The translations under genes were made by a program, and so were the position numbers. Shown one piece after another: positions 1 through 64,000 of a stretch of 64,000 bases of DNA. The stretch covers positions 1,396,729 through 1,460,728 of the forward strand of contig NC_011978.1 in the NCBI RefSeq assembly GCF_000018945.1, written 5' to 3'. The notes beneath the pieces are model-generated. The model was not told the DNA's origin. It ran no database searches and worked only from the letters and a program-made list of their open reading frames with translations. This DNA is from Thermotoga neapolitana DSM 4359. Its GTDB lineage: Bacteria > Thermotogota > Thermotogae > Thermotogales > Thermotogaceae. Within the stretch, counting starts at the first letter, position 1. Each line of letters begins with the position of its first letter.

Positions 1-361
1 CACCTACGTGGAATATTTCCTGAACGGTACCATGGGACTGTTCCTGCTTGGTTGGTATCCGGATTATCTCGACCCAGATGACTACGTGTGGCCCTTCCTG
101 AGCGAAAGTGGTGCAAAATCTCTGGGAAGTTTCTATTCGAATCCCGAAGTGGAAAACCTCATGATAGAAGCCAGAAAGCTCACCGATCAGGAAAAGAGAG
201 CCGAGATCTACTACAAGGTCCAGGAGATCCTCGCCAGGGACGTTCCCTACATACCGCTCTGGCAGGGTGTTGCCACCTGTGCAGCGAAAAAGCAGGTGAA
301 GGGGATCCTGCTTGAGCCCACACAGATATTCAGATACTACATACTCTACTGGGAAGAGTGA
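1..361 (+). CDS. Peptide-type ABC transporter solute-binding protein, C-terminal end (5' truncated by window)
   Basis: Only the last ~119 codons are visible; the frame is open to base 2, so the gene begins upstream. The text matches the C-terminal lobe of family 5 (oligopeptide/dipeptide or oligosaccharide) extracellular binding proteins: a GWYPDYLDPDDY-type stretch, then a conserved helix ending in a run such as DVPYIPLWQG, and a short tail. Such proteins capture a peptide or oligosaccharide outside the membrane and deliver it to the permease pair. The downstream neighbour is a DppB-like permease, which supports the role. A perfect hairpin separates the two genes. The substrate cannot be read from this fragment. 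Confidence 0.85.
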   Translation, partial: TYVEYFLNGTMGLFLLGWYPDYLDPDDYVWPFLSESGAKSLGSFYSNPEVENLMIEARKLTDQEKRAEIYYKVQEILARDVPYIPLWQGVATCAAKKQVKGILLEPTQIFRYYILYWEE

Positions 362-366
362 GTAAT

Positions 367-392
367 GCCGCCCCCCCTGGGGGCGGCTTTCT
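367..392 (+). terminator. GC-rich hairpin between binding protein and permease (attenuator-like)
   Basis: A perfect 9-bp stem (GCCGCCCCC at 367-375 with GGGGGCGGC at 379-387, loop CCT) is followed by TTTCT. It lies 5 bases after the binding-protein stop and just before the permease ribosome-binding site. A partial terminator here would leave more transcript for the binding protein than for the permease. Readthrough is inferred, since no promoter is visible after it. Confidence 0.7.
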
Positions 393-404
393 GGAGGTGC
401 CGTG

Positions 405-1412
405 ATGTCCCTGAAGAACTACGTGATAACAAGGATCGTTCTTGCTGTTCCGATGATTTTCATCCTGCTTGCTCTGATATTTTTGATTCTCAGGATCATA
501 CCTGGTGATCCTGTGCTCGCCATCCTCGGAGGAAAGGCTCCAAAGGAAGTGATAGAACAGAAAAGGCACGAACTGGGCCTGGACAAACCCATCGTTGTTC
601 AGTTCTTCGACTACATCGGAGATCTTTTAAGGGGTGACCTCGGGAAATCCACACTGACCGGAAGACCCATCTGGGATGAGATCAAAGAGAGGTTTCCCGC
701 AACGCTGGAACTCACACTTTTTTCCTTTGTTATAGCCGTCCTTGTTGGTATCTTCTGGGGAAGTTTTGCCGCGTACAGAAGAGACAGCGGTATCGACATA
801 GGTGCCAGGATGTTCTCGATGGTGATGTACGCCGTCCCGGTGTTCTGGTTTGGTCTCATGATGCAGTATGTTTTCGGTGTTGTTCTGAGATGGCTTCCCG
901 TGGGAGGAAGGATCTCCCCCACAATCGATCTGAAGGTGATAACGGGTATCTATTCGATAGATGCTCTTCTGACAGGAAACTGGGAGGCTCTGAAAGATGT
1001 CTTCGAACACCTATTTCTTCCGGGACTCACACTCGGTCTTGTGATCTCCAGTATCTTCGTTCGCATGGTGAGAAACAACACCGTTTTGACGCTGGCTCAG
1101 GATTTCGTGAAGGCGGCTCGTGCCCGCGGATTGAAGGAAAGGGTGGTTCTGTTCAGATACGCCCTCAAGAACGCTCTGGTTCCCATATTCACCATGATGG
1201 GTCTTCAGTTTGCACTCCTTCTGGGAGGAGCGGTCCTCACCGAGACCACCTTCTCGTGGCCTGGCCTTGGAAGCTATCTTGTTATGAAGATCAGATACAG
1301 AGATTTCCCTGCCATTCAGGGAACGGTGGTCTTCTTCGCACTGATCGTCGTGGTGATAAGTATCCTCGTGGATGTGATAAACGCCCTGATAGATCCAAGG
1401 GTGAGATATTGA
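405..1412 (+). CDS. ABC transporter permease, DppB/OppB family
   Basis: This is a 335-residue inner-membrane permease of the peptide/oligosaccharide uptake family. It opens with a hydrophobic segment, carries an exoloop, and has about six membrane segments. The cytoplasmic EAA-type loop that contacts the ATPase is visible near residues 236-258 (ARARGLKERV...YALKNAL). The C-terminal DVINALIDPRVRY is typical of the family. ATG at 405 is preferred over GTG at 402 because it sits 6 bases after GGAGGT (393-398). No DppC partner or ATPase follows, because the next gene converges from the other strand. Those partners must lie upstream of the window or elsewhere. Confidence 0.93.
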   Translation: MSLKNYVITRIVLAVPMIFILLALIFLILRIIPGDPVLAILGGKAPKEVIEQKRHELGLDKPIVVQFFDYIGDLLRGDLGKSTLTGRPIWDEIKERFPATLELTLFSFVIAVLVGIFWGSFAAYRRDSGIDIGARMFSMVMYAVPVFWFGLMMQYVFGVVLRWLPVGGRISPTIDLKVITGIYSIDALLTGNWEALKDVFEHLFLPGLTLGLVISSIFVRMVRNNTVLTLAQDFVKAARARGLKERVVLFRYALKNALVPIFTMMGLQFALLLGGAVLTETTFSWPGLGSYLVMKIRYRDFPAIQGTVVFFALIVVVISILVDVINALIDPRVRY

Positions 1413-1433
1413 AAAAGAGCGGGAAGGCCCCGC

Positions 1434-1435
<2 letters not shown>
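1412..1435 (-). terminator. Intrinsic terminator of icd
   Basis: On the minus strand GAGCGGG (1435-1429) pairs with CCCGCTC (1423-1417) around a 5-base loop, followed by TTTTT (1416-1412). The stem begins inside the icd stop codon. The plus strand has no T-run after the stem, so it serves mainly the minus-strand gene. Confidence 0.75.
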
Positions 1436-2684
<1,249 letters not shown>

Positions 2685-2705
2685 CTACGCGATGTTCTTA
2701 GGATT

Positions 2706-3368
2706 TTAATCTTTGATCAGAAGAATTCTCATCGCTCCCATGTCTTTGAGCTTGCTCGCCAAACCAGAATCTTCTGTTACATACACTCTGTCTTTTCTCA
2801 CCTCATCCGGTACACTCTCCACCTTCACAGCGTTCTTGTCCTTTTTCAGAACAAAGTCTGCATCTTCTTTGGAAACTTCGATGATCACCGGCTCTCCCAC
2901 GAATGGATCGTTCTTTTTCATGTAAGACTCGAAGTCCTCTTTCAATTCCTGAGCAACGTATTTCAGTATCTTTATGAACATGTCCTTTTCCACGTAACCG
3001 GGAAGGTACCCAAGGTATTTTTTCCCCTTGAAGAAAAAGAACGTGGGTGTTCCCCTCACACCAAACCCTTGGAAGAGTTCTCTGTAAGAAAGAGAGGGCT
3101 CGTTCAAAACTTCACTCGCAAAGAGCGTTGTCTTCTCGTCGGTAGCGTAAATTTCTGCCAGAACGAAGTTTGGCACGAGGATCTCCTGAAAGTCTTCTTT
3201 TGGAAGAACTTCCTTTTTGAACAGGTTGCAGTAATAGCAGGTCGGACTCGAGAACATGATGATGAGTTTTCTCTGTGTGATGTTTGAAAGTCTGTAAGCG
3301 TCGTCCAGACTGAGAGCGAAGGATAAAACACCAAAAAAGATCAGCATGAACATTACAAATTTTCTCAC
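2706..3368 (-). CDS. Secreted/periplasmic thioredoxin-like protein
   Basis: The 220-residue protein has a clear signal peptide (about residues 1-20, ending FALS). A thioredoxin fold follows, with the active-site pair C44-Y-Y-C47 and a cis-proline in a GTPTFF motif at residue 108. The last ~70 residues extend beyond a plain thioredoxin domain and carry no motif I recognise. It starts 15 bases after the CcdA-like gene and presumably receives electrons from it, reducing disulfides on the outer side of the membrane. Its target is unknown; cytochrome c maturation is unlikely to be the role in a Thermotoga, so a general envelope thiol function is inferred. Confidence 0.88.
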   Translation of the reverse strand: MRKFVMFMLIFFGVLSFALSLDDAYRLSNITQRKLIIMFSSPTCYYCNLFKKEVLPKEDFQEILVPNFVLAEIYATDEKTTLFASEVLNEPSLSYRELFQGFGVRGTPTFFFFKGKKYLGYLPGYVEKDMFIKILKYVAQELKEDFESYMKKNDPFVGEPVIIEVSKEDADFVLKKDKNAVKVESVPDEVRKDRVYVTEDSGLASKLKDMGAMRILLIKD

Positions 3369-3383
3369 AGTATCATCCTCCCA

Positions 3384-4034
3384 TCAGTACGTGATGAACT
3401 TTCCTGAAAGTATGAGTATTCCAACAAAAATGAGAGAAGAAGCCCCCACCATCTTCAACACTCTCATCCACACAGGTTTTCTGAAACCGATACGATTCAA
3501 AAGCCTGTTGACAAATCCCCCAGCCAGAACGAACGGAATCGATATTCCAAGTGAGTAGAGAAAAAGAAGTACACCACCTTTTACCGGCTCTTTCCCGCTT
3601 GCCACGATGGCAAGTATGCTTCCCAGGATGGGACTCGAGCAGGGAATCCACACAAGGCCAACGCTTCCTCCGAGAAGAAAGCCATTGAGAAATCCTCCAC
3701 CTCTGAACTTCCAAACGTTTGGACCTTTCTTCACTTTCATGACTTCAACGTCGAACAGGTAGAGCAGGCCAAAGACTACAAGGGCGAGTCCAGAAACCCA
3801 CGTGAGAACGTAGGATGGAACGAAGTTGCCAAAGAGTCCAAAGAGCACTCCCATGAGAGAAAAAAGCGATGAGATCCCAAGGAAAAAACCAAGCAGTTTG
3901 AAAAAGTCCCCCTTTGATGAGAACAGCACACCGAAGAAAGCTGGTATCAGTGGAAGAACACATGGACTGAAAAACGCAAGGATCCCATACCCAAGAGCCA
4001 TCCAGTAACTCACTTCCACAACGAAGAAGGCCAT
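3384..4034 (-). CDS. ccdA: CcdA/DsbD-type transmembrane thiol-electron transporter
   Basis: This 216-residue protein has about six membrane segments. The two family cysteines are visible: C25 in FFSPCVLPLIPAF and C132 in VWIPCSSPILG, each next to prolines in the pattern typical of CcdA and the DsbD core. The family passes electrons from cytoplasmic thioredoxin to an extracytoplasmic thioredoxin-like partner, here most likely the protein encoded directly downstream. A ribosome-binding site (AAGGAGAG) precedes ATG 4034. An extended -10 promoter lies about 40 bases upstream, so this two-gene unit is probably transcribed separately from the liv operon. Confidence 0.93.
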   Translation of the reverse strand: MAFFVVEVSYWMALGYGILAFFSPCVLPLIPAFFGVLFSSKGDFFKLLGFFLGISSLFSLMGVLFGLFGNFVPSYVLTWVSGLALVVFGLLYLFDVEVMKVKKGPNVWKFRGGGFLNGFLLGGSVGLVWIPCSSPILGSILAIVASGKEPVKGGVLLFLYSLGISIPFVLAGGFVNRLLNRIGFRKPVWMRVLKMVGASSLIFVGILILSGKFITY

Positions 4035-4071
4035 GTTCTCTCTCCTTTTTCTACCAAAAAAGTCTACAATA

Positions 4072-4080
4072 ATTATAGCA
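4072..4080 (-). promoter_or_regulatory. Extended -10 promoter for the ccdA-thioredoxin unit
   Basis: TGCTATAAT on the minus strand is a perfect TGn-TATAAT extended -10, about 38 bases before the ccdA start. The -35 position (ATCGCG) falls in the preceding hairpin and is poor, as is common for extended -10 promoters. Confidence 0.6.
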
Positions 4081-4088
4081 CAGAATCT

Positions 4089-4107
4089 CCCCCTCGCGAT
4101 GAGGGGG
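4089..4107 (-). terminator. Hairpin after the liv operon / CBS gene
   Basis: A perfect 7-bp stem (CCCCCTC with GAGGGGG) with a 5-base loop begins 7 bases after the CBS-gene stop. The following bases on the minus strand are AGATTCTG, a weak U-tract, so termination may be partial. Confidence 0.5.
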
Positions 4108-4113
4108 ATCTGA

Positions 4114-4761
4114 TCAGTTCGAGTAGTAGTACAGGAGTTTCACGTTGATCTCGTCGAGTGACTTTATGAACTTTTCGTGGTCGATGTTTTCGACCCTGAG
4201 TGTGGCAAGGTACGAGTCTTTCCCTTCCTCACAGAGTGTTGCAATGGAGATGATGTTTCCACCCGCTTCGTATATCCTCTTTGCCACCTCGAGAAGTTCT
4301 CCGGGTCTGTTCGGCATCTCCATCGTGTACCTTATGGTTCCTTCTCTCTTGGTTCCGAATATCTCCACGAAGACCTTAAATATATCGGTCTGAGTGATGA
4401 TTCCAACGAGCTTTCCCGCATCGTCGACCACTGGGAGCCCGCTTATGTCGCGTTCTTCCATTATCCTTGCCGCGTCTTCTATGGGTGTGTTTTCGTTCAC
4501 TGTTACAACGTCTTTCGTCATGATCTCTTCCACCTTGAGTTTGGACAGAAGGTAGTGAAGTTCCCACACGTTCAGGGTGGTGGCTTTCGATGGAGAAGCG
4601 TAGAGCAGATCTTTCTCCGTCACTATTCCCACGATTCTGTCATCTTTCATCACGATGAGTCGCTTGATTTTGTTCTGTTTCATAAGTTTCAAAGCCTCGT
4701 TGAAAGACGTTTCTGGAGCTATGGTGATCGGGTTTCTCGTCATGAAATCCTTGACCAGCAT
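4114..4761 (-). CDS. Tandem CBS domain plus ACT domain protein (AcuB-like sensor)
   Basis: The 215-residue cytoplasmic protein contains two CBS motifs: residues ~1-60 begin with VKDFMTRNPITI, and ~75-130 contain VEEIMTKDVVTV and GLPVVDDAGKLVGIITQTD. An ACT-like domain follows (~140-213, MEMPNRPGELLEVAKRIYEAGGNI). CBS pairs bind adenosine nucleotides and ACT domains bind amino acids. It lies 11 bases after livF, as the last gene of the branched-chain amino-acid transporter operon. A role in sensing leucine, isoleucine or valine together with energy state is therefore an attractive inference. It has no DNA-binding or catalytic domain, so its output partner is unknown. Confidence 0.88.
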   Translation of the reverse strand: MLVKDFMTRNPITIAPETSFNEALKLMKQNKIKRLIVMKDDRIVGIVTEKDLLYASPSKATTLNVWELHYLLSKLKVEEIMTKDVVTVNENTPIEDAARIMEERDISGLPVVDDAGKLVGIITQTDIFKVFVEIFGTKREGTIRYTMEMPNRPGELLEVAKRIYEAGGNIISIATLCEEGKDSYLATLRVENIDHEKFIKSLDEINVKLLYYYSN

Positions 4762-4772
4762 GCTTTCCCCCC

Positions 4773-5492
4773 TTATGCAACACCAAGGTAGGCTTTTTTG
4801 ACCATCTCGTTGTCCAGAAGTTCGCTGGCTTTGCCTTCAAGTACGATCCTGCCCGTTTCCAGAACGTATCCGTAGTGGGCTATTTTGAGAGCACCAAGGG
4901 CGTTCTGTTCCACAAGAAGAATCGTGGTTCCCTCCTGGTTGATCTTCTGAATGACTTCAAAAACTTCTGAGACCAGTATGGGAGCAAGTCCCAGTGATGG
5001 CTCGTCCATCATCAGAAGTTTTGGTCTGCTCATCAGCGCTCTTCCGATCGCAAGCATCTGCTGTTCTCCACCCGAGAGAGTTCCTCCCAGCTGCTTCAGT
5101 CTTTCCTTCAGCCTTGGAAAGAGAGAAAAGATCCACTCGAGGTCCCGTTTTATACCGTCCTTGTCTTTTCTGTTGTACGCTCCCATCATGAGGTTTTCGT
5201 ACACTGTGAGTTCTGGAAAGATCCTTCTTCCCTCCGGAACGAGGGCTATCCCCATTTTGTTTATCACATGGGCAGGCTTGTTCGTGATGTCCTGACCGTT
5301 GAAGATGATCTTTCCCTTCTGAGCCTTCACAAGCCCCGCGATGGCAGAGAGGGTGGTTGTTTTTCCCGCTCCGTTTGCACCGATGAGCGTTACTATCTGT
5401 CCCCTGGGAACTTTCAAGTCTATCCCCTTGAGGGCGTGTATCGCACCGTAGTAGACGTGCAAAGACTTCACTTCAAGGACAAGATCAGACAC
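4773..5492 (-). CDS. livF: Branched-chain amino-acid ABC transporter ATPase LivF
   Basis: This is an ABC ATPase of 239 residues if started at GTG 5492. The Walker A is GANGAGKT (residues 38-45), the signature is LSGGEQQM, and the Walker B is LLMMDEPSLGLAP. The tail is short, as in LivF, which powers import with LivG. GTG 5492 is chosen over the upstream TTG 5510 because GGGAG lies about 8 bases before it, and because it gives an 8-base overlap with the livG stop. The position after livG, the family order K-H-M-G-F and the paired ATPases make the assignment firm at subfamily level. The exact amino-acid specificity is not visible. Confidence 0.93.
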   Translation of the reverse strand: MSDLVLEVKSLHVYYGAIHALKGIDLKVPRGQIVTLIGANGAGKTTTLSAIAGLVKAQKGKIIFNGQDITNKPAHVINKMGIALVPEGRRIFPELTVYENLMMGAYNRKDKDGIKRDLEWIFSLFPRLKERLKQLGGTLSGGEQQMLAIGRALMSRPKLLMMDEPSLGLAPILVSEVFEVIQKINQEGTTILLVEQNALGALKIAHYGYVLETGRIVLEGKASELLDNEMVKKAYLGVA

Positions 5493-6339
5493 TTTCCCAC
5501 TCCCTTCCAAGGTAGGCCTCTATCACCCTGGGATCGTTCTGTACCTCCTTTGGCGTTCCCTCTGCTATGATTCTGCCATAATCCATCACGATAATTCTCT
5601 CACAGATTCCCATGACCACCTTCATGTCGTGTTCTATCAGAAGAACGGTCAGGTTGAAGTCCTTCCTTATCTGTTTTATGAACTCCATGAGATCTTCTGT
5701 TTCTTTCGGGTTCATACCCGCGGCGGGTTCATCGAGGAGGATCAGTTTCGGCTTCGTTGCAAGGGCGCGGGCTATCTCCAGTTTTCTCTGATCACCGTAT
5801 GGAAGCGAAGAGGCTTTCTCGTACATCACCTTTTCCAGTCCCACTCTTCTTATCAGATCCTTTGCCTTCTCCACCATTTCCTTTTCTTTTTTCAGGTACC
5901 CGATCTTGGTGACTGCTCTCCAGAACCAGAAACGTCCTTCTCCCTTCTTCTTTTTTCCATGTTTCACCAGGATCCTGTCTGCGTCCGGGTTGGAAAGGAT
6001 ATGGTGCTGTGCCACAAGGACGTTTTCCAGGACAGTCATGTCGGAGAAGAGCCTGATGTTCTGGAAGGTCCTTGCAATTCCAAGGTGTGTGATCTGATAG
6101 GGCTTCAGGCCAGTGATGTCGATTCCATCGAAGATGATTCTACCCTTTGTGGGAGTGTATATGCCCGTTATCACGTTGAACACCGTTGTTTTCCCGGCAC
6201 CGTTTGGCCCTATGAGTCCGACGAGCTCTCCTTCCCTGACCTCGTTTGTGAAATCGTCGACCGCAACAAGCCCGCCGAACTGCATCGTCACATGATCCAG
6301 TATGAGAAGGGGTTTTCTCGAAAGATCCGTGACCGTCAT
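5485..6339 (-). CDS. livG: Branched-chain amino-acid ABC transporter ATPase LivG
   Basis: The 284-residue ABC ATPase has Walker A GPNGAGKT (residues 44-51), the characteristic LivG signature LPYGDQRKLEIARAL, and Walker B LILLDEPAAGMNP. A lysine-rich insert (GKKKKGEGRF region, about residue 130) is the usual LivG helical insertion, slightly enlarged. The C-terminal NDPRVIEAYLGREW is conserved in LivG proteins. It pairs with LivF as the cytoplasmic ATPase dimer. ATG at 6339 overlaps the livM stop (ATGA). Confidence 0.94.
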   Translation of the reverse strand: MTVTDLSRKPLLILDHVTMQFGGLVAVDDFTNEVREGELVGLIGPNGAGKTTVFNVITGIYTPTKGRIIFDGIDITGLKPYQITHLGIARTFQNIRLFSDMTVLENVLVAQHHILSNPDADRILVKHGKKKKGEGRFWFWRAVTKIGYLKKEKEMVEKAKDLIRRVGLEKVMYEKASSLPYGDQRKLEIARALATKPKLILLDEPAAGMNPKETEDLMEFIKQIRKDFNLTVLLIEHDMKVVMGICERIIVMDYGRIIAEGTPKEVQNDPRVIEAYLGREWESV

Positions 6340-7415
6340 TTCTTTTCACCACCTTTGCGACGAGCAAAGAGCCACCGATAGAGGTTGTTCCAGGTGAGTT
6401 CCTCTCTTCCCATGATGCCCCTCTGCCAGAAGATCATCACGAGTATGAATATGGCAGATATCACAAGTATCCTCATTCCCTTTATACCGGGAACGTGTAT
6501 CCCGAAGAACGTGAAAGGCTCTTCCAGATCTCTGAGCCATTCGAAAAGAATCGCAAAGAGTGCCGCTCCTATGAGTGACCCCGAGATGCTACCAAGGCCT
6601 CCGAGCACGATCATGATGAGGACGTAGAAGGTGAGCATGGGTCCGAGTGTGGTGATCCTGGGATCTATCGTCGTGAGCCAGTGAGCGTAGAGAGAACCGG
6701 AAACTCCTGCAAAGAACGCCCCTATGACGAAAGAGAGAAGCTGGTGTTTGAAGACGTTTATTCCCATAGCTTCTGCCGCTATGCGATCTTCCCTGACAGC
6801 CTTCAGGGCTCTACCGTAACTGCTGTTCACGAGGCTTGCCGTGAACAAAACGGTGACAAAAAGCCATCCGTAGCACCACCAGATGTTTGAGTACTCAGGA
6901 ATTCCCTTCAGCCCCAGCGGGCCGTTTGTGATGCTGATGGCGTTCAGTGCAACGATCCTGATCACTTCGGCAAAACCAAGCGATGCTATGGCAAGATAAT
7001 CACCGGAGAGCCTCAAAACGGGCCATCCTATGAGAAAGGCAAAGAGCGCAGCCAGAGCTCCCCCTGCTAGAGTGGCAGTGAGAAAATCCGTGTGAACGTT
7101 TGCAAGCCACGGAACGATGGGCTCTATTATGAAAGACATCGCTTTCTGTTCGGGTGAAAGCGTAAGAAGCGAGGCAGTGTAGGCACCGATCAGGATGAAA
7201 CCGGCATGACCAAGCGAGAAAATACCCGTGATACCGTTTATCAGGTTCAAACTCACCGCCATGATCCCGTATATGGCGATGAGTCGCACCACCCTCAGTT
7301 TGTAGCTGTCCATGTACCTGTTGGCAAGATAGAGAAGAAAGACCATGAAGAGGACAAAGATGACCGTGAGGATGAAGTTCGTACGTGTTGACAGTCTCTT
7401 CTCCATCTCCATCAC
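6336..7415 (-). CDS. livM: Branched-chain amino-acid ABC transporter permease LivM
   Basis: This permease of about 359 residues has roughly nine hydrophobic segments and the LivM landmarks ISLNLINGITGIFSLGHAGF (near residue 60) and GLGSISGSLIGAALF. It forms the membrane channel with LivH. The start is ambiguous: GTG 7415, ATG 7412 and ATG 7406 lie in frame, and AAAGGTG best fits ATG 7406. It overlaps the livH stop. Confidence 0.93.
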   Translation of the reverse strand: MMEMEKRLSTRTNFILTVIFVLFMVFLLYLANRYMDSYKLRVVRLIAIYGIMAVSLNLINGITGIFSLGHAGFILIGAYTASLLTLSPEQKAMSFIIEPIVPWLANVHTDFLTATLAGGALAALFAFLIGWPVLRLSGDYLAIASLGFAEVIRIVALNAISITNGPLGLKGIPEYSNIWWCYGWLFVTVLFTASLVNSSYGRALKAVREDRIAAEAMGINVFKHQLLSFVIGAFFAGVSGSLYAHWLTTIDPRITTLGPMLTFYVLIMIVLGGLGSISGSLIGAALFAILFEWLRDLEEPFTFFGIHVPGIKGMRILVISAIFILVMIFWQRGIMGREELTWNNLYRWLFARRKGGEKK

Positions 7416-8311
7416 ACCTTTTCCACGATTTTTTTGCCAAGAAGGCCTGACGGTTTAACGAGCAAAATGACTATCAGTATGATGAAAGCAAAAGCATCCC
7501 TGTATCCCATAACGGATGGGAAATAGGCCGCAAGGAATATCTCTATGAGTCCAAGAAGAACACCCCCGAGCACGGCTCCGGGGATCGAGCCTATTCCTCC
7601 AAAGACCGCGGCAATGAACGCTTTGAGTCCCGGCATGAATCCCATGTAGGGGTGCACGTTCGGAAATCTCATCGCCCACATGATCCCGCTCGCAGCAGCC
7701 AGGGCAGAACCGAGGGCGAAGGTGAAACCAATGACGGCGTCCACGTTGACTCCCATCAGGGATGTCGTTGGTATGTCCATGGAAATTGCCCTCATCGCCA
7801 TTCCGATCTTTGTCCTGTAGACTATGAAGAAGAGCACCACCAGGATGACAGCGGTGATGAATATGACGAGGAACGTGAGAAGGGGGATTCTGGCGCCGGC
7901 AACGATCAGCACCTTGTTCAGTATCGTTCTGTCCTTGAAGACGTTCAGAAACGACTTTGGAATGGCACCGAAGATCACAACGGCAAGACTCTCAAGAAAG
8001 AAGGAAACTCCAATTGCTGTGATCAGAGCGGAGATCCTCGGAGCGTTCCTCAGAGGTTTGTAAGCCACCCTGTCTATGAGAAATCCAAGAAGTGCCGCAC
8101 CGAGTATCGCAACAACGGCAGAAAGAAAGGGACTCAACGAGAGAAGGGTGGCAGCGTAAAATGCAAAGTACACTCCCATCATCATCACGTCACCATGGGC
8201 GAAGTTGATGAGTCTCAGAATACCGTAGACCATCGTGTAACCTATCGCTATGAGTGCGTAAAGCCCACCGAGCATGATCCCGTTGAAGAGGTTCTGCAGG
8301 AAAAATACCAC
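7412..8311 (-). CDS. livH: Branched-chain amino-acid ABC transporter permease LivH
   Basis: The permease has about 299 residues from GTG 8311. Family landmarks are FFLQNLFNGIMLGGLYALIA at the N terminus, GYTMVYGILRLINFAHGDVMM, and FGGIGSIPGAVLGGVLLGL. GTG 8311 is preferred to the upstream TTG 8332 because GGAAGGTGA sits a few bases before it. A terminator-like hairpin separates it from livK. Channel function with LivM is known for the family. Confidence 0.94.
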   Translation of the reverse strand: MVFFLQNLFNGIMLGGLYALIAIGYTMVYGILRLINFAHGDVMMMGVYFAFYAATLLSLSPFLSAVVAILGAALLGFLIDRVAYKPLRNAPRISALITAIGVSFFLESLAVVIFGAIPKSFLNVFKDRTILNKVLIVAGARIPLLTFLVIFITAVILVVLFFIVYRTKIGMAMRAISMDIPTTSLMGVNVDAVIGFTFALGSALAAASGIMWAMRFPNVHPYMGFMPGLKAFIAAVFGGIGSIPGAVLGGVLLGLIEIFLAAYFPSVMGYRDAFAFIILIVILLVKPSGLLGKKIVEKV

Positions 8312-8333
8312 CCTTTCACCTTCCTTTCTCAAC

Positions 8334-8361
8334 TAAATAAAGCGAAGCCCCATATCGGGGC
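8334..8361 (-). terminator. Hairpin between livK and livH (attenuator-like)
   Basis: On the minus strand GCCCC-GATAT-GGGGC is followed by TTCGCTTTATTT, and flanking GC bases may lengthen the stem. It should cut down transcription into livHMGF, leaving the binding protein in excess, as is usual for such operons. Strength is inferred. Confidence 0.6.
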
Positions 8362-8388
8362 CCCGCCTGACTGGTCTTTTGAGTAGAA

Positions 8389-9501
8389 CTATTGAATATC
8401 GGATGGATTTATAATGGCTTCGAAGTCGAAGGTTCCGTTCTTTACCACGTTCACGACCACGGATTTGATGGCATTCCCGTTCTCATCGATGTTGATGATA
8501 CCCGTTGCTCCCTCGAAGTTTCTTGTCTTTCTGATCTCTTCGGCGATCTTTTCCGTATCGAAACTTCCTGCCCTTTCTATCGCATCGAGAAGGACCATGT
8601 ACGCATCGTATCCGAGTGCGTTGAGTGCGGCCGGATCTTTTCCGTACTTTTCTCTGTAGGTTTCAACGAACTTCTGGGCAACGGGGTTGCTCGCTGCCTT
8701 TGGATGGTAATGGGTGGTGAAGAGAAGCCCTTCCACCGCTTCTCCACCGATTTCGATGAGCTCTGGTGCATCAGCCCCGTCACCGGCGAGGATGTAACCG
8801 GTGAAACCAAGTTGTCTTGCCTGTCTTGAGATGAGGGCGATCTCCGGATAGTACCCTGTTATGTAGATCGCATCAGGATTGAACGCCATTGCAACGGAAA
8901 GCTGTGCGGAGAAGTCCTGGTCTCCGCTCTTGAAGTACACCCTTTTTACCTGTCCGCCGAGTTCGGTGAACTTGTTTATGAAGAAGTTCGTAAGACCCAC
9001 GCTGTAGTCCTGTTCGACGTCTGTGAAGACGACCACTCTTTTGACACCAAGGTTTTTGTAGGCAAAGACCGCCATCGCCGCTCCCTGGAACGGATCGATG
9101 AAACACACTCTGGAGACGAACTTTCTTCCCTGTGTCACGAGTGGATTCGTGGAAGCGGGTGATATCATCGGGACCTTGTTCTCTTCTGCAAGTGGTGCAA
9201 TGGCAAGAGAGTGTGCACTTGCAACTTCACCGATTATAGCGAGAACTTTCTCTTTGTCTATAGCCCTTGCCGCTGCGTTGGCTGCCTCCGTCTTTTCACT
9301 TCTTGTGTCAAGGAGAACGAGTTCCACTTCTTCCCCGAGAACGGTGGGCTTCTCTTCGTGGGCGATCTGGATTCCTTCCCACACCATCCTTCCGAACGCG
9401 GAGATCCCACCCGTCATCGGAAGGATCACACCGATCTTGACCGCAGAAAAGAGACTCACAACCATCAGAGCAAGAAGAACAGTCAAAACGGCTTTCCTCA
9501 T
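8389..9501 (-). CDS. livK: Branched-chain amino-acid binding protein LivK
   Basis: The 370-residue exported protein has a signal peptide (about 1-20, LLALMVVSLFSA) and then a type I periplasmic-binding fold (Peripla_BP_6). It begins KIGVILPMTGGISAFG and contains ARAIDKEKVLAIIGEVASAHSLA, PMISPASTNP and GYDAYMVLLDAIERAG. No lipoprotein cysteine follows the signal, so it may be free in the periplasm/toga space. It is the first gene of livKHMGF-CBS. A near-consensus promoter with a palindrome in its spacer lies just upstream. Binding of leucine, isoleucine or valine is the family norm; other amino acids or amides cannot be excluded. Confidence 0.92.
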   Translation of the reverse strand: MRKAVLTVLLALMVVSLFSAVKIGVILPMTGGISAFGRMVWEGIQIAHEEKPTVLGEEVELVLLDTRSEKTEAANAAARAIDKEKVLAIIGEVASAHSLAIAPLAEENKVPMISPASTNPLVTQGRKFVSRVCFIDPFQGAAMAVFAYKNLGVKRVVVFTDVEQDYSVGLTNFFINKFTELGGQVKRVYFKSGDQDFSAQLSVAMAFNPDAIYITGYYPEIALISRQARQLGFTGYILAGDGADAPELIEIGGEAVEGLLFTTHYHPKAASNPVAQKFVETYREKYGKDPAALNALGYDAYMVLLDAIERAGSFDTEKIAEEIRKTRNFEGATGIINIDENGNAIKSVVVNVVKNGTFDFEAIINPSDIQ

Positions 9502-9539
9502 GATCTTTCCCTCCCCTTTTGAGAATGATTTTTATAAGT

Positions 9540-9568
9540 ATTTTACAGGCTCTCCAGAGAGCCGTCAA
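9540..9568 (-). promoter_or_regulatory. Sigma-70 promoter of the liv operon with palindromic operator candidate in the spacer
   Basis: On the minus strand TTGACG (9568-9563) and TAAAAT (9545-9540) are separated by exactly 17 bases. Within and touching the spacer is a palindrome, GGCTCTC-TG-GAGAGCC (9563-9548). A repressor bound there would cover both hexamers. The promoter lies about 40 bases before the livK ATG. Confidence 0.75.
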
Positions 9569-9676
9569 GAAATCTTTTTGAATCTTAATTCAAACTTTTC
9601 TGTGGGTTAATTTTCTCGTCTTCGATTTTCCTGGGCAATTTTCGATGAATTCTGTTCGTTTTTCTGTTTTGAAGAT

Positions 9677-10948
9677 TTATGCTTCTTTTTGCATATTTTT
9701 CTCATGGTTGCTTGTATGATAGCGTTTCAGTTCCTTTTCCGATTCCAGGAAGAGTTTTTTCAATTCGGAAAAGGGAGTTTTTTCTCTCATGCGTGAGTAT
9801 CTTATTTTTGCAAACTTCTCTGTGAGTTCTCTGAAGTGGTGATACCTTTTTCCTTCTATCAGTTCATATGGGGTGAGGTGGTCCTTTCCAGGGAAAAACC
9901 TTTCTCTTAAATACAGATAAGCCTCTTCTACACTGTGGATTTCTTTCCGCTCGGTCTGCTTTTCATCCTCTGGGGATTTTTCCAACTTTTCTTCCACCAT
10001 CTCTTCTGTTTCCAGTTCACTGTCTGTTGATCTTGTCGTTTTCAGAAAGATCTTGAGTGCGTTATAAAGGATCAGTATTGCCATGACGAAAGTGGCAATG
10101 GTCAGAACCCATCTCACACCGTTCCACGAGGGATTTCTTTCGATCTCTACGATGGTTACAGAGGCAGACGGAGAGGAGGAGAGCATCTGACCGATCGGGG
10201 TGAGTTCCGGAACACCGATTTCGAGGTTCACGTTCTGGACCACAAGATTCACAAACAGAAAGAAAGCGTACAGAGCTACCACGAGAACGGCAAGAAAAAC
10301 AAGCACATAGTGGGTAATCTTCATGTTGATACGGACTTTTTTCAGAAAGGCCAGAAAAAGAAAGATCGCACTCGCCGCGACAACCCAGAAGATGATTCCC
10401 CACAGTATTCCCATGAGTGGGTTTTCTCCCTGAAAGAACTTTTCCATCATCACAACCACGTTTCTTGTCGACTGCTGTGAAGATTCTGCAATTTCATCTA
10501 CTTGTTTTCCTCCAAACGAGAGTGAAGGAAGATCGAAGGGCGGAACAAGCATCAGAAGGGGAGAGGCCAGAGCGTACAGGTATCTTCTCTCGTAGAGAAA
10601 GTAAAGGGATATCGCTCCAGAAACAAGCGCTGGAGAGAGCGAATTCTTCCCGAAAAATACCATCATTGTAAAGAAAACAAGAAGAGACGGAACCTTCGAT
10701 CTTTCGTTTTCAAAGTCAGAGAAGATCAGAAAAAGACTGGTGACAAGGGAAGAAATCATGAAATCTTTGTTCTTCAGAACGAGCCAGAAAAGAAACCCGA
10801 AGGCCGGAAGGATTATCAGATAGGTTCTGGAAAATCTTTTAAGGGCGATCACCACGGTCACACCGGAGAGTGCCCCCAGAACGAACAGGTCGAAGTGTTT
10901 CATACCGGACAGAAAGAGCACGCTTGCGAACAGCACATCAGGGAACAC
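9677..10948 (-). CDS. Membrane protein with C-terminal DUF4129-like domain
   Basis: This 423-residue protein has about seven hydrophobic segments in its first ~210 residues. An extracytoplasmic stretch and another membrane segment (~270-290) follow. The cytoplasmic tail is rich in charge and carries the pattern SVEEAYLYLRERF...TPYEL...F.ELT..F.KIRYS, typical of DUF4129 domains. Such proteins occur downstream of MoxR and DUF58 genes, as here, in modules thought to act in envelope assembly or stress; the molecular role is not known. Unlike many relatives it lacks a transglutaminase domain. GTG 10948 has AGGAGG 9 bases upstream and overlaps the DUF58 stop by 11 bases. Confidence 0.75.
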   Translation of the reverse strand: MFPDVLFASVLFLSGMKHFDLFVLGALSGVTVVIALKRFSRTYLIILPAFGFLFWLVLKNKDFMISSLVTSLFLIFSDFENERSKVPSLLVFFTMMVFFGKNSLSPALVSGAISLYFLYERRYLYALASPLLMLVPPFDLPSLSFGGKQVDEIAESSQQSTRNVVVMMEKFFQGENPLMGILWGIIFWVVAASAIFLFLAFLKKVRINMKITHYVLVFLAVLVVALYAFFLFVNLVVQNVNLEIGVPELTPIGQMLSSSPSASVTIVEIERNPSWNGVRWVLTIATFVMAILILYNALKIFLKTTRSTDSELETEEMVEEKLEKSPEDEKQTERKEIHSVEEAYLYLRERFFPGKDHLTPYELIEGKRYHHFRELTEKFAKIRYSRMREKTPFSELKKLFLESEKELKRYHTSNHEKNMQKEA

Positions 10949-12176
10949 TGTCCAGAGCCTCCTGGAAAGTCATGTTCTCCTTTATCCCTCTCACTATCAC
11001 GTGGTTTTCCTCCAGTAACTTTGCTTTCTCCAGAAGATCCTGTAGATCTCTTCGCATGAGAAGGTAACTTCTAAAAGGCTTCGTGTTCGGATCTCGCAAA
11101 CCGTAGGGGATGACAAAAACGATCAGTTTTGAAACTTTTGATCTCACCCTGAGAAGAAGTGGAAGTTCCTGCATGGTCAGATGCACACAAAAGAGCAACA
11201 CCGTGTCCGATGGATCGAACCTGTGGACTTCCAGAATGTCCCTCGTGTCGAGAGAAGGTGTGTCCGTTCCTTTCACGGTGGCAAGCAGTTCAAAATCTGA
11301 AACCCAGTCTTTCTCGTTGTTTTTCCACACCCTCTCACCGATCACCACCAGTTCCACGGGCGTGTGGCTTTCTTTCAACTCTTTCACAACGCTTGCAACG
11401 AGTTTCACCGCTTCTTCCTCGTAGTGCTTTCTGAGTTCTTTCCAGACCTCTCCAAGTTCTGCATTTTTGGAAAGGTTCAGATCCAGAAAGATCTTCACTT
11501 TTCCAAGAGCGGTGTGATCGTGCTCTTTCACAAGGAGTTTTCCGTACCTTGCGGAGGCCTTCCAGTGTATCCTGTTCATCGGCTCACCGTTGTAATCTCT
11601 GAGGCCCTTCAACATCGTGTTGTCTTCCAGAAGTTTCAGTGGGCTCTTTCTGCCAGGAAGCAGTTCTTTCAGGGATTCTTTGTAAAAGGTGATGGGCAGG
11701 TATTCTGGAAAGACTATCACTTCGTCCTCCACCTCGAAGACCTTTTGAACGGAGAACATTGCGAATGCGTCTTCAAAGGTGATGGAAAAACCTTTCAAAA
11801 TCTTCCTTCCACGTGTTCCGTAGGAGAAAATGAACGTCAGTTCCCTCGATGAAAGAGGATCCAGAATTATTCTTTCAGAATCTTTTTTGAAGAACCTGAC
11901 GGGGGAGAGACTGGGCTGGAGTTTGAGGAAAAGTTTCATGTTTCCTGTGTTAATGATCTTGAACACCATCCTGGCTTTTTCATCCACGAAAAGTCTCGTC
12001 TTTGTGATGTATCTTTCTACTTTCAACTTCGGAAGGTTCCTGAGTACAAGAGAGAGGTCGATCCACCTTGTGATGGCAAAGAAAACAAGAAACAGCAGAA
12101 GGTTGTTCTGTGTGAGTATCCAGGCCATCACGGAAAAGATCGTGAGAATCACAAGTCCTCTCTTTTTCACCTTCAT
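10938..12176 (-). CDS. DUF58 domain protein
   Basis: The 412-residue protein has two short N-terminal hydrophobic segments (about 8-45). A beta-rich region follows, then the diagnostic DUF58 motif GEPMNRIHWKASARYGKLLVKEHD near residue 195, and a von Willebrand-A-like C-terminal part. DUF58 proteins are nearly always encoded next to MoxR ATPases and are presumed clients or partners of them. ATG 12176 overlaps the moxR stop and is preceded by AAGGTGAT. Confidence 0.88.
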   Translation of the reverse strand: MKVKKRGLVILTIFSVMAWILTQNNLLLFLVFFAITRWIDLSLVLRNLPKLKVERYITKTRLFVDEKARMVFKIINTGNMKLFLKLQPSLSPVRFFKKDSERIILDPLSSRELTFIFSYGTRGRKILKGFSITFEDAFAMFSVQKVFEVEDEVIVFPEYLPITFYKESLKELLPGRKSPLKLLEDNTMLKGLRDYNGEPMNRIHWKASARYGKLLVKEHDHTALGKVKIFLDLNLSKNAELGEVWKELRKHYEEEAVKLVASVVKELKESHTPVELVVIGERVWKNNEKDWVSDFELLATVKGTDTPSLDTRDILEVHRFDPSDTVLLFCVHLTMQELPLLLRVRSKVSKLIVFVIPYGLRDPNTKPFRSYLLMRRDLQDLLEKAKLLEENHVIVRGIKENMTFQEALDSVP

Positions 12177-13099
12177 TCGATCACCTTCACATGATCGAGT
12201 ATTTCTTTCACTATGTCCTCCTTCTTTTCCCTCTTGAGTCTGGATTCGGCGGACTGGATCACTCTGTGAGGGATCACGTACAGGGCGGCTTTCTTCACGT
12301 CGTCTGGAAGGACAAAATCTCTTCCTTCCATGAACGCAAGGGCCATGGAGAAGTGCATGAGGGCTATGCTTCCTCTTGGACTCATACCCAGAAGAAGACT
12401 CGAGTGGTTTCTCGTTGCGTTCGCTATATCAACGATGTAACGTTTCACATCGCCGCTGACAAACACGTTCCTCACCGCTTTCTGAAGATCCGTGAGTTCG
12501 TCGGGCCCCAGAACCGGTTCCAGATGTTCTACGGGATGGTCCTTTTCCTGAGAGGTGAGCATCTCCATCTCTGCTTTCTCATCTGGATATCCCATCTTCA
12601 CACAGGTCATGAACCTGTCCAGTTGAGCCTCGGGAAGTGGAAAGGTTCCCTCGTACTCGATGGGATTCTGTGTGGCGATGACGAAGAACCTGTCGGAGAG
12701 TCTGTGGGTGATTCCATCCACGGTTACCTGTCCCTCTGCCATCGCTTCGAGAAGGGCAGACTGGGTTCTCGGAGTTGCCCTGTTTATCTCGTCTGCCAGA
12801 AGAACATCGGTGAATATGGGTCCTTTTTTGAAAACGAAGTCCTCTTTTTTCCTGTCGTATATGTACAGCCCGGTGAGATCCGTTGGTAAAAGGTCCGGTG
12901 TGAACTGAACCCGCTTGAAATCAACCCCCAGCGATATCGCAAGGGATCTTGCGAGCATGGTCTTTCCAACACCCGGCACGTCTTCCATGAGAACATGGCC
13001 CTTCGCAAGAAGTGTTGCGACAACCGCTTTTATCGCTTCCCTCTTTCCCTTTATAACTTTTTCGACGTTCAAAATCACTTTTTCGATCTTTTCTCTCAC
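12173..13099 (-). CDS. MoxR-family AAA+ ATPase
   Basis: The 308-residue cytoplasmic AAA+ protein has Walker A GVPGVGKT (about 40-47), Walker B VLLADEINRA, an arginine-finger region RTQSALLEAMAEGQVTVDG, sensor-type FFVIATQNP, and the lid motif SPRGSIALMHFSMALAFMEGRDFVLPDDV. MoxR proteins act as chaperone-like ATPases that mature or activate partner complexes. The partners here are probably the DUF58 and DUF4129 proteins encoded directly downstream. It is divergent from the aminotransferase gene, and an extended -10 lies about 30 bases upstream. Confidence 0.94.
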   Translation of the reverse strand: MREKIEKVILNVEKVIKGKREAIKAVVATLLAKGHVLMEDVPGVGKTMLARSLAISLGVDFKRVQFTPDLLPTDLTGLYIYDRKKEDFVFKKGPIFTDVLLADEINRATPRTQSALLEAMAEGQVTVDGITHRLSDRFFVIATQNPIEYEGTFPLPEAQLDRFMTCVKMGYPDEKAEMEMLTSQEKDHPVEHLEPVLGPDELTDLQKAVRNVFVSGDVKRYIVDIANATRNHSSLLLGMSPRGSIALMHFSMALAFMEGRDFVLPDDVKKAALYVIPHRVIQSAESRLKREKKEDIVKEILDHVKVIE

Positions 13100-13129
13100 A
13101 GAACCACCACCCGATCGGTCGTTTTATAA

Positions 13130-13138
13130 AGTATATCA
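13130..13138 (-). promoter_or_regulatory. Extended -10 promoter for the moxR operon
   Basis: TGATATACT on the minus strand (TGn-TATACT) lies about 31 bases before the moxR start. The -35 region is poor. Confidence 0.5.
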
Positions 13139-13170
13139 AATAACACATCGAAGAAACGCTCCGTTTGGTG

Positions 13171-13176
13171 TATAAT
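13171..13176 (+). promoter_or_regulatory. -10 hexamer upstream of the aminotransferase gene
   Basis: A perfect TATAAT lies 34 bases before the GTG start, with no recognisable -35 at 17 bases. Together with the moxR extended -10 it fills the 111-base divergent intergenic region. Confidence 0.4.
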
Positions 13177-13210
13177 TCACCAGAAAGGATAGGCAGCAGG
13201 GGGTGGCCGT

Positions 13211-14446
13211 GTGAATCTGGAAAACAAGGTTTCAAAGATCGGAAAAAACATGAAATCTTCGATCATAAGGGAGATCCTGAAGTTCGCTGCTGACAAAGAC
13301 GCCATTTCCTTCGGTGGAGGAGTGCCGGACCCGGAAACCTTCCCGAGGAGGGAACTTGCCGAGATCGCAAAAGAGATCATAGAAAAAGAGTACCACTACA
13401 CACTCCAGTACTCGACAACAGAAGGGGACCCTCTTTTGAAGAGACAGATTCTGAAACTTCTGGAGCGAATGTACGGTATCACCGGCCTCGACGAAGACAA
13501 CCTGGTGTTCACCGTGGGATCCCAACAGGCACTGGACCTCATAGGAAAGATATTCCTCGATGACGAGAGTTACTGCGTTCTGGATGATCCGGCCTACCTT
13601 GGAGCCATAAACGCTTTCAAACAGTACCTTGCGAACTTCATCGTGGTTCCACTCGAAGACAATGGAATGGATCTGAACATCCTGGAGAGAAAACTCTCAG
13701 ACATGGATAAAAAGGGAAAAATAAAACAGGTGAAGTTCATATACGTTGTGTCCAACTTCCACAACCCCGCAGGTGTCACTACCTCTCTGGAAAAGAGAAG
13801 GGCGCTCGTTGAAATTGCAGAGAAATACGATCTTTTCATCGTGGAAGACGATCCCTACGGTGCTTTGAGGTACGAAGGAGAAACTGTGGATCCCATCTTC
13901 AAGATAGGTGGACCAGAAAGGGTGGTTCTTCTCAACACGTTCAGCAAAGTCCTCGCTCCGGGTCTCAGAATAGGAATGGTGGCGGGAAGCAAGGAGTTCA
14001 TCAGAAAGATCGTTCAGGCGAAGCAGTCAGCGGATCTGTGCAGTCCCGCTATCACTCATCGTCTCGCTGCCCGTTATTTGGAGAGGTACGATCTTCTCGA
14101 GCAGTTGAAACCCACCATCGAACTCTACAGAAGAAAGAGAACGGTGATGCTCAACGCTCTCGAAGAGTACTTCTCCGACATACCAGGCGTGAAATGGGTG
14201 AAATCGGAAGGCGGTCTCTTCATCTGGCTCACCCTTCCTGAGGGTTTCGACACCTGGGAGATGTTCGAGTACGCGAAGAGAAAGAAGGTGTTTTACGTTC
14301 CTGGAAGGGTTTTCAAAGTGTACGACGAGCCGAGTCCCTCTATGAGGCTTTCCTTCTGTCTGCCGCCGGATGAAAAGATCGTTGAAGGGATCAAAAGGCT
14401 CAGGGAAGTTGTCCTCGAGTACGGCAAGGAAAAACACCTTCTGTGA
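13211..14446 (+). CDS. PLP-dependent aminotransferase, class I (2-aminoadipate/LysN-like)
   Basis: The 411-residue fold-type I aminotransferase has FGGGVPDPETFP near the N terminus, VGSQQALDLIGKIF for cofactor-phosphate contacts, and SNFHNPAGVTTSLEKR. The Schiff-base lysine (K246) lies in TFSKVLAPGLRIGMVAG. The pattern matches the LysN/KatII-like group, whose members act on aminoadipate, leucine, aromatic or other amino acids. It is followed 11 bases later by a phosphate acyltransferase. The pair could convert branched-chain or similar amino acids, imported by the nearby liv system, to acyl-phosphates, but an oxoacid oxidoreductase step would be needed and is not here. Specificity is uncertain. 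Confidence 0.9.
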   Translation: MNLENKVSKIGKNMKSSIIREILKFAADKDAISFGGGVPDPETFPRRELAEIAKEIIEKEYHYTLQYSTTEGDPLLKRQILKLLERMYGITGLDEDNLVFTVGSQQALDLIGKIFLDDESYCVLDDPAYLGAINAFKQYLANFIVVPLEDNGMDLNILERKLSDMDKKGKIKQVKFIYVVSNFHNPAGVTTSLEKRRALVEIAEKYDLFIVEDDPYGALRYEGETVDPIFKIGGPERVVLLNTFSKVLAPGLRIGMVAGSKEFIRKIVQAKQSADLCSPAITHRLAARYLERYDLLEQLKPTIELYRRKRTVMLNALEEYFSDIPGVKWVKSEGGLFIWLTLPEGFDTWEMFEYAKRKKVFYVPGRVFKVYDEPSPSMRLSFCLPPDEKIVEGIKRLREVVLEYGKEKHLL

Positions 14447-14457
14447 GGAGTGAGAGA

Positions 14458-15342
14458 ATGTTTCTGGAAAAACTGGTTGAGATGGCTCGGGGAAAAGGAA
14501 AAAAGCTCGCGGTTGCGGCTGCGAACGATGATCACGTGATAGAAGCCGTATACAGGGCTTGGAAGGAGAGAGTGTGCGAGCCCGTTCTGTTCGGTCCAGA
14601 GGAAGAGATCACCAGGATCATCGAGGAACTCGTCCCTGAATGGAAGAACCCTCAAATCATAGATTGTCCCCCAGAAGAAGCGGGAAAACTCGCTGTGGAG
14701 GCCGTTTCAAAGGGAGAATGCGATTTTCTCATGAAGGGAAAGATAAAGACAGGAGATTTGATGAAGATCTATCTGGACGAAAGGTACGGTCTTCGAACGG
14801 GAAAGACGATGGCGATGGTGAGCGTGATGGAGATACCCGATTTCCCGAGGCCTCTCATCATCTCCGATCCCGGTATGCTGATAAGCCCCACTCTGGAACA
14901 GAAGGTGGACATGATAGAACACTGTGTTCGAGTGGCAAACGTCATGGGTTTAGAAACACCGAAAGTTGCCGTTGTCGGTGCCATAGAAGTTGTGAATCCA
15001 AAGATGCCCATCACGATGGAAGCGGCCATCCTCTCGAAGATGAACCAGAGAGGGCAGATAAAGGGATGTATCGTCGATGGTCCCTTCGCGCTGGACAACG
15101 TTGTGTCGGAAGAAGCGGCGAAAAAGAAAGGGATACAAAGCCCTGTGGCGGGAAAGGCCGACATCCTGATACTGCCAGATATAGAGGCGGCGAACATTCT
15201 GTACAAAGCTCTGGTTTTTCTTGCTAAAGCGAAATCCGCGTCTACCATTCTTGGTGGGAAAGTCCCTGTAGTTCTCACATCACGTGCAGACTCGGAAGAA
15301 ACGAAGTTTTATTCCATAGCCCTCTCGGCGGTCTTCGCTTAG
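14458..15342 (+). CDS. Phosphate butyryltransferase / phosphate acetyltransferase family
   Basis: The 294-residue protein matches the Pta/Ptb family: an N-terminal AAANDDHVIEAV motif, DFLMKGKIKTGDLMK, a SDPGMLISPTLEQKVDMI region, and TMEAAILSKMNQRGQIKGCIVDGPFALDN. These are closer to butyryltransferases than to acetyl enzymes. Such enzymes exchange CoA for phosphate on short acyl-CoAs, feeding a kinase that makes ATP. ATG 14458, preceded by GAGGAGTGAGA, is chosen over the earlier in-frame GTG 14443. No butyrate kinase is adjacent. Its stop overlaps by 4 bases the stop of the convergent nucleosidase gene. Confidence 0.88.
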   Translation: MFLEKLVEMARGKGKKLAVAAANDDHVIEAVYRAWKERVCEPVLFGPEEEITRIIEELVPEWKNPQIIDCPPEEAGKLAVEAVSKGECDFLMKGKIKTGDLMKIYLDERYGLRTGKTMAMVSVMEIPDFPRPLIISDPGMLISPTLEQKVDMIEHCVRVANVMGLETPKVAVVGAIEVVNPKMPITMEAAILSKMNQRGQIKGCIVDGPFALDNVVSEEAAKKKGIQSPVAGKADILILPDIEAANILYKALVFLAKAKSASTILGGKVPVVLTSRADSEETKFYSIALSAVFA

Positions 15343-15992
15343 AAGACACACTTTTTCAGAACATCGAGGAGGATCAGGTTGGAGAGAAAGCCGTATCTCT
15401 CGTAGTTTTTTCTGAACTCTTCTTCCGTTTCTCTGCCACATATGTCAACGATCGTCTTTATGGCGAGGAACTTCTTCTCGTTCTCGTGGCACACCTTTGC
15501 CACGGCGGCGGAATCCATATCGACACAGAGGGCTCCCGTTCTTCTTTTTATCTCCTCGGCTTTCTCCTTCACTGTCACAAAGGCGTCCCCGCTTGCTATC
15601 AATCCCGTTTTGATCTCTCTGTTTGAATAAGCGATCACCTTGTCTTCAAGATCCTCACTGCCCGAGACGATGATTCCTTCATCACCAAGGGCCGTTTCGA
15701 AATCGTACTCAACGTAGGAATCTCCTATCACGACATCCCCAACTTCAACACCTTCCAGACCACCGGCGTTTCCCGTTAGAAAAACAGCATCTATGTTGAA
15801 CCTGTCCAGAAAAGCCTGAGTAACGAGCGCGGCTTCGACCTTCCCGATGAAACCGTAACTCACGACCACCTCGTTTCTTCCTACAACTCCCCGCTGGTAG
15901 TATCTTTTCAAGAGACGTCCTTTTTCCAGGACTTCCATCTCTTTGAGCATGGGTTCCACTTCTATTTTGAACACACCGAGAACCAGGATCAC
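15339..15992 (-). CDS. Nucleoside phosphorylase-fold protein (MTA/SAH nucleosidase-like)
   Basis: This protein has about 217 residues from GTG 15992, which follows GGAGGTGGG; upstream in-frame starts lack such a site. The text fits the PNP/UDP superfamily: TGNAGGLEGVEVGDVVIGDSYVEYDF, then CVDMDSAAVAKVC where MTA/SAH nucleosidases have an EMEG/AxA motif, and IKTIVDICG, supplying the catalytic aspartate. Likely it hydrolyses methylthioadenosine or adenosylhomocysteine, but the substitution of DMDS for EMES leaves other nucleosides possible. The gene is 24 bases downstream of the ferritin terminator. Confidence 0.75.
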   Translation of the reverse strand: MILVLGVFKIEVEPMLKEMEVLEKGRLLKRYYQRGVVGRNEVVVSYGFIGKVEAALVTQAFLDRFNIDAVFLTGNAGGLEGVEVGDVVIGDSYVEYDFETALGDEGIIVSGSEDLEDKVIAYSNREIKTGLIASGDAFVTVKEKAEEIKRRTGALCVDMDSAAVAKVCHENEKKFLAIKTIVDICGRETEEEFRKNYERYGFLSNLILLDVLKKCVF

Positions 15993-16011
15993 GTTCCCAC
16001 CTCCAGATGAG

Positions 16012-16032
16012 AAAAAGGGGCGCAGTGCCCCT
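16012..16032 (-). terminator. Intrinsic terminator of the ferritin gene
   Basis: On the minus strand AGGGGC-ACTGC-GCCCCT is directly followed by TTTT and lies immediately after the ferritin stop codon. Confidence 0.85.
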
Positions 16033-16524
16033 TCACTCTCTCTGTCCAAGATACCTGTCTAGCTGGAAGATCACAGACATCTGACCATTTGCCTTTTCTA
16101 AAAGATCGAGGATTTCTCTCACTTGATCTTCTTCTTCCACCTGCTCGTCAACGAACCATTTGAGGAAACTCACGGTGGCGTGATCTTTCTCTTCCGAAGC
16201 GAGTTCCAGGATGTTGTAAATCGACTGGGTGACGAATTCTTCGTGTTTCAGAGCCGCTTCAAAGGCGTCTTTTATTCCATTCCAATTCGAAGGTGGCTTC
16301 TCTATGGCTTCGAGTTCGACCCTTCCTCCTCTTTCGTAGATGTATTCGTAGAACTTCATCGCGTGAGTGAGCTCTTCCTGCGCTTGCTTTTTCATCCAGT
16401 GGGCAAAACCCTTGAATCCTTCAGCGTCGAAGTAAGTTGCCATCGAAAGATAGAGATAGGAAGAGTAGATCTCCCTGTTCAACTGATCGTTGAGCGCTTT
16501 TCTCACTTTTTCTGAGATAACCAT
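16033..16524 (-). CDS. ftnA: Ferritin (non-heme)
   Basis: The ~163-residue four-helix bundle matches bacterial ferritin at full length. Ferroxidase ligands are visible: E18 in NREIYSSYLYLSM, E50/E51 and H54 in AQEELTHAMKFYEY, and later glutamates in EEFVTQSIYN and VDEQVEEEDQV. It stores iron as ferric mineral and protects against oxygen. The second ATG (16524) has better spacing from GGAGGTGAG and gives the MVISEKV start I recall for the T. maritima ferritin. It is monocistronic, with its own terminator. The promoter region carries paired direct repeats. Confidence 0.96.
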   Translation of the reverse strand: MVISEKVRKALNDQLNREIYSSYLYLSMATYFDAEGFKGFAHWMKKQAQEELTHAMKFYEYIYERGGRVELEAIEKPPSNWNGIKDAFEAALKHEEFVTQSIYNILELASEEKDHATVSFLKWFVDEQVEEEDQVREILDLLEKANGQMSVIFQLDRYLGQRE

Positions 16525-16555
16525 CATCTCACCTCCTACTGTACAATTCTACCAC

Positions 16556-16574
16556 TTGCCACAGTTTTGCCACA
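16556..16574. repeat. Paired direct repeat TTGCCACA in the ferritin/prepilin intergenic region
   Basis: TTGCCACA occurs at 16556-16563 and again at 16567-16574, an 11-base period, about one helical turn. It sits upstream of ferritin and of the divergent prepilin operon, just beyond a TAGAAT -10-like element for ferritin. It may be a two-site operator; no known box is recognised. Confidence 0.45.
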
Positions 16575-16608
16575 TTTTTCTGTTAATAATCAAAATGGGG
16601 GTGATACG

Positions 16609-17103
16609 ATGAGGAATGGTTTCACGATCGTAGAGCTTTTGATAACTATAGCTGTTCTTCTCATCGGAATACTCTTGGTTCTGGGATTCACAGCGAGAAC
16701 AATTGTTGCCACTGTTCAGTCGTTTACCACGATCGAGTTAGCGGACGATCTTTTGAAAGCAGCGATGGAAATAAGAAAGGAGATTTTGAAAGCAGGTCCC
16801 AGAGCGGATCAGATTTATCCGGAAAATCCTGAAAAAATTTCTTTCCTTGTGAACGTTCCTTTCGGTGGAGAAAAGTACTATTCCAGGAACTACACATACA
16901 CCATTGCATTTGAAAAACCGGACATCAAATTGTACATCTTCCAGGAAGATTCGAACAGCACAGATACGAGGATACTCGTGACAGATATTTCAACCTGCAC
17001 ATTTTTGGCGGGTACCGGTACTGTCTCTTTTGTTATAGGAAAAGAAAAACACAACATCGAAAGAACCTATTTTATGAGCGTAGCACTTCCCAATCTGAAG
17101 TGA
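16609..17103 (+). CDS. Prepilin-type protein (minor pseudopilin 1)
   Basis: The 164-residue protein starts at ATG 16609 after GGGGGTGAT. The N terminus is a textbook class III signal: MRNG followed by FTIVELLITIAVLL, with cleavage expected after glycine 4, glutamate at mature position +5 and a long hydrophobic helix. The rest is polar, with no recognised domain. Proteins of this kind are cut by a prepilin peptidase and assembled into type IV pili or type II secretion pseudopili. It is first of three such genes in a row, spaced 1-13 bases apart. Confidence 0.8.
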   Translation: MRNGFTIVELLITIAVLLIGILLVLGFTARTIVATVQSFTTIELADDLLKAAMEIRKEILKAGPRADQIYPENPEKISFLVNVPFGGEKYYSRNYTYTIAFEKPDIKLYIFQEDSNSTDTRILVTDISTCTFLAGTGTVSFVIGKEKHNIERTYFMSVALPNLK

Positions 17104-17116
17104 AGGGGTGATCTTT

Positions 17117-18940
17117 ATGAGGAATGGTTCCATTCTTGTGACCACTGTGATAATTCTGGTCATCGTTTCCGTTCTGGGAATCTCTGTGTTCTTCGCGTTC
17201 AATCAATACCGTGAAAATGTGGAATTGACCGCTCAGAGACTGGAGGCTACTTACAGAGCTTCGAACATTTTGAACCTTGGTGTTGCCTGTCTAAAAAAAC
17301 ACTTCGGTTTTTTGGGGATGGAAATCAACTGGTCCACTGGAAGTGTGACATGGTTTGATGATTTCAGAAAAAGAGTTCTGCTTCAGTCAGATGGAGATGC
17401 CTGGGAGAATGTGTTCTCATTGCTGGACACAGAAAAATACTACAATCTTTCTTCAGACATCGATTTCTCTACTGAAGCATCAAAATTGGGATTTTCTAAC
17501 TTTGAAGCAGTAGCCATTCCGTTCAAGAACAACCCGTTCTTTGCTCTGCTTGTTGTAAGAGCACAAGTCGGAAAGGCTGTGGTTTATAAATACGCTGTTC
17601 TTTCTTCAGACTTTCTGAACAAGTACGCGTATTTCACAGAAAAAGAAACAAGACCGGATGGAGATAAGATATACTTCATCACCCAAGATATTATCGATGG
17701 GCCTTTCAGATCCAACGATGTGATACACGTGAAAGGAGAGCCTCTTTTCAAAGGAAGCGTGGAGTTCAAGGATATCGATTTGGAAGCAGGAGAAGGTCCA
17801 AGATACGAAAATCCGCCTCCGAAGTATCTGACGGAAGAGGACATAAAGAAATACAACATAGAAAAGATAAAAGACTATTACTCACAACAGATCGAGAGAA
17901 TAGTAAAGCCAGCGTCTGAAGTTGTTCTTTCGAGTGAACCAGTTGGGATAGAACTTCCGTCGATTAATGAATTCGTTGAAAGTTGGGAAGAAAAAGAGAA
18001 TGACAAGACCATATATTACAAAAAACAACGAGAAATTGTTTACACGCTAGAGTTCAATACTCCGAAAGGAAGTAGTGGGAATGATTACTTGATAAAAGTA
18101 TCATACAAGGAAGTTTACAGAATCTACAAGAGTGAAGACCAGGAAAAATGGAATTTTGTTAGAGAAGAGGTGTTAGGTGAGGGAGAACTTTTCCACATCA
18201 AATCCAAACCAAACAGCGATCAATATCATCTTGTTCTCCAGGGGAATGAAGCAAGAGAATTTCTTGGCCTTGACAGAAACGAGTACGATATATACTTCAA
18301 CGGTGTTATCAAAACAGACAACGATGTTTATCTGAAAAATATGAGCGAAGGGAACATAAAACCCATGTTCGTTGATGGAAGGTACACCATCGTTGCAAAC
18401 AACATATATATAGAAGACCACATCATCTACAACGATTACAGAGAAGTTCTGGAAGAGATCGCCGATAAGGAAAAAATAAGCGGGAACTCTGATCAGAAGA
18501 TCGCACAGGCTGTGATCAGAAAGCTCGGTGTGGACGGAAACATCGAAGAAGATTACTCAGAGCTTTTGAAAAATCACGAATCAGACGATTTCCTCAATCT
18601 GGTAGCGTACAAAAATGTGGTGATAACTGACAAAAAGCCTAATATGAAGATTTTTGCAAGTATATACGCTTTCACCGGAAGTTTTTATGTAAAAGGTTAC
18701 AACGAAAAGGATTTCCTCAAGAACAATGAGCGTGAGCTTACTATTTTTGGTTCTCTTGCACAGTACGTGAGAGGAGCCGTTGGAACTTTCTATTGGTCAA
18801 GAGATGGCAAACCTACCATCAAAACTGGTTACCGTAAAAACTACATCTACGACTGGAGAATCCTCAAGGGGTTTTCTGTGTTTGGTACCCCCACTGTGCC
18901 GAAGGAATCGAACATACTCAATGTGAGAGAGGTGTATTGA
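17117..18940 (+). CDS. Large prepilin-like protein lacking Glu+5 (GspK/PilX-like position)
   Basis: The ~607-residue protein starts at ATG 17117 (MRNGSILVTTVIILVIVSVLG). It has the same MRNG leader and hydrophobic helix as its neighbours but threonine, not glutamate, at mature position +5. A large extracytoplasmic part follows, with charged and aromatic segments; residues about 150-610 carry no domain I can name. In type II systems the tip protein GspK is also much larger than the others and lacks Glu+5, so an analogous tip or initiator role is inferred. Codon use and composition are AT-richer than the surrounding housekeeping genes. Confidence 0.7.
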   Translation: MRNGSILVTTVIILVIVSVLGISVFFAFNQYRENVELTAQRLEATYRASNILNLGVACLKKHFGFLGMEINWSTGSVTWFDDFRKRVLLQSDGDAWENVFSLLDTEKYYNLSSDIDFSTEASKLGFSNFEAVAIPFKNNPFFALLVVRAQVGKAVVYKYAVLSSDFLNKYAYFTEKETRPDGDKIYFITQDIIDGPFRSNDVIHVKGEPLFKGSVEFKDIDLEAGEGPRYENPPPKYLTEEDIKKYNIEKIKDYYSQQIERIVKPASEVVLSSEPVGIELPSINEFVESWEEKENDKTIYYKKQREIVYTLEFNTPKGSSGNDYLIKVSYKEVYRIYKSEDQEKWNFVREEVLGEGELFHIKSKPNSDQYHLVLQGNEAREFLGLDRNEYDIYFNGVIKTDNDVYLKNMSEGNIKPMFVDGRYTIVANNIYIEDHIIYNDYREVLEEIADKEKISGNSDQKIAQAVIRKLGVDGNIEEDYSELLKNHESDDFLNLVAYKNVVITDKKPNMKIFASIYAFTGSFYVKGYNEKDFLKNNERELTIFGSLAQYVRGAVGTFYWSRDGKPTIKTGYRKNYIYDWRILKGFSVFGTPTVPKESNILNVREVY

Positions 18941-18941
18941 C

Positions 18942-19346
18942 ATGAGAAATGGGAGTCTTATAGTTGAAACATTGATAAGTTTGTTTCTCATTCTTCTCAC
19001 CGTCGTTATATTCACAACGATCATTGTGGGAGTGGCAAAAAATGTGACATTCACCGAAGAATCCATTGAAACCTTTCTTTTTACCAATTTTGCGTACGAT
19101 TTTCTTTCCAAGTACGAGGTTGGACATGAGATAGAACAAGGTGTGTACGAAGAGATAAACAGAGAATTCTGGAAAGACAAATGGAACGATCAAAATCCTC
19201 CTTTTCCTCATATTGATCCTTCAGTTTCAACCGTTGAGGATGTTGCTTTGCCCAGCAGCAGTGACGTGAAATACAAAAAGATCACGTTGAAGATAAAAAT
19301 CAACGAAGGAGCTTCAATAGAGAGAATTGTTATAATAGGGGATTAA
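18942..19346 (+). CDS. Prepilin-type protein (minor pseudopilin 3)
   Basis: The 134-residue protein starts MRNGSLIVETLISLFLILLTVV: a short leader ending in glycine, glutamate at +5, then a hydrophobic helix. The remainder (about 100 residues) is charged and unrecognised. The gene begins one base after the stop of the large prepilin-like gene, so the three are surely co-transcribed. Its stop codon forms part of the sigma-28 type promoter of the following flaG-fliD pair. Confidence 0.78.
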   Translation: MRNGSLIVETLISLFLILLTVVIFTTIIVGVAKNVTFTEESIETFLFTNFAYDFLSKYEVGHEIEQGVYEEINREFWKDKWNDQNPPFPHIDPSVSTVEDVALPSSSDVKYKKITLKIKINEGASIERIVIIGD

Positions 19347-19370
19347 ATTTTCCTGCCAACTGACCGATAT
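19344..19370 (+). promoter_or_regulatory. Sigma-28 (FliA) type flagellar promoter for flaG-fliD
   Basis: TAAATTTT (19344-19351), an 11-base spacer, then ACCGATAT (19363-19370) match TAAAGTTT-N11-GCCGATAA at 7 of 8 and 6 of 8 positions with exact spacing. The -35 overlaps the TAA stop of the preceding gene. The first flagellar gene starts 36 bases later. Confidence 0.8.
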
Positions 19371-19405
19371 ATATGAATGGAAGATTAGATTCGGAGGGAT
19401 CCACG

Positions 19406-19759
19406 ATGAGGATCGATCCCACGGATGGGAAAGGAAACGAGGTGCTTCGTAGAGAAATAACGAGAAGGGAGCTACATGTGAAAGAGAACGAGTCGACACC
19501 TGTTGCTGAGATGAAAAAACAGCAGGAAGAGGACGTTCAGAGAGCTATAGAAGAATTCTCGAAGAAGCTGGAGAAACTAAGAAAGATCTTCAGAGGAGAG
19601 GCTGAATTCAAATACGACAGCGAATTGAACATGGTGATTGTGAAGATAAAAGACACCGAAACAGGAGAGATCATAAGACAGATCCCTCCAGAGGTGATGG
19701 TGAAGATCGCAAAGAGCATAAACGAGCTGCTTGGGATCCTCGTAGACGAAAGGGTGTGA
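19406..19759 (+). CDS. flaG: FlaG family flagellar protein
   Basis: This protein has 117 residues from ATG 19406, which follows GGAGGGAT by 5 bases; earlier in-frame starts fall inside the promoter. The C-terminal half holds the FlaG pattern: ELNMVIVKIKDTETGEIIRQIPPEVMVKIAKSI. The N-terminal half is charged and coiled. FlaG is associated with filament length control and is normally encoded next to fliD, as here. It is likely transcribed from the sigma-28 type promoter immediately upstream. Confidence 0.88.
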   Translation: MRIDPTDGKGNEVLRREITRRELHVKENESTPVAEMKKQQEEDVQRAIEEFSKKLEKLRKIFRGEAEFKYDSELNMVIVKIKDTETGEIIRQIPPEVMVKIAKSINELLGILVDERV

Positions 19760-19763
19760 TCGT

Positions 19764-21587
19764 ATGGACCTGAGTAAAATAGCGAGCACCATAAATATGA
19801 GATATTACTCACAGCTGGGTGGTTTCCAGGTGGGGGGAGCTGTCAGCGGACTCGACACCCAGTCCATCATAAACGCTATTCTCGAAGCAGAAAGCCAGCC
19901 GCTTCAGAATCTCACAGAAAAGTACGAAAAGTACGAGCTCATGCAAGAAGCCTACACAGAAGTGAAGACCAAACTCAGAGAGTTCAGAGATCTGGTCTAC
20001 AGTTTCAAACTCCAGAGTACCGTTGTCCAGAAAACAGCCGTTTCTTCCAGCTCTCTTCTTTCAGCTGAGGCTTCCTCTGTGGCCGTCACGGGTGTATACC
20101 ATGTGAAGATCGTTCAGACCGCAACTTACACCACGTTGGCTGGAGCGAGTGAAGTTGTTCCACCTCCCGATTCAACGAAGACGTTTGGGGAACTCGATTA
20201 CATGTACACACCTCAGGAAGGAACTGTAAGACTGTACAACAACGAAACGGGAAACTACGTGGAAGTCCAGGTTCTCTCCACAGATACCATAGACGATATT
20301 GTCAATAAGTTGAACACCGCTCTTTCCTCTGCTGGAATAACGGGAAGCGTCAGCTACGATACCAGCACCGGCAAAATCAGCATCACTTCCGATAAGAATT
20401 TCTCGCTCGTTGACATCACAGGAAACTTCACGAAGGTATTTCATCTGGATGAAGCCAGTCTGAACTACAGTGGAGGAAATTATTCTTTCACCAGCACCGC
20501 CTCTGTGAGCGGGCTTTCCACAGCGAAAACTCTTCAGCAGATTGCTACGTACACTTCAAAGACCATAATAAGCGGAAAGGTGAAGATAAACGGTGTGGAG
20601 ATAGATGTGGATCAGAACGACACGTTGTCTTCTCTTATAGAGAAGATAAACGACAGCGAAGCCGGGGTTACCGCCAGTTATGATTACCATGCGAACAGAG
20701 TTGTGATCATTTCAAAGACCTCTGGTCCCGAGGCCATCACCCTGGAAGACACATACGGGACGGGTTTGTTCTCGCTTCTTGGAATAGAAAATCACAGTCT
20801 CTACGTGGGTCAGAAGGCTCATCTTCAGATCAGTATGGACGGCACGAACTGGGCGGATGTGTATTCAGATACGAACGACGTGGAGTACAACGGTGTCACT
20901 TTCCACATCTCTGGAATGACATCCGAGACGATCACCGTTGATGTGAGAGTCGACACGGATGCGATAGTTGAAAAGATAAAAGAATTCGTGGATAAATGGA
21001 ACGAAACGATGGATTATCTGAACGAAAAGCTCACAGAAGAGCCGATAACCGATAAATCCGAAGAAGAGATGACAGAAGAAGAGAAGATGAAAGGGGTTCT
21101 GAAAGGAGACGATCTGTTAGAAGAGATCTTCTCTCGTCTCAGAGGATTCATCACGTATAAAGCTGAAGGAGACATAAACTACCTCTGGGAACTTGGGATC
21201 AGCACAGGAGACATAGGAACCGGATACGAGAACATGATGAAGGGTCATCTCGAAGTGGATGAGGAGAAACTGAGACAGATAGTGGAAGAGGATCCGGACA
21301 AGGTGTGGGAATTCTTTGGTGGGGAGAACGGTTTTGCCACACAGCTCGACGATTATCTGTGGGAACTGGTGAAATTCAACGGTAGAATCGACCAGGTCGC
21401 GGGAATAAGCGGTCGAATAGAAAGAGAACAGAGATTCCTCGCCACACAGATAGCGAGCTGGATTGAAAGGCTCTCCAAGAGAGAACAGGAACTCTGGAGG
21501 AAGTTTTCGGCCATGGAGGAAGTGATCTCTCAGCTTCAGTCCCAGGGAAGCTGGATCTCTCAGGCGTTGCAAAGTAATAATAAGTGA
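19764..21587 (+). CDS. fliD: Flagellar filament cap protein FliD
   Basis: The 607-residue protein has the FliD N-terminal motif VSGLDTQSIINAILEAESQPL (residues ~30-50), a coiled stretch, and two flagellin-hook IN-like modules (KVKINGVEIDVDQNDTLSSLIEKIN around residue 270). A C-terminal coiled coil ends with QLQSQGSWISQAL. FliD caps the growing flagellum and folds flagellin at the tip. It starts 4 bases after flaG and is followed by a strong terminator. No flagellin or fliS is in the window. Confidence 0.93.
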   Translation: MDLSKIASTINMRYYSQLGGFQVGGAVSGLDTQSIINAILEAESQPLQNLTEKYEKYELMQEAYTEVKTKLREFRDLVYSFKLQSTVVQKTAVSSSSLLSAEASSVAVTGVYHVKIVQTATYTTLAGASEVVPPPDSTKTFGELDYMYTPQEGTVRLYNNETGNYVEVQVLSTDTIDDIVNKLNTALSSAGITGSVSYDTSTGKISITSDKNFSLVDITGNFTKVFHLDEASLNYSGGNYSFTSTASVSGLSTAKTLQQIATYTSKTIISGKVKINGVEIDVDQNDTLSSLIEKINDSEAGVTASYDYHANRVVIISKTSGPEAITLEDTYGTGLFSLLGIENHSLYVGQKAHLQISMDGTNWADVYSDTNDVEYNGVTFHISGMTSETITVDVRVDTDAIVEKIKEFVDKWNETMDYLNEKLTEEPITDKSEEEMTEEEKMKGVLKGDDLLEEIFSRLRGFITYKAEGDINYLWELGISTGDIGTGYENMMKGHLEVDEEKLRQIVEEDPDKVWEFFGGENGFATQLDDYLWELVKFNGRIDQVAGISGRIEREQRFLATQIASWIERLSKREQELWRKFSAMEEVISQLQSQGSWISQALQSNNK

Positions 21588-21633
21588 TTTTTTTTTGTAT
21601 GACTTTCGATTTAAAAATCGATCTTTTTAAACG

Positions 21634-21672
21634 AAGAGCAACCTCTTGAAGGTTGCTCTTTTTGTTTTCTAG
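21634..21672 (+). terminator. Strong intrinsic terminator after fliD
   Basis: An 11-bp perfect stem (AAGAGCAACCT with AGGTTGCTCTT) with a 5-base loop is followed by TTTTTGTTTTCT. Confidence 0.93.
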
Positions 21673-21710
21673 TTACTTTGATTATTTGACTGGTACAATA
21701 GAGGCATCTA

Positions 21711-21719
21711 TGATATAAT
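21711..21719 (+). promoter_or_regulatory. Extended -10 promoter for the BTAD regulator
   Basis: TGATATAAT is a perfect extended -10, 47 bases before the ATG. A TTGACT 22 bases further upstream is too far to be a standard -35. Confidence 0.6.
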
Positions 21720-21766
21720 GATAGTAAAAAATTTCAAATTATTTTAAATAGACGGGAGAGGGGATT

Positions 21767-22816
21767 ATGAGTATTTTCGTGAAAACCTTTGGCGGGACAA
21801 GAGTTATCAAGAACAATGATATCGTGAACGCAAGAGACTGGCCATCGCAAAAAGCGTTTGCCCTGTTCAGGTATCTCATTTTCAGAAGGAACGAAGAAGT
21901 GTCCGTCGAAGAGATCTACAACCTCTTTTGGGAAGACATGGACGACACATTCGCGAAATCAAATCTGAACACCACACTCCATATTATAAGGAGAACCACC
22001 GGAATAACGAGCGAAGAACTCTTTGTGAAAGGAGATCTCTGCTGTTTCTTCCCGGGAGACAAAATCACCATAGACGCAGATATTTTCGAAGAGTGCCACA
22101 GAAATCTGATGAAAGCCACATCGGATATTGAACATGAAAAACTTCTTAAGAGGATGTTCGAGATTTATGCAGGACCGTTTCTAATCGAAGACATTTTCGC
22201 AGAATGGGTGCAGGAAATCAGAGAAATCTACGAATCGTGGTACTCAGATGTTTTAAAAGAGCTCTTCAAATTGTATCTGGCAAAAAAAGATTACGACGCC
22301 GCCCTCGAGATGGTAAACGCTTATTTTCAGAGAGAGCCTTACGACGAGGATATGTACTACAAAGCAATAGAGGTCCTTCTGAAAAAGGGTGATATCACAA
22401 GGGCAAAACGCGTATACGACAAGCTCTCGAGTCATCTTATGGAGATAGGGATCAAACCTCGATTGAAATTCGATGATTTTCTCTCCAAAAGAGGCTCAGA
22501 ATTCATGCTGAACGGTAACAAGGCAGTGGTGGTTGATGAAAAGCTTTTTGAAAGTTTCCTCTTTCTGGAGAGTCGAAGGAGAGAAAAGTCTTTTGTCCTC
22601 GTCGAGGTGAAACTGATGAATAAGAGTATCAGCACTGAAGATGTCTCCCAAAGGGTAGCATCTCATCTTCGAAAGGGAGACGTGATGACCTTCTCAGGTG
22701 AAACTATCCGAATTCTCTTCCACTGTCCCGAACAGCGTCGTCCAACAATGGAAAAACGTGTAGCAGACGTCCTCGAGAAAGTTGGAGTGAAGAAAGGTCA
22801 GTACGAAATTTCCTGA
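21767..22816 (+). CDS. BTAD/SARP-type transcriptional regulator
   Basis: The 349-residue cytoplasmic protein has an N-terminal OmpR-like winged helix (about 1-100, with WPSQKAFALFRYLIFRRNEEVSVEEIYNLFW). A BTAD alpha-helical TPR-like domain follows (~105-245, KDYDAALEMVNAYFQREPYDEDMY). The C-terminal ~110 residues (LESRRREKSFVLVEVKL...LRKGDVMTFSGETIRILFHCP) resemble the degenerate GGDEF-like domain seen in some BTAD proteins, without catalytic residues. Such regulators usually activate nearby genes. It is monocistronic and lies between the flagellar/prepilin block and the divergent secretin locus, so either could be its target; this is inference. Confidence 0.8.
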   Translation: MSIFVKTFGGTRVIKNNDIVNARDWPSQKAFALFRYLIFRRNEEVSVEEIYNLFWEDMDDTFAKSNLNTTLHIIRRTTGITSEELFVKGDLCCFFPGDKITIDADIFEECHRNLMKATSDIEHEKLLKRMFEIYAGPFLIEDIFAEWVQEIREIYESWYSDVLKELFKLYLAKKDYDAALEMVNAYFQREPYDEDMYYKAIEVLLKKGDITRAKRVYDKLSSHLMEIGIKPRLKFDDFLSKRGSEFMLNGNKAVVVDEKLFESFLFLESRRREKSFVLVEVKLMNKSISTEDVSQRVASHLRKGDVMTFSGETIRILFHCPEQRRPTMEKRVADVLEKVGVKKGQYEIS

Positions 22817-22826
22817 AAACACAGAT

Positions 22827-22867
22827 CAAAAAATAGCGCCGCTGTCTCGCATTTGAAGCAGCGACGC
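22827..22867 (-). terminator. Terminator at the end of the secretin/WFVxKPG locus
   Basis: An imperfect 9-bp stem (GCGTCGCTG with CAGCGGCGC, one mismatch) with a 14-base loop is followed on the minus strand by TATTTTTTG. It lies about 53 bases after the barrel-gene stop. Confidence 0.6.
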
Positions 22868-22919
22868 TCAAAGAAATGTGGTTAATGAATGTATCGGGAG
22901 AAATGGGGATAGAGAAGGA

Positions 22920-24023
22920 TCAAAATGAGTACCTCACCCCAACGAAAATCTTGTAGTTTGTAGAGTCATATGATGCTCCTAAAAGAACAGTTATATTCTT
23001 GCTGAGATCATACCCTGCACTTAGAGACACCTCCCACGGCGTTTCCTCGAGTGTCCAATGACTTCTGAAAGAAAGGCTCACAGAAAATCTGCTGAGTTTC
23101 AGATCTCCCCTACCCCACCAGAGTATTCCGGAGAATTTTGTGAGATCGAAGAGTGCGTACACACCAGCTGAAAGTGAAAGGTTTCCCACACTGGTACGAT
23201 CTGAAAATCCTACTCCCAAATATCTGAACCGCCAGTAGATAGCCCCGAGTTTCAATTCTTCTCCAAACAGTTTCGTTTCTATGAGAAGTCCATCGGGAAA
23301 AGAAGCGGAAAAATGGATGTTTTTGTTCAACCAGAGACTTACTCTGGCTTCTGGATGAGAGGAAAGCAGTATGAAACTCTCTTCAGGCTTTTCTTCTTCT
23401 TTACCCATGAACTCCTCAAGTCCAGAAACATTTCCCGCAACGAAGACTTTTTCTTCAGGAGGTTTTTCTACAACGAGAGCCCTGCAGAAAACGATCATTC
23501 TGTGTTCTTTCTCATCCGTTTTGAATTTGGAGTAGGCTATCGGCTGGAAATCTTCCTGGGAGATCCAGAGTTTTGTTCGAAGATGCGCACCATCCAGTTT
23601 CATTTCGATATCAGATAAAACGCTTTGTTTGTCCAACTGCTGTGGTGTTATCGAAAGGTACATCTCCTGGACCGTTGTCATCCCCTGTGTTACTGTGAGG
23701 ATCTCCTCCCTTCCTACACGTACAACGGCCGATTTCCCGAGGACAGTGAGGATCCAGGGTTTTGAAAGAATTCTGTAGGAATCGCGTATCACGGGAAATT
23801 TCGCCTTTATAGAGAGTGGAAAAAGCTTCAACTCTACCGTATCACTCGAGTAGTGTATCGAACCCTCGTTGGACTCATCGGTACTGAGATAGAGCTCCTC
23901 CAGAGAAACTCCAGTTCCAGTGCTTTCTTTCACCTCTGCCATCACGAACTGATACATGATCATGGGTTCCGAGAACACCGTTGCAACAGCGAAAACCAGA
24001 AAGATCATCAGCGACCATTTCAT
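22920..24023 (-). CDS. Exported protein with outer-membrane beta-barrel features
   Basis: The ~367-residue protein has a signal peptide (about 1-18, LMIFLVFAVATVFSEP). I recognise no family. The N-terminal half is mixed. The C-terminal ~150 residues alternate polar and hydrophobic/aromatic residues in short strands (LGAIYWRFRYLGVGFSD, LSRFSVSLSFRSHW, VLLGASYDSTNYKIF) and end in YSF, the terminal-phenylalanine signature of outer-membrane barrel proteins. It overlaps the secretin gene stop, so an outer-membrane role with the secretin is inferred. ATG 24023 is preferred to GTG 24029 on ribosome-binding-site spacing. Confidence 0.65.
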   Translation of the reverse strand: MKWSLMIFLVFAVATVFSEPMIMYQFVMAEVKESTGTGVSLEELYLSTDESNEGSIHYSSDTVELKLFPLSIKAKFPVIRDSYRILSKPWILTVLGKSAVVRVGREEILTVTQGMTTVQEMYLSITPQQLDKQSVLSDIEMKLDGAHLRTKLWISQEDFQPIAYSKFKTDEKEHRMIVFCRALVVEKPPEEKVFVAGNVSGLEEFMGKEEEKPEESFILLSSHPEARVSLWLNKNIHFSASFPDGLLIETKLFGEELKLGAIYWRFRYLGVGFSDRTSVGNLSLSAGVYALFDLTKFSGILWWGRGDLKLSRFSVSLSFRSHWTLEETPWEVSLSAGYDLSKNITVLLGASYDSTNYKIFVGVRYSF

Positions 24024-24025
24024 GA

Positions 24026-25189
24026 TCACTCACTTCCCTGGATTTCCGCCTTGATGAATATGTAGAGTTCTTTTTGGGAATCTTTTTTCATCGTACCACC
24101 GAAGAGGTATCTTATGAGTGGAATCTTGTTCAGTATGGGCACTCCGGAGCTGGTCTGGGCGTTGTCTTCGATGGTGGCACCGGAGATCACAACAGTTTGT
24201 CCGTTTTTCAGGAAAAGTGTTGTAGAGAGTTCGTTCTGTTTTACAGCGAATGTTCCGAGTTTTTCTCCTGCGAAGTGACTGACCTTTGGTGAGAGTGTGA
24301 GCTCGAGTTCCTCTTTGTCCATCACACGTGGCTGAATGTCGATGCTCACCCCAACGTCTATGGACTCGATCCTGCTCACCGCTCCTTCAGCCTGAAGGAG
24401 AACAACCTGTCTTTCTCCCAAGAAGAGAGAAGCCTTTTCTCCGCTCTTCACAATGATCCAGGGATCGGCTGTGATCTTCGCCTTTTGATCTTCTTCGAGG
24501 AGTTTCAACTGAGCTAGAATCTGTCCGAAGACGTCTGTCTGAACGTTGATGAGACCTGTTACCAGACCGAGAGTAGCCGACCAGTTCTCGTTGAATTCCT
24601 GACCAGAGCCGAAGGAGTAATCTAAACTGTTCAACCCCAGTTCGTTCGAGTAATCTTTGGAAACTTCTGTGACGATCACGCTGATTTTCACCTGCGGTAT
24701 CGGGATGTCTATCTTTTTGAGATCTTCTTCGAACTCCTGTATGATCTCTTCAGGTGCTGTGATGGTTACCATGTTGTTCTTCTCGTTGAATTTGACGTAG
24801 CTCTTGTAAACTGCTGGTAGAAGTTCCTGTGCGTCGGCTGTGGTTATGTATTTCAGCTTGTAGGTCTTTGTAACTGCAAGGTATCTGAAGGCAGGATTCG
24901 CTGGGTCCGGTGATCCCACAAAATAAAAGCCGTCCATCTTCTTGAAAACGTATCCTCCAGGCATGAGGATCATCTTCAGTGCCTGTTCCAGGGGTACTTC
25001 GTTTAGCTCCATAGTGATGAAACCAGTCACAGTCGTGTCCGCTATGATTGGAATTCCTGTCTGCGCGGATATATCAGCGAGAGCATCCAGAATGTAGGTG
25101 TCCTGGAATATGTTGCTCACCAGGGGTTCCTCCTGTGCCGTCATCACCGCCGTTATCAACACGAATAAAACGAAACCGAGTTTTCTCAT
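24026..25189 (-). CDS. Short secretin (GspD/PilQ superfamily)
   Basis: The 387-residue exported protein has a signal peptide (1-18) and an STN-like domain (~30-80, LADISAQTGIPIIADTTV...LEQALKMIL). One N1/KH-like domain follows (~95-165, with the AVTKTYKLKYITTADAQELL pattern). A secretin core follows (~168-385), with QVKISVIVTEVSK, ITADPWIIVKSGEKASLFLGERQ and the family hallmark GVPILNKIPLIRYLFG. Secretins form gated outer-membrane rings for type II/III secretion or pili. It is far shorter than typical GspD or PilQ (about 600-700 residues), having a single N-domain. It overlaps both neighbours by 4 bases. Confidence 0.9.
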   Translation of the reverse strand: MRKLGFVLFVLITAVMTAQEEPLVSNIFQDTYILDALADISAQTGIPIIADTTVTGFITMELNEVPLEQALKMILMPGGYVFKKMDGFYFVGSPDPANPAFRYLAVTKTYKLKYITTADAQELLPAVYKSYVKFNEKNNMVTITAPEEIIQEFEEDLKKIDIPIPQVKISVIVTEVSKDYSNELGLNSLDYSFGSGQEFNENWSATLGLVTGLINVQTDVFGQILAQLKLLEEDQKAKITADPWIIVKSGEKASLFLGERQVVLLQAEGAVSRIESIDVGVSIDIQPRVMDKEELELTLSPKVSHFAGEKLGTFAVKQNELSTTLFLKNGQTVVISGATIEDNAQTSSGVPILNKIPLIRYLFGGTMKKDSQKELYIFIKAEIQGSE

Positions 25190-26811
25190 TCCCCATTCCT
25201 CCCTTCCATCTGGAAAGACTTTCTCAAAACGATCGGTGACTTACCGTAGTCGCACCTCGCGAGCAGTTCGTACTGACCTTCTTCCAGAACGACGGGTATG
25301 AAGATGCTGAAGATCCTCTTCGTTCCTGGAAGTACGGGATTCGTCGACGAGATCTCTTCCTGGATGAGACTTTCCACTTTTTCTGGTATTATGAGACCTT
25401 CGTCCGTCACCTGCTGAGGTGTGATCCTGTTCAAACCGAAAGTGATCTTCGGCAGAAGATGATAGTTCCCCGTGTTCTCAAAGACGATGTCCGCGTAAAT
25501 ACCATCTTCCTTCACGGTGTAAACCAGATCGGCGCTCGCTTCTTTAGTTATATCCTCGTCCTTTCCAGCGAACACGAGAAGATTTGCCCCCACTTCCGTC
25601 TGTAAACCACCTTCTGTTTTGAAGATCACATCTGCGTAATAACCTCCCGTGAAATCTTTTGGAATTCTCACGGCGACGCGCACGTTTCTGGACTGTCCAG
25701 GTCTCAAACTGAAAGAAGCTGGGGTGAGTTTGATCCACTCGGGAGGAGTACCCCTTTCTTCTTCCGGAAGGATCTCTCCGTAGAGGTCATAAACCAGGGG
25801 CAGAATCTTTCCTTCTACCTGAAGGGTCTCTTCTCCCAAGTTCGATACTTTCACTATCGCTGATCTGTAAGATCCTGGAATCGCTTTGATTTCGATATCT
25901 GCTGGATCCACGGTGATCATCACAGGATTTGCTTCCTCTTTCTCTTCTTTAGTCTCCACTTTTTCTGACGTTACTGTGAACGTGGTCTCTGCCACGATGG
26001 GTCTTCTTCCACCGTAATCGACAACGGCCCTTGCGATGTACTCTCCCGGTGGAAAGAATCTTCTTGTGATCGTTCTCATGTTGACGGTGCTTTCTGGAAG
26101 GATCACTCCTCTTCCACCACCGAGAGGCATTTTTGCTATCGTTCTTCCTTCTTTTGTCTTTATCGTGAGAGTTCCCTTTGTGACTATGTGAACGTTACTC
26201 CTGTTCAACACGCCGAGTGTGAAGACAAGAGCCCCGTTTCCAATCTGCATCCTTATTGAAGGAATGTCATCTGATCTTTCCACTTTGAAATAGGCTGGAA
26301 ACGCCTCCACCCTCTGTCTTGTTCCAGAGAGAACAACTTCCAAAAAGCTCGCCATCCTGTACCTGAACTCGACTTCACCGTAGGCTCCCTCTTCAGCGGG
26401 TCTCTGGGTCTCCGGTGTTTGAGGTCCCTGAATCTCGAATGTGATCGCCCCGTACAGTCCTCCAGAGACACCCCTTGGTACGTTCACCGTCACGATGACC
26501 GTCTTTGTTTCTTTCGGCTGTACGGTGATGGTGTCTGGTTCAACCCGAACCCATCTTGCGATCGAATACTTCGTGCTTCCCGGCTCTCTCAGATCGTACG
26601 CTCCATCCACCGTTTCGGTTATATCCATGACCATCGCTTTCAGGGTAACGGGATCGAACTCACTGTCGTTCTCCAGAAAGATCTCGTAACTGAAACTGGT
26701 TCCCGGACTCACGGTTTTGCTCACCACGATGGGATCCATTCGAACAGATATTCCCTGAGCGAAAAAAACCGCACTAACAAAAACAACTATCATCAAAACT
26801 ATCCTTCTCAT
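25186..26811 (-). CDS. Exported protein with duplicated Ig-like module (DUF916/WxL-like or chaperone-like)
   Basis: The ~541-residue protein begins with a signal peptide (LMIVVFVSAVFFAQG). It contains two copies of one module, around residues 25-135 and 310-420. In each, W(V/I)(R/K) is followed by P..., then (V/L)xP, and a closing P(R/K)xxxGGxYxxxxF. The copies are separated and followed by beta-rich Ig-like segments. This resembles DUF916-type WxL envelope proteins and distantly pilus chaperones, but I would not assign either. No membrane anchor is seen at the C terminus. It overlaps the secretin start by 4 bases and begins right after a terminator hairpin. ATG 26811 or 26817 are both possible starts. 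Confidence 0.65.
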   Translation of the reverse strand: MRRIVLMIVVFVSAVFFAQGISVRMDPIVVSKTVSPGTSFSYEIFLENDSEFDPVTLKAMVMDITETVDGAYDLREPGSTKYSIARWVRVEPDTITVQPKETKTVIVTVNVPRGVSGGLYGAITFEIQGPQTPETQRPAEEGAYGEVEFRYRMASFLEVVLSGTRQRVEAFPAYFKVERSDDIPSIRMQIGNGALVFTLGVLNRSNVHIVTKGTLTIKTKEGRTIAKMPLGGGRGVILPESTVNMRTITRRFFPPGEYIARAVVDYGGRRPIVAETTFTVTSEKVETKEEKEEANPVMITVDPADIEIKAIPGSYRSAIVKVSNLGEETLQVEGKILPLVYDLYGEILPEEERGTPPEWIKLTPASFSLRPGQSRNVRVAVRIPKDFTGGYYADVIFKTEGGLQTEVGANLLVFAGKDEDITKEASADLVYTVKEDGIYADIVFENTGNYHLLPKITFGLNRITPQQVTDEGLIIPEKVESLIQEEISSTNPVLPGTKRIFSIFIPVVLEEGQYELLARCDYGKSPIVLRKSFQMEGRNGE

Positions 26812-26829
26812 CCCCATCACTCTCCCAAA

Positions 26830-26860
26830 CAAAATAAAAGGCGAGGGGAGGACCCTCGCC
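26830..26860 (-). terminator. Terminator-like hairpin between WFVxKPG paralog and Ig-like protein gene
   Basis: A perfect 8-bp stem, GGCGAGGG with CCCTCGCC on the minus strand and a 5-base loop, is followed by TTTTATTTTG. The next gene starts about 15 bases later, so its expression depends on readthrough or on a promoter not seen. Confidence 0.85.
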
Positions 26861-26878
26861 TTCTCTTTCTGAAGAGAC

Positions 26879-27532
26879 TTATCTTTCGCTGTTCACGTAG
26901 TTTTCCAGATCTTCCACGTAGTTTCCTTCCTCGTCGATCCACGGTTTTTGGTTCTTAAGTGTGAGTGTGATCGTGCCTGTGTCTCTGTAGGTAGATGCAC
27001 TGTTACATCTCACAACGTGTATTCTGTTCCAGAGTTTGTAGGTTGCGCCGTCATGGAGGATTTGACTGTCAGGTACTAACAGAGTCACATTGTTGAGATC
27101 TGGAGCAGGTGTCCACACTTCTTCCGGTATGGGAAGCTGAGGACCGAACGCGTATTCTACCTCGATCGTGTCGTTAACACTCGTTCCCGTTGCGTACTTC
27201 AGGTGATCAAATCCACTGAAGGTGATCTCAAGATCGCTGTTGCTATGAAGTTCTGCTGTTATACAGTTGGCGACGTAGGTTCCGGGTTTTCTCACAAACC
27301 AGGTCCACTTCGTTCCCGTAAGGTGCCATTTCACCCACTGGGCGACCTGAACTTCCAGAGTCATGGGAATTTCCCACTGGTGTCTGTTACAGTTTCCGCT
27401 CATTCCTTCACTGATTAACGCTCTTGCGTTATTTGGATCACTATCTCCGTAAGTGTAAACCGTTACTTCTTGCTGGGCAAAAAACAGAGAACTCACTATC
27501 AAAGCCAACATTATCAACAAAAGTCTTCTCAT
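26879..27532 (-). CDS. Secreted WFVxKPG-family protein A (unrecognised family)
   Basis: The 217-residue protein has a signal peptide (1-19, LLIMLALIVSSLFFAQ). I recognise no domain. It is plainly a paralog of the next two genes upstream: shared are VAQWVKWHL, the TWFVRKPGTYVAN core (about residue 87), a FSGFDH segment, LHDGATYKLWNRI, CNSASTYRDTGTITLTL, and a C-terminal QKPWIDEEGNYVED tail. Two cysteines (SGNCN and VRCNSAS) are conserved in paralog B and may form a disulfide. Composition suggests a beta-sandwich. It is probably a surface or extracellular protein handled by the downstream secretin. Confidence 0.7.
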   Translation of the reverse strand: MRRLLLIMLALIVSSLFFAQQEVTVYTYGDSDPNNARALISEGMSGNCNRHQWEIPMTLEVQVAQWVKWHLTGTKWTWFVRKPGTYVANCITAELHSNSDLEITFSGFDHLKYATGTSVNDTIEVEYAFGPQLPIPEEVWTPAPDLNNVTLLVPDSQILHDGATYKLWNRIHVVRCNSASTYRDTGTITLTLKNQKPWIDEEGNYVEDLENYVNSER

Positions 27533-27575
27533 ACCAATCCCCTCCTCAATTGTTCATGATACAACACGTACCAAC

Positions 27576-28253
27576 TTATCTTTCAGGGGTCACGTAATTC
27601 GCCAAATCTTCCACGTAGTTTCCTTCTTCGTCGATCCAAGGTTTCTGGTTTTGAAGCGTGAGCAAGATGTATCCGGTGTCTCTGTAGGTGGATGCACTGT
27701 TACAATTCACTACCTTGATTCTGTTCCATAGATAGAAGGTCATCCCATCGTGGAGTTCCTGGCTGTCCACCAACGTATAGGAAAGATCGTTTACATCGGG
27801 TGCTCTCACCCAGCTTTCAGGATCTGGCATTCCCTCGTCGGTCATAACGGTGTAGTAGGCTTCGATCTTTGGGTTGACACTGCTTGTTCCTGTGTAGGTT
27901 GGGTCATCAAAACCACTGAATGTTACCAGAACATCTCCGTTGCTTGCGACAGTTCCCACTATGGAGTTCGCATAGTAGTCTCCAGGTTTTCTCACAAACC
28001 AGGTCCACTTCGTTGCGTTCAGACTCCACTCGAGCCACTGGGCAACCTGTACTTCTGTTGTGAATTCAATCTGCCACTCAGGTTTGTTACAGGATCCATC
28101 GGCCGGGTACGCACTGAACGCTCTTGCCAGGTCGTTCGTTGCTGGAAGACTGATGTACTGACCATCCTCGTACTTCCAGACCTCAAGTGGTGTCTGTGCC
28201 AGGGCGAAAGAGAACAACGCTCCCATCAAAACTAACCAGAGTAACTTTCTCAT
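27576..28253 (-). CDS. Secreted WFVxKPG-family protein B (unrecognised family)
   Basis: The 225-residue protein has a signal peptide (1-19, LLWLVLMGALFSFALA). It is strongly similar to protein A over its whole length. The TWFVRKPGDYYAN core, the LHDGMTFYLWNRI and CNSASTYRDTG segments, and a nearly identical C-terminal tail (QKPWIDEEGNYVEDL) are visible. DNA similarity is also high at the 3' ends and in the leader (GGAGGGG upstream of ATGAGAA in both), indicating tandem duplication or gene conversion. It is separated from A by a 43-base gap with no hairpin seen. Function unknown. Confidence 0.7.
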   Translation of the reverse strand: MRKLLWLVLMGALFSFALAQTPLEVWKYEDGQYISLPATNDLARAFSAYPADGSCNKPEWQIEFTTEVQVAQWLEWSLNATKWTWFVRKPGDYYANSIVGTVASNGDVLVTFSGFDDPTYTGTSSVNPKIEAYYTVMTDEGMPDPESWVRAPDVNDLSYTLVDSQELHDGMTFYLWNRIKVVNCNSASTYRDTGYILLTLQNQKPWIDEEGNYVEDLANYVTPER

Positions 28254-28267
28254 ACAAACCCCTCCTT

Positions 28268-29212
28268 CTACTCACCTTCTGGTGAGGTATCGACGTACAG
28301 TTTAGAGTTGTTGATGGTGAAGGTTATCACACCTTTGCTGATGTAGGTGTCCGCTGACAGACTCCTTGGAACGTTGATTTTTTGCCACAGAGAGAAGCTG
28401 TCTTCTAGAAAACTGAGGTCGTCGAACCACTCTGTGGGAATCTCGTCACCATAGGCCACTTTCAGATCCACACTATCTTTCTCGTTCGAAGGATCGGGAA
28501 AATTCACGTAGATGGAAAGGTGTGTGTTCGCTTCAACTTCGAGCACTTTCGCAACGTACACGCCGGGTTTCTTCACAAACCAGGTGACCCTTGTACCGCT
28601 CAGATGGATCTTTACACACTGTGAAAGCCTTCCTCCCCATGCGGTTTCTTCTCTTCCACTGCTGCTACTCACAACTCCATGAAGGAGAATGTAGAATTTG
28701 TTGTTCAGCCTGTTCAACCTGGTGAAACTGTTCTGGAAGAGAAAGGAGAGAGAAACCTCGAAGGTGTAGGTGCTCACAGGTGAGTCGAATTCTTCCTTGA
28801 ACGGAAACTGACCCGGTGCCTGATTTCCCTCGGGCTCTTCGGAGAGAACGTTGAGGTGTGCTTCTTCCAGATACCACTCATCGTCGATATCCACTCTGAC
28901 GTAGAGGTTTTCTGAATCGTTCCAGACGGTGACGGTTCCCACCACTGTGTTCTGGCCTGCCCAGAAGCTGAAGAGTTCCTCCCCATCTCCCAGCTCGTAT
29001 TCCATGTAGTAGTACCACTGACCCTTTCCGCGATAGGAGTTCATTTCAACAACGCTTCCTGTGGTTTGTCTCTGAGCAGGTGGGAGAACGAACACGTCTT
29101 CTTTGACCTCCTTTTCCCACCTCCCGGTTTCACTGTCGTATCTGTAGGTTGTGATGGAAAAAGACAGACTGAAAAGAACAACGATGAAAACCCCCAATCC
29201 CCACTTCTTCAC
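28268..29212 (-). CDS. Secreted WFVxKPG-family protein C with extra N-terminal domain
   Basis: This protein has about 314 residues from GTG 29212 (GGGGGG 8 bases upstream), with a signal peptide (KKWGLGVFIVVLFSLSFS). The last ~130 residues carry the family core: TRVTWFVKKPGVYVAKV, LWQKINVPRSLSADTY and a terminal TFTINNSKLYVD. The middle ~170 residues (beta-rich, aromatic, with TVTVWNDSENLYVRVDID) are absent from A and B and resemble carbohydrate-binding-type sandwich modules only vaguely. The paired cysteines of A and B are missing from the core. First gene of the locus, divergent from the cupin gene; no clear promoter was found. Confidence 0.65.
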   Translation of the reverse strand: MKKWGLGVFIVVLFSLSFSITTYRYDSETGRWEKEVKEDVFVLPPAQRQTTGSVVEMNSYRGKGQWYYYMEYELGDGEELFSFWAGQNTVVGTVTVWNDSENLYVRVDIDDEWYLEEAHLNVLSEEPEGNQAPGQFPFKEEFDSPVSTYTFEVSLSFLFQNSFTRLNRLNNKFYILLHGVVSSSSGREETAWGGRLSQCVKIHLSGTRVTWFVKKPGVYVAKVLEVEANTHLSIYVNFPDPSNEKDSVDLKVAYGDEIPTEWFDDLSFLEDSFSLWQKINVPRSLSADTYISKGVITFTINNSKLYVDTSPEGE

Positions 29213-29342
29213 GGATTTCGCCCCCCTACGATTCAAACTCTACCCACTGATCTCAAATTGCGAAGAAAGGAAAGGAAAACTTCAATGAGTCTTTAATGAA
29301 AAAACAATAAAGATTGGTACACTTTGTTCGGGGGTGATGAAC

Positions 29343-29612
29343 ATGGAAGTGAAGATAGAAAAACCCACACCGGAAAAACTCAAAGAACTCGGTGTGGAAA
29401 GGTGGCCTATCTGGGAAAAGGAAGTCAGTGAGTTCGACTGGTACTACGACACGAACGAGACCTGCTACATTCTGGAAGGGAAAGTGGAGGTAACAACGGA
29501 GGACGGAAAAAAGTACGTGATCGAAAAAGGAGATCTCGTCACATTCCCTAAGGGCTTGAGGTGCAGATGGAAGGTCCTGGAGCCTGTGAGGAAACACTAC
29601 AACCTGTTTTGA
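29343..29612 (+). CDS. Small cupin protein (DUF861-like)
   Basis: The 89-residue single-domain cupin starts at ATG 29343 after GGGGGTGATG. The barrel motifs are visible: CYILEGKVEVTTEDG followed by YVIEKGDLVTFPKGLRCRW. It looks almost identical to the T. maritima protein of known structure that I remember (TM1112), with a few substitutions. That protein's function is unassigned; the family includes ureidoglycolate-hydrolase-like and sugar-binding cupins. It is followed by the SRP RNA promoter. Confidence 0.88.
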   Translation: MEVKIEKPTPEKLKELGVERWPIWEKEVSEFDWYYDTNETCYILEGKVEVTTEDGKKYVIEKGDLVTFPKGLRCRWKVLEPVRKHYNLF

Positions 29613-29614
29613 AC

Positions 29615-29643
29615 TTGAAATATCCCAAAAAGTGTCGTAGAAT
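29615..29643 (+). promoter_or_regulatory. Promoter of the SRP RNA
   Basis: TTGAAA (29615-29620), a 17-base spacer and TAGAAT (29638-29643) place transcription start at about 29649-29650. That is exactly where the closing helix of the SRP RNA begins. Confidence 0.85.
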
Positions 29644-29648
29644 AATGG

Positions 29649-29922
29649 TGCACCACGCTAGGCGGGGGGTTGGCGGTCCCCTGTACCCGAAATCCGCCAT
29701 ATGCGGGGCCGAACTCCCACCCGAGGCTCTTCGGGTCGGGAAACGGTGTGGTTCGGAAGCGATGAAGGTCGGGTCCTACGCAACGGAGCCCTGTGAACCT
29801 GGTCAGGCCCGGGAGGGAGCAGCCATAAGCAGGTGTCTCCGTGTGCCGTGGGGGTGCCCGACCGGAGCTCTCCGACCACGTACGCCCCGGTCCGGGGATG
29901 TCGACGGTGGGTGCGTGGTGCA
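29649..29922 (+). ncRNA. ffs: Signal recognition particle RNA, large bacterial type with Alu domain
   Basis: About 274 bases. The ends pair perfectly: TGCACCACGC at 29649-29658 with GCGTGGTGCA at 29913-29922. The 5' part carries the Alu-domain pattern (GGCGGGGGG...TGGCGG...CCTGTACCCGAAATCCGC). The universal helix-8 core GGTCAGGCCCGGGAGGGAGC, with a GGGA tetraloop and the AGCAGCC side, is at 29801-29826. It scaffolds Ffh for co-translational targeting. A T-rich tract (TCTTTTGTTT) follows the closing helix. A prepilin-like gene appears to start within the last few bases of this RNA. Confidence 0.95.
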
Positions 29923-30364
29923 TCTTTTGTTTGGCTACACCATCGTCGAGGTTCTCAGTTTGCTTTTCTGTTTCTGCACGATCGCACTGATCGGCTTTCT
30001 CTCCCTCTCTCTTGCCCTGGAGACAAAAGCCCACCTTGTGAACGATCTGGACAGAACACTCGATGAACTCTACGCTGTGGATTTCATGAGGCACGAGTAC
30101 GAGGTGAAAAAGGCAGAAACACCTTCTTCCTCCGTTACTCCATCCTGTCTGAGTTTCAATGCAGATTACAAGGGAAAAAGCGGCAGGATCTCTTACATTG
30201 TGGTCTTCAACGATGGACTGTACAAACTGATTCGAAGAGGATTGAGTGGTGAAGGAAACAACTATCTACTCGAAACGAAGAAGAAGATAGTTTTCCTTCA
30301 GGATGGAAAGGTGTTCTCCGTGAGGATAGGAGGCACAACCTACGATCTTGGGGTTTCAGAGTAG
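29918..30364 (+). CDS. Prepilin-like protein whose start overlaps the SRP RNA 3' end
   Basis: The ~148-residue product has the class III signal FGYTIVEVLSLLFCFCTIALIGF: cleavage after glycine, mature start YTIVE with glutamate at +5, then a hydrophobic helix, then a polar C-terminal part (residues ~45-148) with no known domain. Possible starts are GTG 29915, GTG 29918 (6 bases after GGTGGG) and TTG 29927; all lie in or directly beside the SRP RNA closing helix. The open frame extends upstream through the RNA, but that part is not protein-like. It ends with a 9-base convergent overlap with the antiporter gene mnhB. Which start is used is uncertain. Confidence 0.7.
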   Translation: MHLLFGYTIVEVLSLLFCFCTIALIGFLSLSLALETKAHLVNDLDRTLDELYAVDFMRHEYEVKKAETPSSSVTPSCLSFNADYKGKSGRISYIVVFNDGLYKLIRRGLSGEGNNYLLETKKKIVFLQDGKVFSVRIGGTTYDLGVSE

Positions 30365-30958
30365 TCCTCTGTGTTTTATGAAGTAGTACACCACTATCCA
30401 GCTTCCCAGCATCACCTTCAGATACACGATCACGTTGGCTAAAACGATGAGGTTCCTTCCAGGAAGAATCAGGAAAGCAAGGAAAAGAAAGAGAGCCATG
30501 ATCATCTTCTCGAGAGAGTGTACACGCATCCTTTCGAACTTCCTCTCGAAATTTTCGAACTCCTCGACCATGGCTATCAATGCAAGAGCCGTTCCACCCG
30601 CAACTCCGGCCGAGAACCCCCCACCGGGACTCACATGACCCTCGATCGCAAGGTACAGAGATCCCACCAGAAGAAAGAACGCGATGAAACGTGTGAAGAT
30701 CCTGATGGAAACGTCTGATATACTCTTTATCTCTTCAGGAGCGGGAAGGTACGACATGTGAAAGGAGACTCCCAGAACCGCAAGGGAAAAGATGAGCACC
30801 TCGAACACCGTATCGTACACCCTGTTCAGAAGGTATATCTGCGTTATGGGATTTTCCACCACAGTATCTCTGAGATCTATGGGAATCTTTTCGAAACTCC
30901 CACTTGCAACCAGCACAGCCCCAAAAATCACAAGCACCGCTATCCAGACCCATCTCAT
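30356..30958 (-). CDS. mnhB: Cation antiporter subunit: MbhE-like region fused to MnhB/MrpB domain
   Basis: The 200-residue membrane protein starts at ATG 30958 (ATGA overlap with the preceding gene). Residues ~1-85 (IPIDLRDTVVENPITQIYLLNRVYDTVFEV...LAVLGV) fit the MbhE/MrpA C-terminal segment. Residues ~105-200 fit MnhB, with the signature SLYLAIEGHVSPGGGFSAGVAGG and about four membrane segments. It belongs to the multi-subunit Na+/H+ antiporter module encoded by this and the six preceding genes and is the last of them. No hydrogenase subunit follows. Confidence 0.87.
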   Translation of the reverse strand: MRWVWIAVLVIFGAVLVASGSFEKIPIDLRDTVVENPITQIYLLNRVYDTVFEVLIFSLAVLGVSFHMSYLPAPEEIKSISDVSIRIFTRFIAFFLLVGSLYLAIEGHVSPGGGFSAGVAGGTALALIAMVEEFENFERKFERMRVHSLEKMIMALFLFLAFLILPGRNLIVLANVIVYLKVMLGSWIVVYYFIKHRGLL

Positions 30959-31623
30959 CTGCTCTCCTCCCCAAAATACTTCCTCTTGAGCCTTTCTACA
31001 AATTCCTTTTCTGTTTTCAAAAAGCGTCTGAACCGGCTCTTCAGTTCCTCGTCGGCAAAGAGTATATGGTAGCTTCCTTCCTTCTGAAAGATATGGTTCA
31101 GTTCTTCTCCTCGATAGGTCCTGTCCATGTATCTCAGAAGGTCGATCTTTTCGTCTTCGAGGTAAAAGATCTTCGTTTCCAGGTATCCCTTCCTGTCTTC
31201 TCTGAAAACACCACCGCACCCGATGTCTATCCTTCCATCATTCAGTGCCTTCATCAGATCATCGAGAGAGTCGTATTCCACGAACTCCATCCCGTAATCG
31301 TACTTTTCGCAGAAGCTCTTCACGAGTTCGTATTCGAAGCCTGTGAAAGCTTCTCCGATCTTCTCAAAGAGCAGTCTCACGGGTGTGAATCCAACTTTTA
31401 TTCTGTCTCTGGATTTGAGAGCTATGAGATAAACAAGGGTTGTGAGAAGGGCCCCCAGGAGTGCCTCGGCTATGGCGACGTCTGGTGCGGCAAGAACGGT
31501 GTAAAGTAGTGTCGCCAGAACGCTGATGGCGGTCCTTCCAATGACCGAAAACATTCTCACCGGTGTGAAGATCGTGTAGAAAGAGATTGTTATCATCGAA
31601 AGGAGAACGATGTACTCTATCAA
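30955..31623 (-). CDS. MbhD-like antiporter subunit fused to a truncated solute-binding domain
   Basis: This protein has about 222 residues from TTG 31623, which follows GGAGGG. Residues 1-75 form two or three membrane segments with the DUF4040/MbhD motif LLYTVLAAPDVAIAEALLGALL. From about residue 80 the text switches to a soluble domain very like the first lobe of family 3 amino-acid-binding proteins: KVGFTPVRLLF...FTGFEYELVKSFCEKYDYGMEFVEYDSLDDLMKALNDGRIDIGCGGVFREDRKGYLETKIFY. A closing helix like the end of such proteins follows (ELKSRFRRFLKTEKEF...RKYFG). The second lobe seems to be missing. A ligand-sensing or regulatory extension of the antiporter is inferred. Confidence 0.75.
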   Translation of the reverse strand: MIEYIVLLSMITISFYTIFTPVRMFSVIGRTAISVLATLLYTVLAAPDVAIAEALLGALLTTLVYLIALKSRDRIKVGFTPVRLLFEKIGEAFTGFEYELVKSFCEKYDYGMEFVEYDSLDDLMKALNDGRIDIGCGGVFREDRKGYLETKIFYLEDEKIDLLRYMDRTYRGEELNHIFQKEGSYHILFADEELKSRFRRFLKTEKEFVERLKRKYFGEESR

Positions 31624-31856
31624 GAGGATCCCTCCGTGTACATACGCGCTATCACGTGGGAGATGAACGGTCCCCACACGAGCAGAATCACCATCATGAG
31701 GACGGTCCTTGAGACATCCTCCCAGAAGTTGAAAACCACAAAGAGCGATCCCACCGTGTCGGATATACCTATGAAGTGTATCTTCAGGTAAAAATCCCTC
31801 TTTATGAGAGCAAAGAAAGTACCAAGGCACATCAGTGCCACACCGATGTAGATCAT
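31620..31856 (-). CDS. mnhG: Cation antiporter subunit MnhG/MrpG
   Basis: The 78-residue protein has about three membrane segments, starting at ATG 31856 after a GGGGGAGAAAGGA run; the longer open frame upstream is the shadow of mnhF. The pattern IGVALMCLGTFFALI...DFYLKIHFIGISDTVGS matches MnhG (DUF of the small Mrp subunit). It overlaps mnhF by 4 bases and the MbhD-like gene by 4 bases. Confidence 0.88.
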   Translation of the reverse strand: MIYIGVALMCLGTFFALIKRDFYLKIHFIGISDTVGSLFVVFNFWEDVSRTVLMMVILLVWGPFISHVIARMYTEGSS

Positions 31857-32095
31857 TCCTTTCTCCCCCTCAGAAAGTATGAGAAAAGAACCACACCACT
31901 TCCACCGGCAAGCAGGTAGAAGATGGCAACATCCCGCACCTGGGAAAGTCCCGGAACAAGGTACGACAGTGCGTATATCAGAACACCTGTTTTGGTAGAA
32001 AGTGAGGAGATCCCGAGTAGTTTCTCCCACCGGTTTCTTCCCAAAACAGCCAGGATAACACTCAAAACGAGAGGAACGGTGAGTATCCAGATCAT
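31853..32095 (-). CDS. mnhF: Cation antiporter subunit MnhF/MrpF
   Basis: The 80-residue protein has three hydrophobic helices. LSTKTGVLIYALSYLVPGLSQVRDVAIFYLLAGG fits the small MnhF subunit, including the conserved helix-breaking aspartate. The length is typical. It sits between mnhE and mnhG with ATGA-type overlaps, as in known Mrp operons. Confidence 0.88.
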   Translation of the reverse strand: MIWILTVPLVLSVILAVLGRNRWEKLLGISSLSTKTGVLIYALSYLVPGLSQVRDVAIFYLLAGGSGVVLFSYFLRGRKE

Positions 32096-32454
32096 CTTCT
32101 CCCCACCCGATGAACCACTATGTACCCTTCATCGGAAACGACAACCAGCGTTTTTGGAGTGAGAGTGATCGTGAGGGTCTTTTCCAGTTCTTCCCATTCA
32201 TCCTCCACCGAAACCTCGTAGGCACTTCTCTCCCTGGACGACAGCATCACCACAATCGATTCGAAGATCGCCTTCGGCGTGTGGTAGATGAGTTTGAGAA
32301 CAAGAACCGGGAATCTCTCAAAATGCGTGGGTCTTGTGAACAGGTAGGCAGCGAGGCTCATGAGAGCCCCAAGGACAACGGTCAGAATGGTGACTCTTTG
32401 GGAAAGAATCACAAAGAAAACTGTCCCCGTCACCACTGCAGCGAAAACAGACAC
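32092..32454 (-). CDS. mnhE: Cation antiporter subunit MnhE/MrpE
   Basis: This protein has about 120 residues if started at GTG 32454. It has N-terminal hydrophobic segments and then the MnhE pattern of a tail after ...LIYHTPKAIFESIVVML, EKTLTITLTPKTLVVVSDEGYIVVHRV. The upstream 25 codons of the open frame are in-frame readthrough of mnhD and lack a start with a ribosome-binding site. It overlaps mnhD by 25 bases and mnhF by 4. Confidence 0.85.
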   Translation of the reverse strand: MSVFAAVVTGTVFFVILSQRVTILTVVLGALMSLAAYLFTRPTHFERFPVLVLKLIYHTPKAIFESIVVMLSSRERSAYEVSVEDEWEELEKTLTITLTPKTLVVVSDEGYIVVHRVGRR

Positions 32455-33794
32455 ATCATCACCGTCCCAAGAAGGTAGATTCCAAGCATGGAATCGAAAT
32501 CCTCCAGAGGGTACCTTTCGATCCTGCACCTTCTGAAAAGAAGATGAACCAGAAGGCCTGATCCTATCAAAAGAACACTCTCAAGCGATGATTTCCAGTT
32601 TGCAAAGAAAATTCCGATCACAACGGATGAAGCGGCAAGTATTACGCTGTAGGGTTTTATCCTTCCCTGACCTGAAAAAACAAACGGCTTCATCAAAAAC
32701 CGCCAGAACGTGGCGGCAGTTCCAGCGAAGGCGATCTCCATCAGAAGTTTTTCCCAGCCGTGGATTTCCAGAAGCACCATGTTCTTCGAAAAACCCGAAA
32801 ACCCGGGAAAGCCCATGATCGAAAGACTGGCCAGTGCAAGCGAAAGCCACGTCCAGAAATCGAGTCTTTCCCATTCTTCTGTGTTCCTGCCGGGAAGTTC
32901 GTCTTTCAGAAGAAAGAGCCACGACTTGGAAACACCGTGTGCCAGCGAGTACACAGGAGCGGTTATGGGGGACACGAGGACTATTCCGATCTGCGAGAGC
33001 GTGCTGTAGGCAAGCGTTCTTTTGTAATCCCTGGAAAGAAAAGCAAGGACAGCTCCGGAAAGAGCCGAGAATATTGCAAAGTACTCTATCAATTCCCAGT
33101 TCACAATTTCTTCCATCCTCAAAAGGCCGTAGACTGCACTCTTTACGACCACACCAGAGAGGACGGCAGAGATCACCGTTTCCGCTTCGGAGTGAAGTTG
33201 TGGAAGCCACATGCTGAACAGAAAAACTCCTGCCCTCAGAAGAAGTCCGGACGTGATCAGGGAAGTGGCAAAGGGATTTTCGGATAATCCGGATATGGAG
33301 AGGGTGCCGTTTTCTGCGTACAGAATGGCAACACCTGTGAGGTACACGTTCATACCGATCGTTCCAAGGATCAGGTATTTGAAAGCGGACCAGTATTGAA
33401 CCTTCTTTCTTCCCTCCACAACCAGCAGAAAGGTGAGAAGAGATACCGCCTCGATCGTCACGTAGAGGTTGAACAGATCGGCGCTCACGAAAGTGAGATT
33501 GAGAACCCCAATAAGGACAAGGAGAAGATTCGAAAGATTCACACTCATCTTCCTGGTAAAGACAGCAAGGAAGACCAGGGCGGTGAGCAGAAGGAAGTAA
33601 TGTGATATGTGATCTAGCAGAAGGTGTACACCGAACTCCCCTGTCAGTGTGAGATCGAATCTGTAATTGCCGAAAACAACACCGAGAATGAAAAGAAAAT
33701 TGATCCATACCATCCACACCGGAGCTTTTCTTTTTAAAGAAAGAAGAACAATACCGAGTGCCACAAGAAAGAAATTGTAGGAAAGGAAAATCAC
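32430..33794 (-). CDS. mnhD: Cation antiporter subunit MnhD/MrpD (NuoN/L-like)
   Basis: The 454-residue protein has about 13-14 membrane segments. It belongs to the proton-antiporter family shared with complex I. Key features are LYVTIEAVSLLTFLLV with the conserved glutamate of helix 5, and KYLILGTIGMN with lysine. Also visible are LPQLHSEAETVISAVLSGVVVKSAVYGLLR with the lysine and histidine of the transport path, and SQIGIVLVSP with SHGVSK-type helices (AHGVSKSWLFLL). It is the only such large antiporter-like subunit in the module; no MnhA NuoL-like subunit is present in the window. Confidence 0.92.
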   Translation of the reverse strand: MIFLSYNFFLVALGIVLLSLKRKAPVWMVWINFLFILGVVFGNYRFDLTLTGEFGVHLLLDHISHYFLLLTALVFLAVFTRKMSVNLSNLLLVLIGVLNLTFVSADLFNLYVTIEAVSLLTFLLVVEGRKKVQYWSAFKYLILGTIGMNVYLTGVAILYAENGTLSISGLSENPFATSLITSGLLLRAGVFLFSMWLPQLHSEAETVISAVLSGVVVKSAVYGLLRMEEIVNWELIEYFAIFSALSGAVLAFLSRDYKRTLAYSTLSQIGIVLVSPITAPVYSLAHGVSKSWLFLLKDELPGRNTEEWERLDFWTWLSLALASLSIMGFPGFSGFSKNMVLLEIHGWEKLLMEIAFAGTAATFWRFLMKPFVFSGQGRIKPYSVILAASSVVIGIFFANWKSSLESVLLIGSGLLVHLLFRRCRIERYPLEDFDSMLGIYLLGTVMMCLFSLQW

Positions 33795-34126
33795 TCTTTT
33801 TCTCCCCCTCGATTCCTGTCGAGTCTGTCGGAAGAGACAGAAGAATACTTCGAGGAAATCACGCTTGCTATGGTGACGAGAAGAGCGACGGTTGCAAAAC
33901 CGATCACTATCGAGGTGATGATAAGGGCCTGCGGAACAGGATCGGCCGCACCCGGATGAAATGGTATCGGAACATCCTTTCCCTGCTTTCTTGACACGAT
34001 CACGAAGAAGCTGACAACCCCGGTTCCCATGATGTCGAGCGAGATGATCTTCTTGATGAGATCTCTGTTCACAAGAACGCCCAGAAGACCTGCCAGTACC
34101 ACCATCAAAGAGAGCCGTTCAAGCAT
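33791..34126 (-). CDS. mnhC: Cation antiporter subunit MnhC/MrpC (NuoK-like)
   Basis: The 111-residue protein has three membrane helices and the MnhC/NuoK pattern IKKIISLDIMGTGVVSFFVIVSR, then DPVPQALIITSIVIGFATVALLVTIASVI. It is the first antiporter gene, starting 22 bases inside the end of the radical SAM gene, which suggests coupling to the upstream housekeeping string. MnhC and MnhD are adjacent as in all Mrp systems. Confidence 0.9.
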   Translation of the reverse strand: MLERLSLMVVLAGLLGVLVNRDLIKKIISLDIMGTGVVSFFVIVSRKQGKDVPIPFHPGAADPVPQALIITSIVIGFATVALLVTIASVISSKYSSVSSDRLDRNRGGEKE

Positions 34127-35064
34127 CTTTCTATCACCTCTTTTCCCACAAGGAAAAGAGCATCGGCGTAGGTCAGTTCGTCGAACAGAAATTCATCTCC
34201 CACCTTCACTTTTTCTGATTCAAACCACACGAGGTAATTTTTCGGAGCAACCACATTGGTCGGGTTCAATTTCCTCATCACCTTCTTCATGACTGCCCTT
34301 CTCACCCTGTCCCCAAGGGCAGGATCCAGGGGACCTGCCACCACGTATCTTCTGAGTTCAACCGGAACGTGGTATCCTATCCTAATCACCCGAACCCCCC
34401 AACCTTCCAGAATACACACGAGGTCAGAGCAAATATCTATCGCTTCCTCCAGGTCGAGCGGACTGTATTGAGAAGCCTCCATCATTCTGTGAAGCTCCGT
34501 CCCTTCAAAGACCAGAGTGGGATGTATCCTCACCAGGTCAGCACCACACTCTATCGTTCTCAGGGCAGAAAGTATCTCGCCTTCTCTGCTGCTTTTCGGC
34601 AGTCCCACCATCAGATGCACGCTCAATCTGAACCCCATTTTCTTAATGAGTTTACAGGCCTTTTCTGCCTCATCGGAGGTGTAACCCCTCTTTGAAGCCT
34701 CCAGCACCTCGTCCGAGAAGGACTGAACTCCCACTTCGATCGTTTCGACATCGTATTTTTTCAGAATCTCGAGTTTTTCCACCGTCACCTCGTCTGGACG
34801 GGTGGAGATCCTGATCGATTTCACCACGGGAAACCTTCTGACGAAACTCAGGTACTCCTCCATCTTCTGCTCGGAAAGGCCGGTGAACGTTCCACCGTAG
34901 AATCCCAGTTCGTATTCTTTGGATGTTTTCGAATACTCCTCTATGAGTTGTGCGATGTCATCAAGAGACGGGACCTTCACCTGTCCCGTCGCTTTCACCT
35001 GGTCGCAGAAGACGCATCTTTTCCTACAGCCTGCATAAGGAAGAAACACAGGGATGATCTTCAT
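34105..35064 (-). CDS. Radical SAM protein, Elp3/COG1243-like without acetyltransferase domain
   Basis: The 319-residue protein has the radical SAM cluster motif C13xxxC17xxC20 ([11 protein letters not shown]) and an Elp3/HemN-like barrel with [42 protein letters not shown] and HLMVGLP. It resembles the radical SAM half of Elp3 but ends before any GNAT domain. Possible roles include tRNA or other RNA/protein modification. The position directly after rnc (overlap 4 bases) hints at RNA metabolism, an inference only. Confidence 0.85.
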
Positions 35065-35783
35065 GTTTTTTCCGCCACCAGCTTTTCGTAGGCTTTCCTT
35101 GCTGCGTCTTTCTCGGCTTCCTTCTTCGTTCTTCCCCTGCCAACGGCAAGTGTCTCATCGTTCACACGGACTTCGACAACGAACAGTTTCTCACTGCCGT
35201 TTTTCTCCGTTCTCACCAGCACGTATTCCGGTGGTGTCTTGTGTTCCCTCTGCACGATCTCCTGAAGTGCGGTCTTGTAATCGAACAGTATTTCTCCCTT
35301 CATGATCTTTTCTATGTAGGACTCGAACTCATCCTCGAAGAGATCCTTGATCTTCTGGTAGCCCTGGTCCAGATAGAGTGCGGCAAGCAATGCCTCGAAG
35401 GCATCCGCAAGGATGGAATCTCGCTCTCTTCCTCCTGTCTTCTCCTCTCCTTTTCCAAGAAACAGGTACTTTCCCAGTTCCAGCCTTCTGGAAACCCTCG
35501 CGAGGACTTCCTCACTCGCAACGGCGGACTTCACACGGGCCAGATCGCCCACTTCCGCTTCGGGATATTTCCGGTACAGAATCTCACAGACAAAAAGTTC
35601 CAGAACAGCGTCACCGAGAAATTCCAGTTTTTCGTTTGACTCTACATCTTCCCTTCCGGCCTGTTTCTGCTCGTTCGCATAGGAACTGTGACAGAGTGCA
35701 CGAAAGAGAAGTTCTTCATCGTTGAAAAGAACTCCCAGTCTTTTCTGAAGTTCTTCCACTGTTCTTCTCTCACTCTCAGTCAA
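35061..35783 (-). CDS. rnc: Ribonuclease III
   Basis: At 240 residues it is standard length. The catalytic signature [13 protein letters not shown] is at about 50-62, with a further acidic helix [16 protein letters not shown]. The C-terminal double-stranded RNA-binding domain begins near residue 165 ([20 protein letters not shown]) and closes with [23 protein letters not shown]. It processes rRNA precursors and structured mRNAs. It overlaps the phosphodiesterase stop by 8 bases. Confidence 0.97.
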
Positions 35784-36335
35784 CGAGACTCACCTCTTCC
35801 AGAAGGTCTCCTTCCAGTGAACGAAGCTGGAATTTCTTCCTCTCCGTATCGATGATACCAAATGTTGGACCGTCTTCTGATTTGGGCAGTGCGGGTGATC
35901 CAGGGTTTATCAGGAGTATTCCCCCTCTTTTCTCGACCATGGGAACGTGTGTGTGTCCGAACAGGATCACTCCACAGTCATGGGATTTCGCAAGCAAGGT
36001 AGGATCTCCTTCATCGTACTCGAACTGGTCGCCGTGGACAAGAAGGATCTTCACATCATCGAGGTACTCTATCCCTATTCGTGGCATTTCTGGTATCCCC
36101 AGAAATCGTACATCCACGTCCGCATCACAGTTTCCACGGATGTACCTGATGCGGTATTTCTTCAAAAGAGAGGCAAGCTCCTTCGGATTGTAATCGTCCG
36201 GCAGAGGATTTCTTGGCCCGTGGTAGAGAACGTCTCCAAGGTGCCATATCTCATCGAAGGCACCGGCGATTTTCAGGATCTTTTCCACAGGAGAGAAGGC
36301 CCCGTGGGTGTCTGAGACAACGAGAATTTTCAACC

Positions 36336-36339
<4 letters not shown>
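35776..36339 (-). CDS. YfcE-type metallophosphoesterase
   Basis: The 187-residue protein has calcineurin-like motifs in order: VVSDTHG (residues 7-13), HLGDV, IRGNCD, LLVHGD and FGHTHVP, followed by NPGS. These make up the two-metal site of small phosphodiesterases such as E. coli YfcE. The substrate is unknown (phosphodiesters). A second, different member is at 60432-60905. Confidence 0.9.
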
Positions 36340-38596
<2,257 letters not shown>

Positions 38597-38605
38597 CTGC
38601 TCACC

Positions 38606-39547
38606 TCACAGTAAGGTCGCTATCATGATGGCCTTTATGGTGTGTTTTCTGTTCTCCGCTTCGTCCCAGACTCTGCTCTGCTTTCCTTCTATCACCTCGT
38701 AGGTTACTTCCTGCCCTTTTACGGCGGGCAGGCAGTGCATGAAGATCGTCTCCGGTTTCCCAGTCATCTCCATGACCCTTTCGTTCACCTGATACGGTTT
38801 CAGGAGAGCGATTTTTTCCTTTTCTCTGTCTTCTTCTCCCATGGATGCCCACACGTCCGTGTAGACCACGTCCGCGTCTTTCAGGGCTTCTTCCGGGTCC
38901 GGTGTGAACGATACGCTTCCTCCTGTTTCTTTTACTATCTCTTCACACTTTTTATATATCTCCGGCCTTGGTTTCAATTCCTCTGGTCCACAGGCCACAA
39001 AGTTCATCCCCATCTTCGAGCAGGCGATCATGAGCGATGTTGCCACGTTGTTTCTGGTGTCACCCATGAAGACAACCTTTATCCCCCTGAGTCTTCCGAA
39101 GTTCTCTTCTATCGTCATCAGATCGGCAAGCGCCTGGGTGGGATGGAACTCGTCCGTGAGTCCATTGTAAACGGGCACCCCGGAGTACTTCGCCAGCGTT
39201 TCCACCGTTTCCTGTCTGTAACCCCTGAACATGATGGCGTCCACCATCCTTCCGAGGACACGGGCGGTGTCTTCGAGGGATTCCTTCGCACCGAGGTGTA
39301 TGTCGTTCGGTGACAGGAAAATGGGATGTCCCCCCTCCTCCGCGAAGGCAGTTTCGAAGGCAAGTCTTGTCCTCGTGGAGCGCTTTTCGAATATCATGGC
39401 GAGTGTCATACCCCTGAACCTTTCCGTTCTCAATCTGGATCTACTTTCCCTTTTCACCTGATATGCTATATCGAGCAGATATCTGATCTCTTCAGGAGAG
39501 AAGTCGAGAAGCGTCAGAAGTGACCTTCCTTTCAAATTGAAAGGCAT
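38606..39547 (-). CDS. argF: Ornithine carbamoyltransferase
   Basis: The 313-residue protein has the carbamoyl-phosphate motif KRSTRTRLAFE (about 55-65). It also has LAKYSGVPVYNGLTDEFHPTQALADLMT, the ornithine-contacting DVWASMGEE, and FMHCLPA with the active-site cysteine. It makes citrulline from ornithine and carbamoyl phosphate in arginine synthesis or degradation. No other arg biosynthesis gene adjoins; argS is 4 kb upstream in the same string. Confidence 0.96.
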   Translation of the reverse strand: MPFNLKGRSLLTLLDFSPEEIRYLLDIAYQVKRESRSRLRTERFRGMTLAMIFEKRSTRTRLAFETAFAEEGGHPIFLSPNDIHLGAKESLEDTARVLGRMVDAIMFRGYRQETVETLAKYSGVPVYNGLTDEFHPTQALADLMTIEENFGRLRGIKVVFMGDTRNNVATSLMIACSKMGMNFVACGPEELKPRPEIYKKCEEIVKETGGSVSFTPDPEEALKDADVVYTDVWASMGEEDREKEKIALLKPYQVNERVMEMTGKPETIFMHCLPAVKGQEVTYEVIEGKQSRVWDEAENRKHTIKAIMIATLL

Positions 39548-39550
39548 CCT

Positions 39551-40744
39551 CTACACCTCCACGATGTCCTCTATTTTTTCGCCCGTGGATATGTACTTTA
39601 TCGGTTTTCCTGTTTCCTTTTCTATGAAGTTCACGAAGCGATCGAACTCTTTGCTCTCAAGCGACTTCCATCCATCGAAGGCTTCATACACGGGCTCTTT
39701 TTTATCCAGGTCCCTGAGAGAAAGCAGTTCTCTGCCGTCTTTGTATCTCACACAGACCTTCACCTTCTCAAAACCGTTCAGTACGTCCGCTTTCGTCATA
39801 ACGAGCGTGTCAACACCGGCCACCTCTATGGCGTAGTTGAGGAGCGGAAGATCGAGCCAACCACATCTTCTTGGACGGCCCGTGGTGGACCCGTATTCGT
39901 GTCCGGCCTTCCTCAGCGCTTCTCCTTCCTCTCCGAAGAGTTCCGTCGGAAATGGCCCTTCTCCCACCCTCGTCGTGTACGCCTTGAAGACACCGATCGT
40001 TTCGTCTATCTTCACCGGGAAACCCATACCAGCGCTCACACCCGACGAGGAACAGTTCATGCTCGTAACGTACGGATATGTTCCCACATCAAGATCGAGA
40101 AGGACACCCTGAGTGCCTTCAAAGAGAGCGCTTTTTTCTTCGAGGATTCTCTTCATCTGGATCGAAGAAACAACAAAACCCTTTATGACGTTGTAAAAGT
40201 TCAGAAGGTCGTCCAGTACCTCTTCAACATCGAAGGTGAGGTTGTAGAGGCTTTTCAGGGAAAGGTTTTTCTCAAGGAGCGATCTGGCCTTTTTTTCATC
40301 GTGGAGTTCGGCGATTCTCACGTTTGCTCTCATGACCCTGTCGGCACATGCAGGACCAATTCCTCTTTTTGTGGTACCTATCTTCAGAACCTCGTCCACC
40401 CTCTGGTCCACTTCTTTGTGCACAGGAAGAACCACGTGCGCGTTCTCGGAGATGAAAATATCCCCTGAGTATTCAGGAAACCTTTCCTTCAGCTCGATCA
40501 GTTCCTTCGTGAAGACCTGAGGGTCCAGGAGAACACCGTTTCCTATGGCCACTCCCACGTTCCTGGTGAAGTCTGCGGATGGAAGAAGGTGGTGGACCAC
40601 TTTGAACGTTCCGTAATTCACCGTGTGACCGGCGTTTGCTCCACCTGAGTACCTTACCACGATGTCGTGATACCTGGAAAGGTACGTCACGACTTTTCCC
40701 TTTCCTTCGTCTCCCCACTGAAGTCCCACAACGACACGGTTCAT
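39551..40744 (-). CDS. purA: Adenylosuccinate synthetase
   Basis: The 397-residue protein has the N-terminal GTP-binding GLQWGDEGKGKVV (8-20), GGANAGHTV, TTKRGIGPACADR, an EGTQGVLLDLDVGTYPYVTSMN motif and the GRPRRCGWLDL stretch. It converts IMP and aspartate to adenylosuccinate using GTP. It is adjacent to purB, the next enzyme of AMP synthesis (gap of 5 bases), so the two form an AMP-branch pair. Confidence 0.97.
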   Translation of the reverse strand: MNRVVVGLQWGDEGKGKVVTYLSRYHDIVVRYSGGANAGHTVNYGTFKVVHHLLPSADFTRNVGVAIGNGVLLDPQVFTKELIELKERFPEYSGDIFISENAHVVLPVHKEVDQRVDEVLKIGTTKRGIGPACADRVMRANVRIAELHDEKKARSLLEKNLSLKSLYNLTFDVEEVLDDLLNFYNVIKGFVVSSIQMKRILEEKSALFEGTQGVLLDLDVGTYPYVTSMNCSSSGVSAGMGFPVKIDETIGVFKAYTTRVGEGPFPTELFGEEGEALRKAGHEYGSTTGRPRRCGWLDLPLLNYAIEVAGVDTLVMTKADVLNGFEKVKVCVRYKDGRELLSLRDLDKKEPVYEAFDGWKSLESKEFDRFVNFIEKETGKPIKYISTGEKIEDIVEV

Positions 40745-40749
40745 TCACT

Positions 40750-42045
40750 TCACTCCTTTTCGAAACGTTCGAAGATCCTGTCCACGTACCTCAGATAATA
40801 GGATGTGTCGAAGAGTTCTCTCAGTTCCTCTTCGGCAACGAGTTTTTTTACCTCTTCGTCCTCGAGCAGGTGTTCGAGGAAGTGTTTTTCAGATTCCCAT
40901 GTTTTCAGGGCGTTTCTCTGAACGATATCGTACGCTTCCTTTCTCGTCAGGCCTTTTTCTATGAGTTTCAGAAGAACCCGCTGGGAAAACACGAGCCCTT
41001 TCGTGAGATTCAGGTTCTTTTTCATTTTTTCCTCGTTCACTCTCATGTCCCTGATCACCTTCGTTGCAGTGACTATCATGTAGTAGAGAGTTTGGGTCGC
41101 GTCCGGGAAGATGTATCTCTCAACTGAAGAGTGGGAAATGTCCCTCTCGTGCCAGAGAGCAACGTTCTCCAGGGCAGGTTCCACGAAGGCCCGCATCATC
41201 CTGGAAAGTCCCGTCAATCGTTCGCAGGTGATGGGATTCTTCTTGTGAGGCATGGCACTTGACCCTCTCTGGCCTTCTTTGAAGGGTTCTTCGACCTCGA
41301 GTACTTCCGTTCTTTGAAGGTGTCTTATCTCAACGGCGATTCTTTCGATTCCGGCTGCTATGATTCCCAGCGTGGCAAGATAATGAGCGTGTCTGTCGCG
41401 CGGGACCACCTGGGTCGAAACGGGCTCTGCCTTGAGCCCGAGGTAGGAGAGAGCCCTCTCTTCAACTTCAGGGGGCACGTTCGCATAGTTTCCAACGGCT
41501 CCGCTTATTTTTCCGTAGGATACTTCTTCGATCGCCCTTTCCAGTCGAAGAACGTTTCTTTTCATCTCTGAATACCAGCCGAGCACCTTCAGTCCGAAGG
41601 AAGTAGGTTCTGCGTGTACGCCGTGCGTTCTTCCAATCGTGGGGGTGTACCTGTATCTGTTTGCTGTATTCCAGAGCACGTCGCAGAGTTTTTTCAGAGC
41701 GTCAAGCAGAATCTTTCCGGCTTCGACGAGCGCCAGAGAGTTGGCGGTGTCAAGAACGTCCGAGGAGGTGAGACCGTAGTGGAAAAACCTGGAATCTTCC
41801 CCGATCATCGTTCCGATGCCTTCCACAAAGGCCACAACGTCGTGGTTCGTCCTCTCCTCTATTTTCTTGAAGAGTTCCACATCTATTCTGGCCTTATTCC
41901 TTACCCTTTCCGTCACGCCTTTCGGAATCGTTCCCAGTTCCTCGTAGGCCTTCATCACCGCCAGTTCCACTTCCAGCCACCTTCTGTACTTCGCCTCCTC
42001 CGTCCACAGCTCCTTCATTGGAGACAGGGCGTACCTCTCTACCAT
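40750..42045 (-). CDS. purB: Adenylosuccinate lyase
   Basis: This protein has about 431 residues from ATG 42045, preceded by GGAGGGAGAG. Visible are TNHDVVAFVEG, HYGLTSSDVLDTA, GRTHGVHAEPTS with the catalytic histidine, and the fumarase/aspartase-superfamily signature GSSAMPHKKNP. It acts twice in purine synthesis. From memory it is about 90% like the T. maritima enzyme, so this genome is probably a sister species. The upstream membrane-protein frame overlaps its first 152 bases. Confidence 0.97.
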   Translation of the reverse strand: MVERYALSPMKELWTEEAKYRRWLEVELAVMKAYEELGTIPKGVTERVRNKARIDVELFKKIEERTNHDVVAFVEGIGTMIGEDSRFFHYGLTSSDVLDTANSLALVEAGKILLDALKKLCDVLWNTANRYRYTPTIGRTHGVHAEPTSFGLKVLGWYSEMKRNVLRLERAIEEVSYGKISGAVGNYANVPPEVEERALSYLGLKAEPVSTQVVPRDRHAHYLATLGIIAAGIERIAVEIRHLQRTEVLEVEEPFKEGQRGSSAMPHKKNPITCERLTGLSRMMRAFVEPALENVALWHERDISHSSVERYIFPDATQTLYYMIVTATKVIRDMRVNEEKMKKNLNLTKGLVFSQRVLLKLIEKGLTRKEAYDIVQRNALKTWESEKHFLEHLLEDEEVKKLVAEEELRELFDTSYYLRYVDRIFERFEKE

Positions 42046-42463
42046 CTCTCTCCCTCCTGAAGACATCTCTCAGAAATATGAATGCCACGGCAGGAAAAAC
42101 AAGATAAGAGGCACCGGGATATTTTACGCTTGCCACCTTCCAGAGCGATAGTGAAACGAAAAACCAGAAGACCGCCATGAAAATCACATTTGTCACTCTC
42201 TTTCTCACAAAATCAGAGACGACGAGAAAGATGAAGGACACCACAAGGTACGTCTCTGCCAGATCGTAACTCACACCTCTTACATATTCGAACGCTTCGA
42301 GTATCAAAAGGAACACAAGACTTATGTAGAAGATGTTCCTGTTTTTTTCTCTTTTGTCCGAAAGAAAAAACAGGGAGATCACAGGAACAAGGATAGAAAG
42401 CAAGAGGCTCTCCTTCCATGAAAGAACAGAAAAGATCAGAGAGAGCGCAAGTCCAAGCATCAT
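41894..42463 (-). CDS. Hypothetical membrane protein, with out-of-frame overlap into purB
   Basis: The 189-codon frame has about five to six hydrophobic segments in the first ~130 residues and ends its protein-like part at FLRDVFRR. The remaining ~50 codons overlap purB in another frame and are rich in G, E, R and D. I recognise no family. It starts within 4 bases of the methyltransferase stop. As with the CPBP gene, the purB frame contains a TGA just before the purB ribosome-binding site, so a frameshift or a genuine long overlap are both possible. Confidence 0.55.
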   Translation of the reverse strand: MMLGLALSLIFSVLSWKESLLLSILVPVISLFFLSDKREKNRNIFYISLVFLLILEAFEYVRGVSYDLAETYLVVSFIFLVVSDFVRKRVTNVIFMAVFWFFVSLSLWKVASVKYPGASYLVFPAVAFIFLRDVFRRERDGREVRPVSNEGAVDGGGEVQKVAGSGTGGDEGLRGTGNDSERRDGKGKE

Positions 42464-43779
42464 CGTTCCCCCTTCACCAGCGTCACGACCGTCTCCACAT
42501 GGTAGGTCTGAGGAAACATGTCAAAGGGTTTTACCCGTACAACGGAGTAGCCTTCATTCTGGAGGAACTGAACATCCCTCACCAGTGTGGAGGGTTCACA
42601 TGAAACGTAGACAACTCTTTCAGGAGAAAGTCTCAGAATCTCTTTCATCACATCAAGCCCTGCTCCCGATCTGGGAGGATCCAGGATCACCTTATCTGCC
42701 CTACCCTGGTAAGATTTCAGGAAATCCAGAACGTCACTTTCTATGTACTCTATGTTCCTTCGACCGTTCACGTTTGCGTTGGCCTTTCCCGCCTTCACCG
42801 CCACTCTGCTTGACTCAACGGCGATGACCCTCGCCGAAGAGTAAGATGTCCTCATCGAGAACGTTCCAATTCCTGCGTAAAGATCTAGCACCACTTCGTT
42901 TCCCTGAAGATCAAGTTCCCTGTAGACGTGGTCTATCAGTTTAGAGGTGACCGAATAGTTGCTCTGAAAGAAGGCGGTAGGTGGGATCTGGAATTTTTCC
43001 CAGTCGAACTCTTCCACGATCACTCCTTCTCCGTAGAGGGTCCTGTAGGGCCCTCTCAAAACAACGGAATCCTTCGAATTCATCACATGTATGATTGAGT
43101 GTACTTTTGGAATATCCTTCAAAATGGCCTGAACCAGGCTTTTTCCCCATGGGAAGGACTCCGTTTTGGTCACGAAGATGACCATCAACTGGTCCGTGCT
43201 GAAAGCGTATCTGATGACAACATGTTTCAGCACGCCTTTTCTCGTCAGGCGATTGTAAACCGGTATGTTCAGAACCTGAACTGCCTTTCTGACGATCTCC
43301 AGTATTTCACCGGTCCCCTCCGGAGCAACCTCACAGGATCTGATATCTATCACAAAATCAGAACCTCGCCGTTTCAGACCGAGCCTTTTTCCCTGAAGAT
43401 GGAACTCCATTTTCGTTCTGTAATGAAACACAAGATCACTCGGTTCCACGTCCTCCACTTCAACGTCCAGTTTCATTCTTTCGAAGAGATCTTCAACGAT
43501 TTCTTTCTTGTAGAGGAGCTGTTTTTCGTATCTGATGTCCATCCAGTGACAGCCACCACAACGACCAAAGTACCTGCAGGGAGGTTTGACCCGATCCTCC
43601 GATTCTTTTATCAGAGACACTACCTTTCCGAACGCAAAGTCCTTCTTTTCTCGGAACGTTTTGATCAATGCCTCTTCTCCAGGATATGCGCCTTCCACAA
43701 GGACGATCTTTCCATTCTGGAGGCGGGCAAGTCCGTATCCTCCGTTGACCATTTTGTCTATTCTGACGTGCTCCAGCAT
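42460..43779 (-). CDS. 23S rRNA/tRNA uracil-5-methyltransferase (RlmD/RumA-TrmFO-unrelated, TrmA superfamily)
   Basis: The 439-residue protein has an N-terminal TRAM domain (1-55, KMVNGGYGLARLQNGKIVLVEGAYPGEEA). Fe-S cluster cysteines lie in CRYFGRCGGCHWMD near residue 67. A Rossmann methyltransferase follows with LDLYAGIGTFSM, DPPRSGAGLDVMKEIL and the catalytic cysteine in YVSCEPSTLVRDV. Family members methylate U747/U1939 of 23S rRNA or U54 of tRNA; the exact target cannot be read. Confidence 0.93.
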   Translation of the reverse strand: MLEHVRIDKMVNGGYGLARLQNGKIVLVEGAYPGEEALIKTFREKKDFAFGKVVSLIKESEDRVKPPCRYFGRCGGCHWMDIRYEKQLLYKKEIVEDLFERMKLDVEVEDVEPSDLVFHYRTKMEFHLQGKRLGLKRRGSDFVIDIRSCEVAPEGTGEILEIVRKAVQVLNIPVYNRLTRKGVLKHVVIRYAFSTDQLMVIFVTKTESFPWGKSLVQAILKDIPKVHSIIHVMNSKDSVVLRGPYRTLYGEGVIVEEFDWEKFQIPPTAFFQSNYSVTSKLIDHVYRELDLQGNEVVLDLYAGIGTFSMRTSYSSARVIAVESSRVAVKAGKANANVNGRRNIEYIESDVLDFLKSYQGRADKVILDPPRSGAGLDVMKEILRLSPERVVYVSCEPSTLVRDVQFLQNEGYSVVRVKPFDMFPQTYHVETVVTLVKGER

Positions 43780-43782
43780 CTG

Positions 43783-45432
43783 TCACATCCTTTCTGGTGC
43801 TGAGATTCCAAGGAGTTTCAGGCCCTTTTTCAGAACGATCTTGGTCGCAAGTGCGAGATTCAACCTGGCGTTCGAAAGCGCTTTGTTTTCAGGGTCAACG
43901 ATCACGTGCTTTGTGTAGAACACGTGGAAAGATTCTGAAAGCATCTGAAGGTAGTTGGTGAGTCTGTTGGGAGCAAACATCTTTGCCACTTCTTTCAAGG
44001 CGCTGCTGAACATACCGAGGTTTCTCATCAGAGTCCTCTCTTCTTCGTTTCCAAGAAGGTCAAGATCCTTTCCCTGTTCGAACTCAACACCTTTTTTCTC
44101 TGCGTTCAGGAAAAGGTTCGATATTCTCGCGTGTGCGTACTGAACGTAGTAGACGGGATTGTCCATGGTCTTCGCTTTGGCAAGGTCGATGTCGAAAACC
44201 ATGTGGTTGTTCGGGTCCACCATGGCGAAGAAGTAACGTGCTGCATCCTTTCCCACTTCGTCCAGAAGTTCGTCCAGGGTGATGAACTCTCCTGCTCTTG
44301 TGGACATGCGGACGGTTTCCCCACCACGCTTCAGTGTGACGAACTGATGGAGAATGACGTTGAAGAAATCATCCGGTATGTCGAGTGCTTTCATCGCTGC
44401 TTTCATTCGCGGGATGTGTCCATGATGGTCACTTCCCCAGATGTCGTAGACCCTCTTAAACCCCCTCCTGTACTTTTTGTAATGATAGGCGATGTCCGTC
44501 ATGAAGTACGTGTAAGTTCCATCGCTTCTCACAAGCACCTTGTCATCTTCTTCTACAAACTTCGATACCCTGAGCCACAGAGCACCGTCTTTTTCGTAAA
44601 CCAGATCTTTTTCCTTCAGTATCCTCAGAACCTCTTCAACGGTGCCATCCTCTATGAGACTCATCTCGGAGTAATAGACATCGAACGACGATCCCATCCT
44701 CTCCAGTGTGTTCTTCATGGAGGAAAGGATTCGATCGAGTGCGGCATTTTTGAAGAACTCTTCCACCTCTTCGTTCCACACATTTTTGTATCTGTCTCCT
44801 ATTTCGCTTGCCAGTTCTTTTGCTATATCCACAAGATACTCACCGCGGTAACCACCCTCCGGTATTTCCATCTTCACTCCGAAAATTTCGTTGTACCTTA
44901 CCCAGAGCGACTGTGCAAGGAGTTTTATCTGTTTTCCTGCATCGTTTATGTACATCTCTCTTGTGACGTCGTAGCCGAGTTCCTTGAAAACCTCCGAAAG
45001 CACATCTCCGATCACGATTTGCCTTCCGTGTCCCACCGTGAAGGGACCCGTGGGATTTGCGCTTCCATATTCGAACTGTATCTTCAATCCCTTTCCCACG
45101 TTCTCTCTTCCGTACTCTTCTCCCTGCTCGAGGATCGTTTTCACGACTTCATGGAGAATTTCGTTCGAGAGAAAGAAGTTTATGAAGCCAGGTCCCATAA
45201 CCTCTATTCTGTCGAACACACTGTCCTCGATGAGCAACCCGGCGATCTCCTGTGCGATCTCCCGTGGATTCTTCTTCAGTTGCTTTGCGAGTTTCATGGC
45301 AACGTTGGTGGAAAGATCACCGAACTCCTTCCTTGGAGGCACCTCGATTTCGAAGTCCACGGTCGTACTGTATTGCTTGGAAACAACCCTTTCGACCCTT
45401 TCACTGACCATGTTCACCAGCACATTCTGCAC
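43783..45432 (-). CDS. argS: Arginyl-tRNA synthetase
   Basis: The 549-residue class I synthetase has an N-terminal Add-1 domain ([17 protein letters not shown] type), the HIGH-like [15 protein letters not shown] (about residue 107), [17 protein letters not shown], and [14 protein letters not shown] in place of KMSKS. A DALR anticodon-binding C-terminal domain ends in [12 protein letters not shown]. Standard length. It is 18 bases downstream of a degenerate nitrilase-like gene. Confidence 0.97.
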
Positions 45433-45450
45433 CTCCGCGTCTGCAGTATC

Positions 45451-46281
45451 TCATCCTCTGAAAAGGATGTGTTTTACCGTATCTATCCTGTGCCTTCTTT
45501 CCTTCAGGAGTTCCAGTTCAAGATCGGCTGACATCTTCACACCACCGTCCTGTCTCAGAAAGCCCGTCAGATTCGGCGTGAGGGGAATGGGAGCACTGAT
45601 GTAGCTTTTTCCTTTGTAGGATCTGCCTCGAAAGGTCCCCTTTGGAGAGAGCTTTATTCCAAAGACCTCGAGGCTCTGAGATCTGGCCCACAGACCTCTC
45701 TTCTCATTCCACCAGTCCTTTTCCTCCGTTTCCAGTTCAAAATGTATGAAGGTGAACACATCTTTCTCCACAAGAGGCCTCAAACTCTTTGAAGAAAGTG
45801 TTTCCTCTTTTTTTAGAATCGCCACTCGCCAGTCGTCCAGATCAACAACGAGATGACCAATGTCGGGTGCATGACGTTGCTGGATCTCTCCGTTCTTCAC
45901 CACCAGAACATCCGGGACCGATCTGAAAGTTTCCACACCGGGCGAGATCACAGGAATGTCCAGATTCTTCGATATGTACCGGAGCAGATCCACATAGAAC
46001 GGTTCCAGTTTTTCAAACTTTTCGATCTTGAAGGGCAATACCCCCATCAGTAGATTTCCGGTCAATCTTGGAAACACCAGCAGATCGGCGAAGGGAAGGT
46101 CCTCACGAACGACCTCCATGAGGTTGTCGATGAATTCGTCCGCAGATCTGAAGGTCTGACTCAGAGGAAAAAGCACGCACACAACCCTCTTTACACCTTT
46201 CCTCTTTCGGTGCACCCGTGAGATCTTTCTTTTTGGGATCAGTTTCTTCTTTGCCAGACTCCATAGCAATCCTTCAAACAT
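45451..46281 (-). CDS. Degenerate nitrilase-fold protein 1 (predicted inactive)
   Basis: The 276-residue protein is not a clear member of any family, but its order of motifs follows the carbon-nitrogen hydrolase superfamily. FADLLVFPRLTGN stands where nitrilases have DLvvfPE. DIPVISPGVETF follows, then NGEIQQRHAPDI where the catalytic lysine would be. WRVAILKKEETL stands in place of the gvxICxD strand, and LWARSQSLEVFGIKLSP...GKSYISAP corresponds to the ARAxEN...GxSxI end. All three catalytic residues (Glu, Lys, Cys) appear replaced. An inactive scaffold or regulator is inferred. Its neighbour is a second such gene. Confidence 0.5.
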   Translation of the reverse strand: MFEGLLWSLAKKKLIPKRKISRVHRKRKGVKRVVCVLFPLSQTFRSADEFIDNLMEVVREDLPFADLLVFPRLTGNLLMGVLPFKIEKFEKLEPFYVDLLRYISKNLDIPVISPGVETFRSVPDVLVVKNGEIQQRHAPDIGHLVVDLDDWRVAILKKEETLSSKSLRPLVEKDVFTFIHFELETEEKDWWNEKRGLWARSQSLEVFGIKLSPKGTFRGRSYKGKSYISAPIPLTPNLTGFLRQDGGVKMSADLELELLKERRHRIDTVKHILFRG

Positions 46282-46299
46282 TCTCGGATTCTCCCAAGG

Positions 46300-46791
46300 C
46301 TAATCACTTCCAAACTCAAGAAAAACAGGAGCTATCCCTTCCGCCACGACACCGGTTTTGTTTTTTGTTTTCTCCAGAGGAAAGTAGACGTTGTTGTAGA
46401 CCCTTCCCTGGAAGTTCAAGAGCGAGATGGAAATGAGTTCCGTTTCCTGCGTGTGCGCCCAGAATTTTGCTTTTATAAAGTTGAAATCTGCGAAATTGTG
46501 AGCCTCACTGAAACCAATGACGAGTTTTGCACCGTTTTCTTTCGCTATATAGAACGCTTCCGGATAGAGGGCGAGTTCCCCGCCCACCACAAGTGTCCTC
46601 ACACCGATGTCCACGATTCCAAATTCGTAACCTTTCTTCCACTCTCTCCCGTTTCTTCCCACGATGAAGAACTTCTCAGTGCCCACAACGGAAAACGTGG
46701 CGTTGTCCGGTATCACGTCCAGCCACGACACGAAAAGATCTACAGATTCGAATTCCTCCAGAGACACCGGTGAACCCACCAGGATTTTCAA
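46300..46791 (-). CDS. Degenerate nitrilase-fold protein 2 (short)
   Basis: At 163 residues it is about half a nitrilase. GYEFGIVDIGVRTLVVGGELALYPEAFYIAKENGAKLVIGFSEA parallels the nitrilase segment carrying the catalytic cysteine (vGvlICyDxrfPE...GAdlI), with glycine at the cysteine position. FIKAKFWAHTQETELISISLLN then parallels ARAxENxxyvvxxN. It may pair with the gene 18 bases downstream. Alternatively it is simply an unrecognised alpha/beta protein. No signal peptide. Confidence 0.45.
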   Translation of the reverse strand: MKILVGSPVSLEEFESVDLFVSWLDVIPDNATFSVVGTEKFFIVGRNGREWKKGYEFGIVDIGVRTLVVGGELALYPEAFYIAKENGAKLVIGFSEAHNFADFNFIKAKFWAHTQETELISISLLNFQGRVYNNVYFPLEKTKNKTGVVAEGIAPVFLEFGSD

Positions 46792-46819
46792 TTCGATCCA
46801 CCCAATTTCAAGTATAGCA

Positions 46820-48082
46820 TCATTCTTTTGAAGCCTTTTCGAAGATGTATTCGATGGCGAATTCTTTGTCTATCTCCACCTGATCTCCCGTTTCAAGGTT
46901 CCGGAGTACAACCACACCTTTCTCCAACTCTTCATCTCCAACTATGACCACGTACTTTGCGCCGAGTCGGTCTGCGTGCTTCAACTGTCCTGATAGGTTC
47001 CTGTTCATGATATCCACATCCACGTTCAACCCTTTCTTTCTCAACTCCATGGCGAGTTTCATACCTTCTTTGAAGGCATCCTCACCTATGGTTGCAACGT
47101 AGATATAGTGAACGTTTTTCCTGGGAACCTCTATTCCTTCCGCCTTCAGGGCGAGAACAATTCTCTCTATTCCTCCGGCAAAACCCAGCGCAGGAACGGT
47201 GCCACCGCCGAGATCGGAGAACAATCCATCGTACCTACCACCGCCAGCTATAGCGTTCTGTGCGCCGAGCCCCTCGTGTCTCACTTCAAAAACAGTTCTT
47301 GTGTAGTAGTCCAGCCCTCTCACGAGCGTGTGATCTTCCACGTACTTTATTTCGAATTCGTTCAGATAGTCTTTCAGTTTTTCGTAATGTTCCCTGCACG
47401 GTTCGCAGAGGTAGTCGGTACTCTTCGGTGCGTTCAGAGCAAGTTCATGATCTATTTTGCAATCGAGCAACCTCAAGATGTTTGTCTCGTAGCGCCTTTT
47501 GCAATCGTCGCAGAGATCGTTCAGATGCTTTCCGTAGTATTCTCTCAGGGCTTCACGGTAATTTTTCCTGCACTCCGGACACCCTATGGAGTTCAGATGA
47601 ATGGTGTACTTTGTGAGACCGAGCCTCTTCAGAAAGTTGTCGACCGCCAGGATCGTTTCGAGGTCTGCTCCGGGAGACTCAGATCCGAAGATCTCAAACC
47701 CCACCTGGTGGAACTGCCTCAACCTGCCGGATTGAGGTTTCTCGTAACGAAACATCGGACCTATGTAGTAGTACCTCTGCTGGAAACCCCTGTTCACGAA
47801 AGAGTTCTCGAGAAAAGCCCTCACGATGGGAGCTGTTCCTTCCGGCCTCAGTGTGATGCTTCTGCCACCCTTGTCTTCAAAGGTGTACATTTCTTTTTGA
47901 ACGATGTCCGACTCTTCTCCAACGCTTCTCACGAAGAGCTCCGTCTGCTCAAAAATAGGAGTTCTGATTTCCTCCATCCCGAAACTTTCACAGACTTCTC
48001 TGAAGGTCTCCTCCACGAACCTCCAGTACCATATCTCCTCCCCGAAGACATCGTTTGTTCCTTTTATTCTCCTGTATTTCAA
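46820..48082 (-). CDS. hisS: Histidyl-tRNA synthetase
   Basis: The 420-residue class II synthetase has motif 2 RYYYIGPMFRYEKPQSGRLRQFHQVGFE (residues ~100-127), the histidine-specific LVRGLDYYTRTVFE and GGGRYDGL, and a C-terminal anticodon domain (VDVDIMNRNLSGQLKHADRLGAKYVVIVG). An unusual cysteine-rich insert (CPECRKNYREALREYY...CDDCKRRYETNILRLLDCK...CEPCREHYEKL) lies at about 165-235, a likely zinc-binding insertion as seen in some bacterial HisRS. It overlaps trkH by 4 bases. Confidence 0.97.
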   Translation of the reverse strand: MKYRRIKGTNDVFGEEIWYWRFVEETFREVCESFGMEEIRTPIFEQTELFVRSVGEESDIVQKEMYTFEDKGGRSITLRPEGTAPIVRAFLENSFVNRGFQQRYYYIGPMFRYEKPQSGRLRQFHQVGFEIFGSESPGADLETILAVDNFLKRLGLTKYTIHLNSIGCPECRKNYREALREYYGKHLNDLCDDCKRRYETNILRLLDCKIDHELALNAPKSTDYLCEPCREHYEKLKDYLNEFEIKYVEDHTLVRGLDYYTRTVFEVRHEGLGAQNAIAGGGRYDGLFSDLGGGTVPALGFAGGIERIVLALKAEGIEVPRKNVHYIYVATIGEDAFKEGMKLAMELRKKGLNVDVDIMNRNLSGQLKHADRLGAKYVVIVGDEELEKGVVVLRNLETGDQVEIDKEFAIEYIFEKASKE

Positions 48083-49578
48083 CTGTTCTCACCTCCACTC
48101 TCCTCAAAGAGGATCTTCACATCCCTTATGATCCTTGCTATCGCGTAGAAGACCACCAGAAATTCCAGCCTGCCAAGGAACATTCCCACGGTCATGGTCC
48201 AGAGTACGCCTCTGGGAAGATCAGGTCCTGTGAGTCCCACCGAAAGTCCTACTCCGTTCATGGCAGAAGAAAACTCGAACATGGAAACAAGAGGACTGTA
48301 CCCATAACTCATGAGAATCAGGGTACCGATCAGGTAGGTCAGGGCGTAAATCCCGAAGAAAACGAACATGTCTTTGATGATACCGTTGTCGATCGTTCTT
48401 CGAGATTCCCCTTTCCAGACGATGATCTTTTCCACCCGTCTCCTTGGGCCGATGAAGCCCCGTATCGACTGGTATATCATCTTCAGCATCACGAACACCC
48501 TGAACTGTTTCAATCCACCCGCTGTCGAATCCATCATACCTCCGAGCATCATAATGACCGTGAGCAGAAAGACCCCAATGGGAAACAGACCCACCCACGG
48601 TGAAAGGTCGGCGTTCGAAAACCCGGTACCCGTTATGGCAGACACCACCTGAAACACAACGTATCTCAGTGCTTTTTCTTGAAACACCTTCTTTGCCTGG
48701 GGAAGCAGAAACAATGATGTGATGACAACGGTGGAACCCATGAGCCAGGGTTCACCGTTTTTCAAAAAGGCCTTGAGGTTTCCCTTCCAGAGGGTATAGT
48801 GTATTCCAAAGCCCGTTCCTCCGAGGATCATCAGAACGATCGTTATAACCTCTATCGGTACACTGTTGTAGTAGCCTATGCTGGTGTTTCTCACAGAAAA
48901 TCCCCCCGTTGCGAGGGCGGTTAGTGAGTGATTGAAGGCGTCGAACCATGGCATGCCTGCGAGATGGAGTGCCAGCATACCGGCCGCAGCGTAAGTCACG
49001 TATATGACCATTATCACCTTGGTGGACTGTGTCACGTTGGGAAGAATGTTGTCAACTCTACCCTCTGAACCGTAGAGGGAAGCCCCCAGAGGACCTATGA
49101 GGGTGGCGAGCATGATGACCGCAAATCCTGCCCCTCCGATGAATTGCATGATGCTTCTCCAGGCAAGGAAAATGTGCGGAAGACTTTCAACATCAGGGAA
49201 CATGGTGAGTCCGGTTGTCGTCCAGCCGCTCGTTGCCTCAAAAACCGCCTGATGAAAGTCCAGAAAACCCGCCACAACAAAGGGTATCGCTGAGAGAATC
49301 ACCGCAACCACCCACGTCGTGACGACGATGACGGCCCCTTCCTGGTATCCCACCACGTGCGTTTCTTTCAGCCTGGAGACCTTTTTGAGAAGTATTCCCA
49401 GGATAAAAGAAACGACAGAAGGTACAAGAAACGAGGTTATGTAATACCATTCGTCTGGATAGAAGAACACGAAAATCACCGGTGAAAGCAAAATAATCGG
49501 AAACCACACAAGGAGCTGGCCCACGTACCAGAAAATCACCTTCAACCTGTGCTTCGTGCTCGTCAGGATGTCTTCCAA
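48079..49578 (-). CDS. trkH: Potassium uptake protein TrkH
   Basis: The 499-residue membrane protein of the Trk/Ktr superfamily has four pseudo-repeats, each with a filter-like loop, for example SGWTTTGLTMFPDVE, ALATGGFSVRNTSIGYYNS, SAITGTGFSNADLSPW and SAMNGVGLSVGLTGP. It conducts K+ (with H+ or Na+) and is gated by the TrkA ring proteins encoded directly upstream in the same operon. Confidence 0.95.
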   Translation of the reverse strand: MEDILTSTKHRLKVIFWYVGQLLVWFPIILLSPVIFVFFYPDEWYYITSFLVPSVVSFILGILLKKVSRLKETHVVGYQEGAVIVVTTWVVAVILSAIPFVVAGFLDFHQAVFEATSGWTTTGLTMFPDVESLPHIFLAWRSIMQFIGGAGFAVIMLATLIGPLGASLYGSEGRVDNILPNVTQSTKVIMVIYVTYAAAGMLALHLAGMPWFDAFNHSLTALATGGFSVRNTSIGYYNSVPIEVITIVLMILGGTGFGIHYTLWKGNLKAFLKNGEPWLMGSTVVITSLFLLPQAKKVFQEKALRYVVFQVVSAITGTGFSNADLSPWVGLFPIGVFLLTVIMMLGGMMDSTAGGLKQFRVFVMLKMIYQSIRGFIGPRRRVEKIIVWKGESRRTIDNGIIKDMFVFFGIYALTYLIGTLILMSYGYSPLVSMFEFSSAMNGVGLSVGLTGPDLPRGVLWTMTVGMFLGRLEFLVVFYAIARIIRDVKILFEESGGENS

Positions 49579-49584
49579 CTTCGG

Positions 49585-50241
49585 TCACCTTCCAAGCAGA
49601 ACTTCTTCCACTTTTTCTTTGGTTTCTCTGTTCGTTATCACGTACAGTTTATCACCGGGAAGGATCTCCGTATCTCCTCTGGGAACAACAAGAACTCCCC
49701 CTCGAACGATGGCCGCCACAATGCTGCCCCTGGGCAGATTCAGGTCTTTCAACTTCTTACCAGCGACCGGGTTTTCCTCATCCACGGTCACGTTCAGAAA
49801 CTCAATTCCCTGCTCCAGTGGAACAATGCTGGAAAACTCTTCGGGAAAGATCAAGGCCTCCACCGTGTTCGTTATCAACGTGGTGAGGTTCAAAACGGTT
49901 GTAATGCCCATTCTTTTGAAAATCTCTATGTTTCCGGGATCGTTCACCAGACTCACCACACGCCTTACACCGAACTCTTTCATCGCCAGCTGGGCTATGA
50001 AGAGGTTCACCTCATCCCTGGGAGTGAGGATCACCACCACATCGTTTTTCGAAGGTTCTGCGTCTCTGAGCACCTCTTTTTGACTTCCATCTCCGTGTAT
50101 CACCGTTGCCTTCAACTTCTTGGCGAACTCTTCGCAGAGTTCTCTGTCCTTGTTTATCAACACCACACCGTACCTTCGGGATGTCATGGAACGCGCCAGA
50201 TAGTACGCTGTCGTTTCTCCTCCTATTATGATCACCTTCAA
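49585..50241 (-). CDS. trkA: TrkA K+ channel regulatory subunit with RCK-N and RCK-C domains
   Basis: The 218-residue protein has an N-terminal Rossmann/NAD-binding domain (KVIIIGGETTAYYLARSM, residues 1-140). A TrkA-C domain follows (~145-215, LNVTVDEENPVAGKKLKDLNLPRGSIVAAIVR...GDTEILPGDKLYVITN). In T. maritima the equivalent pair (TM1088A:TM1088B) is known to form a two-subunit octameric gating ring; this is the longer subunit. The glycine motif GGETTA departs from the classic GxGxxG, so nucleotide binding may reside in the partner. Confidence 0.93.
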   Translation of the reverse strand: MKVIIIGGETTAYYLARSMTSRRYGVVLINKDRELCEEFAKKLKATVIHGDGSQKEVLRDAEPSKNDVVVILTPRDEVNLFIAQLAMKEFGVRRVVSLVNDPGNIEIFKRMGITTVLNLTTLITNTVEALIFPEEFSSIVPLEQGIEFLNVTVDEENPVAGKKLKDLNLPRGSIVAAIVRGGVLVVPRGDTEILPGDKLYVITNRETKEKVEEVLLGR

Positions 50242-50666
50242 TCCTGGTCACTCCCCACAACGTATCCTTTCACTTTCTCCATCATCAGAATGGCAGGGCA
50301 TATCGTGTCTATTCCGTGCTCCTCGAAGATCCTTATCTTCTCGGGATCGTAAACTCTTGCGATCACCTTCTTAACTCCGAACATGTGACGGGCGTTCATG
50401 GCAATGAAAAAGTTCGTGCTGTCGTCGTTTGTGAAGGCAAAAACCATATCCGCTTTTTCCATACCGCTCTCTTTGAGGGTTTCGTACTCCGCAGCGTCCC
50501 CAACTACAGTGAATCCTGAAAATTCAGAATTGAGCCTGTGGAAGGCATATTCGTTCCTGTCCACGACCACCACACTGTGTCCCAGCGATGAAGCAAGATT
50601 TGCTATCGATGCACCGAGTCTTCCACATCCAAAGACTACAATGTATTTACTCTTTCCCCTGGTCAT
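50238..50666 (-). CDS. TrkA-N (RCK-N only) K+ channel subunit
   Basis: This protein has about 142 residues from ATG 50666, which follows GGAGGAG. It is a single Rossmann domain with an intact dinucleotide motif VFGCGRLGASIANLASSLG and VVVDRNEY, AFTNDDSTNF and VIARVYDPEKIRIFEEHGIDTICP. It lacks the RCK-C half. It corresponds to the short subunit of the two-subunit ring known from T. maritima and overlaps the longer subunit gene by 4 bases. Confidence 0.92.
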   Translation of the reverse strand: MTRGKSKYIVVFGCGRLGASIANLASSLGHSVVVVDRNEYAFHRLNSEFSGFTVVGDAAEYETLKESGMEKADMVFAFTNDDSTNFFIAMNARHMFGVKKVIARVYDPEKIRIFEEHGIDTICPAILMMEKVKGYVVGSDQD

Positions 50667-50681
50667 GCCTGACTCCTCCAA

Positions 50682-51350
50682 TCAATATCTGTACCTGCGA
50701 TATTTTCTCATCCTTAAAATATACCCCCACAGCATCCCGTAGACAAATCCTCCTATGTGTGCCCACCAGGCTACGCCGTAAGATCCGACAAGACTGTTCA
50801 TCACCTGTATGAAGAACCAGATCATGAGGTAGTAGAAGGCTGGAATCTCAACCAGCGTCAGGAAGAAGAAAAAGGGAAAGAGTGTCACAATCCGTGAGTA
50901 CGGAAAAAGAACGAAATACGCTCCCATGACTCCCGAAACAGCACCGGAAGCTCCGACCATGGGTGTTGTTGAATGAAGGGTGAACACAAACTGGTTGAGG
51001 GCTGCAAACACACCGGCAGACAGATAGAAGAACAGGTATCCTACATGTCCCATCTCATCTTCCGTGTTGTCACCGAAGATCCAGAGAAACCACATGTTTC
51101 CAAGGATGTGCCAGAACCCACCGTGAAGGAACATGTGGCTTATGAATGGAAAAAGTGAAAACCCCAGAGCCTCCCGCACCCGTTCCACAGTGTACCGGGC
51201 GGGAACGAGTCCGTATCTGTACATGAAAACGAGGAGTTCTCTGTCGTTCAAAATGAGTTCATAGATAAAAACGATGACGTTCACCACGATCAATGCGATC
51301 GTAATGTAAGGCCTTTTTCTGCTTGGAAGAACATCGTAGAGGGGAAACAT
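50682..51350 (-). CDS. Rhomboid-family intramembrane serine protease
   Basis: The 222-residue protein has six membrane helices. The active site is visible: the serine S136 in MVGASGAVSG and the histidine H198 in WWAHIGGFVYG, plus HILGNMWFLWIFG with the oxyanion-region histidine and asparagine. Rhomboids cleave membrane proteins within the bilayer. It lies between the TrkA genes and a DUF4438 gene in the same string (gaps of 15 and 4 bases). Substrate unknown. Confidence 0.94.
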   Translation of the reverse strand: MFPLYDVLPSRKRPYITIALIVVNVIVFIYELILNDRELLVFMYRYGLVPARYTVERVREALGFSLFPFISHMFLHGGFWHILGNMWFLWIFGDNTEDEMGHVGYLFFYLSAGVFAALNQFVFTLHSTTPMVGASGAVSGVMGAYFVLFPYSRIVTLFPFFFFLTLVEIPAFYYLMIWFFIQVMNSLVGSYGVAWWAHIGGFVYGMLWGYILRMRKYRRYRY

Positions 51351-51354
51351 TCTA

Positions 51355-52200
51355 TCACCTCAAATAGTCAGATATGTTCGATCTTTCCACAACCTCAGGA
51401 ACCAGTACCGATTCCTCCCCCGTCATGATCACGACCACACCGGGACCGTGCCCTGCCGAAACACACGCAGAATGTACCACGATACCTATTGAAATCATAC
51501 CCTTTCTGTACTTTCCAACTCCGTAGGAGTTGTCGTGATCCATTATCGCCACGATATCACCGAGCCTGAGATCTTCCACTCCCACCTCACGGGGATCCAG
51601 AGCCATTATATCGTAATCTGTTGAGGCACTGCTTGATGCACCGATTCCGGAACCCATCAAATGGGCGGGAACTTTCGCCACAACTGGAACATGAAGCTTT
51701 CCATCCTTTTCAACGATTCCGATCTTCTCAAAGAGATCTGGATCGATGTTCATCACTTTCACATCGGGATGATCCAGAAGTTTCATTCCCTGCCCCCACG
51801 CCTTTATCAAAACTTTGTCTCCCACCATGAGTTTTTCCAGAACCTCGTCATCGAAATGAACGATCACGTGGTTCACGCCACCGTGTTTTCCTGTTACCAC
51901 CCCCCTGCTTCCCTTCGCATCCCCGGACATCACGATCACCTCGTTCCCTATACAGGGCAGTGTCATGAAGGGTATTTCTTCTTCTTTCTTTCTTGCCATC
52001 ACGGAAACTCCCGGTTCCACATGATCCCCTTCCCATCCATAGGCGCTGTCTCCCACTCTCACGTTGTAGGTGATCCCCCCAAGGACTGGTATGACCTTCA
52101 CCTTCCCCTCAGTCGTCACACTGTACGGTGACCTCATCCTGGCAGGTGCGATCTCTCCTGCGACCGATATGAGAACCAGTCTGTCTTTGTTCGTCCTCAC
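51355..52200 (-). CDS. DUF4438 family protein
   Basis: This protein has about 281 residues from GTG 52200, which follows GGAGGT by 7 bases; GTG 52209 is too close to that site. The text GEIAPARMRSPYSVTTEGKVKVIPVLGGITYNVRVGDSAYGWEGDHVEPG and HVIVHFDDEVLEKL...SACVSAGHGPGVVVIMTG matches the uncharacterised DUF4438 family, which includes a T. maritima protein of known structure. Function is unknown; the beta-rich text has a plausible metal/ligand pocket but I cannot assign it. It is divergent from metG. Confidence 0.85.
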   Translation of the reverse strand: MRTNKDRLVLISVAGEIAPARMRSPYSVTTEGKVKVIPVLGGITYNVRVGDSAYGWEGDHVEPGVSVMARKKEEEIPFMTLPCIGNEVIVMSGDAKGSRGVVTGKHGGVNHVIVHFDDEVLEKLMVGDKVLIKAWGQGMKLLDHPDVKVMNIDPDLFEKIGIVEKDGKLHVPVVAKVPAHLMGSGIGASSSASTDYDIMALDPREVGVEDLRLGDIVAIMDHDNSYGVGKYRKGMISIGIVVHSACVSAGHGPGVVVIMTGEESVLVPEVVERSNISDYLR

Positions 52201-52260
52201 GAATTTCACCTCCAGAATGTGATATCATTGAATAGAAAAGGCGTGTTAGGAGGTGACATT

Positions 52261-54150
52261 TTGAAATTTTACATCACCACCCCGATATATTACGTGAACT
52301 CAGAACCACATATTGGAAGTGCCTATACCACTATTGTAGCGGATATCATCGCTCGTTACAAACGATTCATGGGATACGATGTGTTCTTCCTCACCGGAAC
52401 GGATGAACACGGCCAGAAAGTTCTTCAGGCAGCCCAGCAGGCGGGCAAGGACCCGCAGAAGTTCTGTGACGAACTTGCAGAAAAGTTCAAACAACTCTGG
52501 AAAGAACTCAAGATCACCAACGATCACTTCATTCGCACCACCGACGAAACCCACATGAAGACCGTTCAGGAGTTCGTTGCGAAGATGAAAGAAAACGGCG
52601 ATGTGTACAAGGGAGTGTACAAGGGATGGTACTGTGTCCCCTGTGAGACTTTCTGGAACGAGGATGAGGTCGTAAAAGAAGGGGATGAGAGGCTCTGCCC
52701 TGAGTGCAGAAGGCCAGTCAAATGGGTGGAAGAGGAGAACTATTTCTTCAGGCTTTCGAAGTACAGGGATGCCCTTTTGAAACACTACGAAGAGCATCCA
52801 GATTTTGTAGAGCCAGACTTCAGAAGGAACGAAATGCTCAAGATCCTGGAAGGAGGACTAAAGGATCTCAGTATCACCAGAACCTCCTTCAAATGGGGCG
52901 TTCCGATGAAGGACGATCCAGAACACGTGATTTACGTCTGGGTGGATGCACTCATAAACTACGTCTCTGCCATAGGATACGGCTGGAATGAGGAAATGTT
53001 CAACAGATGGTGGCCAGCAGATCTGCACCTGATAGGAAAGGAAATAAACCGGTTCCATTCCATCATCTGGCCCGCCATGCTCATGTCCGTTGGACTGCCT
53101 TTGCCTGAAAAGGTCTTTGCCCATGGCTGGCTCACCGTGAACGGCCAGAAGATCAGCAAATCCCTTGGAAACGCGATAGATCCGAGGTTTTTTGTGAAGC
53201 GGTACGGAAACGACGTGGTCAGGTACTACCTGATAAGAGACATCGTGTTCGGTAAGGACGGCGATTTCTCAGAAGAAAGACTGGTTCACAGGTTGAATTC
53301 AGATCTTGCAAACGACTACGGGAATCTCCTTCACAGGATCACGGCGATGATAAACAAGTACTTCAACGGCAAACTTCCCTCTCCAGCGAATGAGGAAGGA
53401 CCCGATGGCTGGCTGAAGGAGAGGTTCTTCGAAACGAAGAACGCGTACTACGATCTCATGGATTCCTACAGGCTGACGGAAGCACTCGACAGGATATGGG
53501 AGTTCATAGCGGATGCGAACAAATACTTCAACGACACAAAACCGTGGGTACTGGCAAAGGAAGGAAAATCAGAAAGACTGGGAACGGTACTCTACAACTC
53601 GCTCGAGGCTGTTTTCAAGGTGGCTCTGATGACACTACCCGTGATGCCTGACACCTCGCAGGAGGTCTTCCGCAGGGTCTCCTTCGATGAGAATCCTCAC
53701 AGGAACCATCTTGAAACCTGGGGAGTTCTGAGAGCGGGAAGAAGTGTACACCACGGAGAGCCACTCTTCAGGAAAATAGACACGAAAACGTTCAAAAAGG
53801 TGGTGGAGACGGTGTCGGTTGAACAGAACCTTATCACCATAGACGATTTTGCGAAGGTGGATCTTCGCACCGCCAGGGTTCTCGAAGCCGAAAAGGTACC
53901 AAATTCCAGAAAGCTCATCAAACTGATCGTTGACCTTGGAACGGAGAAAAGACAGATCGTTGCCGGGATAGCCGAATACTACAAGCCAGAAGACCTTGTA
54001 GGGAAAACCATCATCGTCGTTGCGAACCTGAAGCCCGCAAAACTCATGGGTATAGAGTCTCAGGGAATGCTTCTTGCCGCAAAAGCGGGTGACACGTTGA
54101 GACTCTTGACTGTTGACGGGGATATCGCACCGGGTGCCAGAGTATCATAA
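52261..54150 (+). CDS. metG: Methionyl-tRNA synthetase with C-terminal tRNA-binding domain
   Basis: This protein has about 629 residues from TTG 52261, preceded by AGGAGGTGA; upstream ATG 52219 lacks a site and adds 14 non-conserved residues. It has the HIGH motif YVNSEPHIGSAYTT (residues ~10-23) and a zinc knuckle CVPCETFW...CPECRRPV. The KISKSLGNAID motif follows at about residue 297. Then come an anticodon domain and a C-terminal EMAPII/Arc1p-like OB fold (from IDDFAKVDLRTARVLEAEKV) that binds tRNA and allows dimerisation. Confidence 0.97.
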   Translation: MKFYITTPIYYVNSEPHIGSAYTTIVADIIARYKRFMGYDVFFLTGTDEHGQKVLQAAQQAGKDPQKFCDELAEKFKQLWKELKITNDHFIRTTDETHMKTVQEFVAKMKENGDVYKGVYKGWYCVPCETFWNEDEVVKEGDERLCPECRRPVKWVEEENYFFRLSKYRDALLKHYEEHPDFVEPDFRRNEMLKILEGGLKDLSITRTSFKWGVPMKDDPEHVIYVWVDALINYVSAIGYGWNEEMFNRWWPADLHLIGKEINRFHSIIWPAMLMSVGLPLPEKVFAHGWLTVNGQKISKSLGNAIDPRFFVKRYGNDVVRYYLIRDIVFGKDGDFSEERLVHRLNSDLANDYGNLLHRITAMINKYFNGKLPSPANEEGPDGWLKERFFETKNAYYDLMDSYRLTEALDRIWEFIADANKYFNDTKPWVLAKEGKSERLGTVLYNSLEAVFKVALMTLPVMPDTSQEVFRRVSFDENPHRNHLETWGVLRAGRSVHHGEPLFRKIDTKTFKKVVETVSVEQNLITIDDFAKVDLRTARVLEAEKVPNSRKLIKLIVDLGTEKRQIVAGIAEYYKPEDLVGKTIIVVANLKPAKLMGIESQGMLLAAKAGDTLRLLTVDGDIAPGARVS

Positions 54151-54163
54151 CGGAGGGATGTGA

Positions 54164-56575
54164 ATGCCGGAGATTCTGATAAACAGACCGATCGAGGACG
54201 AACTTGTTGACTCGTATCTTCTCTACTCCATGAGCGTCATAGTGGGAAGGGCCATTCCCGATGTGAGAGATGGCCTCAAACCGGTTCAGAGGCGCATTCT
54301 GTACGGAATGTACGAACTTGGCCTCACCCACAACTCGCCGACGAAAAAGAGTGCAAGAATCGTCGGTGAAGTGATGGGTAAGTACCATCCCCACGGAGAT
54401 GCTCCAGTCTACGATGCCCTCGTGAGGATGGCCCAGCCCTTCACGATGAGGTATCCCCTCATAGAGGGACAGGGAAACTTCGGTTCCATCGACAGGGACC
54501 CTCCTGCCGCCATGAGGTACACAGAAGCAAGACTCACCCGACTTGCGGAGGAAATGCTTGAAGACATAGACAAGAACACGGTGAACATGGTCGACAACTT
54601 CGACGGTACCTTGAAGGAACCAGAAGTACTTCCCTCGAAGGTTCCGAACCTCATAATAAACGGCGCCTCCGGTATAGCCGTTGGAATGGCCACCAGCATA
54701 CCTCCACACAACCTGTCGGAAACCGTGGACGCTCTGGTGTACCTGATAGATCATCCGGAAGCCAGCGTTGAAGAACTCATGCAGTTCATCAAGGGGCCGG
54801 ACTTTCCCACGGGTGGCATCGTGGTGAACGGTTCTGAACTCAAAAACGTGTACGAAGAAGGAAGAGGAAGGATAGTAGTAAGGGGAAAAGTACACGTTGA
54901 AGAGGGAAAAAGACTGAAGAGGATCGTGATCACCGAGATCCCCTACGGCGTCAGCAAGGCGGGTCTTATAGAGCAGATAGCAAAACTCGTGAAGGACGAC
55001 GACTCCCTTCCTGTGAGAAACATAAGGGATGAATCCGACAAGCGTGGGTTGAGGGTTGTCATAGAGATACCGAAGGATACCAACGAGGACATCATAATAA
55101 ACAACCTTTACAAGCGAACTGCCCTCCAGGATTACTTCAACGTACAGATGCTGGTCATAGACAAAAACAAAAGACCAAGGTTGATGAATTTGAAAGGGCT
55201 GCTCGAGGCCTTTCTGGAACATCGCTTCGAAGTCATCAGAAGGAGAGCCGAGTACGAGTACGAAAAATTCACAAAACGTGCCCACGTTGTGGAAGGCTTG
55301 CTGAAAGCGGCGAGGGCAATAGGAGTGGTCGTCGATATCGTCAGAAACAGCAAAGATGTCGAATCGGCCAGAAACTCTTTGATGGAAACCCTTGAGATAA
55401 GCGAGGAACAGGCAAAAGCGATTCTTGATATGAGGCTCTCAAGACTCACCTCCCTTGAAATAGAAAATCTACAAAACGAATACTCGGACCTGGTGAAAAA
55501 GATCTCAGAGGTGAAGGAGATCCTCGAAAAGGACGAAAAAGTAAGAGAGATAATGAAAAAAGAATTTCTCTATTTGAAAGAACGATACGGTGATCCAAGA
55601 AGGACGGAGATAACGGATGAAGAACTCAGGTACGACGTGGAAGAGCTCATAGTGGAAGAGGACGTGGTGATCACCCTGAGCCACAAGGGATATCTGAAGA
55701 GCACACCACTGAACAGCTACAGATCGCAGAGGCGGGGAGGAAAAGGAATCACCGTGTCAAAACTCTCAGAAGACGACGAAGTGGAGTTCGTGGTTGTAAC
55801 GAAGAACACTTCTTCGACTCTCTTCATCACCAACTTCGGAAAGGCTTACGTTTTGAAAAACTATCAGATCGAGACCACAGGACGAAACACCCGTGGAAAA
55901 CACATCTCCGCTTTCCTGAATCTTGAAGACACAGAAAGGATCGTAGCACTCGTTCCTCTGAACGGTAAAGGAAAGGATCTTGTGATCGTCACAAAATCGG
56001 GAAAGATCAAAAGAACGTCCCTTGAAGAGTTCGAAAATGCAACGAGCAACCGTGGAGTCAGAGCGATCAGGATAGAGCCGGGAGACGAAATCGTGAGTGC
56101 CAGGGTGAGCACCAGTGAGAAAGAAACTCTCGTTGTTGCAACAAAACTTGGTATGATCATAAGATTTCCTGTAAGCGATGTGAGGAGGATGGGAAGAAAC
56201 GCCGCTGGAGTTCAGGCCATAAAACTTCAGCCGGGAGATGAGGTTGTGAGTATGGACGTTGTTCCATCGGAAGAAGGAGAAATCCTCACGGTGACCGAGA
56301 AGGGATTCGGCAAAAGAACTCCCGTTCAGCTCTACAGGGTTCAGAAAAGGGGTGGAACGGGTCTGAGGAACATCTCCGATGTGAACAAAACAGGACACGT
56401 GGTGGCTGTGAGATACGTGAAAGGAGACGAGGAAATAGTTGTGGTCACACGAAACGGTATGATGATAAGAATGCCCGTGTCGGAGATCGGAGTCATCGGT
56501 CGTGTGACAAAGGGTGTGAAACTCATCGAACTCGGAGACGACACCATATCCAAGGTGGCGGTGGTGAAAGATTGA
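54164..56575 (+). CDS. gyrA: DNA gyrase subunit A
   Basis: The 803-residue protein has the winged-helix region with [31 protein letters not shown], and the catalytic tyrosine in [18 protein letters not shown] (about residue 122). A coiled-coil gate follows. The C-terminal DNA-wrapping beta-pinwheel has the GyrA box QRRGGKGI and repeated blade motifs ([34 protein letters not shown]). The GyrA box favours gyrase over topoisomerase IV. It follows metG by 13 bases. gyrB is not in the window. Confidence 0.97.
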
Positions 56576-56949
56576 GAAGGCCGATAGAACACACCGCAGA
56601 CGTTGCCTATGAGATCTCAGGACGGTCTTATCTGGATCTTCTCGAAGAGGCAAAGAACATCCTCCTTGAGGAGGAAGGGATCGTTTTCAGCGAGGGTGAG
56701 GAAAAGAAGAAGATCTACCCGTGTGAAGAGACAGAGGACAACTTCTTCGACACGGTGAACGACTGGATACTCGAGATCTCAAAGGGATGGGCTCCACACA
56801 CCATCGAAAACAAAGAAGGTAAATTAACGGTGACGTTCAGAAAGATAAAGAAGAAGGAAGGAACGGAGATAAAGGCTCTCACCTACCACCTTCTGAAGTT
56901 CGAACGGAAAGACGGTGAGCTGAGAACGAAGGTGGTGTTCGACACTTGA
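56572..56949 (+). CDS. Archease family protein
   Basis: The 125-residue protein starts at TTG 56572 overlapping the gyrA TGA. It has the archease pattern [25 protein letters not shown] and [23 protein letters not shown] ending at the conserved FD. Archeases assist the RNA ligase RtcB by promoting guanylation; RtcB is not adjacent here. A T. maritima homologue has a known structure, from memory. It overlaps lexA by 4 bases. Confidence 0.92.
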
Positions 56950-57569
56950 AGGACCTTACCGCAAAACAAAGGAGTGTTCTGATTTTCATAGAAGAGTTCA
57001 TAGAGAAAAACGGATACCCTCCCTCGGTGAGGGAAATAGCACGACGTTTCAGAATCACACCCCGGGGAGCGCAACTTCACCTTGTGGCACTGGAAAAGAA
57101 AGGCTACATCGAAAGAAAAAATGGAAAACCCCGTGCAATGAGAGTGACAAAGAGCGTGAAAAACAGAGTACCGCTGATCGGAGAGATTCGGGCTGGAGAA
57201 AAGAAAGAAGCGATCGAGTATCTGGAAGATTACATAGAAGTGCCCGGCAGTTTTCTCTCGAGCGGCTACGAGCACTTTCTTTTGAGGGTAAAGGGCGAAA
57301 GCATGATAGAAGAACACATCTGTGACGGGGATCTTGTCCTCATCAGAAGACAGGACTGGGCTCAGAACGGAGACATCGTGGCGGCGATGGTTGAGGGAGA
57401 GGTCACCCTCAAAAAGTTCTTCCAGAGAGGCGAGATGGTCGAGTTGAGGCCGGCGAACAAAGAAATGTCACCGATGTTCTTCAGAGCAGACAGGGTGAAG
57501 ATACTCGGAAAAGTGGTCGGGGTGTTCAGAAAATATGAGGGGGGAAGGACATGTTTCCTTACAAGATAG
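56946..57569 (+). CDS. lexA: LexA repressor
   Basis: The 207-residue protein starts at TTG 56946. The N-terminal winged helix is KQRSVLIFIEEFIEKNGYPPSVREIARRF (residues 8-36). The self-cleavage site is an Ala-Gly at 83-84 (EIRAGEKKE). The catalytic serine S119 is in GESMIEEHICDGDLV and the lysine K156 is in EVTLKKFF. It represses SOS-type genes until RecA triggers cleavage. Being inside an operon after gyrA rather than autonomous is unusual; no operator was recognised upstream. Confidence 0.95.
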   Translation: MKDLTAKQRSVLIFIEEFIEKNGYPPSVREIARRFRITPRGAQLHLVALEKKGYIERKNGKPRAMRVTKSVKNRVPLIGEIRAGEKKEAIEYLEDYIEVPGSFLSSGYEHFLLRVKGESMIEEHICDGDLVLIRRQDWAQNGDIVAAMVEGEVTLKKFFQRGEMVELRPANKEMSPMFFRADRVKILGKVVGVFRKYEGGRTCFLTR

Positions 57570-57892
57570 TAGAAGACGTTGTTATACTCATGCCCAACAA
57601 GGAACTCAACATAGAGAATGCACACCTGTTCAAAAAGTGGGTGTTCGACGAGTTCTTGAACAAAGGATACAACAAAATCCTTCTTGTGCTTTCCGACGTG
57701 GAGAGTATCGACAGTTTCAGTCTGGGAGTCATTGTGAACATATTGAAGAGCGTAAGCAGTGTAGGAGGCTTTTTCGCGCTGGTGTCTCCGAATGAGAGGG
57801 TGGAAAGGGTGCTTTCCATAACAAACCTGGTTCGAATCGTGAAGATCTACGATACGATATCGGAGGCGCTGGAGGAGGTGCAGGGAAGGTGA
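57551..57892 (+). CDS. STAS-domain anti-anti-sigma factor
   Basis: The 113-residue single STAS domain begins FPYKIVEDVVILMPNKELNIENA. It has the phosphorylatable serine region VESIDSFSLGVIVNIL (S55/S57) and ends LVRIVKIYDTISEALEEV. It is the SpoIIAA/RsbV type, which normally binds an anti-sigma kinase; a T. maritima homologue (TM1081, from memory) is structurally known. No kinase or phosphatase is adjacent. It starts 19 bases before the lexA stop. Confidence 0.92.
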   Translation: MFPYKIVEDVVILMPNKELNIENAHLFKKWVFDEFLNKGYNKILLVLSDVESIDSFSLGVIVNILKSVSSVGGFFALVSPNERVERVLSITNLVRIVKIYDTISEALEEVQGR

Positions 57893-58320
57893 AGATCGCC
57901 ATAGCATCAGACCACGCTGCGTTTGAGTTGAAAGAGAAGGTGAAAAACTACCTTCTGAACAAGGGTATCGAAGTCCTGGACCATGGTACACACTCCGAAG
58001 AGTCCGTTGATTACCCGGACTATGCAAAGAAGGTTGTACAATCCGTCCTGTCAAACGAGGTGGACTACGGGATACTGCTCTGTGGGACTGGACTCGGTAT
58101 GTCGATTGCCGCAAACAGATACAGAGGCATAAGGGCTGCTCTCTGTCTCTTTCCGGACATGGCAAGGCTTGCAAGGTCACACAACAACGCGAACGTGCTC
58201 GTTCTTCCCGGAAGACTGATCGGTTCAGAACTCGCTTTCTGGATAGTGGATACCTTTCTTTCAACACCCTTCGATGGAGGAAGACACGAAAGGAGAATAA
58301 GAAAGATTGATGAGGTTTAA
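57889..58320 (+). CDS. rpiB: Ribose-5-phosphate isomerase B
   Basis: The 143-residue protein has [18 protein letters not shown] (substrate phosphate site), [10 protein letters not shown], and the catalytic [22 protein letters not shown] with the active-site cysteine. It interconverts ribose and ribulose 5-phosphate. It starts at GTG 57889 after GGAGGTGCAGG, overlapping the STAS gene by 4 bases. Confidence 0.96.
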
Positions 58321-59104
58321 AGAACTGGTGTTCCTTTTGAAAATAGACGAGGAGGAACTTCTGGAAAAACTTTACGAGGAAGGCTTTTTCAACTTCGCGA
58401 TAGAGGAAAACAAAGAAGGAGACAGGTTGCTCAGAGTGTATCTTCGGGAAGGGGAAACTCTTCCTTCTTTTTTGAGCAACTGGAAGATCCTGGATGAGAG
58501 GTTAACGACTCCGAAGGACTGGATGGTTGAACTGGAACCGTTCGAGATCGTAGAGGACGTGGTGGTCGATCCCACAGAGAAAGTGACAAGAACGGACAAG
58601 ATCGTGGTGAAACTTTCCCCGGGAGTCGCTTTCGGAACGGGACTTCATCCCACCACTCAGATGAGCGTGTTCTTTCTGAAGAAATACCTGAAAAAGGGAG
58701 ACAGAGTGGTGGATGTGGGATGTGGAACCGGAATCCTCGCCATAGTGGCGAAAAAGCTCGGAGCCTCGTACGTGATGGCGGTGGATGTGGATGAGCAGGC
58801 GGTTGAGGTCGCAAAAGAGAACGTTCAGAAGAACAGCGTGGATGTCATCGTGAAACGATCCGATCTTCTTTCGGAAGTTGATGGTGTTTTTGATCTTGTC
58901 GTCTCCAACATCCTCGCGGAGATCCACCTGAGGCTCCTCGAAGACGTGGACAGAATCACCCACGAAAGGTCCATCTTGATCCTCTCCGGAATCGTGGATA
59001 CGAAAGAAAATATGGTCAGAGAAAAGGCCAGCAAGAAGGGATGGAATCTTCTGGAAAGGAAGCAGGAAAGAGAATGGGTGACCCTCGTGATGAAAAGATC
59101 GTAG
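58310..59104 (+). CDS. prmA: Ribosomal protein L11 methyltransferase
   Basis: This protein has about 264 residues from ATG 58310. A small N-terminal substrate-binding domain is followed by the SAM-binding motif [21 protein letters not shown] (~137-157) and the PrmA motif [15 protein letters not shown] in place of NPPY. The preceding [17 protein letters not shown] is also diagnostic. It trimethylates ribosomal protein L11. It overlaps rpiB by 11 bases. Confidence 0.95.
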
Positions 59105-59586
59105 GATGGCAACTTGGTAGAAAGATCACGAACATGAGACGCGTTGTCTTTCGATGTCCCTATGGATACCCCGTCGTTATAGAAAGCTTTCCCATCAAAG
59201 ACGGAAAGCCTTTTCCTACACTTTACTGGCTCACCTGCCCTCATCTGAGAAAGGAAGTCTCAAAACTCGAATCACAGGGATATGTAAAAGAGTTCGAGGA
59301 AAAACTGGAAAGAGAAGGCAAGCTTCGAGAAAAGATGAAGAAAGCTCACGTTGAGATCATAAAAAAAAGGGCAGAACTCTTGCCAGAAGATCACCCCTTC
59401 CGGGAGATTCTTTCAAAGGTTGGAACCGGTGGTATCAGAGACTTCACCAAACTGAAATGTCTCCACCTTCATCTTGCAGACTATCTGGCCGGAGTGAAAA
59501 ACCCCGTAGGGGAGATGGTGTGGGATCTTGTGGAGAGAAAGTTCTGCGAAGAGAAGCTTTGCAGAGCGGGGGAGGCGAGAGAATGA
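59074..59586 (+). CDS. DUF501 family protein
   Basis: This protein has about 170 residues from ATG 59074 (AGGAAAGAGA upstream), overlapping the prmA 3' end by 31 bases. The DUF501 pattern is clear: [26 protein letters not shown]...[22 protein letters not shown], then [24 protein letters not shown]. The conserved cysteines and histidines could bind metal. Function unknown. Confidence 0.85.
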
Positions 59587-60425
59587 GAATCATAGAGACT
59601 ATCGAAGAGATGAAGAAATTCTCCGAAGAAATGAGGGAAAAGAAGAAAACAATCGGTTTCGTTCCCACAATGGGATATCTTCACGAAGGTCATCTTTCAC
59701 TCGTGAGAAGAGCAAGGGCAGAGAACGACGTGGTCGTGGTGAGCATCTTCGTGAATCCCACTCAGTTTGGCCCAAACGAAGATTACGAGAGATACCCGAG
59801 GGACTTCGAGAGAGACAGGAAACTTCTTGAGAGAGAAAACGTGGATTGCGTTTTTCACCCGTCTGTGGAAGAGATGTATCCACCCGACTTCTCCACGTTC
59901 GTTGAGGAGACAAAGCTTTCAAAACCGCTGTGTGGTAGATCCAGGCCCGGACACTTTCGAGGGGTGTGTACCGTGGTCACAAAGCTCTTCAACATCGTGA
60001 AACCACACAGGGCGTACTTCGGTCAAAAAGATGCACAGCAGTTCAGGGTACTCAGGAGAATGGTGAGAGATCTGAACATGGACGTTGAGATGATCGAGTG
60101 TCCCATAGTGAGAGAACCAGACGGTCTTGCGATGAGTTCAAGAAACGTCTATCTCACACCTGAAGAGAGAAAACAGGCTCTTGCCCTGTACCAGTCGTTG
60201 AAAATCGCTGAAAACCTCTTTTTGAACGGTGAGAGGGATGCTGTGAAGATAAAGGAAGCGATGATCAATCATCTGTCCAGATTCGACAGAGTGAAGATAG
60301 ACTACGTGGAGATCGTCGATGAGGAAACGCTGGAGCCCGTTGAAAAGATCGATCGAAAGGTGATCGTCGCGGTCGCCGCCTGGGTGGGAAAGGCAAGACT
60401 GATAGACAACACGATACTGGGGTGA
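59583..60425 (+). CDS. panC: Pantothenate synthetase (pantoate--beta-alanine ligase)
   Basis: The 280-residue protein starts at ATG 59583 (ATGA overlap). It has [17 protein letters not shown] (ATP-binding HxGH motif), [19 protein letters not shown], the [23 protein letters not shown] stretch, [13 protein letters not shown] and [13 protein letters not shown]. It condenses pantoate with beta-alanine in pantothenate/CoA synthesis. No panB or panD adjoins. Confidence 0.97.
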
Positions 60426-60431
60426 TCCACA

Positions 60432-60905
60432 GTGAAGCGCTTTCTTGTAATATCTGACTCGCACGTTCCTGTACGAATGCCAGATCTTCCCGATGAAATC
60501 ATAAACGCCCTGAAAGAATACGACGGGGTTATAGGACTTGGAGACTACGTGGACCTTGACACGGTGATCCTTCTGGAGAAATCTTCCAGAGAATTCTACG
60601 GAGTCCACGGAAACATGGACTATCCGGATGTGAAGGAGCATCTTCCGTTCTCCAAAGTGCTTCTTCTGGAAGGTGTGAACATCGGAATTTGTCATGGCTG
60701 GGGTGCTCCCTGGGATCTGAAAGACCGCCTTCTCAGGGTGTTCAACGAAAAACCAGATGTGATACTGTTTGGACACACACATGAACCCGAAGACACCACG
60801 AAAGCGGGTGTGAGGTTTTTGAACCCTGGAAGCCTCGCAGAAGGATCCTACGCTGTTTTGACTCTCGATGGAGGTGAAGTGAGATTCGAGTTGAAGAAAC
60901 TGTGA
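60432..60905 (+). CDS. Small metallophosphoesterase (MJ0936/YfcE-like)
   Basis: The 157-residue protein has LVISDSHVPV, GLGDYV, VHGNMDYPDV, ICHGWGAPW and LFGHTHEPE with NPGS, the two-metal phosphoesterase motifs of small archaeal/bacterial phosphodiesterases. GTG 60432 start. It is only distantly like the one at 35776-36339, with a shorter insert. Substrate unknown. Confidence 0.9.
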   Translation: MKRFLVISDSHVPVRMPDLPDEIINALKEYDGVIGLGDYVDLDTVILLEKSSREFYGVHGNMDYPDVKEHLPFSKVLLLEGVNIGICHGWGAPWDLKDRLLRVFNEKPDVILFGHTHEPEDTTKAGVRFLNPGSLAEGSYAVLTLDGGEVRFELKKL

Positions 60906-61846
60906 GGGAGATCGTTGAAGACATAAGAGAGACAGTGAAAGATGGAAAACTCTACGTTGCCTTCTCTGGAGGGAAGGATAGCTCTCTTGTTGCGATCCTT
61001 GCGAAGATGGCCCTCGGAGAAGAGAGGGTGGAACTCGTCACCGTCGACTGGGGACCTTACACCTACGAAAAATCAAGAAAGATCGTTCGAAGTTTTGCGG
61101 AAAAGTATGGGCTGAAGCACACCTTCATCCCGTCCAACGGACTTCAGGAGAAGGTCTGGAGATACGGTCCTTCGTGTAACGCCTGTACGAGGGATGTGAA
61201 AACGCGTCTTGTGAAAGAGTACGCCGGTGGTTGCCTTGTTGCGAGCGGTGCCAACGCCTCAGATAGTTGGGGGAAAACGGGGCTGAAGGTCTTCGATGGA
61301 GTCTACTCACCCCTTTACAGGGTGGGAAAGGCCGAGATAAACGCGATGATAGATCATCTCGGAATAGAAGTGAGAAAGATAGGAGAGTCTGCAGGAAGAG
61401 AAGGCTGCAAACTGAAGCATCTTTTGAAGATGCTCATAAACCCGAACTACCATGGAAGAGCGGTTTCGGTGGCAAACGAGATCCTTCTGAACGTTCTGGA
61501 AAAACACGGTTTCGCTCCAGAACTTGCGAACGTGAAGATCATAGGACCCCTCTCCAGAAACATCGCACTGGTGAACGTCAAACCCTTTCCACCAGAAGAA
61601 ATCGTTGAAGAGATCGTTGAAAAACTTTCAGAGGAGAAGACGATAGACGAGGTGGTGGTCGTTGACGGGCCAATGAGACTCTTTGTTCTTGCAAATCCTG
61701 CGATCTACAGAAACGAAGAGTCAAGAAAGTGGATAAAGGAGGGAAGGCTCCAGCCAGAGTTTGCCTTCCCCATAGAGGTGGAATGGAAAGAGTCCAGAAA
61801 CAACAGGCTGAGAACCTTTCAGGTGATCGACTTCAGGAAGGAGTGA
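60902..61846 (+). CDS. PP-loop ATP pyrophosphatase family protein
   Basis: The 314-residue protein has the PP-loop SGGKDSSLV at residues 22-30, then VELVTVDWGPYTYEKSR and a CxxC in PSCNACTRDVKTR. GANASDSWGKTGLK and SAGREGCKLKHLLKM follow. The C-terminal half is unlike classical TtcA, QueC or LarE and may form its own domain. PP-loop enzymes adenylate substrates, commonly in tRNA thiolation or sulfur transfer. The cysteines fit a metal or sulfur-relay role. Substrate unknown. It overlaps the phosphoesterase gene by 4 bases (GTG start). Confidence 0.8.
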   Translation: MREIVEDIRETVKDGKLYVAFSGGKDSSLVAILAKMALGEERVELVTVDWGPYTYEKSRKIVRSFAEKYGLKHTFIPSNGLQEKVWRYGPSCNACTRDVKTRLVKEYAGGCLVASGANASDSWGKTGLKVFDGVYSPLYRVGKAEINAMIDHLGIEVRKIGESAGREGCKLKHLLKMLINPNYHGRAVSVANEILLNVLEKHGFAPELANVKIIGPLSRNIALVNVKPFPPEEIVEEIVEKLSEEKTIDEVVVVDGPMRLFVLANPAIYRNEESRKWIKEGRLQPEFAFPIEVEWKESRNNRLRTFQVIDFRKE

Positions 61847-61850
61847 AAGA

Positions 61851-61937
61851 ATGGCATTCAGATGCCCCCTTCTTCTCTTTCTGAGAAGGATCTTCAGGTT
61901 TAAAAGAAGACCGAAGTTCAGGGTGAAAAAGAACTGA
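61851..61937 (+). CDS. Small basic ORF (28 residues) at the end of the metG-gyrA string
   Basis: ATG 61851 is preceded by a strong AAGGAGTGAAAGA site and begins 4 bases after the PP-loop stop. The product starts MAFRCPLLLFLRRIFRF and is very basic (about 11 Arg/Lys of 28) with a short hydrophobic stretch. It overlaps the 3' end of the convergent glycoside hydrolase by 20 bases. It could be a membrane-associated or RNA-binding micropeptide, or a chance ORF. Confidence 0.4.
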   Translation: MAFRCPLLLFLRRIFRFKRRPKFRVKKN

Positions 61938-64000
61938 GCACAGCGGCATTTTCCAGACCAAAGGGCAGAAGAATGTATCTGTCCGTGTGATGCTCAAAGT
62001 CTATGAAACTCCACGGTCTTCTGAACGTTTCTTCGAGCACATCGGCCTTGTGGTTTGCCTCTATCAAGTTGAAGAGTGTGTTGGTGAGAACAAGTTTCAG
62101 TTCGTTCTTTCCGTCGTGAAGGTTGTCTGTGATCTCCACCATGAACGGTTCCCAGAAGAGACTTCCCACGAATTTTTCGTTCAAAAACACCTCCACCGAC
62201 GCGGCCCTCACGCTGTTCAGTTTGAGAAAGTACCTTCTTTTCGGGTCTTTTTTCATCTCGAAGGTCTTCCTCAGAGTGAAAGAGCCCACATAAAACGGGT
62301 ATCCACTCCGTGTGATATCCTTGTGGTCTGGTGTTTTTGGAGCATCGATCACGTACTTTGTTTCGTCCACGTTCACAAGGGAGAATTTCCCAACAAGATA
62401 GATCGTTTCCACTTCCGTGGGTCTGTGATTTTCGGGATTTTTCACCCTCTCGTGGCAGCCTGGTCCTGTGATGTTGTTACTCTTTTTTCCTTCCAGAACG
62501 ACAATGTTTTTCCCCACCTGAACAAGTTCTGTAATGTCCATCTTTCCGAAGTTCACATCCAGGAAACACTCCTCCTCGGTGAAAGTGCAACCCTTCTTTT
62601 TGAACACCGCTTCGTGGCCGTTCACCGTGATTCTGTCAAGATTCTCCGCACACTCAACAACGAGAAAGAGCTTTTCTGGTTTTTCCCTGATCTCGAACGA
62701 ATACACCACTCCGAACGGTGTTCCTTCTGGCAGTCTGTAGAACTCGTACCAGATCTTCGAAACGTACTCATCCCTGAAGACCTTCCCGTCTGCTTCGAAC
62801 ATGTCTACCCTGTCCACAGGCAGCACGTTGAAACCGTTCATCTCTGTTTCGAACTCAGAAAACGCCATTTCAAGTTCGAATTCTCTTTTCAAAGTCACCC
62901 CCGTTGAAATCACGCTTCTTCTCTGTGACGGAATCTCTTCGTCCGTTACCCAGATCAAAAGGCTCGATGCCGGGTGCATGGTGAACTCTCTTTCGCTGAA
63001 CTCCACCACAGCAAAGTCAAAGATGTCGATCGCGTAAATGTGTCTTTTTTCCTCCTTCAGATTCAACTGGCAGTGCACTTCCCGGTTGATGTCCGTGTTC
63101 GCAAGAAAGATGATGTATGAGCCGTTCTCAAGCAACCTCTTCTGTGCAATCACAGATTTTGCGTTCTTTCCGGTCTTTTTGTCTATGACCTCGACGGCAG
63201 CCACATCCCTGAGTGAATCGATAAGACCCTGAAGATCTTCAAAAACACGTGCTCTTTTGAGGAACTCCGGCTTTTCTTTTCTTCCTTCCACCCTTTCCGG
63301 GAAGAAGTTTCCATCTTTCAGGACAAGGATCTTACCACCGTTTTTTGAAAACTCGTTCAAAAGATCCACCGTTGAGCGTCTCAAGTTCAGCAGGGGAGGT
63401 ACCAGAACGATATCGTACTCACAGTTTCCCACCACAAGTTTTTCTCCGCTCACCCTTCCGTGTTTCGAAAGGATCGTCTCATCGCCAAAGTGGAAATCTA
63501 TTTTGTTTGAGACGAGTTCTTTCACGGTCCTGTCGAAGGATTCGTTGAGTTTGTCGATCTCGTCGTCGAACTTCGAATAAACACACCAGGCAGAGGTGAT
63601 CGGATGGATCATCAGCACCTTCACTTCTCTCTTTCCCTGTGTCATCAGGTAGTTCAATCTGGCGAGGTAGTCAGAGAAGCGCTTTTCGTTCTTCCACCAG
63701 GGCTGTTGATAGAACAGGTTCGGTGGGTAGTCTCTTTTTCTTTCTCCCCTCATCGAGTAGAGGCTGAGGTGTGGATTTATGTAGGTGATCCCAAGGACAG
63801 CCTGCCAGTCTGCAATCCACTTTCTGTGGAGGAAACTCACGTGCTGACCCGTGGTTCCGAACGTTTCACAGAGCACCCATTTCTTTCTCAACTGTTCCGC
63901 CACCGATGAGACCTGCTTTATCGTGATCACCTGTTCAAGATGACGTGCGAGTTTGTCAACTCCCGGTATCTGCATGTATTCGTAGTGTGGCATCGCAGCC
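61918..64000 (-). CDS. Large glycoside hydrolase, alpha-L-rhamnosidase-like (5' truncated by window)
   Basis: The visible 691 codons run off the window end; the ATG at 63993 (MPHYEYMQIPGVDKL) looks internal to the catalytic domain. The pattern matches large GH106/rhamnosidase-like enzymes: GVDKLARHLEQVI, VLCETFGTTGQH, NPHLSLYSMRGERKRDYPPN and VLMIHPITSAW, followed by a class I glutamine-amidotransferase-like segment. C-terminal sugar-binding beta-sandwiches follow, with FYVGSFTLRKTFEM and a final KVFLNEKFVG type domain. I recall a homologue in the rhamnose cluster of T. maritima. It would release rhamnose from plant polysaccharides. Confidence 0.8.
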   Translation of the reverse strand, partial: AAMPHYEYMQIPGVDKLARHLEQVITIKQVSSVAEQLRKKWVLCETFGTTGQHVSFLHRKWIADWQAVLGITYINPHLSLYSMRGERKRDYPPNLFYQQPWWKNEKRFSDYLARLNYLMTQGKREVKVLMIHPITSAWCVYSKFDDEIDKLNESFDRTVKELVSNKIDFHFGDETILSKHGRVSGEKLVVGNCEYDIVLVPPLLNLRRSTVDLLNEFSKNGGKILVLKDGNFFPERVEGRKEKPEFLKRARVFEDLQGLIDSLRDVAAVEVIDKKTGKNAKSVIAQKRLLENGSYIIFLANTDINREVHCQLNLKEEKRHIYAIDIFDFAVVEFSEREFTMHPASSLLIWVTDEEIPSQRRSVISTGVTLKREFELEMAFSEFETEMNGFNVLPVDRVDMFEADGKVFRDEYVSKIWYEFYRLPEGTPFGVVYSFEIREKPEKLFLVVECAENLDRITVNGHEAVFKKKGCTFTEEECFLDVNFGKMDITELVQVGKNIVVLEGKKSNNITGPGCHERVKNPENHRPTEVETIYLVGKFSLVNVDETKYVIDAPKTPDHKDITRSGYPFYVGSFTLRKTFEMKKDPKRRYFLKLNSVRAASVEVFLNEKFVGSLFWEPFMVEITDNLHDGKNELKLVLTNTLFNLIEANHKADVLEETFRRPWSFIDFEHHTDRYILLPFGLENAAVLSSFSP

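Follow-up and report, generated by a model that had tools for sequence, protein, structure and literature searches.

Organisation of the locus

The window analysed here is a stretch of 64,000 nucleotides from Thermotoga neapolitana DSM 4359 and is part of a complete genome of 1,884,562 bases. Six consecutive genes on its minus strand encode three small secreted proteins (subunits A to C), an Ig-like protein, a mini-secretin and a barrel protein (Table 1). All six ORFs were confirmed at the coordinates given by a first-pass annotation, as were the signal peptides that it assigned to all six proteins (Sec-type, recognised by eye). The 4-base gene overlaps that it described are also real: ATGA joins the Ig-like and secretin genes, and GTGA joins the secretin and barrel genes if the GTG start of the latter is used (an alternative ATG start lies 6 bases past this GTG). 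The start of P0003 is uncertain, being ATG at 26817 or 26811, with the longest ORF opening at TTG 26832; the most likely start of P0006 is GTG at 29212. The statement that none of these proteins but the secretin belongs to a familiar family was upheld for the three paralogous subunits, P0004 to P0006, for which no Pfam or NCBIfam match was found, but not for the Ig-like protein, which is WxLIP-like, nor for the barrel family, which is secretin-related.

Table 1. Features of the cassette and its flank, in window coordinates
Feature	Position	Strand	Description
SARP/BTAD-type regulator	21767..22816	+	BTAD 1.7e-8; adjoins the cassette, associated rather than proven part
Barrel protein P0001	22920..24029	-	Probable secretin-core remnant (about aa 27-137) and predicted C-terminal 12-strand barrel
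Mini-secretin P0002, 387 aa	24026..25189	-	STN, one Secretin_N, secretin core
Ig-like protein P0003	25186..26817	-	Tandem duplicate of a WxLIP-type module with two Ig domains; WxLIP_PGBD 4.8e-7
Intrinsic terminator hairpin	26836-26864	-	12-bp stem and T-rich tail; junction of subunit genes and triad
Subunit C, P0004	26879..27532	-	Paralog of P0005, 55% identity
Subunit B, P0005	27576..28253	-	Secreted predicted beta-sandwich, WFVRKPG
Subunit A, P0006	28268..29212	-	Secreted, two-part: unique N-terminal region and C-terminal WFVKKPG core; first gene

Homologues of the regulator were identified in 16 of 42 scanned stretches, and a relative flanks many cassettes. Directly upstream of the cassette lies a large bacterial SRP RNA gene (29653-29918, plus strand; RF01854, 195 bits). 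ORFs called over it are artefacts, the beginning of 29561-30364 among them. The rest of that ORF (about 29925-30364, plus strand) is prepilin-like, with GYTIVEV and a hydrophobic stretch, and its Pfam result was a weak match to Csm4_C only.

The secreted subunits

The three paralogs do possess a common core, as had been noticed, with WFVRKPG in P0004 and P0005 and WFVKKPG in P0006. Profile alignment places the C-terminal core of P0006 with the short subunits (99.7%, P 2.9e-26; also alignment A7). For its N-terminal region, a known binding domain received no support from the PDB and only a weak DsbD_N match from Pfam; P0006 is possibly a tip-like subunit. Two cysteines of P0005, C55 and C184, are invariant among window-type subunits (alignment A3), making a disulfide between them possible.

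That the paralogs are beta-sandwiches was anticipated, and structure prediction agrees. The AlphaFold2 model of P0005 is of moderate confidence (mean pLDDT 77.8), and a Foldseek search with it was led by CfaB, FimG and CsuA/B (E about 1e-3), most of the best matches being chaperone-usher pilins. This is suggestive, not decisive, of a fold nearest to those pilins. Sequence searches gave no significant support for a pilin relationship of the subunits (CsuE, E 1.3), and Pfam found no WxL domain in P0004 to P0006, nor in 24 subunits.

Short subunits from different cassettes are homologous (hhalign, P 3.5e-15), and by sequence the subunits encoded upstream prove diverse yet homologous. With a profile of subunits from cassettes other than that of the window (A6), 53 of the 62 strongest matches lay within 8 kb of a cassette Ig gene, and two window-type members (in G057 and G002) were weakly recovered.

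The Ig-like protein

The internal duplication reported for P0003 is strongly supported by profile-profile comparison of one half with the other (99.6%, P 6.5e-24). Its Pfam match to WxLIP_PGBD (PF06030) is above the cut-off, and the same family is the commonest Pfam match among members of the Ig-like family (8 of 22). Against the PDB, the family profile matched EfmWxLIP1 (9i1y) with E 4.4e-10; the match covers chiefly the first Ig domain, and a second matching segment is weak. For the Ig-like proteins Pfam returns WxLIP_PGBD and other Ig families, not a PapD-type chaperone. In an AlphaFold model, a strand of WxLIP has been described to complete the WxL sandwich (PMC10599100).

This kinship could point to surface display of the WxL type, where the Ig-like protein would be a structural tether between beta-sandwich proteins and the wall or outer membrane, with the secretin and barrel serving mainly as an outer-membrane anchor or pore. 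Such a reading is the main rival to export and we consider it unlikely, with a modest share of the probability. In WxL clusters, too, beta-sandwich proteins both small and large accompany WxLIP (PMC10599100), and the barrel would supply a membrane anchor. The subunits, however, have no WxL domain match, a gated secretin ring would be odd as a pure anchor, and P0003 has by inspection no C-terminal membrane helix, whereas WxLIP has one; moreover, the conserved terminator described below suggests subunits in excess of machinery. P0003 is instead proposed to be a periplasmic chaperone or carrier of exported subunits.

Half-length Ig relatives (259-290 aa) exist in other genomes. At several loci (L096, L100, L101 and L102) the gene for such a protein has those of small secreted proteins on one side and that of a large outer-membrane-like protein on the other, an arrangement resembling that of a chaperone-usher operon. 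At L096, L100, L101 and L104 and their neighbours, Ig relatives (half-length, but of 480 aa in L104) adjoin proteins of 880-1000 aa with Ig, barrel and two prealbumin-like domains, an usher-like layout put together from Pfam pieces only. Pfam Usher did not match the large proteins beside the half-length Ig relatives. Usher identity was also sought for these large proteins with a profile, which gave neither an usher nor any other useful PDB match; it is a poor profile, as one efflux pump (L099) had entered its alignment along with a truncated copy (L102).

The mini-secretin

The architecture described for P0002, one STN, one N-domain and the secretin core, is firm for the core (Secretin, PF00263, 8.8e-38) and the N-domain (Secretin_N, 1.5e-8) and weak for STN (0.0053) in Pfam. 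The secretin hallmark is present (VPILNKIPLIRYLF). Its length was given correctly, but it is not unusually small: models of HofQ run to 412-419 residues, and 387 aa is therefore unremarkable for a secretin.

In NCBIfam, P0002 falls well under the cut-offs of PilQ and GspD, with PilQ the best match (126 bits against 284). A quick maximum-likelihood tree restricted to cassette secretins and Thermotogota PilQ-type proteins split 48 cassette secretins from 13 PilQ-type proteins (SH-aLRT 99). Known secretins usually work within large complexes with an inner-membrane motor. No such motor was linked to the cassette in a scan of flanking genes; a motif scan of these genes yielded three Walker-A proteins, none judged to be a pilus ATPase or T2SSE-type protein. 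The expectation that the secretin would not be tied to a gspC-M or pil set was thus correct for cassette secretins.

The mini-secretin might still be PilQ/HofQ-like and serve a type IV pilus or competence, its neighbours being accessory pilus or DNA-uptake proteins. Three secretins of T. neapolitana are listed in Table 6 of PMC5637354, with TM1117/TM0088 manually annotated as pilQ. PilQ is also the best, if sub-threshold, NCBIfam match. Prepilin-like genes are also present in the window at 16567-19346 on the plus strand (the first with N_methyl, 1.5e-4, the second DUF4900-like), upstream of FlaG/FliD-like genes. These are no regular neighbour in other genomes, although a similar gene occurs in L067. 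The genome encodes, apart from the cassette secretins, a large PilQ-type secretin (about 1284 aa); the cassette secretins group separately from Thermotogota PilQ in the tree; the two T2SSE matches in the genome, at 1189 and 1699 kb, are away from both of its cassettes (the second is described below); and the neighbours of P0002 are subunits and a WxLIP-like protein rather than PilM-P. A pilus or competence role is accordingly judged improbable.

The barrel protein

The C-terminus YSF reported for P0001 was confirmed, and AlphaFold2 predicts twelve C-terminal strands, in agreement with the proposed barrel (pLDDT 66-88 by ten-residue block; the model of the N-terminal half is poor). Among compact PDB structures, the 12-strand porin KdgM gave the best match to the C-terminal half (TMt 0.63). 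The protein also resembles the secretin core, modestly, in hhalign (90.7%, P 1.2e-6, 107 aligned columns; Pfam Secretin 0.058). Secretin N-domains are missing from barrel proteins of the window's clade, whereas those of a second clade carry them (Pfam STN 7.3e-10 for the protein of locus L035) and align with secretins over 268 columns (hhalign 99.9%, P 2.5e-35). Such alignments establish a secretin ancestry for the clade-2 barrel proteins; for P0001 itself this ancestry is likely, though weakly supported. Since clade-2 barrels have N-domains and P0001 a weaker core match, P0001 probably consists of a degenerate secretin joined to a membrane barrel. In one tree of the N-terminal parts, the clade-2 barrel label needs two changes, not one; it may have arisen by a single duplication or twice.

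Conservation across Thermotogota

The suggestion that the six genes travel together is borne out by a gene order conserved over Thermotogota. The cassette was found in 56 of 103 searched Thermotogota genomes. Using a broader Ig profile, the mini-secretin gene was directly downstream, on the same strand, of 63 of 66 full-length Ig-like homologues from 56 Thermotogota genomes. Of the other three, two are near a secretin in a rearranged cluster and one (G088) lies at a contig break, with its secretin on a different contig. This is the less biased figure, because the stretches fetched for inspection were picked from Ig or secretin matches. Among the 103 genomes, relatives were identified of P0005 in 23, of the Ig-like protein in 52, of the barrel in 20 and of secretins of any kind in 96. 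In most fetched loci the third gene encodes a barrel-type protein, usually with a 4-base overlap, and the last residue is aromatic in most of these proteins, a trait of outer-membrane barrels. Judged from gene order and homology, the Ig-like protein, mini-secretin and barrel form a conserved module. When a genome collection was scanned once with the Ig alignment, five loci were retrieved, each of them from Thermotogota.

The same genome contains a second, divergent cassette (L035 1430-8539, at 1.877-1.883 Mb). It encodes two small secreted proteins, an Ig-like protein of 477 aa, a secretin of 380 aa, a barrel protein of 435 aa, a 239-aa protein with no Pfam match and a SARP-type regulator. Within the genus, two Ig matches were found in G000 only. 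A relative of the cassette is also present in another phylum, where Ig matches came from three genomes of one genus and the individual genes of one locus (L093) were examined. In the L093 cluster, Ig proteins of both full and half length are encoded together with a secretin and a secretin-related protein of 600 aa.

A terminator between subunit genes and triad

A strong intrinsic terminator (z -2.9) separates P0004 from P0003. At equivalent junctions, hairpins at or below -14 kcal/mol with T-rich tails were identified in 18 of 28 cases, compared with 2 of 224 dinucleotide shuffles. Stem sequences vary among genera, and at some junctions no hairpin was found. Because this terminator splits the subunit genes from the triad, a single simple operon of all six genes is improbable. 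We infer that it is a brake that keeps the machinery low and the subunits high.

The division by the terminator, and the placement of the subunit genes of L051 on the opposite strand, would also suit envelope genes that are unconnected and merely old neighbours. This is very improbable given that their order persists across the phylum, recurs in a second one (L093) and is shared by the divergent copies of a single genome, and that genes overlap by 4 bases.

A proposed export pathway

Export of the subunits through a platform of secretin and barrel, with the Ig-like protein as chaperone, is the best-supported reading, and we give it about an even chance. Much the same route had been suggested by the first-pass annotation, with the Ig-like protein as carrier; it stands to this degree, while neither the direction nor the cargo is given by the sequence. 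The small beta-sandwich subunits P0004 to P0006 would cross the inner membrane via Sec into the periplasm, where the double WxLIP-like P0003 would bind them and probably stabilise an incomplete subunit sandwich in the manner of WxLIP and pilus chaperones. P0002 would form a ring in the outer membrane, the exit route for the subunits, on which P0001 may dock or which it may anchor; the pair would thus perform the job of an usher, and the exported subunits would assemble at the cell surface. We infer the complexes, the direction of traffic, donor-strand exchange, anchoring and fibre formation; the display on the outer toga that the first-pass annotation also suggested is conjecture.

Wider still is the proposal, held tentatively and with somewhat less than even confidence, of a new class of outer-membrane export, 'chaperone-secretin'. 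Here a duplicated WxLIP-type chaperone would pass donor-strand-type subunits to a secretin and a secretin-derived barrel that replace the usher. Together with the half-length Ig/usher-like loci of other genomes, this class would unite WxL clusters and chaperone-usher pili in a broader category.

Thermotogae have been reported as the only diderm clade without any standard secretion system, and it was suggested that they may have evolved their own, suited to the toga (PMC4793230). The cassette is a concrete candidate, with named genes, for such a system. If the reading is true, a secretin here does without a pilus or type II motor and has a periplasmic Ig chaperone and a secretin-related barrel as its partners. 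No description of the cassette was found in the open-access literature searched (subscription literature was not covered). Searches with the gene names TM1113-TM1116 returned unrelated papers only, and the main text of the toga proteomics paper names none of TM1113-TM1118.

Comparison with known systems

With chaperone-usher systems (FimC/FimD and the archaic Csu), the cassette shares an Ig-type periplasmic protein, several subunit genes, a hairpin between subunit and machinery genes, an outer-membrane platform encoded alongside and, tentatively, the predicted subunit fold. It differs in having a secretin and barrel where the usher stands, and in a chaperone candidate that is WxLIP-type and duplicated, with four Ig domains. 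No Usher match (PF00577) over the cut-off was found in the 103 Thermotogota genomes; the E. coli control was positive.

Gram-positive WxL/WxLIP clusters, exemplified by EfmWxLIP1, have a related Ig-like family and likewise pair an Ig-like protein with small and large secreted beta-sandwich proteins. The cassette differs from these in being diderm, with a secretin and barrel, in its duplicated module and in subunits that do not match the WxL domain. The WxLIP proteins of monoderms are anchored surface proteins and are not known to act as chaperones.

Like the minimal secretins HofQ, PilQ and GspD, P0002 has STN, Secretin_N, core and hallmark, and its length is similar to that of HofQ; unlike them, it has no linked type II or IV apparatus and is encoded in tandem with a secretin-related barrel gene. 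The C-terminal half of the P0001 model is shared with KdgM-type 12-strand porins, from which P0001 differs in that its barrel lies behind a probable secretin remnant and has no sequence family match.

In evolutionary terms, the cassette may bridge the WxL clusters of Gram-positive bacteria and the pili of diderms. It lacks at least one defining feature of each of the chaperone-usher, type II/IV and WxL systems: its parts come from known superfamilies, and their combination appears to be new.
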